Positions 1 to 24,814 of a stretch of 24,814 bases of DNA are shown here, one piece after another. The notes under the pieces were generated by a model. That model saw nothing but the letters and a program-made list of their open reading frames with translations, did not search any database and was not told the origin of the DNA. This DNA is from a virus, in the IMG/VR virus record IMGVR_UViG_3300006810_000359, positions 1 to 24,814 of that record. The stretch is one strand, 5' to 3'. The position numbers and the translations under genes are program-made. How positions within the stretch are numbered: the stretch's first letter is position 1; each line of letters begins with the position of its first letter.

Positions 1-2
1 AA

Positions 3-731
3 AACGTCCTTGTTGCTTACGAGCAAAAGCAGGCAAGGCTTGCCCAGGAACGTACAGCAAGAGAGGCCGCAGCCGCCGCAGCCGAACCACAAGGGCTGCT
101 TGAAGGTGAGTCCTGGGACAGCATTTACACAGAGCAGCCCGAGCCTGTGCAGCGCGCCATGTCCGAGATGCGAAAGGCGTTCACTCGCAAGACACAAGAG
201 TTGGCAGCCGAGCGGCGCAAGCTTGAAGCGCAGAACCAGGCGCTCATGCAGAGCGGACTCATGGATGAGTTGACCGCGCAAGCCGGGTCGATGCCCGAGG
301 ACTTTGACCCGTTCAACCCAGAGCACATCAAGCAGGTCATCGAGTCTAAAGTTGCCGCTCGACTCAAAGACGTGCTCGAACCGCTGCACAAACAAAACCA
401 ACAGTCCGAGGCCAAGGCTCGCTACTCCTCATTCAAGGAGCAGCACCCCGACTTGTTGCAGGACGATAGCGTCAAGAAGGGCGTCTACGACGCGCTTCAG
501 AACGATCCAAACCTAAAGCTGGAGCAAGCGTACTGGATGGTCAAAGGGCGCATGGCTGACGCTGCTGCACAAAAGGCATCGAGTCGAGCAGCACTTCAGC
601 GCAGAGCAGCGCAACGTGCGGCCCTGGTTACCGACCGGGGCTCACGACCAGGCAAGCCTGTGCTCAGTCCAGACTTGAAAGATGCAAGTGCGTTTGACAT
701 TTATCAAGCCTTGAAGGCGCAGCGAAAGTAG
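3..731 (+). CDS. Scaffolding-like capsid assembly protein (5' partial)
   Basis: The frame is open from the left edge of the window to the TAG stop at 729-731, so the true start lies outside. A GTG at 147 is only an internal candidate start; the 48 codons before it are also open and continue the same helical, charged sequence. The visible 242 residues are rich in Ala, Gln, Glu, Lys and Arg and predict long helices and coiled coil. An acidic Pro/Asp/Phe segment (MPEDFDPFNPEH) and a helical segment ending in an AYW motif are followed by a basic Ala-rich tail. This composition and the position directly before the major capsid gene fit a phage scaffolding protein, which templates procapsid assembly and leaves before or during DNA packaging. 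The function is inferred from composition and gene order; there is no catalytic motif. Confidence 0.7.
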   Translation, partial: NVLVAYEQKQARLAQERTAREAAAAAAEPQGLLEGESWDSIYTEQPEPVQRAMSEMRKAFTRKTQELAAERRKLEAQNQALMQSGLMDELTAQAGSMPEDFDPFNPEHIKQVIESKVAARLKDVLEPLHKQNQQSEAKARYSSFKEQHPDLLQDDSVKKGVYDALQNDPNLKLEQAYWMVKGRMADAAAQKASSRAALQRRAAQRAALVTDRGSRPGKPVLSPDLKDASAFDIYQALKAQRK

Positions 732-752
732 GGTAGCGTTCCCTTACAGGTT

Positions 753-800
753 GGACCCGCAAGGACACGCCAGCCCTCGGCCCCCGGTTGTGGACACGCC
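753..800 (+). repeat. Three short GGAC(C/A)CGC repeats in the capsid gene leader
   Basis: The 98-nt gap between the scaffolding-like gene and the capsid gene is the longest intergenic stretch in the window. It contains GGACCCGC at 753-760 and two copies of GGACACGCC at 763-771 and 792-800. The starts are 10 and 29 nt apart. No clear -35/-10 promoter was seen. The repeats could be an operator, an RNA element or chance in GC-rich DNA. Confidence 0.3.
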
Positions 801-829
801 GCTTCCCCTCGAACCTCTTGGAGAATTCA

Positions 830-1846
830 ATGCCGACCACGACCGGCGTCCAGAATGACATTCTGGCCAGTACCCTGCGCATCCTGCGCGACAAGGAAGT
901 GGACAACACGTTCCGCATCATCCCCCTTGTCGACGCAGTCAACACCCTCGGAAACGTCGAAGACGTTGACGGTGGCTCGTACATCGACAGCCCCGTCATC
1001 CTGACCGACCACTCCACCATCACCCAGCTGTCCAACGGCTACGAGGCAGTCAGCCTTGCAGTCAAGGATCCGCTCCGCACGGCCACCTACTCCTGGTGTG
1101 ACGCGACCGCTCCGGTTGTCATCACCCGCAAGGAAGAGCTGAGCAACAAGGGTGGGAGGGCGATCATCCGTATTGCCGAGGCCCGTCTCAAGCAGACCAT
1201 GGGCATGTTCAAGCGCGAGATCGAGAAGCAGCTCATCGCTGGTGACTCGACGATCTTGACCGACCTCGAGACCCTCAACGGCCTCGACGGCGCAACGGGC
1301 TGGTTTGAAGAGGGTGCCTTTGGTTCGCAGACCAACACGGTCGGCGGCATCGCCAAGGGCGGCTTCCCCAGCTCCTGGCAGAACCAGGTTCAGAACGGTT
1401 CGTTCTCCAGCAACGGTCTGCAGAAGATGCAGTCTTTGCTCATCGACTGTCAGCAGTTCGCCCCTGAGGGAGACATTGATCTCATCCTCGCGAGCCCCGC
1501 AAGCTACGGTCTGTACAAGAACGAGCTGCAGGCGCTTGAGCGGTACGTGTCAGCCACCGAGGTTCGGAACATGGCGGGTCGCCTCGCCCTGGAGTTCAAC
1601 GGCGCGCAGATGTTCATCGAGCCCAATCTCGGATTCACCGGATCGGGCGGCTCCAACAAGATGAGCATGTACTTCTTGAACAGCCGTCTGTTCAACATCT
1701 ACTTCGACCGCGATGCCAAGTTCGCCCTCGGCGACATGGAGTCCATCAGCGGCTACGCAGCCATGTCGGCTCAGATTGCAGTGCGGATGCAAATCTGCAC
1801 CAGCAACTTGTCCGGTCACGGCGTCCTCGTCAACGCGGAGACTTGA
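830..1846 (+). CDS. Major capsid protein
   Basis: This 338-residue protein is the best candidate for the main shell subunit of the head. I chose ATG 830 because GGAG at 820-823 sits 6 nt upstream; an in-frame GTG at 788 lacks such a site and would add 14 residues unlike a capsid N-terminus. It has no signal peptide or membrane segment. The N-terminal third resembles an N-arm leading into an extended-loop region (SYIDSPVILTDH), followed by a long helix (about residues 110-140, RIAEARLKQTMGMFKREIEK) and a mixed alpha/beta C-terminal part with a LILASPASYGLYKNELQAL segment. This fits an HK97-like capsid fold, but the fold is inferred, not demonstrated. The size (about 37 kDa) and the position between a scaffolding-like gene and a small decoration-like gene support the call. 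Confidence 0.85.
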   Translation: MPTTTGVQNDILASTLRILRDKEVDNTFRIIPLVDAVNTLGNVEDVDGGSYIDSPVILTDHSTITQLSNGYEAVSLAVKDPLRTATYSWCDATAPVVITRKEELSNKGGRAIIRIAEARLKQTMGMFKREIEKQLIAGDSTILTDLETLNGLDGATGWFEEGAFGSQTNTVGGIAKGGFPSSWQNQVQNGSFSSNGLQKMQSLLIDCQQFAPEGDIDLILASPASYGLYKNELQALERYVSATEVRNMAGRLALEFNGAQMFIEPNLGFTGSGGSNKMSMYFLNSRLFNIYFDRDAKFALGDMESISGYAAMSAQIAVRMQICTSNLSGHGVLVNAET

Positions 1847-1850
1847 GCCT

Positions 1851-2339
1851 ATGGCAACCAACACTCTTCTTCAGAAGCTCGACGGCGAGTCCGACTTCGG
1901 TGGCGGTACCTCCAACCGCCGTCAGGTCGAGTCCTTCCTCTACGTCGTTCCCGCTGGCTCCGGCACCCACACCCTGGCTGCTGGCAACTGGATGGCGTTC
2001 GACTCCGGCAAGACCGGTGCCGACCGTGTGCTCTACGTCGAGCAGGCTGCCGCTGTCACCAACGGCAACCCGCTTGTGGTGGGCGTTTTGCGCGACGACA
2101 TCAGCGTCGAGCAGATCAGCGGCGTGACGCAGGACATCACCGTCCACGTCGTCGTCGCGGGCTACATCGACGGCGTCAAGACCACGGGCAGCGTGGCTAC
2201 CGACATCGCGCTTGTGGTGGACGCCACCGCAGGCACCGGTTCGGCTGCCGCAGCGACCGACCTGACCAACGCCTGCGGGGTTACCCTCGGTCCTGAGTCC
2301 GGTGGTGCCGCACCCGTCTGGGTCTACAAGAACTTCTGA
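1851..2339 (+). CDS. Small capsid decoration-like protein
   Basis: A 162-residue protein starts 4 nt after the capsid stop, with GGAG at 1837-1840 inside the end of the capsid gene. It is rich in Ala, Gly, Thr and Val, predicts mostly beta strands and has no cysteine-rich or catalytic motif. Its end (VWVYKNF) is short and aromatic. A small beta-rich product encoded directly after the major capsid protein is typical of head decoration or stabilisation proteins that bind the outside of the shell. That role is inferred from position and composition. It could also be a minor head or head-fibre protein. A strong hairpin follows the stop. Confidence 0.55.
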   Translation: MATNTLLQKLDGESDFGGGTSNRRQVESFLYVVPAGSGTHTLAAGNWMAFDSGKTGADRVLYVEQAAAVTNGNPLVVGVLRDDISVEQISGVTQDITVHVVVAGYIDGVKTTGSVATDIALVVDATAGTGSAAAATDLTNACGVTLGPESGGAAPVWVYKNF

Positions 2340-2357
2340 GCAATCGCCACATCAACG

Positions 2358-2386
2358 CACCCCGCTCAGCCCGCCTGGGCGGGGTG
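2358..2386 (+). terminator. Strong GC hairpin after the capsid/decoration genes
   Basis: CACCCCGC at 2358-2365 pairs perfectly with GCGGGGTG at 2379-2386. Four more inner pairs (one T-G wobble) leave a 5-nt loop, giving a 12-bp stem. The next bases are TTGT rather than a long T-run, so this may be a leaky terminator or a 3' stabilising structure that sets a high capsid-to-tail transcript ratio. The next gene's ribosome-binding site starts only 9 nt downstream of the stem. Confidence 0.55.
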
Positions 2387-2404
2387 TTGTCGTAGGAGAG
2401 CCCC

Positions 2405-3697
2405 ATGCCCGGTACCGACCTGCGCGCACTGCGCGAGTACGTCGCCAACGTCCTCGACTACGACCCCGACAACGACACCTACCGGCGTCAGATCGACCGC
2501 CTGCTCAACGAAGCAGACCGGGCCATCTGTCTTGCCAAGCCGTTTACGTTCACCAACAAGGTGGTCGACGTGACGGCTTACGCCGACCGCAGCGCCACGC
2601 TCAGCTTCACCAGTGGAGGACGCCTCGTTACTGCAGGCTCGTCGTTCTTTGTTGAGAACATGGTGAACCAAGAGCTGGTGGCTGACGGCAAGACGTACAC
2701 CATCACCTTCGTAGACAGCGGAACGCAGGCGCGCATTGAGCGCGACTTCGAGTCGACCACCGGCAGCTACACGGGCGAGGTCATCAACCGCTACCTCGAC
2801 CTTCCTGCCGACTGCACCTCAGTGCTCAACGTCGCGCGGCGCAGCAACACCCGCACGCCCGACGACCCAGGCTTGTTGTCGCCACTGTCCCGGTACGAGG
2901 ACGAGTGGTACAACCTGCCGTTGGGCGAAGTCAACCTGCCCATCTACTGGATGAACTACGACGCAGCTTACCTCGACGGGCCGCGCAAGAACTTCACGTT
3001 GGCCGTCGTGTCAGGCACCAGCAACGGAAACCGAACGGTTGAGTTTACCTCGACCTACATCCAGGGCGGACGGGAGAGCGCCTACGGAGAGATCGTTAGC
3101 CTCACAGCAGGCAACACCGAGGACTACCAGCTTACGCCGATGCTTGGCGTGGCCAACGACGGCCTGAAGAAGAAATACTACTTTCGGTCTTCAACGATTG
3201 GGCTGAAAGACTGGCGTTTGCTGAACGATCCCAGCGGCGGCGATATGATTCTTGACCCAACAGACGTGACCGCCCGCACGCTTGTGGACCTTACCGAGAG
3301 CGAACTGACGACCAAGGAAAACCTGTACCGCCGGGAGCGCATGACTACGGCAACAGGGTTTGTGCAGCGCATTCGCCTGTACCCCCGACAAGACAAGGAC
3401 TATGTCTTTACTGTCCGGTACATGCAGAACCACCGGCCCATGGTTGAGGACGGCGATACCTCGTCCATCCCGCCCGACCAGCGCATGGTCATTGCCTACA
3501 TGGCGCTGGCCGACATTCTCATGAAGCACGACAACCCGACACAGTCAGAACTATACCGTCGTCGGGCCGATGAGATTCTGATGCGCCTCGAGCGCCGCTA
3601 CCTCATCACGCCAGCTCGGCGCATCGTGAAGGGCAACTGGCTCGCCAACATGGAGCCCAACAGCTTCTCGCGGTTCACCACCCTGGTGCACACATGA
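2405..3697 (+). CDS. Neck / head-tail adaptor-like virion protein
   Basis: A 430-residue protein starts at ATG 2405, with AGGAGAG at 2394-2400. The N-terminus (about residues 1-45) is a pair of helices of the kind seen in phage adaptor or tail tubular A-like proteins, with a YRRQIDRLLNEADRAI stretch. The middle is beta-rich with many Tyr and Thr. The C-terminal part is helical and Arg-rich (QRMVIAYMALADILMKHDNP, then YRRRADEILMRLERRY). No enzyme motif was seen. It overlaps the nozzle-like gene by ATGA, and pairing such a protein with a larger beta-propeller protein is the usual neck-then-nozzle order of podoviruses. It probably joins portal and tail. The role is inferred mainly from order and N-terminal character. 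Confidence 0.5.
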   Translation: MPGTDLRALREYVANVLDYDPDNDTYRRQIDRLLNEADRAICLAKPFTFTNKVVDVTAYADRSATLSFTSGGRLVTAGSSFFVENMVNQELVADGKTYTITFVDSGTQARIERDFESTTGSYTGEVINRYLDLPADCTSVLNVARRSNTRTPDDPGLLSPLSRYEDEWYNLPLGEVNLPIYWMNYDAAYLDGPRKNFTLAVVSGTSNGNRTVEFTSTYIQGGRESAYGEIVSLTAGNTEDYQLTPMLGVANDGLKKKYYFRSSTIGLKDWRLLNDPSGGDMILDPTDVTARTLVDLTESELTTKENLYRRERMTTATGFVQRIRLYPRQDKDYVFTVRYMQNHRPMVEDGDTSSIPPDQRMVIAYMALADILMKHDNPTQSELYRRRADEILMRLERRYLITPARRIVKGNWLANMEPNSFSRFTTLVHT

Positions 3698-5880
3698 GAG
3701 GGCAGATCCAACAGGTTCGCGTTGCCAAGGGCATGCAGCAACAGCTGCCCCAGCCACCGGACTCTGCCACCCTCATCGAGAACTGGACGGTCGACCAGCG
3801 TACCGGCGCGCTCAGCAGTCGGCTCGGCTACGAGAAATACCGCGTTGCGGCCAGCGACAAGTTCGTTCCGTTTGCCACCACCAAGCGCATCGACAGCGTC
3901 TACGTCCTGCAGCAACAGCCGGGCGGTGCACGGCAGAGCATCCTCTTCGAGACGGGCGGCTTCCTGTACCTCTACTACGAGGTTGGACAGGCAGCGTCCC
4001 TCGTTGAGCTGGCGGCGGCGCGGAACATCCCGACGCCCACCCAGGCCGGGTCGGTGTACTGTCAGGTCGGGCGCAGGGTTGTGGTGACCAACGGTGTCGA
4101 CGCACCGCTCATCGTCGACCCTTGGCCTCTGCCCGAAAGCTCGGACATCAACGGCAACATCCGTGAGAGCATCGCACGCCCTGTCGGCTTTGCCGGCCGC
4201 CCGTCGCCGCCCGAGGCCATGCGCGTCACCAACGTGCAGTATTCGCCCGACACCACGATGAGCATCGAGAGTGCCGACGACGTGGGTGCTGACACCCTGT
4301 CGCTCTGGACCACCACCGGCTCGCAGACCCTGGGAACCCCCAACCGCTTCGGCATGGGCAGGCCCGACGCTTTGGTTGCTGGTACCGGTGGTTCCAACAA
4401 CGACGAGGTTATTCGATCCGACGCGCGCAATGTGTTCAAGTTCAAGGTTGCTTACGTAAGCGACACCGGCTCGGTGGGTCCAGCCTCTGGCGAGGTGACC
4501 GCTCAGTGGTCCATTCCCATCGTGGCGGGTCAGGGTGCGTACAACGGATTCCGCTACAGTCCGACGCTCCGCATCCCAACTGGCCCTCCCGGTACAGTAG
4601 CTCGCCGCATCTATGCCACCCAGAACGGCGGCCGTGACTTCTTTTTCGTCGACGACGTTCGCAACAACACAGAGCTGTTGTACCACGCGACCCGCAGGGA
4701 CAGCACCTTTTCGGTGGCCGCGCCCAGCGACCTCGACATCGTGCCGATGCCTGCCTCGGCGGCCAAGGTCTGTGCCTCGTTCAAGGGCTGCCTGTGGTTC
4801 GACGGAGGCACGGCCGACCCCTCGCGCCTGTACTTCAGCTACCCTGGGCTGCCTGACCAGTTCGGTGCTGCGGACTACCTAAACCTCAACAGTCGAGGCG
4901 GAGCTGTCGTCGGCATGGCTCAGCACTACAACGTGCTGCTCGTGCTTCGCGAGCAGGGCATCGACATGGTCACCGGGTCGTACCCAAACTTCACCGCGCA
5001 GACCATTACCGACCAAGTGGCCTGTCGCTCGCCGCACAGCATCGACATCATCCCTGGCGTGGGCACTGTGTTTCTCGCCGAAGACCAGGTCTACGCAATC
5101 CAGGGCGGTCTCGTTGGCGGCTCGCAGGTGCAGCTTGTACCGCTCGGTCAACCTGTGCGTGAGGAGCTGCAGCGGTTGACCCGTAGCTGTTCACACCGAG
5201 CTGTGGGGCGGTACAGCCCACGGACTCAAGAGTATCACCTGTACATTCCAGCAGACGGTAACGACCGTCCAAACCTTGGTTTGGTGTACCACATTGTCCG
5301 GGGTTGGGGTGTGCGAACTGGGTTTCCAGTTGGGTGCATTGATCGTTTGCACAACGGCACGTTGTTGTTTGGCCACCACACAGGCGCAGAGGCCGGAGCG
5401 AACTCCGAGGCAGGGTTGTTTGTCATCAGCGGCAAACGGGCCATGGGCGGCAAGATTGAGTCTGATGCATACGTTCTCAACAATCCGCCGACCTCCGTGT
5501 ACGAGAGTGCGTGGCTGGACATGGGTGACGCGCAGGTCAAGAAGCAGGTGCACTACGTCACGCTGTGGATTCAAACCACGGGCAGCGTCGAGCTCAAGCT
5601 GAGCCACTTCAAAGACTTTGGCTACACAGAAGTCGGAATCAACAAGTCCTATCTGGCACAGCCACCCGACACCTCGAGTCAACCCGTGCTCGACGAGGGA
5701 CTTGTGAGAACAGCAAAGTGGCAGCGCGCACAGCTCGTCCCCATTCGAATCGGCGTTGCGCAACAGTCTTGCTCGTGGTTTAAGTTTCGACTTGAAACTA
5801 CCGACGACCTGCTGCTTGTCGGCTACGAGGTTGAATACCAGTCCCGTGGTGTTCGGGTCATTGCAGGGAAAACGGCATGA
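3694..5880 (+). CDS. Tail nozzle / tail tubular B-like protein
   Basis: This 728-residue, beta-rich protein is probably the tail nozzle or stabilisation protein of a short-tailed virion. The N-terminus (QVRVAKGMQQQ, then LIENWTVDQRTGALSSRLGYEKY) and repeated segments such as GCLWFDGGTADPSRLYFSYPG (around residue 368) followed by PDQFGAADYLNL are the pattern of propeller-type nozzle proteins of the T7 gp12 / P22 gp10 kind. Other blade-like strands occur at LLVLREQGIDMVTG and VGRYSPRTQEYHLYIP. There is no membrane segment. Start ATG 3694 overlaps the upstream stop as ATGA, indicating translational coupling with the adaptor-like gene. The call rests on recognisable propeller character, length and position. 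Confidence 0.65.
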   Translation: MRGQIQQVRVAKGMQQQLPQPPDSATLIENWTVDQRTGALSSRLGYEKYRVAASDKFVPFATTKRIDSVYVLQQQPGGARQSILFETGGFLYLYYEVGQAASLVELAAARNIPTPTQAGSVYCQVGRRVVVTNGVDAPLIVDPWPLPESSDINGNIRESIARPVGFAGRPSPPEAMRVTNVQYSPDTTMSIESADDVGADTLSLWTTTGSQTLGTPNRFGMGRPDALVAGTGGSNNDEVIRSDARNVFKFKVAYVSDTGSVGPASGEVTAQWSIPIVAGQGAYNGFRYSPTLRIPTGPPGTVARRIYATQNGGRDFFFVDDVRNNTELLYHATRRDSTFSVAAPSDLDIVPMPASAAKVCASFKGCLWFDGGTADPSRLYFSYPGLPDQFGAADYLNLNSRGGAVVGMAQHYNVLLVLREQGIDMVTGSYPNFTAQTITDQVACRSPHSIDIIPGVGTVFLAEDQVYAIQGGLVGGSQVQLVPLGQPVREELQRLTRSCSHRAVGRYSPRTQEYHLYIPADGNDRPNLGLVYHIVRGWGVRTGFPVGCIDRLHNGTLLFGHHTGAEAGANSEAGLFVISGKRAMGGKIESDAYVLNNPPTSVYESAWLDMGDAQVKKQVHYVTLWIQTTGSVELKLSHFKDFGYTEVGINKSYLAQPPDTSSQPVLDEGLVRTAKWQRAQLVPIRIGVAQQSCSWFKFRLETTDDLLLVGYEVEYQSRGVRVIAGKTA

Positions 5881-6581
5881 AAGAGTGGACCCAGCACGAG
5901 GCCAAGAGCAAACAACTCATTGAGGCCGATCAGTTCAACGCGCAACACACCTCCTTCCGGGGTCAGATTGCAGGCTTGGACCGCAGTCAGTTGCCTGCTG
6001 ATGTGGTGACTGAAGCTCGACTGGTTGACCACGCTACTCACATTGTTGTTGTGCACAACCTGTGGGCAGCCAGCGGCGGCGAAGCCGACACCGAGGGTGA
6101 GCAAACCAACGTGCGAGCCACGCAGGGCAACACCCGCAACCAGACCTTCCGGGCAATCACGCACCAGCAGTACGGTGGGGGCTGGCGCACGGCGTTTACC
6201 TACACTGTCGACCCGTTCAAGGGCGGCAGTTTGCAGACGGAGTGGTTTGGAAACATCGCTTGTTTCCAGTTTTTCTACCGCAGCGCCAAGCGGGACAACA
6301 ACGCCAGTCCGTTTACGAAGCCCATCAGTCGTCGCGTGTCGATGCGGATTTTGCACAACGGCGTCACTGTCGCAGAACGGTACGGGGCGGCCAAGCCCAT
6401 GGACCACTTCCGCGTCATCGGCGAGGGCCAGGCTCCCGCCGGTCCTGTTGAGGTACAGTGTCAGTGGCGGCTCACGGGCCCAGGGCCCGATGATGCTGAC
6501 GAGGAAGTTTCGGCCAACACAGACATCATGCAGGGTCACCTGTTCAGCAACAGGGTGGTCAGCATTGGGAGGTGGCGATGA
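5877..6581 (+). CDS. Small tail protein 1, unknown
   Basis: A 234-residue protein is coupled to the nozzle-like gene by ATGA overlap, with AGGGA a few bases upstream. I do not recognise a named family. The N-terminus (LIEADQFNAQHTSFRGQIAGLDRSQLP) is the pattern of a short anchor segment with a helix found at the start of many podovirus tail and fibre proteins. The rest is beta-rich with aromatic residues (FQFFYRSAKRDNN, VQCQWRLTG) and no catalytic motif. It is the first of three small proteins in a row with the same layout. It is probably a tail knob, fibre or collar component; this is an inference from position. Confidence 0.6.
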   Translation: MKEWTQHEAKSKQLIEADQFNAQHTSFRGQIAGLDRSQLPADVVTEARLVDHATHIVVVHNLWAASGGEADTEGEQTNVRATQGNTRNQTFRAITHQQYGGGWRTAFTYTVDPFKGGSLQTEWFGNIACFQFFYRSAKRDNNASPFTKPISRRVSMRILHNGVTVAERYGAAKPMDHFRVIGEGQAPAGPVEVQCQWRLTGPGPDDADEEVSANTDIMQGHLFSNRVVSIGRWR

Positions 6582-7501
6582 GCCGTATTGAACGCGCACG
6601 GGTCAAGCCGGGTGAGGCAACGGACGCCACTACGCTGAACAGCACCTATGCAGACTACACTCAAAGCGCGGCGCTCAACAGCGCCAACTCGCGCGATCAA
6701 GCCTTTGGTATTGCACACTTCGCCGACAGCGGCGGCCCCATCAAGTACGCAGGCCAGGAGCACTTGGGCAACCAAAGCTTGCCCACCGAGGCGTCGCCTG
6801 CATTGACCACAGTGAGCAGCGCCAGCGGCAGCGCGCCCACCAGCCCACACGCCGTGCAGACCTCGACGGGCACCCAGACCTTCCTCGACCTGTCGAGCAG
6901 CTCGTGGTCCGTGACCAGCGGCGATGTGCTCCGAGTGTGGTGGCACCTGAACTGCAAGCCAAAGTACAACACGTCCACAACACCGTGGTCAGCATCGGGC
7001 GTCAAGGGCCAAATCACCTTCGACACCGCAGGAAGTTCTGGACAGACCACCACCACCGACAGCATGCACTGCTGGGTCGCGTACTTGCAGTGGGAGAAGA
7101 CCAGCTCTTCGCTGGCAAACTGGCAGGACGTGCCGGGGCAAGATGACTTTCTGACTACCATCGACAGTCAGGTGGGCAGCAAGTTGGCAGACACATCGTC
7201 CACCACCGTCATCCCCGCGTGGCTTGTGGTTGGCAACAAGCAGTCGACCGGTGGCGAAATCGGAACAACCGGAGTCCCCCAGACTTTGGGCTACAACGCA
7301 GCCTACGGAATGTTCGCTTACGACGTAGCAACCAACGCAACTATCTACGGGCTGCGCGTGGTCATCCGAGGGCTCATGCATCCGCAGCACGACAGCAGCG
7401 GTTCGCCCTACGCCAACCTGCTCGTGTACGATCTCAATGCTGTGGGTGAGCTGGACTACGCAGGTGGTCGCATCAACGCCCTCGTCATGCGGGAGAAGTA
7501 A
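6578..7501 (+). CDS. Small tail/fibre-like protein 2, unknown
   Basis: A 307-residue protein. I chose ATG 6578 over an in-frame GTG at 6572 because GGGAGG at 6567-6572 lies 5 nt upstream and the ATG overlaps the previous stop as ATGA. The N-terminal 45 residues (GEATDATTLNSTYADYTQ) again have an anchor-plus-helix character. The remaining protein is rich in Ser, Thr, Gly and Trp with many predicted strands, like fibre or spike shafts and receptor-binding domains. No cysteine clusters or enzyme motifs were seen. It is followed with a 1-nt overlap by a third protein of this kind. It is probably a tail appendage; family not recognised. Confidence 0.6.
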   Translation: MSRIERARVKPGEATDATTLNSTYADYTQSAALNSANSRDQAFGIAHFADSGGPIKYAGQEHLGNQSLPTEASPALTTVSSASGSAPTSPHAVQTSTGTQTFLDLSSSSWSVTSGDVLRVWWHLNCKPKYNTSTTPWSASGVKGQITFDTAGSSGQTTTTDSMHCWVAYLQWEKTSSSLANWQDVPGQDDFLTTIDSQVGSKLADTSSTTVIPAWLVVGNKQSTGGEIGTTGVPQTLGYNAAYGMFAYDVATNATIYGLRVVIRGLMHPQHDSSGSPYANLLVYDLNAVGELDYAGGRINALVMREK

Positions 7502-8250
7502 TGGCGTACTCTCCACCCAACACGTTCACTGACGGCGATCCGCTTGAAGCTGCCGACCTCGAAGGCAACGATCAGGCACTGCGGGTGTACCTGCACGAGG
7601 GTGTGGTCGACGCCGACCTGTTGTCCAGCACGCCCTGGGTTGAGGCCCAGCACATCCAGTCCCCGGTGGTCGACCCCATCCGTGGCCTGCAGCACGGCGT
7701 GACCGGGTGGCAGGGCAGCCAGTGGTCGGGCGGCTTCGGTGTGCGGGCACAGTTCGCATCGGTTGCGCTGACGGGCAACCGCTCCGATGCCACGACCGAG
7801 GCCTTCGAGGTGTTGCCCCAGACGGCGCTCACCTTCGAGCTGCGCCACCCTGCGCTGGTCATCTTCCATTGGTGGATGGAGACGTTCAACGGACCGGACG
7901 ACAACGTCTCCAGTGCGTCGGATGCGTCGCTGTACGTGGGTGAGTACACCGAGGCACAGCAGTTTGCCACCGGCCGGGTCGTGCCGACTGCGCCCACCCA
8001 GAGCCTTGTCTCCAGCAACAACCGCGAGGGCTGGGTTCCCAACACCACGAGCCCGTTGCGAGTGGCTGGACCGTACAACCCATACACCATCGGTGGCCTG
8101 GGCAACCTTAGCGGCACCGTCATGCGCAAGGTGGGTTCGGGTGGAGGCTACACCGTGGGCCTGTCGCACCTGACCAGCATTGACCCGTGCTGCATCATCA
8201 ACTGGTCTATTCACATGGAAGCGTACTACACTGGCATCACACTGAACTGA
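7501..8250 (+). CDS. Small tail/fibre-like protein 3, unknown
   Basis: A 249-residue protein starts at ATG 7501, sharing one base with the previous TAA stop, with GGGAG at 7491-7495. The N-terminus reads FTDGDPLEAADLEGNDQALRV followed by GVVDADLL, a classic phage tail-protein N-terminal module. The remainder is beta-rich with a Cys-Cys pair near the C-terminus (DPCCIINW). There is no enzyme motif. It closes a run of three consecutive tail proteins before the internal virion proteins. It is probably a tail appendage or a receptor-facing component; this is inferred from position and layout. Confidence 0.6.
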   Translation: MAYSPPNTFTDGDPLEAADLEGNDQALRVYLHEGVVDADLLSSTPWVEAQHIQSPVVDPIRGLQHGVTGWQGSQWSGGFGVRAQFASVALTGNRSDATTEAFEVLPQTALTFELRHPALVIFHWWMETFNGPDDNVSSASDASLYVGEYTEAQQFATGRVVPTAPTQSLVSSNNREGWVPNTTSPLRVAGPYNPYTIGGLGNLSGTVMRKVGSGGGYTVGLSHLTSIDPCCIINWSIHMEAYYTGITLN

Positions 8251-8257
8251 GGGCACC

Positions 8258-8959
8258 ATGGCTGTAATCCCCGCATTGACTATTGGTGCTATTGGTGCTG
8301 GCGCAATCGCCAACACTGCAGGCGCGTTTGCTGGCGCACGCCAGTTGTACAACCCCGACAAAGAACGCGACCTCTTTATGGCGCAGGCACAGCAGCGTGA
8401 GATTTTGAACCAACAGGTTCAAGCCCAGCGTGCAGCACAGGCTGGGATTACCGCAGACGTGCAAGCGCAGGGCCGGGAGCAGGCAGCCATCATGGGCGCT
8501 CAGGGCGCGTATGGCGGCCGTGAGCAGCTCAACACAGCCTTGGCCCTGCAGGACATTCGAGGACAGCAGGAGGCGGCCCTGGCGGCCGTGGAACAACAAG
8601 CTCGTTTGAAGGCGGAAGCAGAGTTCCAACAAGAAAAAATGGAACTGGCGCAGTTGAAAGACGATGCGCGCGTAACCCGCATTCGGGGCGTTGCTGGCGC
8701 ACTGGGCACTGCGGCTGCGCAGGCCATCCCGGTATTCCAGCAGGGAGCAGCCATGAACTTGCAGCAGTCCTACTTCGACGCCATGATCAAAGGCTTCGCG
8801 AAGCAGCAGGGTGCGCGACAGGCGCAGGCGGCTGCGGCCACCGCCCTTGAGATGGGCATGGTTGGTGGGCTTCAGCCCGGTGGTCCTGTCTCTGCGGTCG
8901 GGGCAGCCTCTCCCGTCGCAGGGGCACCGGCATACATCCCTGGCGTCGACTACCGATAG
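8258..8959 (+). CDS. Putative internal virion / ejection protein, 233 aa
   Basis: The 233-residue product has a Gly/Ala/Ile-rich hydrophobic N-terminus (about residues 4-28, including GAIGAGAIANTAGAFAGA) and then a long Gln/Ala/Glu-rich coiled-coil region (about 45-150). A small hydrophobic patch and an Ala/Gly/Pro tail ending in YIPGVDYR follow. A membrane-active N-terminus joined to a Q/A-rich helix is the typical look of small ejection proteins (T7 gp14 or P22 gp7 type), which leave the capsid and form a channel through the cell envelope. Start ATG 8258 has GAGGG at 8249-8253. It heads a trio of size-increasing genes, matching the usual order of ejection proteins. Inference from composition and order. 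Confidence 0.55.
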   Translation: MAVIPALTIGAIGAGAIANTAGAFAGARQLYNPDKERDLFMAQAQQREILNQQVQAQRAAQAGITADVQAQGREQAAIMGAQGAYGGREQLNTALALQDIRGQQEAALAAVEQQARLKAEAEFQQEKMELAQLKDDARVTRIRGVAGALGTAAAQAIPVFQQGAAMNLQQSYFDAMIKGFAKQQGARQAQAAAATALEMGMVGGLQPGGPVSAVGAASPVAGAPAYIPGVDYR

Positions 8960-8968
8960 GAGCATCCG

Positions 8969-10867
8969 ATGGCCCTTCCAAAGCCGACATTCCTGCCGTA
9001 CCAACCCCAGCAGTTTGCCGATGTAAGCTCAGCCGTGACGCTGGGTATGCAGCTCTTTGGCAAGTATCACCCCTCGCAGCTTCAGCAGTTGCGCTACCAG
9101 CAGATGCTGCAAGAGCGGGAAGGCAAGGAGCGCAGCGCACAAGAGGAGCTGAAGACGATCGCCGAGGAGCGGGCAGCACTCCGTCGGTACCAAACCAGCT
9201 TCCGAGAAGCGGGCCTTGGTCCAAGCGGCAAGGTTCCCCTGACCGGCAGTCGTCAGGCAGGCGGAGGCGGAGCCGGGGGCGGAGCCGGTCGAGGCGGCGA
9301 GTCGATGACAGGCGTGCTGAACGCAGCCGCCAAGTTCTCGGCCAACACGACCGACCGTCGAGGGCTGGCTACGGAGGACCGCAACAGGATTGAGCGCAAG
9401 TACGACATGACCTCTGGCGTCGGCTCACAGCTTGTGGGCGACGTGTTGCGCAAAGCGGAATCCGTAGCCGGTAGTGCAAGCGGCGTCAGCACATCAGCTT
9501 TGTTGGGCGCAATTGCCTCGGCATCGGGTGAGTATTTTTCTCGCATCGAGGGCGTCAACATCTCAGGAGAGCGAAAGGAGATGGCGGCTGCGCGCCTGTT
9601 CGATGCACTCAAGGGGCGGTACAGTGCGAAGGTTGACAGCAACGTAGCGATGGCCATTGATGCAGTGCTCGAGACGCCAGGGTTTTTGACCGGAGCACTT
9701 TCCGAAGGCATCAGCCCGTCAGCCATTATCCGTCAGCGGCAACAGGCTGAGCTCAGCGGTGTCACTGCAGGCCCTGATCGTTTTGAAGAGTTTGCCTTCA
9801 GCAAGCTGCAGACCATTGACACCAACAAAGATGGCAAGGTCAGCGCCGAGGAGCGGCAGACCTACGAGCAGGAGCTTGCGTCGTTTCGCAAAGCCTACGG
9901 ATTGGCGGAGCCACTTACCGATGAAGAGGAGTTCTTCCTTGGCCGGTACATCAACGCGCTAAGCGACGACGGGCAGGCTGATCTCAAAGAGTTCGAAAAC
10001 GAAGCCGAGTACCAGCAGGCGCTGGCTGCCTACGAGAAGGGGCGCAACCTTGAGTCTCTGCCTCGCGGCTTTGCTCGGTTCTACGACGTTGACTACCTCG
10101 CCTCCAAGCAACGCGACTTGCAGCTCCGCGAGCGAGAGGCAGCCCTCCTGGGTCGCGAGACACCCCAGCAGCAGGCAGCACAAGCCTTCCTCGGGCTGCC
10201 AACCGTTAGCGCAGAGGCATTCCAGGCCGCAGCACAGGTCAGCCCACGGGCTGCTGAAGGGCTGCCCTACATGATCCAGCGGTACCAGCAGGCCAACGGT
10301 GACGTGCAGCCCAGGGACCGTGTTGAGCAGACGGCACAACAGCTCATCAGCAGGGGCAACCGCGACTTCAATATGTTCATGCAGCAGATCGACAAGCTGT
10401 ACCCCAACGACAACGATGCCCGACTCAAAGCGGCGGCCTACTACGGGGCAGCGCAGTTCGGTGCTGATGCTCGAGGCTCGACCTTCGACACTGCTACGCA
10501 ACAAGGCAACATCGCTGGCATGGCGCAAGGCATCCAGACTGCAGAGCGACAGTTTGCTTCCGACGTAGAAAGGACAGCAGCGGCCCCGGTCGCTCCACCT
10601 CCTCCTGTCATGGACCCGGCTCAGGCCATGCGTGCTCAGGCAGCGGCCTACGTTGCAGGGTTCACACCCGATGCTGGACAAGCAGCGTATGTGCCAGCAC
10701 CACAGCCCACGGTGATGGAGCGGAGTGGTCTGATGGGTGACGCTACAATCCCAGCGCCACCTGTCGGACCCCCACCGCTAACTGCCAGAGAAATGTTTTT
10801 GCAGAACAACCCAGAGTTGTTTGACCCCATCTACGGGCAGCCAGGCGGCTACACGGCGGGCCGATGA
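8969..10867 (+). CDS. Putative internal virion / ejection protein with EF-hand pair, 632 aa
   Basis: A 632-residue protein starts at ATG 8969, with AGGAG at 8958-8962 overlapping the upstream stop. The N-terminal 80 residues are Gln/Glu-rich and helical, followed by a Gly-rich linker (98-110). Residues 284-295 read DTNKDGKVSAEE, a canonical calcium-binding EF-hand loop with ligands at positions 1, 3, 5, 9 and 12, flanked by helices. A second, degenerate loop (330-341, ending DDGQADLKE, with Ala at position 1) lies about 35 residues on, as in paired EF-hands. The C-terminal region is Pro/Ala/Gln-rich. It has no membrane segment or enzyme motif. Gene order suggests a T7 gp15-like ejection component; calcium binding is predicted from the motif only. 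Confidence 0.6.
   Translation: MALPKPTFLPYQPQQFADVSSAVTLGMQLFGKYHPSQLQQLRYQQMLQEREGKERSAQEELKTIAEERAALRRYQTSFREAGLGPSGKVPLTGSRQAGGGGAGGGAGRGGESMTGVLNAAAKFSANTTDRRGLATEDRNRIERKYDMTSGVGSQLVGDVLRKAESVAGSASGVSTSALLGAIASASGEYFSRIEGVNISGERKEMAAARLFDALKGRYSAKVDSNVAMAIDAVLETPGFLTGALSEGISPSAIIRQRQQAELSGVTAGPDRFEEFAFSKLQTIDTNKDGKVSAEERQTYEQELASFRKAYGLAEPLTDEEEFFLGRYINALSDDGQADLKEFENEAEYQQALAAYEKGRNLESLPRGFARFYDVDYLASKQRDLQLREREAALLGRETPQQQAAQAFLGLPTVSAEAFQAAAQVSPRAAEGLPYMIQRYQQANGDVQPRDRVEQTAQQLISRGNRDFNMFMQQIDKLYPNDNDARLKAAAYYGAAQFGADARGSTFDTATQQGNIAGMAQGIQTAERQFASDVERTAAAPVAPPPPVMDPAQAMRAQAAAYVAGFTPDAGQAAYVPAPQPTVMERSGLMGDATIPAPPVGPPPLTAREMFLQNNPELFDPIYGQPGGYTAGR
9818..9853 (+). other. EF-hand calcium-binding loop (coding motif)
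   Basis: These 12 codons encode D-T-N-K-D-G-K-V-S-A-E-E, residues 284-295 of the 632-aa protein. Asp1, Asn3, Asp5, Gly6, Val8, Ser9 and Glu12 all match the EF-hand consensus. The incoming helix is FEEFAFSKLQTI and the outgoing helix is RQTYEQELASFRKAYG. Confidence 0.8.
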
Positions 10868-13800
10868 GCGCAAGCGAACTGCTTCGCGCAGCAGAGGTTG
10901 CAGAGCAGAAGGGTCGTCCCGAGTCTGCGCGGTTGTTGCGCGAAATGGCAGCGAAGCTCGGTGCCACGCCTGCAGCACCCGCCGCGCCCACGCCTACTGT
11001 GGCCCCTGCGGCTGTACCTGCGCGAACCCAGACTATGTACGCGCCTGACGATACTGGCTTTTCGCCCCCTCCCGGTGCGCCATTGTCGTCCGACAGCATC
11101 GCAACTCGGAGGGCTAGGATACAGGGCGCAGAGTTCATGGAAGACCTGCGCGCTGGCAGGCTTGATCCTGAGGTTCGAGAACGTCAACGCCAGTACCGTG
11201 AAGCGCTTGTTGAGCGCCCACGATTTGGGGGTCGACCGTTTGAAAACATTGAGGCCGGCGCTGTTGTCTATGCGCCTGAGTCACCCGTCGAGCCAGACAT
11301 TGCTCCCGTAGAGATGGACGACCAGCAGGTTGCCATGGAGTTGTCGCTACCTCGCGGCGCTTCCTACATGCGCAGGGCTGCACCAACCGATGCTCGCGTC
11401 TACATGGAACGGTTGCAGGGCCCGCGACCTGATGGGTCGGGCGGCAACATCATCAGGCCACCGGAGCAACGCGGGGAGGACATTGACCTCGAGCGACAGT
11501 TCGCTGCAACATCGGCAGCGGTTCAGGCTTTGCAGGACAAGGAGACCGCCGCGCTCATGGGGCGTACAAAGTACACGCCACAATACGCAGAGCAGAGCCT
11601 GCTCGAGCGCATCAATCCGCTCAGTCAACGTCGGCTTGTAACGCCAGGCGAACAGGCAACCCGGCAGCTTGAAGACCAGTTCATCATGCAGGCCGGAATG
11701 TCAGAGGAGACAGCGCGGGCCGCTGCTCGGGCTGGCACTCGCGACGTGGGTGAGCAGCGACTAACCACACAGGGAGATCCGGTCACAACGGGTGAGCGGA
11801 ATCCGTTCTTCTATGGCTTGGCGGCAGCATTCACGCCTTGGGCGTTGTTGCCGACGTTTCGCGAGAGCCGGTTGCGGGTAACCAAAAAGGTTGACCCAAG
11901 CGATCCGACTCGACAGTTGTACATCGAGCAGTACCGCGATCCCTACACTGGTGACCTGCGCGCTCCCAAGTGGTGGGAACGACTTTCAGAAGCGGTGAGT
12001 CGGCAGGTTTATGCGCCTGATGTGTCCGAAAACATTCGGCGACAGCAAGCGTTTGCTCGACAGACGTTAGCCAGTGAGCTGATTGAGTCAGGCATGCAGG
12101 CCGACGAGGCACGTCGACTGGTGATCGAAACGGTTCGCGACGAGAACCGTGCTCGTAGAAACAAAGTCATCGACATTGCAACCAGAGCAATCCCAGGCTT
12201 CGAACGGGAAGATGAGCGGTTGGACGCGGTTCAAGAACCGCTCATGCGTGGACTGCTGTCCACCACCAAGACAGACTCAGAGCTGGGTCTGCTGCAGGAA
12301 ACCCCAGTCGCACAGCTCTTGCGGAATGCGGGCGTGTTCCCAACGCTGGTCAACACGGCGTTGTTCGAGCTCCTCCCGTTTACCTACGAGATGGACCCCG
12401 AGACCGGCGAGCCCTACGACAAGAACGACCCGGCTTATCGCATCGATCAACTGTTGCGTCAGGGTCTGCGTCTTCGAGGATTCACGGAAGATGAAATCGA
12501 AAGGCGTCGAACCGGTGGCTTTCGGTTGCCCTCTTCGGCTGCGACAACCGGCGTCGGTGCGTCAGGACCGGAGGGGCCGTTCATGCCCGTCCCGTTCCAG
12601 GGTGCCACGCGCACGCGACCCCACGCCATGGATCCCACCGGCATGCGGGCAGCTCGCCAGACTGGCGGCATCGTTGCCAAGTTCGCGGAGGCCCTGCGGT
12701 CGGGTCGATTCTTGGGCGACGAGCTTATGTCAATCCCAGGGTACGTTGCTGAGTTTCCGGTAGAGCCAGCCGAGGTGCAGCCCGGCTACGGAGTTCTCAG
12801 TGAGCGGTATGATGCCATGGAAAATGGCACGCCCACGGCACCGTTCTGGCAGGGCGTTGTCTACGAGGGAGTGTATGGCATCGGCCCTGTCCCAGCAGCA
12901 AGAGCGGCGGCTCGCACTGCGATTGGTGGTACGGAGACCCTTGCGCGAGGAGCGAAAGAGGCCCTTCGTTTCCGGGCTCCGAAGGCAGCCAAGGCTGCCG
13001 ACGTTGTTGAAAAGCTGGCATACGCAGCGGGCGATCCGGTGCAGGCTGCGAAGACCAGCAAGAGCATTCGTATCGCGCAAGAGCTTGCAGAGATGGGTGA
13101 TGTTGATGCTGCCCGCATCAGTGAGATCGAGCTGACCAAGGGCTTGAACAACGCCCAGCGTGTGGCGGCAGAAGCCATCGGCGAAGAGGTGCTTGCGCCT
13201 TACATTCTCCAGGCCCGACTGGAGGCGGGGCCAGCAACAGTCAGTGTTGGTATGGCGAACGACCTTGCTGCCAACAGCAAAGCTGCTCGCACAATCCTCG
13301 AGGACGTAGGCGTACTGAATGGTCCGCGCGATCGGTTGCTCACGCAGTCCGAGATCGCTGCTCTGCGCAAGCAGCTAAACCAGCATTCAGCTTCGGCGTG
13401 GCGTGTTGCGATCAGCGACATCATGTTGAACAACAAGATTAGCGCAAGGCAAAAAGCCCGCGACATTATCGCGTTGCTCGAGGACGAGGGCGTTGTCGTC
13501 AGCGCACTGCCTGGTGGGCCTGACTTGCGGCGTGCATCGAACGCTTCTGATGCGGCAGCCCCGTCGTTGTTGGAGTCAGCCCTGGGGCAGATGGAAGGAT
13601 TGAACAGCGCCATCCCTGTCATGGGCAATCTGCCTGTGATGACAACGCTGCACGACCTGGGGAAACAGGCTGTCATGGGCGCGCGCAGCGGTGGCGATGT
13701 GCAGTTCGGTGGCCGCGCAGGCCGTGTGGTCAATCGTCGCATGGGTGCAGACAAGGTCACTCAAGATCGCATCCTTCGCACACCCGAAGAACTGTTGCGG

Positions 13801-16800
13801 GCTACGTCAGCAGCGGGCGGCCGAGTTGTTGAAAGTGCTCTTGAGAACATCGTTCCCAAGAACATGACCGTTGTCTCAAACAGTCTGATGGTGCCCACCA
13901 ACAAGCTGACCGAGGAGGTGTTTGAAGCTGTCGAGCGGAGCATGACAGCACTGCAGCCCACCGTTCGCAACGGGCCGAAGATTGGCGGCACCGTCTCGCA
14001 GCTCTACTACTTTTCTCCTGATGCTGCCGACGAGTTCATCCGCAGCCAGGGCAAAGCCAACATCGAGCGTTCTGAACTTATGTCAGGCATGCTGCTCCGT
14101 ATGCAAAGCGGCAAGCCTTTGACGGGAGCCGAGGCCCGCATTGTCGAAGACAGCCTGTTGACCCAAGCGTTCCGTGACGCGATGGGCAGTGAGGCTCGCG
14201 AGATTATGTTTGCGGGACGGCAGCTCGAGCGTGCCGAGGAACCGTTGGTTGAGGTGGGTCTCGACGTGCGGCCCGAGAAGCGGGTGCCCAGAACTGTGCC
14301 TGGCTCGGGGCAAGTTATTCCTGGGCGACTGACTGAGGCGGTGTCGGACTTGAAGTTGGTGGCCAAAGAGGCTGGAGGTGCAGCCCTTGGGCGAGCACTA
14401 AACCGAGGAGCAAAGCGCAACGCTCAAGATGCCGACGAGATTGCCACTAACTTCCCGACGCAGGTGGATGCAGACCTGCCCCGCGTACTGCAGCGGGTGA
14501 AGAGCGAGATCGCATCCATCGGCGACAACATTCGAGTTGAGATTCGGGACGCAGCCACCGGGGCAAAGAACCCAGAAGCGGCATTCAACCAAGTTATTCA
14601 GAAGCGCATTGAGCGCCAGATGATAGAGATCACGCAGACAATAGACAAGCGTGCAGAAGAGTTGGCCAAGACCTTTGGCATGACACCCGAGCAGGCGTAC
14701 TTGTACCTGACGTACCAGTCGCCCTCTGCCACCGCGCGTCGAGGGTTGGGCCAGGAGTTGTTCGCAGGCAACATTCCGCCCAACATCAGGCAGCTTGCTA
14801 TTCAGCGAGAGCAGGCCCAGTTGATGATGAATGCCTGGCGTGATGTTCTGCAGGACTTCTTTGGCAAGGATCTGTACGACAGTTTTATGACCGACGGTTT
14901 GTTGCGCAACCTCGTAGCGGTTCCGAATGTTGACCCCAACTTCATTGAGAGTGCTGCCGACGTTGTGCCTTTCACGACTCGCAACCTGCAGGATATGATT
15001 GATGCGCTGCGCATTCGCAACCCCAAGCTGAAAGGGCGCGGGTTGTCCAAGGCTCCGTTTGTCGAGGCGGGTGGAGTCGAGACGCGCGACGGTGTGTTCC
15101 CCGCAATGCTGTCGTGGGCCATGGGTGCCGACGCACGGGTCGTCAAGGAACGATCGCTTCGCGAGCTGGCCGAGACCAACCCTGACTTGTTTGTCAACGT
15201 CATGCCGTCGATCGTTGGGCGCACACCGCAGCGCGTGCAGGGTGAGGCAAGGCTCATCCTCGACAACCGGGCTGGTGCGCTCGATGTACTGAACGAGATC
15301 ATCGAAGCCCCTACCAGCGTTCGAGGCAAGGGCTCTCCACTTCGCGGTCGCGAGAACAGTGTGCGTTTCTCCATGCCCATCACCGATTCACGAGGGCAGA
15401 ACAAGGTCAACGGTCTTGGGCAGATTGAGGCGGGAGAGTCGGTGTACGTGCAAGAGCTGGACAACCTTGCCCGCCGTGCCGGGCTGGCAATGTCCGCACG
15501 CACCCGTCAGCAGATTGCCGAGCAGGTGTTCGAGCAGACCATGATGAACAACCGGTCTGTGCCTGACCTCGAGGAGTTGTTGGGCAACATTGAAACGAAC
15601 GCCAACCTTGACCTCAGTGCGTTCGAAACCCAGGCGACCACCAACGCAATCAAGTCCATCATGCGCGGGCTGGGTGAGGACTTTGCGCTCGCGCGTGCAG
15701 ACCTTGACAACCTGCCACCGGGCACGCCTCCGATCCCGTCGCTCCCTGAGATGATCGAGGGCGGCATGGCTCCCGACGATGTGTTCCGCATGCTGCGCTA
15801 CGCACTCGGCAACGATGACGACGCAACCCTGCTCCAGCACATTGCCTACGCTCGGCACTCCGGTGCGCCCGACGATGTGATCATCGCCGGTCTCCGTCGC
15901 AACATCATTGACAGGGCGTACACGACCTTCGTGCAACCGATGGTTGAGGATATGCGGTCTGTCCGATCAAGCATGGGGTACAAGCCCAACGTCACCAAGA
16001 ACGACCTGTTCAACCTGCAGCGAGAGTTGGAGCTGGCAGACCCCACCTCCGTGCGGCTGGGCCTGTTCGGGCAGCAGTGGAGCGACACGCTCAAAGAACT
16101 GCAGGCTGCCTCTGACTCTGGCAAGTTGGCGCAAAACGTAGAAAACCTGCGAAGACGTGACGCTGCTGCGAAGGCTGTCGACGAGGACATTCCATTGGCA
16201 GAGCGACAGGCGGCCAGGACAGAGGTGGCGATTGAGGCTGTTCGCAGTTTCTTGGTTACCCGTCGGCGCATTGCTGCCAGCGGTGCGCTTGCTGGTGGTG
16301 CGCCCATCCCCCTTCCTTTGGGACGGTACATCGTTCCTAACGCTGTGACCGCGCCTCTTATCGCTATGTCGACGGTGGGTCCGGTCAACGCTGTTCGCAT
16401 GTTGAAGGGGCCAGGCTACGCCTCGCAGCTTGCAGACGTAGAAGGTCAACTTGCCAACATCATCAACAAACCACTGACCCAGGCACGGTCGACCCCCAAC
16501 CCAAGCGAGTACCGGTTCACTTCGAAAACCGGCAAGCGGTGGACGCAAGGCGAGATTGACGAAGCAATCAAGCGCAACAACATTCTCATCAGCCGTGGGC
16601 AGATGGAGTTCAACGACGCTTTCATTGCCGACGTGCTTCGCGATGCGAAGCTGCTCATTGACGCTACTCCTGCCCCGGCCATGCGGCAGCATCTTCGCCA
16701 GCTCGACCCTCGCCGCACCTCGTTCTTTCAGTACGTCGCCAACGCTACAGACAAAGCGTTCCGCGAGAACATGTTTGTCAGCGCATTGAAGCAGGGCATG

Positions 16801-17730
16801 ACCGAAGAGCAGGCTGCACGCATGGCTCGTGCCGTTGTGCTCGACTACGGCGCTGTTCCTGACAAGGTAAAGAACGGCTTCAACCGATACATTCTGTTCC
16901 TGTCGTTCCGTTTTGCCAACTACATGGAGAGCGTGCGAGGCATGGCGCGCGATCCAAACACGTTCATGCGCAGCCTCAATGCCTTGGACAACAGCCAGAC
17001 CCAGAGCGACCTGGCGCTGACCGGGCCCGACTACGTTCGCATGCGGCCTATCCTCAGCAAGATTTACGACTTCGACGAGGGTGCAGGATCGGCGCTGTTC
17101 GGCCCGTCGGTGCCGTTTGGTGAGGCATACGCGGACATGTACCGCTTCGCTACGTGGGCGGCGCAGGCTGGTGCGCGCAACAACAACTTTGTCGGTGCGG
17201 CTGCCGGGCAGATCGAAGAAGAGAACCTCATCCCCTTGCTCAGCCTTGCCATCTCTGCGTACAAGATCAAGGGCAACCTCAGCGACACGGGCTCGAAGGT
17301 TCCCAGCGAGTGGGTGGCTTACGCCATGGGCACGCCCAACAACTTTGTGTGGAGCATGATGCGCGAGCACGTCAAGCCTGTGCCGAAGGACCGCGAGGCG
17401 GGTGGTCGCGTTCGTGCCATGGACCCGATGTACCCGCAAGAAGGGTTTCAGGAATACCAGTGGAAAAGCAAGAACGCAGAGCTGGCGTTCAAGGCTGCTC
17501 TTATGACGTTTGCCTACATGGGCATTGAGCGCACACGAGCAGACTACACCAAGCTGGGCATGACTTACGGAGTCGACGAGTTCCTCGACCCTGCGCGCTT
17601 TGGACTGGCTCCGACGTTGGGCTACGCGACCGGTGTCACAACACCCATCAACTTGGAAAGCATTGAGAAGCAATCACGTCGTGCACTGCGCGAACAGGAG
17701 AAGACTGCGCGCGAACAAGCGCGGGATTGA
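10864..17730 (+). CDS. Giant internal virion protein (2288 aa), polyvalent-protein-like
   Basis: One uninterrupted frame of 2288 residues, about 28% of the window, starts by ATGA overlap with the previous gene. The N-terminal 30 residues form a helical hairpin (LLRAAEVAEQKGRPESARLL), a motif common at the start of large phage-ejected proteins. A Pro/Ala linker follows at 34-57. Hydrophobic or amphipathic patches occur near residues 312-330, 656-690 and 1800-1845. Near the C-terminus, helical residues around FRENMFVSALKQGMTEEQ lead to a VVLDYG motif (Asp1994-Gly1996) and an aromatic ILFLSFRFANY stretch, resembling a segment I associate with polyvalent and large podovirus virion proteins. No lysozyme, protease (HExxH) or polymerase motif could be seen. 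It is probably the T7 gp16-like ejected protein; internal enzymatic domains may be missed by eye. Confidence 0.6.
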   Translation: MSASELLRAAEVAEQKGRPESARLLREMAAKLGATPAAPAAPTPTVAPAAVPARTQTMYAPDDTGFSPPPGAPLSSDSIATRRARIQGAEFMEDLRAGRLDPEVRERQRQYREALVERPRFGGRPFENIEAGAVVYAPESPVEPDIAPVEMDDQQVAMELSLPRGASYMRRAAPTDARVYMERLQGPRPDGSGGNIIRPPEQRGEDIDLERQFAATSAAVQALQDKETAALMGRTKYTPQYAEQSLLERINPLSQRRLVTPGEQATRQLEDQFIMQAGMSEETARAAARAGTRDVGEQRLTTQGDPVTTGERNPFFYGLAAAFTPWALLPTFRESRLRVTKKVDPSDPTRQLYIEQYRDPYTGDLRAPKWWERLSEAVSRQVYAPDVSENIRRQQAFARQTLASELIESGMQADEARRLVIETVRDENRARRNKVIDIATRAIPGFEREDERLDAVQEPLMRGLLSTTKTDSELGLLQETPVAQLLRNAGVFPTLVNTALFELLPFTYEMDPETGEPYDKNDPAYRIDQLLRQGLRLRGFTEDEIERRRTGGFRLPSSAATTGVGASGPEGPFMPVPFQGATRTRPHAMDPTGMRAARQTGGIVAKFAEALRSGRFLGDELMSIPGYVAEFPVEPAEVQPGYGVLSERYDAMENGTPTAPFWQGVVYEGVYGIGPVPAARAAARTAIGGTETLARGAKEALRFRAPKAAKAADVVEKLAYAAGDPVQAAKTSKSIRIAQELAEMGDVDAARISEIELTKGLNNAQRVAAEAIGEEVLAPYILQARLEAGPATVSVGMANDLAANSKAARTILEDVGVLNGPRDRLLTQSEIAALRKQLNQHSASAWRVAISDIMLNNKISARQKARDIIALLEDEGVVVSALPGGPDLRRASNASDAAAPSLLESALGQMEGLNSAIPVMGNLPVMTTLHDLGKQAVMGARSGGDVQFGGRAGRVVNRRMGADKVTQDRILRTPEELLRATSAAGGRVVESALENIVPKNMTVVSNSLMVPTNKLTEEVFEAVERSMTALQPTVRNGPKIGGTVSQLYYFSPDAADEFIRSQGKANIERSELMSGMLLRMQSGKPLTGAEARIVEDSLLTQAFRDAMGSEAREIMFAGRQLERAEEPLVEVGLDVRPEKRVPRTVPGSGQVIPGRLTEAVSDLKLVAKEAGGAALGRALNRGAKRNAQDADEIATNFPTQVDADLPRVLQRVKSEIASIGDNIRVEIRDAATGAKNPEAAFNQVIQKRIERQMIEITQTIDKRAEELAKTFGMTPEQAYLYLTYQSPSATARRGLGQELFAGNIPPNIRQLAIQREQAQLMMNAWRDVLQDFFGKDLYDSFMTDGLLRNLVAVPNVDPNFIESAADVVPFTTRNLQDMIDALRIRNPKLKGRGLSKAPFVEAGGVETRDGVFPAMLSWAMGADARVVKERSLRELAETNPDLFVNVMPSIVGRTPQRVQGEARLILDNRAGALDVLNEIIEAPTSVRGKGSPLRGRENSVRFSMPITDSRGQNKVNGLGQIEAGESVYVQELDNLARRAGLAMSARTRQQIAEQVFEQTMMNNRSVPDLEELLGNIETNANLDLSAFETQATTNAIKSIMRGLGEDFALARADLDNLPPGTPPIPSLPEMIEGGMAPDDVFRMLRYALGNDDDATLLQHIAYARHSGAPDDVIIAGLRRNIIDRAYTTFVQPMVEDMRSVRSSMGYKPNVTKNDLFNLQRELELADPTSVRLGLFGQQWSDTLKELQAASDSGKLAQNVENLRRRDAAAKAVDEDIPLAERQAARTEVAIEAVRSFLVTRRRIAASGALAGGAPIPLPLGRYIVPNAVTAPLIAMSTVGPVNAVRMLKGPGYASQLADVEGQLANIINKPLTQARSTPNPSEYRFTSKTGKRWTQGEIDEAIKRNNILISRGQMEFNDAFIADVLRDAKLLIDATPAPAMRQHLRQLDPRRTSFFQYVANATDKAFRENMFVSALKQGMTEEQAARMARAVVLDYGAVPDKVKNGFNRYILFLSFRFANYMESVRGMARDPNTFMRSLNALDNSQTQSDLALTGPDYVRMRPILSKIYDFDEGAGSALFGPSVPFGEAYADMYRFATWAAQAGARNNNFVGAAAGQIEEENLIPLLSLAISAYKIKGNLSDTGSKVPSEWVAYAMGTPNNFVWSMMREHVKPVPKDREAGGRVRAMDPMYPQEGFQEYQWKSKNAELAFKAALMTFAYMGIERTRADYTKLGMTYGVDEFLDPARFGLAPTLGYATGVTTPINLESIEKQSRRALREQEKTAREQARD

Positions 17731-17779
17731 TGCTACGTGGTAAGGTGTGACCGTCGCCGTCCAAGACTGAGGAGGGACA

Positions 17780-18217
17780 ATGCCACCCCGTATCCGCCAC
17801 TTCCTGCACGACAGTGTGCAGACCGGTACCCAGCAGTTGGGTACCGCCTTCAACGCCAGCGACGTGCACGTTCACGACATGTTGGCAGACTTCCCTGACT
17901 CTTGGAAGGACCGCAACTACCAGGGCATTGTCGAGGGCATCCATGTGCAGCTCACGAGTGCCGCGAGTCCAACGAAGATCACCATTCGTATCTGTGCTGA
18001 CGCCGACGGAGACCTCACCCTGGTGCCCGACACCGAGGCTGAGCTGGTGGCGGGCGTCACGACTGCTGCCACAAAGTGTGCCGCATTCAGCGTGCAACTG
18101 CCCCTGTTTCAGACGCTCAGCGCACCGGGCAACGGCAAGCTGTATCTCTTCGCCAAGGTTGACAGCGGCACGGGGAACCCTGTGTTTGCCCAGTCCTTCA
18201 TCACCTGGCGGGAGTAG
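17780..18217 (+). CDS. Small virion-type protein, unknown, 145 aa
   Basis: A 145-residue protein has a good site (GGAGGG at 17771-17776, 3 nt before the start) after a 49-nt gap, one of the few gaps in the late block. It may therefore begin a translationally independent group. The sequence is beta-rich (YQGIVEGIHVQLT, KITIRICADADGDLTLVP) with no membrane segment or signal peptide. Family not recognised. Its position after the ejection proteins and before a fibre-like gene suggests a tail appendage or its accessory. The 49-nt gap shows no convincing promoter. Confidence 0.5.
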   Translation: MPPRIRHFLHDSVQTGTQQLGTAFNASDVHVHDMLADFPDSWKDRNYQGIVEGIHVQLTSAASPTKITIRICADADGDLTLVPDTEAELVAGVTTAATKCAAFSVQLPLFQTLSAPGNGKLYLFAKVDSGTGNPVFAQSFITWRE

Positions 18218-18220
18218 GGC

Positions 18221-19036
18221 ATGGCCATCGCACCATGCTTTGACCCCACCACCGGAGCCTCAGGCGGAAGCCAAGGGGGAGGCGGTGGCGGCGGTGCAGA
18301 CCTGTCTGCCCTGGGGTTCACGGCCATTGACCTGACCGACAGCTCGACGTGGACACTGACCGACCCTGGGCCTGACTCTGCCGATCCTCCAGAGCCGCTT
18401 GTGGACACTGTGACACACAGCGACGGTGTGAACACTGTCGTGATGAACGCTCTGGGTGCGGGGTCCAGCGACTACTCGTGGACATCAAGCACCACGCAGC
18501 GGGCTCCTCGCTGGACGGCTCCGTTGTACGCGCAGGATGCCAGCGGCAACAATGTGCGCGTCACCTCCGGCGACACCTTTATCCTGCAGACGGTGATCGA
18601 GTACGTTGCTCCTGCCAGCAGCTTTGCCACGGAGATTGTTGTCGCGACCGCTGAGAGCGGAACCGCAACGACGAGTGGAACCAACAAAGCGCAGGGTGGC
18701 TTGATGGTTATCACAGGCAGCGGCGCAAAGCGCATGGGCTGCTTCACAGGCAGTTCAAGCGACCTCAAGACCGGTGACAGCAATAACCATCAGAACATCG
18801 CAACCGCCAACCACAGCGGTGGTCGATCGCAGGCAGTCTGCTACGTCAACGTCAACAGCAGTGGTGGGCAACTGACCGGTGGATCTCGCAACAGCGGGAT
18901 GAGTTTCACCAACACCACAACTGACTTGAACCTGATGGTTGGGCTCGGCGTCTTTTCGTCTGGAACCATCACTGCCGGTGACGACGCCAAAATCAAGGCG
19001 TACTACCGGGTCGTCAGTTTCAACTTGCCCTCGTAG
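18221..19036 (+). CDS. Tail fibre-like protein with poly-Gly hinge, 271 aa
   Basis: A 271-residue protein with GGGAG at 18210-18214. The N-terminus (PCFDPTTGASGG, then a run of seven Gly at about residues 19-25) looks like a short anchor followed by a flexible hinge. The rest is rich in Ser, Thr, Gly and Asn with many predicted strands, as in phage fibre shafts and tips. There is no catalytic motif. The composition and the location just before the lysis cassette support a host-recognition fibre or its tip, but the family is not recognised and the target is unknown. Confidence 0.5.
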   Translation: MAIAPCFDPTTGASGGSQGGGGGGGADLSALGFTAIDLTDSSTWTLTDPGPDSADPPEPLVDTVTHSDGVNTVVMNALGAGSSDYSWTSSTTQRAPRWTAPLYAQDASGNNVRVTSGDTFILQTVIEYVAPASSFATEIVVATAESGTATTSGTNKAQGGLMVITGSGAKRMGCFTGSSSDLKTGDSNNHQNIATANHSGGRSQAVCYVNVNSSGGQLTGGSRNSGMSFTNTTTDLNLMVGLGVFSSGTITAGDDAKIKAYYRVVSFNLPS

Positions 19037-19045
19037 GAGTTCGCC

Positions 19046-19288
19046 GTGCCCGACGTGAAGATTGACTTCCAGGCCGTCGAAGTTGCTGGCCGCAGCACGC
19101 AGGAGACCGACGGTGCGTGGTGGTCTGACGATGTGTTTGCCATTCCGGTGTGCATCCCTCTTGCTGAGGTAGGACCGTGGCTTGCAGCTTACGACCCCAC
19201 CAACCAGTACAGCCCCAGCGCGGCCGACTCTCGGACCATTGCTCGGGCAGTGCTTGACGCCCTAAAGAAGGCGGCGGAGGAACCATGA
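19046..19288 (+). CDS. Unknown 80-aa protein
   Basis: An 80-residue protein starts at GTG 19046, with GGAG at 19036-19039 overlapping the previous TAG stop. It is acidic, with no membrane segment and two Trp-rich stretches (GAWWSDDVF, GPWLAAYDP), then a C-terminal helix (SRTIARAVLDALKKAAEE). It overlaps the next gene by ATGA, so it is translated with the lysis cassette. Its function is not recognisable; it could be a virion, lysis-accessory or regulatory protein. Confidence 0.6.
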   Translation: MPDVKIDFQAVEVAGRSTQETDGAWWSDDVFAIPVCIPLAEVGPWLAAYDPTNQYSPSAADSRTIARAVLDALKKAAEEP

Positions 19289-19533
19289 CCGTCGAGCCTC
19301 TCGTTCCCCAGGTGACCGGCCCGGCGTCGGCACTCATTGTCTGCCTGCTCATCGGCATCGCTGTGTACAAGCTGCTTCGGGATGTCTTCGCCCCCATGAT
19401 GCGGTCTGCCATTGACCGGCACCTGGGTCAGGTCGACGCCATGATGAAGATGCACAGCTCGGAACACGAGAAGATAATGGCCGGGCTCGACCGAGTCGCC
19501 CAAAGCATCAACTGCCCAGTGCAGGGGAAGTGA
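19285..19533 (+). CDS. Single-span membrane protein, holin-like candidate
   Basis: An 82-residue protein has one clear membrane helix at about residues 13-31 (SALIVCLLIGIAVYKLL). A helical, mostly polar C-terminal region with His and Met follows (DRHLGQVDAMMKMHSSEHEK), ending with a Cys near residue 77. It is coupled to both neighbours (ATGA before, TGATG after) and lies upstream of an M15 endolysin. This size, topology and place fit a single-span holin or a holin accessory. No family name is recognised, so holin is only the leading guess. An unrelated small membrane factor is possible. Confidence 0.5.
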   Translation: MTVEPLVPQVTGPASALIVCLLIGIAVYKLLRDVFAPMMRSAIDRHLGQVDAMMKMHSSEHEKIMAGLDRVAQSINCPVQGK

Positions 19534-19634
19534 TGTACCCATACGACCACGACTACTTGCAGGCAGTGGGCATCTTGTTCATCGTTACGACTGCACTGTC
19601 TGTCGGCTGGGCATTGTTTCGGACGGTGATCTGA
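19533..19634 (+). CDS. 33-aa membrane microprotein
   Basis: This gene is short and easy to miss. ATG 19533 shares its A with the preceding TGA stop, and its own TGA (19632-19634) shares its A with the next ATG, so it fits a gapless coupled chain. The 33 residues begin with a polar, aromatic head (MYPYDHDYLQ) and then one hydrophobic span (about residues 11-28, ILFIVTTALSVGWALF) with a short end. Such peptides beside a holin candidate may act as antiholin, holin partner or pinholin. Function inferred from topology and context only. Confidence 0.5.
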   Translation: MYPYDHDYLQAVGILFIVTTALSVGWALFRTVI

Positions 19635-19900
19635 TGCCCAAGCCAGCGAAGGGCAAGGCCAAGGTCAAGACGTACCGTGACCCCAAGACCGGGCGCAAGC
19701 GCAAGGTCAGCTACGGACAGGCGGGCAAGGCCAAGGGCGGTGGCCCCAGGGTCAAGCCGGGCACGAGCAAGGGCGACAGCTACTGTGCCCGCAGTGCTGG
19801 GCAGATGAAGAAAAGCCCCAAGGCAGCGAAGAACCCCAACAGCCCGTTGCGTCTGAGCCGGAAGCGGTGGAAGTGTAGCGGCACCAAGAGCAGGAAGTAG
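19634..19900 (+). CDS. Basic Cys-containing phage protein, 88 aa
   Basis: An 88-residue, strongly basic protein starts at ATG 19634, sharing a base with the previous stop. The N-terminal half is Lys/Gly-rich. The C-terminal half carries the conserved-looking pattern KPGTSKGDSYCARS with Cys51, then SPLRLSRKRWKCSG with Cys81. I recall small phage proteins with a YCARS...SRKRWKC pattern that belong to uncharacterised families (perhaps DUF6321), but I cannot confirm the name. The two Cys and many basic residues suggest a metal-bound or nucleic-acid-binding protein, possibly packaged in the virion. It sits between membrane microproteins and the endolysin, and the operon gives no direct clue to function. 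Confidence 0.65.
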   Translation: MPKPAKGKAKVKTYRDPKTGRKRKVSYGQAGKAKGGGPRVKPGTSKGDSYCARSAGQMKKSPKAAKNPNSPLRLSRKRWKCSGTKSRK

Positions 19901-19902
19901 CC

Positions 19903-20055
19903 ATGCCCGCTGGACTGTACGCCAACATCAACAAACGCAAGAAGGCGGGCACGTCGCGCTCGAAGAAGAAGAGCACGATCGACCCCAAGACCTACTCGAA
20001 GATGAAGAAGAAGAAGGGCGGCTTCGCACCCAAGAAGAAGCGGGGGAAGAAATGA
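19903..20055 (+). CDS. 50-aa Lys-rich microprotein
   Basis: ATG 19903 is preceded by AGGAAG at 19892-19897, and the 50-residue product ends at 20055, overlapping the endolysin start as ATGA. Twenty of 50 residues are Lys or Arg. It begins GLYANINKRKKAGTSRS, close to a GLYANI-(H/N)-xKR motif I know from small conserved phage proteins. It has no hydrophobic segment. It could bind DNA, RNA or acidic envelope components, or be a virion protein; the function is unknown. Its coupling and ribosome-binding site support expression. Confidence 0.6.
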   Translation: MPAGLYANINKRKKAGTSRSKKKSTIDPKTYSKMKKKKGGFAPKKKRGKK

Positions 20056-20468
20056 GCTGGTCGTACAGTCAGCGGTCGCTGACCCGTCTGGGTACCTGTC
20101 ACGAAGACCTCCAGCTTCTCATGCGCGAGGCGCTGGTGGACCCGGACTGCCCGTATGACATCACGGTGCTCGAAGGTCACCGAGGCAAAGAGCGCCAGAA
20201 CCGAGCAGTTGCAGAGGGCAGGAGCAAGTTGCTGTGGCCCAAGTCAAAGCACAACAGCATGCCCTCGATGGCGGTGGACGTGGCCCCTTACGTGGACGGC
20301 AAGGTGTCCTGGGACTGGGACCACTACCACCCCTTGGTCAGCCACATCAAGGACGTGTGGGCCAGGCTGGTTGCCAACGAGTTGGTGACGGGCCAGTACA
20401 CACTGACCGCTGGCGCTGACTGGTCTACACTCCGGGATGGTCCACATTGGCAGTTGGACTCAAAATGA
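20052..20468 (+). CDS. Endolysin, M15-type peptidoglycan peptidase
   Basis: A 138-residue protein, a typical length for single-domain phage M15 endolysins (L-alanyl-D-glutamate or D-Ala endopeptidases). Visible zinc ligands are His67 and Asp76 in SKHNSMPSMAVD and His132 in DGPHWQL, with Asp129 as the likely catalytic acid; this matches the SxHxxxxAxD...DxxHW layout. There is no signal peptide, so it should reach the peptidoglycan after holin-type membrane permeabilisation. It overlaps the 50-aa gene (ATGA) and the spanin-like gene (ATGA), and a GGGGGAAG site lies upstream. The cleaved bond cannot be told from the sequence. Confidence 0.85.
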   Translation: MSWSYSQRSLTRLGTCHEDLQLLMREALVDPDCPYDITVLEGHRGKERQNRAVAEGRSKLLWPKSKHNSMPSMAVDVAPYVDGKVSWDWDHYHPLVSHIKDVWARLVANELVTGQYTLTAGADWSTLRDGPHWQLDSK

Positions 20469-20875
20469 TTCCTGCTCTTATCGTAGGCGGTGTCCTGCTT
20501 TTCGGCGGGGGCATCGCCACTGGCGTTGCTCTCAACCGAGACAAGACGCACAAGATTCTTGAGGAGCAGACGCAGCTGATCGGCACCATTCAGGATGGGC
20601 AACGCACCCTGGTCGAGGCTGCGGGCAAGCCCGTGGTCATCGACGCAGAAGTGCGGGCGACCCTCGCTGAGGTGCCGCCCGCTTGCATCGCGTCCTTGGG
20701 AGGCGACCCGCTCAGCCCGCAGTGCATGCTCCAGGCATGCTGGCAGTACGGGCAGAGCGCTGCCCAACGCCCCGACTGTGATGCTGTCGAGGCGCTGGTG
20801 ATTGCTGCTCAGAAGGGCATGTCTTCTTCAGCAGGCAGTGGTCGACGAGTCGGCGTCGGAGCAGACGAGCGGTAG
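20465..20875 (+). CDS. Spanin-like single-span membrane protein
   Basis: A 136-residue protein starts at ATG 20465 (ATGA overlap with the endolysin); an in-frame TTG at 20447 is less likely. It has one N-terminal membrane helix (about residues 3-23, LIVGGVLLFGGGIATGVA), then a helical, polar domain predicted to be outside the cytoplasm. A cysteine-containing tail carries Cys74, 87, 92 and 105 (PPACIASL, CMLQACWQYGQSAAQRPDC). The position right after the endolysin and this topology fit an Rz-like inner-membrane spanin that disrupts the outer membrane, suggesting a Gram-negative host. The last 22 residues (Ser/Gly/Arg-rich) are coded on the strand opposite the ssb 3' end. No separate outer-membrane lipoprotein partner was found. 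Confidence 0.6.
   Translation: MIPALIVGGVLLFGGGIATGVALNRDKTHKILEEQTQLIGTIQDGQRTLVEAAGKPVVIDAEVRATLAEVPPACIASLGGDPLSPQCMLQACWQYGQSAAQRPDCDAVEALVIAAQKGMSSSAGSGRRVGVGADER
20805..20834. terminator. Imperfect hairpin at the convergent gene junction
   Basis: CTGCT at 20805-20809 pairs with AGCAG at 20830-20834, and AGAAGG at 20811-20816 pairs with TCTTCT at 20822-20827 (one wobble) around a GCATG loop, separated by a small internal loop. It covers the ssb stop codon and lies inside the spanin-like gene. A second 6-bp hairpin (ACGAGC 20865-20870 with GCTCGT 20877-20882) surrounds the spanin-like stop. No T-run follows on either strand, so a bidirectional terminator role is tentative. Confidence 0.3.
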
Positions 20876-21207
20876 GGCTCGTTGTCGTCCTGCTGCTTGG
20901 GCCCAACGAAAGACCAGCTGTCAACGGCCACCTCGGCACTGTGCCCCGTGGAACCATCGCGCTTCTCGTAGGCGCGGACGCTGGCGTTGCCCGACACGGC
21001 GACCCAGCTGCCCTTGTTCAGGTACTGCGCAGCGCGCTCGGCCTGCTTGCCAAACACGGCTGCAGTCCACCAAGTGGTTGTCTTGTTTTCGCCCCAACCG
21101 GTGTCGATGGGGATGGTCAACTTGACGACCGTGGTGCCACGGTTGCTGGTGCGGGATTCAGGGTCGCGGGCCAGGCGGCCAACGAGGGTTGTGTGTGCTG
21201 CACTCAT
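20809..21207 (-). CDS. ssb: Single-stranded DNA-binding protein
   Basis: A 132-residue SSB that coats single-stranded DNA during replication and recombination. The OB-fold is recognisable: LVGRLARDPESR near residues 8-19, WWTAAVFGKQAERAAQYLNKG at about 46-66, then WVAVSGNASVRAYEK. A flexible Pro/Ser-rich linker and the acidic tip EEDMPF at the C-terminus, the usual protein-docking tail, follow. I chose ATG 21207 because GGAG (complement of 21214-21217) precedes it by 6 nt. The ribosome-binding site directly abuts the exonuclease stop (TAAGGAG). Its 3' end overlaps the convergent spanin-like gene by 67 nt. Confidence 0.95.
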   Translation of the reverse strand: MSAAHTTLVGRLARDPESRTSNRGTTVVKLTIPIDTGWGENKTTTWWTAAVFGKQAERAAQYLNKGSWVAVSGNASVRAYEKRDGSTGHSAEVAVDSWSFVGPKQQDDNEPYRSSAPTPTRRPLPAEEDMPF

Positions 21208-21217
21208 GTGTGTCTCC
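21207..21217 (-). promoter_or_regulatory. Shared ribosome-binding leader (AGGAGACACACATG type), ssb copy
   Basis: Upstream of ssb the sequence is AAGGAGACACACATG. The same GGAcACACA spacer occurs before the exonuclease (GAGGACACACATG) and ERF-like genes (AAGGACACACAATG). The RuvC-like start, which is coupled by overlap, lacks it. Confidence 0.6.
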
Positions 21218-21676
21218 TTAGAGCATGTAGTCGGGGGCTTCGATCTGAACGACGTTGCCATGATGGGCCCTGCCGGGCCAAGACTGGGTCACCTCACACT
21301 CGGCGAGGGTGTCCAGCATAGAGCGGTGGGTGAGAAAGGCAGAGTCCAGGGTTGCATCCAGCCACTGCACAACGGTGCAGTCGTGGGGCGCAGCCGACTC
21401 GACCACGATGTTGTAGGCCTTGTACTCCACGAGGTGCAGAGGCACGTCGAAGAGAACGGCGGCTGCATGCAGGTAGTGGGCGTGTTGAATGGGCCACTGG
21501 AACTTGGCCCCCTGCCTGCGGATCTGCTCAGGGTCAGTGGTGAAGAAGGTCTTGAGGTCTGCGACCACCAAGCCCCGCTCCTCGCTGTAGTGCACGATGT
21601 CGAGCTTGGCCTTGCACTCGCAGGCTTGGTCCTTCCAGATGCTGACCTTCTCCGTGAACGTGTTGGGATGCGACAA
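21218..21676 (-). pseudogene. Exonuclease (RecE/PD-(D/E)XK type), C-terminal part after an in-frame amber
   Basis: This is the catalytic half of one exonuclease frame. The frame runs without interruption from just after the TAG at 21710-21712 to the TAA at 21218, and continues in phase with the upstream fragment. It holds the nuclease core CKAKLD (Asp141 of the joined protein) and VADLKT (Asp155, Lys157), the PD-(D/E)XK pattern, and a QHAHYLHAAAV stretch like the Q-x3-Y of RecE-type nucleases. The first start-like codon is TTG 21676 with no Shine-Dalgarno site, so independent translation is doubtful. Joined with the N-terminal part the length is 267 codons before the stop, normal for the family. 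It may be a pseudogene, a sequence error or a readthrough product. Confidence 0.7.
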
Positions 21677-21709
21677 CAGTTCAGCAACCCAAGGGTGCTC
21701 GTTGACCTG

Positions 21710-21712
21710 CTA
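21710..21712 (-). other. In-frame amber codon splitting the exonuclease
   Basis: Codon 104 of the joined exonuclease frame is TAG, in the context GCG TAG CAG GTC. Coding character is unbroken on both sides and the frame is unchanged, so a single base change would restore the gene. The base after the stop is C and the next codon is CAG, partly like the CAR-YYA context of leaky stops, but the following GTC does not fit. TAG ends several other genes here, so it is not globally reassigned. Confidence 0.85.
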
Positions 21713-22021
21713 CGCCATGGCAACCACGAGCTCGTGCTCTTGCGGAGACAGCACGTCACGGTCACCGACGGTCTCGAGGAATGCTTTGTATGCCTTCTGC
21801 CTCTTGTCTCTCTTGCCCTCGTACACAGCAAACTGCTGGTCGAACGTGAACGGCTCGAGCACGAGGCAATGGGTCGCGCGTCCGAGACGGAAGGCTGCGT
21901 TGTCGGCAGCCGGGTGCTCGGAGTTGTGCCTGTAGTGCAGTGGGCTCTTGGCCATGTGCTTGAGCTTGCTGTAGTTTACAGCCGGGTAGGCCCGGTACTG
22001 TGCGTCGGTCATGTCATTCAT
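21710..22021 (-). pseudogene. Exonuclease (RecE/PD-(D/E)XK type), N-terminal part
   Basis: 103 residues run from ATG 22021 to the amber codon. The start is supported by GAGGA upstream and by overlap with the RuvC-like stop (ATGAATGA). An in-frame TTG at 22039 is less likely. The sequence AYPAVNYSKLKHMAKSPLHY and FRLGRATHCLVLEP (with His51) is the N-terminal hallmark of RecE-like exonucleases of the PDDEXK family (DUF3799 or exonuclease VIII-like), where similar text reads S-x-LK...SP-x-H(Y/F) and LG-x-A-x-H-x-LVLEP. Those enzymes resect double-stranded DNA to feed a single-strand annealing protein, here the ERF-like product upstream. The fragment lacks the catalytic Asp and Lys, so alone it should be inactive. 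Confidence 0.75.
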
Positions 22022-22550
22022 GTGTGTCCTCGGGGTCAAGGGCAGGAAGAAGAAGGTGTGCGAAGACTACGCCCAGCGCCTGCCACGCATGGGATGACAC
22101 ACCGTAGAGAGGACCAGGGTCAGCCTTCTTGCCGATGGCTACCTGGCGTGAGCCCCCATGAATCTCAATGAGGGCGTTGCGAACGTGCGAGTCCTTGTTG
22201 CCGTGCCGTGCACAGCCCAAGGCTTGGAGTACCTGCCGTCGGTAGTACAGATGGCAGTCCATCTTGCGGGCCGCACAAGCCTCCCAGATCCGTCCTACCA
22301 CCTCGGTGGTACGAACGACTTCGGTCGACGGTGGGCCCGCCTGTGTGCGCTCTACGGCCACGCTGCAGGGTGTGCCGGATTGGGCAGCCCGGCGACGCCA
22401 GGCATCGAGAGCAAAACGCACCGTGTCGAGGGACGCCTGCTTCTCTGTGTGCAGCACCCGACCCACTGCCCCCTCCTCCGGTACCTCGTACACGACGAGG
22501 CCAGAGGCAAGGGGGCCGGGGTCGACCCCGATGACGAGCCGCTTAGGCAT
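22014..22550 (-). CDS. RuvC-like Holliday junction resolvase
   Basis: A 178-residue protein with the RNase H-like fold expected to cleave branched DNA made by replication and recombination. Asp10 lies in VIGVDPG at residues 6-12 (first acid), Glu67 in VAVERTQ (second acid), and SSHAWQALG (His154) occupies the third motif where RuvC proteins have an Asp/His-rich DAL-type signature. The central GNKDSHVRNALIEIHGG and DPGPLYGV segments are the phage RuvC-like pattern. I chose ATG 22550, which overlaps the ERF-like stop (ATGCCTAA). A GGTGGTG site lies just upstream. It overlaps the exonuclease start by 8 nt. Confidence 0.85.
   Translation of the reverse strand: MPKRLVIGVDPGPLASGLVVYEVPEEGAVGRVLHTEKQASLDTVRFALDAWRRRAAQSGTPCSVAVERTQAGPPSTEVVRTTEVVGRIWEACAARKMDCHLYYRRQVLQALGCARHGNKDSHVRNALIEIHGGSRQVAIGKKADPGPLYGVSSHAWQALGVVFAHLLLPALDPEDTHE
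22019..22033 (-). promoter_or_regulatory. Shared ribosome-binding leader, exonuclease copy
   Basis: The complement reads CCGAGGACACACATG, with GAGGA as Shine-Dalgarno and ACACAC as spacer, inside the RuvC-like 3' coding end. It decides ATG 22021 as the start over the TTG at 22039. Confidence 0.6.
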
Positions 22551-23244
22551 CGTCACCACCGGGGGTTGGCACGACGACGGCCTGTTCTGCCTGCTCGGCT
22601 GCATCAGCCTGTGCCTGGAAGTGAGCGCGGACGATGTCGCCCTTGTCGGTGCGCAGCCAGCGGATGACAGCCGCCCGGCGGGCGTTGTTCATCTTCGCAA
22701 CCTGGGGTCGCATGGCCGCCAAGCACCACTGGTCGAGCTCGGCCAGGGTGAGGTCCACGTCGAGGCAGGCCTGCTCAACATCAGCCAGCGTCACCTCGGG
22801 GGCAGGCGGTGCAGCCACCCGGGCGGGCTGAGCCTGGACGGGGACGGCCCGACCCACGGCTGCGTTTCCATCATCGTCCCCCTGCATCAAGCCACTGATG
22901 CTGGAGGCAGAGTAGCGACGCAGGTAGGAGATGCAGCTGCCCATGGCGTGGGCGTCACGTCGCTTGCCGATGGGCATCGACATGGTCGACCGCATCCACT
23001 GCCCGCTGCTGTGTGTGACCACCGTGGTGAGGGACACGAGGTCGCCGTCGAAGGTGGGGTGCTGTATGAGAGACAGGCCGTGCCGGTTGAGGGCAGGCAG
23101 GATGGCCCCCAGCACGGAGCTGAGCGTGCTGTACTTCGACTTAAAGTGCGGGTTCTTTGCATCGTAAGCGGCGGCCCGCATCTCACCCTGTGCTTGGGCC
23201 AGTGCGTGGAAGAGCTGCTGCATGTTGTCGGAGGTTTCGTACAT
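22543..23244 (-). CDS. erf: ERF-family single-strand annealing protein
   Basis: A 233-residue recombinase of the ERF (essential recombination function) family. It pairs complementary single strands, typically partnered with an exonuclease and SSB, both present downstream. Diagnostic text is KNPHFKSKYSTL at residues 30-41, HGLSLIQ at 55-61, and SCISYLRRYSASSISGL at 103-119, followed by DDDGNAA. The N-terminal 130 residues carry the core. A Pro/Ala linker near 133-150 and a helical C-terminal region with acidic Ala/Glu/Gln tail follow, of unclear role. Start ATG 23244 has AAGGA 7 nt upstream. It overlaps the RuvC-like start by 8 nt. Confidence 0.9.
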   Translation of the reverse strand: MYETSDNMQQLFHALAQAQGEMRAAAYDAKNPHFKSKYSTLSSVLGAILPALNRHGLSLIQHPTFDGDLVSLTTVVTHSSGQWMRSTMSMPIGKRRDAHAMGSCISYLRRYSASSISGLMQGDDDGNAAVGRAVPVQAQPARVAAPPAPEVTLADVEQACLDVDLTLAELDQWCLAAMRPQVAKMNNARRAAVIRWLRTDKGDIVRAHFQAQADAAEQAEQAVVVPTPGGDDA

Positions 23245-23256
23245 TGTGTGTCCTTG
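23242..23256 (-). promoter_or_regulatory. Shared ribosome-binding leader, ERF copy
   Basis: The complement reads CAAGGACACACAATG, with AAGGA as Shine-Dalgarno, in the short gap between the VapE-type gene and the ERF-like gene. It is the third copy of the same leader and supports ATG 23244. Confidence 0.6.
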
Positions 23257-23268
23257 CTGTTGGGCAGG

Positions 23269-24814
23269 TCAGCCGACCTGCAGATGGAGTGAGGGTGGGC
23301 GTTCGCCCTGCATGCCTCGGACCGCAGACAGTCCGTCGTTGGTGTGCATGCTGTCGGTGTCTTTGTAGTAGATGACGAGGCCCTTGCTGCGTGTGCGCTT
23401 GAATCCCACACGTCGCAGTGCCATCGCTAAGCTGTAGCCGCGGGCCTGGGCGGACAGTTTCTGGTCGATGGCTTTGGCAAACTGTCCGATGGTGAAGCCG
23501 TTGGCTCGGCCACCCCCGTTGGCATCGAGCGCCATGACTGCACACTGGGTGTACCAGTCAACGCCCAGGTACTGGTCGTTCTCGAGTGCTCGCCTCTTGT
23601 CCTCGTCTCGTGTCAACCACCACTGCTCGCCCGAGCGGTACAGGTGCACGGCCTCGGCCAGCAGTTGGTCGCGGTTGTCGCGCAGCCATTCGAGGTTGGC
23701 CTCCTTGCCGTAGGCACACTGCACCACCCAGTAGCGGCGGCTGCCTGTCGGGTCTCGGAGCAGCCCCTCGCACTCGTTGGTGGTGCCGACGATGACCGTG
23801 TGCCGCTTGAAGGTACGGGTCTTCCTGCCGTAGGGTGGACGGAAGCGGTCGATGGCAGAGGACAGGAATGCCTTGCGTGCCTCTTGCTTGCGCACACCCT
23901 GGCTCGCCATCTCGGCGTCCTCGTAGAGAAGCGTGGAGTAGAGGGCCATCAGACCATCCTTGTCCCCCAGCACAATGGGTGTGTCCGAGAACAGTTCGCT
24001 GTCGAAGCCGGGCCAGTCGACCAGGGTGCGGAAGATGGTGCTCTTCCCAAAGCCCTGCTGTCCGGTAAGCACGAGGCAAGTATCAAGCTTGCACCCTGGC
24101 TTTAGCGTGCGTGCCACCATGCCGATGAGGAATCGCTTGCCGTAAGAACGGAACAGCTCACGGTCGTCCAGCCTGCAGGTCTCGATGAGCCATCGCTCAG
24201 CGCGAGGCACGCCGTCCCAGTGCAGCCGGTCGAGGTGCTCAGCCACAGGGTTGCGCTTGCGCTCGTTGGCCACAGTCTCCACGGCAGAGAACACCAAGTC
24301 CTTGCCCGGCCTCCAGAACCACTGGTACACCAGCTCCATCCGCTGCTGGATTGCAAGCCACGTCGCATCCGTGACGGGCTGGTTGCCCATCATCTCAATC
24401 TGACGGAAGCCGTCGTACCACAGGTCGTAGGCATCGTCGTCTCGCAGGAGAGCCATGAGGTTGGACACCGTGTTGTACGGCTCCCCCTGCCCTGTCTTGC
24501 TGGGCTTGCGCAGCAGATCGGCCAGCCCGTTGCGGGGCTGCACGACGTGCGTGTTCCAGTACGTGGTGTCGGTCGGGCTGGAGTAGTACCTGGCCCTGCC
24601 GTCCCGTTCCTTGGCGAAGAACCCAGAGCCCACGGACGAGCCGCCGAAGGGACACACGACTCGAACGCGCTCGCCGGGGGCCAGGGTCTGCGCGATGAGC
24701 TGCCAGGATCTGCCATCCTCCAGCGTCATCGAACGGAAGTCACACTCTACCCTGCGCGCACGCTTGGGGCGAGCCGGGCGGGGGACAGGACTCTCGTCTG
24801 CGCTGCCACCGAGG
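23269..24814 (-). CDS. VapE-type P-loop ATPase / replicative helicase-primase (5' partial)
   Basis: The frame stays open to the right edge, so the N-terminus is outside. An ATG at 24729 is an internal candidate only. Counting from it, HLDRLHWDGVPRAERWL lies at 165-181, PGCKLD at 211-216, Walker A GQQGFGKST at 223-231, EDAEM at 270-274 (Walker B-like), DRFRPPYGR at 294-302, GTTNE at 315-319, and arginine-finger-like DPTGSRRYW at 326-334. This is the virulence-associated-E ATPase pattern. In phages such proteins often carry an upstream primase domain and act in replication initiation. The C-terminal 100 residues are helical, with no recognised domain. The stop lies 24 nt before the ERF-like start. 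Confidence 0.85.
   Translation of the reverse strand, partial: LGGSADESPVPRPARPKRARRVECDFRSMTLEDGRSWQLIAQTLAPGERVRVVCPFGGSSVGSGFFAKERDGRARYYSSPTDTTYWNTHVVQPRNGLADLLRKPSKTGQGEPYNTVSNLMALLRDDDAYDLWYDGFRQIEMMGNQPVTDATWLAIQQRMELVYQWFWRPGKDLVFSAVETVANERKRNPVAEHLDRLHWDGVPRAERWLIETCRLDDRELFRSYGKRFLIGMVARTLKPGCKLDTCLVLTGQQGFGKSTIFRTLVDWPGFDSELFSDTPIVLGDKDGLMALYSTLLYEDAEMASQGVRKQEARKAFLSSAIDRFRPPYGRKTRTFKRHTVIVGTTNECEGLLRDPTGSRRYWVVQCAYGKEANLEWLRDNRDQLLAEAVHLYRSGEQWWLTRDEDKRRALENDQYLGVDWYTQCAVMALDANGGGRANGFTIGQFAKAIDQKLSAQARGYSLAMALRRVGFKRTRSKGLVIYYKDTDSMHTNDGLSAVRGMQGERPPSLHLQVG

Follow-up and report, generated by a model that had tools for sequence, protein, structure and literature searches.

For phage ejection proteins, a gene order of gp14-, gp15- and gp16-like has been described; known gp15-like proteins, listed at 431–982 aa, are matched mostly by size and synteny, and gp16-like proteins are listed at 609–1337 aa (PMC8954989, in its accessible parts). 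The words calcium and EF-hand are both absent from those parts of that account of gp15-like proteins. A phage protein that does have an EF-hand-like calcium site is the lysin LysGH15, where the site is reported to switch activity; in the text available it belongs to the CHAP endolysin domain, whereas the loop described here lies in a presumed internal virion protein (PMC4022735). The PROSITE EF-hand signature has been sought in the structural proteins of one phage and, according to the accessible portion of that report, none was present (PMC5889276). Among the matches listed in the open-licence literature searched, no ejection protein was described as having an EF-hand. A calcium site in such a protein would bear on what drives ejection proteins from a packed core to a trans-envelope conduit.

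The window analysed here is the entire 24,814-base IMG/VR virus record IMGVR_UViG_3300006810_000359, probably a fragment of a virus genome. Its plus strand carries a podovirus structural module: major capsid and tail genes, followed by open reading frames (ORFs) of 233, 632 and 2288 aa. The major capsid protein has a PHROG match to the Mx8 family (phrog_9953), and the structural gene order is similar to that of Mx8-like podoviruses; however, capsid identity to the seven phage records found is only 24–28% and there is no gp15 match. Two scans of genome contigs found no relative, and therefore no host or prophage was identified.

The 632-aa ORF (8969–10867, plus strand) follows the tail genes and lies between a gp14-like ORF (233 aa, 8258–8959, plus strand), so called from position and size, and a larger gp16-like ORF (2288 aa, 10864–17730, plus strand), called from its position, in which its relatives are likewise placed. 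With T7 gp15 and gp15-like proteins it shares this gene order, an all-helical prediction and a size inside the listed range (PMC8954989, as far as its accessible parts go). It differs from them in having no sequence match among 50,697 phage records (tblastn, E≤0.01), no PHROG match and no significant fold match in Foldseek searches, none of which brought out T7 gp15 or P22 gp20, and in its far larger gp16-like partner, which exceeds the 609–1337 aa listed in the available text of PMC8954989. By place and size only, the ORF is probably a gp15-like member, and tunnel formation by its product is presumed. An earlier reading of this DNA made from the letters only (the sequence-only reading) had named it a putative phage ejection protein, a name that gene order and size support; resemblance to a named ejection protein, in sequence or in fold, does not add to that support.

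In the gp14-like ORF the peak hydrophobic 19-residue stretch is N-terminal (mean Kyte-Doolittle 1.67). The gp16-like ORF has zero Pfam matches at E≤1; its complete-looking relatives have open frames of about 2136–2264 aa.

The loop and its predicted surroundings

Residues 284–295 of the gp15-like protein (9818–9853, plus strand) form a canonical EF-hand-like loop, DTNKDGKVSAEE, with D1, N3, D5, G6, V8, S9 and E12. The EF-hand loop pattern D1, D/N3, D/N/S5, G6, I/L/V8, E12 is present in DTNKDGKVSAEE and, the window included, in 8 of the 17 family rows compared below. When the 632-aa protein was shuffled 200,000 times, the canonical pattern, with position 9 a ligand and Glu at 12, arose at a frequency of 4e-5; for a looser loop pattern the figure was 8e-4. 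Among 2976 distinct ORFs of at least 150 aa, nine carry the strict pattern and all nine are gp15-like; six other ORFs match the looser pattern only. The claim that these residues match the calcium loop at every ligand position is upheld by the sequence, and shuffling would not lead one to expect it.

The loop resembles those of calmodulin, Entamoeba-type calcium-binding protein and calbindin in its 12 residues, standard ligands and predicted flanking helices; the protein differs from EF-hand calcium proteins in its single loop, its polar position 13 and scores under the Pfam cut-offs. The EF-hand consensus is usually hydrophobic at position 13, and EF-hands usually occur in pairs; here, all eight loop-bearing rows have a polar residue at position 13 (R, Q, N, E or D).

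Structure was predicted with a family-based AlphaFold core model (15 sequences, mean pLDDT 78.8, pTM 0.37), whose residue numbers are those of the protein minus 139. DSSP assigns an entering helix to residues 271–283 (9779–9817, plus strand), a loop to 284–292 and an exiting helix to 293–310 (9845–9898, plus strand), so that a helix-loop-helix with flanking helices, as expected of an EF-hand, is predicted over 271–310. At the loop pLDDT is moderate (about 64–78), against 86–91 in the blocks on either side; the loop therefore sits in a connector, which in the core model joins two helical blocks at about residues 140–260 and 318–360. Because pTM is low, the packing of these blocks in the model is not to be trusted. 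The only EF-hand chain found across model residues 130–173 was 3fwc_A, of the Sac3:Sus1:Cdc31 complex (judging by its length, chain A would be Cdc31), with a Z of 3.1, no better than unrelated rows. A full-length AlphaFold model (mean pLDDT 55.7) was too poor to rely on and was set aside; it has bridge residues at 331 and 337 in the second loop considered below and none in the first.

Recurrence and loss among relatives

Direct searches with the 632-aa protein found one near-copy, L002 (98%). An alignment of capsids led to 80 loci, including relatives at 36–40%, and a further relative, at 43%, was reached by way of record handles and the 2288-aa protein. The 249-aa tail protein whose gene lies directly upstream was also used for a scan, which gave 26 loci, with 20 ORFs matching the gp15-like profile at E≤0.01. 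From the last scan for relatives came a single new contig, L130. Few contigs were returned by scans with P0001, A2 and A4, and among these no loop state was new. Stenotrophomonas phage Siara gave weak tblastn hits, which lie not on an ejection gene but on a hypothetical ORF of 94 aa next to a dCMP deaminase, and were discarded. A more distant clade with 50–60% capsid identity (L021, L026, L028, L030 and L035) has the same gene order; its proteins at the gp15 position are not among the profile matches (E≤10) and hhalign found nothing.

The comparison set comprises 17 gp15-like rows, of which 16 hold the loop segment. Repeats of contigs already used were dropped (L118, L037, L092–L094, L096, L097, L099–L101 and L122–L140 except L130), as were L112/L011, L119 and L120, which stop short of the loop site; L010, L013, L106, L115 and L121 yielded no gp15-like ORF. 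The partial L105, whose loop is as in L104, was left out of the tree and of A9, A10 and A12; L117, which lacks the segment, was left out of A9 and A10 and retained in the tree; L130, a later find, was left out of A9, A10 and A12.

Eight of the 17 rows have a full loop: the window (DTNKDGKVSAEE) and L002, L104 (DANGDGVVTEEE), L130 (DADGDGTVTEQE), L113 (DADGDGTVTPEE), L111 (DTDGDGVVSPQE), L107 (DADGDGKVSASE) and L110 (DTDGDGKVSPEE). These make up six lineages (window/L002, L104/L130, L113, L111, L107 and L110), in all of which the loop occupies one alignment position. Two rows (L014 and L022) have it in degenerate form, in six (L103, L102, L109, L116, L114 and L108) no loop is left, and one row is without the whole segment: the gp15-like protein at L117:11429-13204 lacks both the EF-loop and the ALxDDG stretch, profile positions of about 262–378 being skipped.

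Across representatives of the six loop-bearing lineages, which share 32–51% pairwise identity over core residues, D1, [DN]3, D5, G6, V8, [ST]9 and E12 do not vary. Mean identity among them is 66% in the loop, 41% in the core, 34% in the preceding 20 residues and 18% in the following 10, and the loop ranks 22nd of 362 12-residue stretches by identity. On an unrooted tree built without the loop columns, in which several deep forks are unresolved, loop state has to change five times, at least three of the changes being forced by well-supported branches; whether loops were gained or lost cannot be told.

From the first relatives (L002, L095/L103, L014 and L022) the loop seemed private to the window, ligands having been lost in L095, L014 and L022; the scan with the 249-aa tail protein refuted this by bringing out the loop in five further lineages. 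Among distinct relatives, those closest to the window (L103/L095 and L102, at about 42% identity) have indeed lost the ligands, and more distant ones keep them. Against the refuting conditions named in the sequence-only reading (a predicted structure without helix-loop-helix, or ligands lost in closely related proteins) the outcome is thus mixed: helix-loop-helix is predicted, and the ligands are all kept in 8 of the 17 rows and lost in the closest distinct ones. Recurring in diverged lineages and absent elsewhere, the loop is more than an accident peculiar to the window and less than a constant feature of the family; and since 9 of the 17 rows are without a full loop, it is not essential to family function. 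It looks like a genuine but optional part of gp15-like proteins. The loop is in a known kind of protein; its recurrence in six diverged lineages lay beyond what the sequence-only reading could see, and it strengthens the case for a single EF-hand.

Pfam EF-hand_5 scores E = 0.0015 with the whole 632-aa protein and E = 9.6e-5 with a 107-aa segment (22.1 bits against a cut-off of 25.9); the pair model, EF-hand_7, scores 0.083 and 0.0033, respectively, and all the Pfam EF-hand scores given here fall under the curated cut-offs. At E≤0.1, EF-hand_5 touches 6 of 14 family segments and, with full-length proteins, only two of five loop-bearing relatives; EF-hand_7 matches one of the 14 segments. Searched singly against the PDB, the window segment gave six matches at E≤1 (best E 0.005), which we take to be EF-hand proteins. 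A profile of six loop-bearing segments (about 100 aa) matched 261 distinct PDB sequences at E≤1, with a best E of 4.9e-8; each of the 60 listed is an EF-hand calcium protein or a fusion that contains one, and the alignments fall mainly on the first loop. As a control, eight loop-less segments taken from the corresponding position were made into a profile, which gave 11 PDB matches and zero EF-hands. A search against EF-hand families, proposed as a check on the loop, thus comes out positive with the loop-bearing profile in the PDB and below cut-off in Pfam.

Readings of the loop

The reading that we favor, at a probability of roughly 0.6, is that of a single EF-hand-like Ca2+ site: the loop would belong to a gp15-like tunnel protein of an uncultured podovirus and would stiffen a connector between helical blocks. 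Placed between the blocks at about 140–260 and 318–360, a Ca2+-occupied loop would fix the angle of helices 271–283 and 293–310; with that angle fixed, we propose, the connector would be stiffened, and a stiffened connector could lend stability to the core while it is packed in the virion or else, after ejection into the calcium-rich periplasm, to the straightened conduit. Ca2+ binding at the site is likely; Pfam scores below the cut-offs, a polar position 13, a lone loop, moderate pLDDT, fold searches free of significant matches and the nine of 17 rows without a full loop count against this reading.

The main rival, which we consider unlikely, is a helix-capping turn that has the look of an EF-hand: S/T9 and E12 would form an N-cap box, DG would be the turn, and no calcium would be bound. 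The sub-threshold Pfam scores and the polar position 13 in all eight loop-bearing rows suit such a turn, as does the alignment, where S/T-x-x-E persists in four of the six ligand-less rows (L102, L109, L114 and L108). Capping, however, leaves D1, [DN]3, D5, G6 and V8 unexplained: these residues do not vary across six lineages, and none of the six loop-less rows has them all together. Nor does capping account for EF-hands being found by the loop-bearing profile and not by the loop-less one. The sequence-only reading had instead proposed a true EF-hand pair, with a second, weaker loop at residues 330–341 (9956–9991, plus strand; the end given for it, 9988, falls inside residue 340) as its odd member. 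The spacing of the two loops is plausible, the EF-hand_7 alignment spans 277–343, and D5, G6, E12 and L/F13 of the second loop are kept in all 16 rows that hold the segment. Yet this loop reads ALSDDGQADLKE, in which Ala and Ser fill ligand positions 1 and 3; Ala330 is kept in 16 of 16 rows, eight of them without a canonical first loop, and position 3 is R, S or A. Residues A330, L331, D333, D334, G335, A337 and E341 are likewise invariant in the 16 rows, whatever the state of the first loop. In the core model 318–334 is a single helix and 335–338 alone a turn (pLDDT 86–91), so that half of the second loop is helical. The loop-less segments all retain the ALxDDGxAxxxE motif of the second loop, yet their profile matches no EF-hand protein in the PDB. 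Because of the Ala at position 1 and the helix over 318–334, the second loop is not a canonical EF-hand; with EF-hand_7 below its cut-off and matching one segment in 14, the pair is not borne out and we regard it as very improbable. Extended to ALxDDGxAxxxE[L/F] (9956–9994), the stretch is the best-kept motif in the region.

A site that is empty in the host cytoplasm at assembly and fills in the periplasm could also act as a switch, driving an arch-to-rod change of gp15; the sequence-only reading had already raised the idea that calcium in seawater or the periplasm triggers a conformational change or stabilises the conduit. Such a switch is possible, at decidedly long odds. Two confidently predicted blocks flank the site, which is at about 45% of protein length, and T7 gp15, as it rearranges, bends at residues 305–306 of 747 (PMC8954989, in its accessible parts), a suggestively similar place in a protein that is unaligned with ours. 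Against a switch, calcium goes unmentioned in the available text of the T7 papers searched, PMC8954989 among them, and loop-less relatives presumably eject as well. Capsids let small ions through, and therefore the site may already be calcium-loaded in a seawater virion.

Apparent exchange of the ejection cassette

The gp14-, gp15- and gp16-like genes of the window (8258–17750, plus strand) appear to have been exchanged as a block relative to L102. Outside this cassette the two are near-identical at the amino acid level (97.6–99.6% in four upstream genes and 99.3% in the downstream gene), whereas within it the gp14-, gp15- and gp16-like proteins share 41–44% identity, and the L102 cassette is loop-less. 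At the DNA level, identity of 96.7% ends at 8322 at the latest and resumes at 17752 with 97.4%, placing one border near 8250–8322, where the gp14-like gene begins, and the other near 17750, just past the gp16-like stop. L103, 88–91% identical upstream, has a cassette of the loop-less type found in L102; L002 and L003 carry the window's own cassette on the same flanks in other contigs. The drop in identity between near-identical flanks suggests that the ejection genes move as one block between close relatives and take loop state along; the apparent exchange could also stem from chimeric assembly in L102.

A broader view, which we hold improbable, is that this uncultured podovirus family takes Ca2+ as a signal of the compartment during genome delivery: a hinge EF-hand in the tunnel protein would be unoccupied or under strain while the core is packed and calcium-locked in the periplasm, and the whole gp14-15-16 cassette would be swapped, calcium dependence included, while the rest of the virion is kept. 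The window and L102 form a natural contrast pair, with loop-bearing and loop-less cassettes in near-identical surroundings. With a putative calcium site in some tunnel-protein lineages and loop-less relatives so close, a role for calcium becomes testable in one phage background.

Elsewhere in the window, an endolysin-like ORF lies at 20052–20468 (phrog_465, E 2.1e-34), and the minus strand carries replication and recombination genes at 20809–24729: SSB, DUF3799 (PDDEXK-like), an ERF recombinase and a VapE-like primase-helicase.

Follow-up and report, generated by a model that had tools for sequence, protein, structure and literature searches.

A RecE/exonuclease VIII-like PD-(D/E)XK exonuclease gene (exo) is interrupted by a single in-frame TAG in the window, the whole 24,814-base stretch of DNA that was analysed and that constitutes the IMG/VR record itself. 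Based on comparison with related sequences, the TAG is private to this record and corresponds to one G-to-T change on the coding strand (C-to-A on the plus strand). The resulting GAG-to-TAG difference at codon 104 is very probably a metagenomic assembly error or a very young loss-of-function mutation, and not a new form of decoding. The gene, its two halves and its neighbours are located as follows.

21218..22021, minus strand: RecE/exonuclease VIII-like PD-(D/E)XK exonuclease gene (exo), from ATG 22021 to TAA 21220-21218, with one internal TAG
21710..21712, minus strand: in-frame TAG, codon 104 from ATG 22021; GAG (Glu) in both close relatives
21713..22021, minus strand: N-terminal half of exo, 103 codons, with the GRATHCLVLEP motif and the conserved His
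21218..21709, minus strand: C-terminal half of exo, with the conserved KLD Asp and the DLKT Asp and Lys; DUF3799 positions 103-228
20809..21207, minus strand: single-strand DNA-binding protein (SSB) gene, downstream of exo, with a good ribosome-binding site of its own
22014..22550, minus strand: RuvC-like Holliday junction resolvase gene, overlapping the exo start
22543..23244, minus strand: Erf-like single-strand annealing protein gene (PHROG 2324, 1.2e-38)

The helicase/primase, Erf, RuvC-like, exo and SSB genes form a standard phage recombination cluster, in which the Erf-like gene at 22543-23244 provides the annealing-protein neighbour of a RecE-like exonuclease. An alternative start for exo, TTG 22039, lies in frame with ATG 22021, and the amber codon becomes residue 110 when the product is counted from it. 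From either start to the TAA, the TAG at 21712-21710 is the only internal in-frame stop. A preliminary description of this DNA, which named no strand, had read the region as a RecE/PD-(D/E)XK exonuclease split by a single amber codon, and this reading is borne out by family searches. The read-through product matches Pfam DUF3799 (1.1e-16), PHROG 412 (exonuclease VIII; 2.9e-46, residues 7-272) and E. coli RecE (PDB 3h4r; 3.6e-06, residues 14-256). All three alignments are continuous across the stop position, and those to DUF3799 and PHROG 412 place the whole domain in the RecE/exonuclease VIII-like family. In the PD-(D/E)XK core, H57 (GRATH), D147 (KLD), and D161 and K163 (DLKT) line up with the residues of RecE in 3h4r and are invariant across ten aligned homologues. 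The LGRATHCLVLEP motif precedes the stop and KLD and DLKT follow it, at the positions previously given. Thus, exo shares with the nuclease domain of E. coli RecE (exonuclease VIII) both the alignment over residues 14-256 and the core His, Asp, Asp and Lys. Unlike E. coli RecE, it is a stand-alone domain of ~267 amino acids, is partnered by an Erf-like protein instead of RecT, and contains one TAG. Judged from its sequence, exo belongs among the ordinary RecE-like exonuclease genes of phages, with predicted 5' to 3' dsDNA exonuclease activity.

IMG/VR was scanned three times with protein-based searches and once with a DNA pattern, and these scans recovered only two close relatives and, beyond these, one distant relative. 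In the sibling record, IMGVR_UViG_3300017734_000130 (L002/L015), the exo product shares 98% amino-acid identity with that of the window, and the DNA is ~98% identical over 9.7 kb. In IMGVR_UViG_3300030103_005721 (L004), the corresponding amino-acid identity is 88%. Both relatives have the same gene and the same neighbours as the window. In contrast to the window, where codon 104 is TAG, both encode Glu (GAG) at this codon within a single open exo frame. An alignment of RecE-like homologues at codon 104, suggested in the preliminary description, extends this comparison to seven distant homologues, in which the residue in this column is Glu, Asp, Arg or Ala (mostly Glu or Asp) and no stop occurs. 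In these sequences, the position is usually acidic within the exonuclease family. Because both close relatives have GAG and all seven distant homologues have an amino acid, the TAG is assigned to this record alone, which counts against both a conserved two-gene arrangement and a conserved readthrough signal. A nucleotide search of known phages gave no matches, and tblastn recovered distant homologues only, the best-ranked among the matches listed being 25-34% identical. Scanning of bacterial and archaeal genomes returned no relative.

The TAG separates the catalytic residues of the predicted enzyme. Since the conserved His lies before it and the Asp, Asp and Lys lie after it, the enzyme cannot consist of either half alone. 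By itself, the N-terminal half matches no Pfam family above the cut-off. The earlier proposal that the halves join into one nuclease agrees with the family alignments that run through the TAG and with the intact gene in the 98% relative. Chance juxtaposition of two open reading frames (ORFs) is ruled out, as the 98%-identical relative has the same gene uninterrupted. A split nuclease, encoded by two separate genes with independent starts, could use TTG 21676 as the start of its C-terminal half. Although this is the best start available, its Shine-Dalgarno pairing is weak (-3.1 kcal/mol, compared with -5.9 kcal/mol for the exo ATG and -7.9 kcal/mol for the SSB ATG); the preliminary description had noted that this half lacks a Shine-Dalgarno site at its start. 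The catalytic His would, in addition, sit on the other chain. Conservation of two separate genes in relatives, which that description had named as evidence against a single interrupted gene, was not seen: a single gene is present in each of the two close relatives and in the distant homologues. A split nuclease is therefore considered extremely unlikely.

On the opposite strand, a 394-residue ORF (window 20987-22171, plus strand) runs across exo and is open in the window. The exo change is silent in this frame, converting CTC to CTA, both of which encode Leu. In the 98% sibling, this frame likewise stays open across exo, but in L004 it contains a stop. Based on that stop, the 394-residue ORF is taken as a shadow frame, which it probably is.

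If the host or the phage suppressed the TAG or allowed readthrough of it, full-length nuclease would be made, and the frame 3' of the TAG is still intact. An intact downstream frame is, however, expected anyway after a new change. In-frame stops kept under purifying selection have been reported in bacteria (PMC7918605), but the argument for them rests on conservation, and conservation is absent for the exo TAG. Both close relatives have GAG at this position instead of the conserved stop that would mark programmed readthrough. TAG also terminates six other genes in the window (stops at 731, 8959, 18217, 19036, 19900 and 20875). All six were confirmed as TAG, which upholds the earlier statement that the codon is not reassigned genome-wide, and reading through these terminators would lengthen the genes by 31 to 635 codons. 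The window (a partial genome), the sibling L015 contig, which covers the missing part of the window, and a third contig (G002) yielded no tRNA gene. The window and the sibling contigs thus gave no candidate for the suppressor tRNA that the preliminary description had proposed to look for. An Rfam search of the window returned no RNA families.

Phages that reassign TAG show this codon across many genes, and about half of them carry an amber suppressor tRNA (PMC11210395). The window resembles the translation table 15 phages (TAG = Gln; PMC11210395) in having an in-frame TAG in a phage gene. In contrast to the many in-frame TAGs of such phages, which leave TAG unused as a terminator, the window has one TAG in one gene and uses TAG as a terminator; no suppressor tRNA gene was found, and the aligned residue is Glu and not Gln. 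On these comparisons, programmed suppression finds no support, and readthrough or suppression of the TAG by host or phage appears very unlikely. It is also very unlikely that full-length exonuclease is made, at a lowered dose, through efficient amber suppression in the host or through a leaky codon. Among the options offered in the preliminary description, a recent nonsense mutation or a sequence error fits these observations, whereas amber suppression or readthrough does not, given the GAG in both close relatives and the lack of a tRNA gene in the window and the sibling contigs. The accompanying suggestion that the ERF pathway would depend on suppression is unsupported, since suppression itself is without support. 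For a lone in-frame stop in one phage record, close relatives should be checked before recoding is proposed.

The preferred reading is that one record has acquired a private GAG-to-TAG change, by error or by recent mutation, in an otherwise ordinary exo gene. As exo is otherwise intact and shares 98% identity with that of the sibling, the disruption would not be old, and we infer a recent origin for the change. Lineage-specific changes were polarised with L004. In the exo, RuvC-like and ERF genes, the window lineage has five non-synonymous changes (stop included) and one synonymous change, compared with one non-synonymous and five synonymous changes in the sibling lineage (Fisher p = 0.08), a comparison of 5:1 with 1:5 that covers about a dozen events in a gene grouping picked after seeing the data. 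The helicase gene of the window has no non-synonymous and six synonymous changes (p = 0.015 relative to the exo, RuvC-like and ERF genes). All five non-synonymous changes of the window lineage are G:C to A:T or G:C to T:A. This pattern suggests that selection has not acted on the window-private changes, as would be the case for errors or very young mutations; it is a lean, not proof. Random single-base changes in these genes create a stop in ~3.3% of cases (about 1 in 30), and one nonsense change in a few dozen unselected differences therefore needs no special explanation.

A sequencing or assembly error, in which case exo would be intact in the phage, has about an even chance of being the correct explanation. 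Such an error would be consistent with a single private base in a metagenomic-type virus record, with nearby private changes that are mostly non-synonymous and of base-change types typical of DNA damage, and with the perfect remainder of the exo frame, although the same base changes are common as natural mutations too. A real and recent nonsense mutation, inactivating the exonuclease in the phage or in part of its population, is given somewhat less than an even chance. Real substitutions are plentiful, with the sibling differing at about 2% of sites, and about 1 in 30 random coding changes creates a stop. Between the sibling and L004, however, the exo codon differences (70 synonymous, 28 non-synonymous) are as for a gene under purifying selection, and because of this selection a null allele would not be expected to persist for long.

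If the TAG is real, translation would end after 103 residues, leaving a fragment without the PD-(D/E)XK catalytic residues. We infer that exo function would then be absent, as no nuclease would be made, and that the loss would be confined to the exonuclease. The SSB could still start from its own site (-7.9 kcal/mol). A real mutation would mean that the phage is losing its recombination exonuclease and keeping its annealing protein and SSB. The finding is an ordinary one and matters little.

Several further features of the window were observed. Both ends of the window overlap with the sibling L015 contig. This implies that the phage genome is circular or permuted and measures about 33.7 kb, with about 8.9 kb missing from the window. 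The major capsid protein (window 788-1846) is only distantly related (25-28%) to its counterparts in Myxococcus phages Mx8/Mx9 and in a handful of others, and sampling of the phage group seems poor. A single 2288-residue ORF (10864-17730) takes up about one-quarter of the window and presumably encodes a large virion protein; at E 0.01, no PHROG family was matched by its first 1645 residues. Finally, window 20500-20770 has 53 differences from the sibling in 250 bases, with small indels, whereas much of the flanking sequence is ~98-99% identical. This block is probably a recombination patch or part of a fast-evolving gene (20447-20875).
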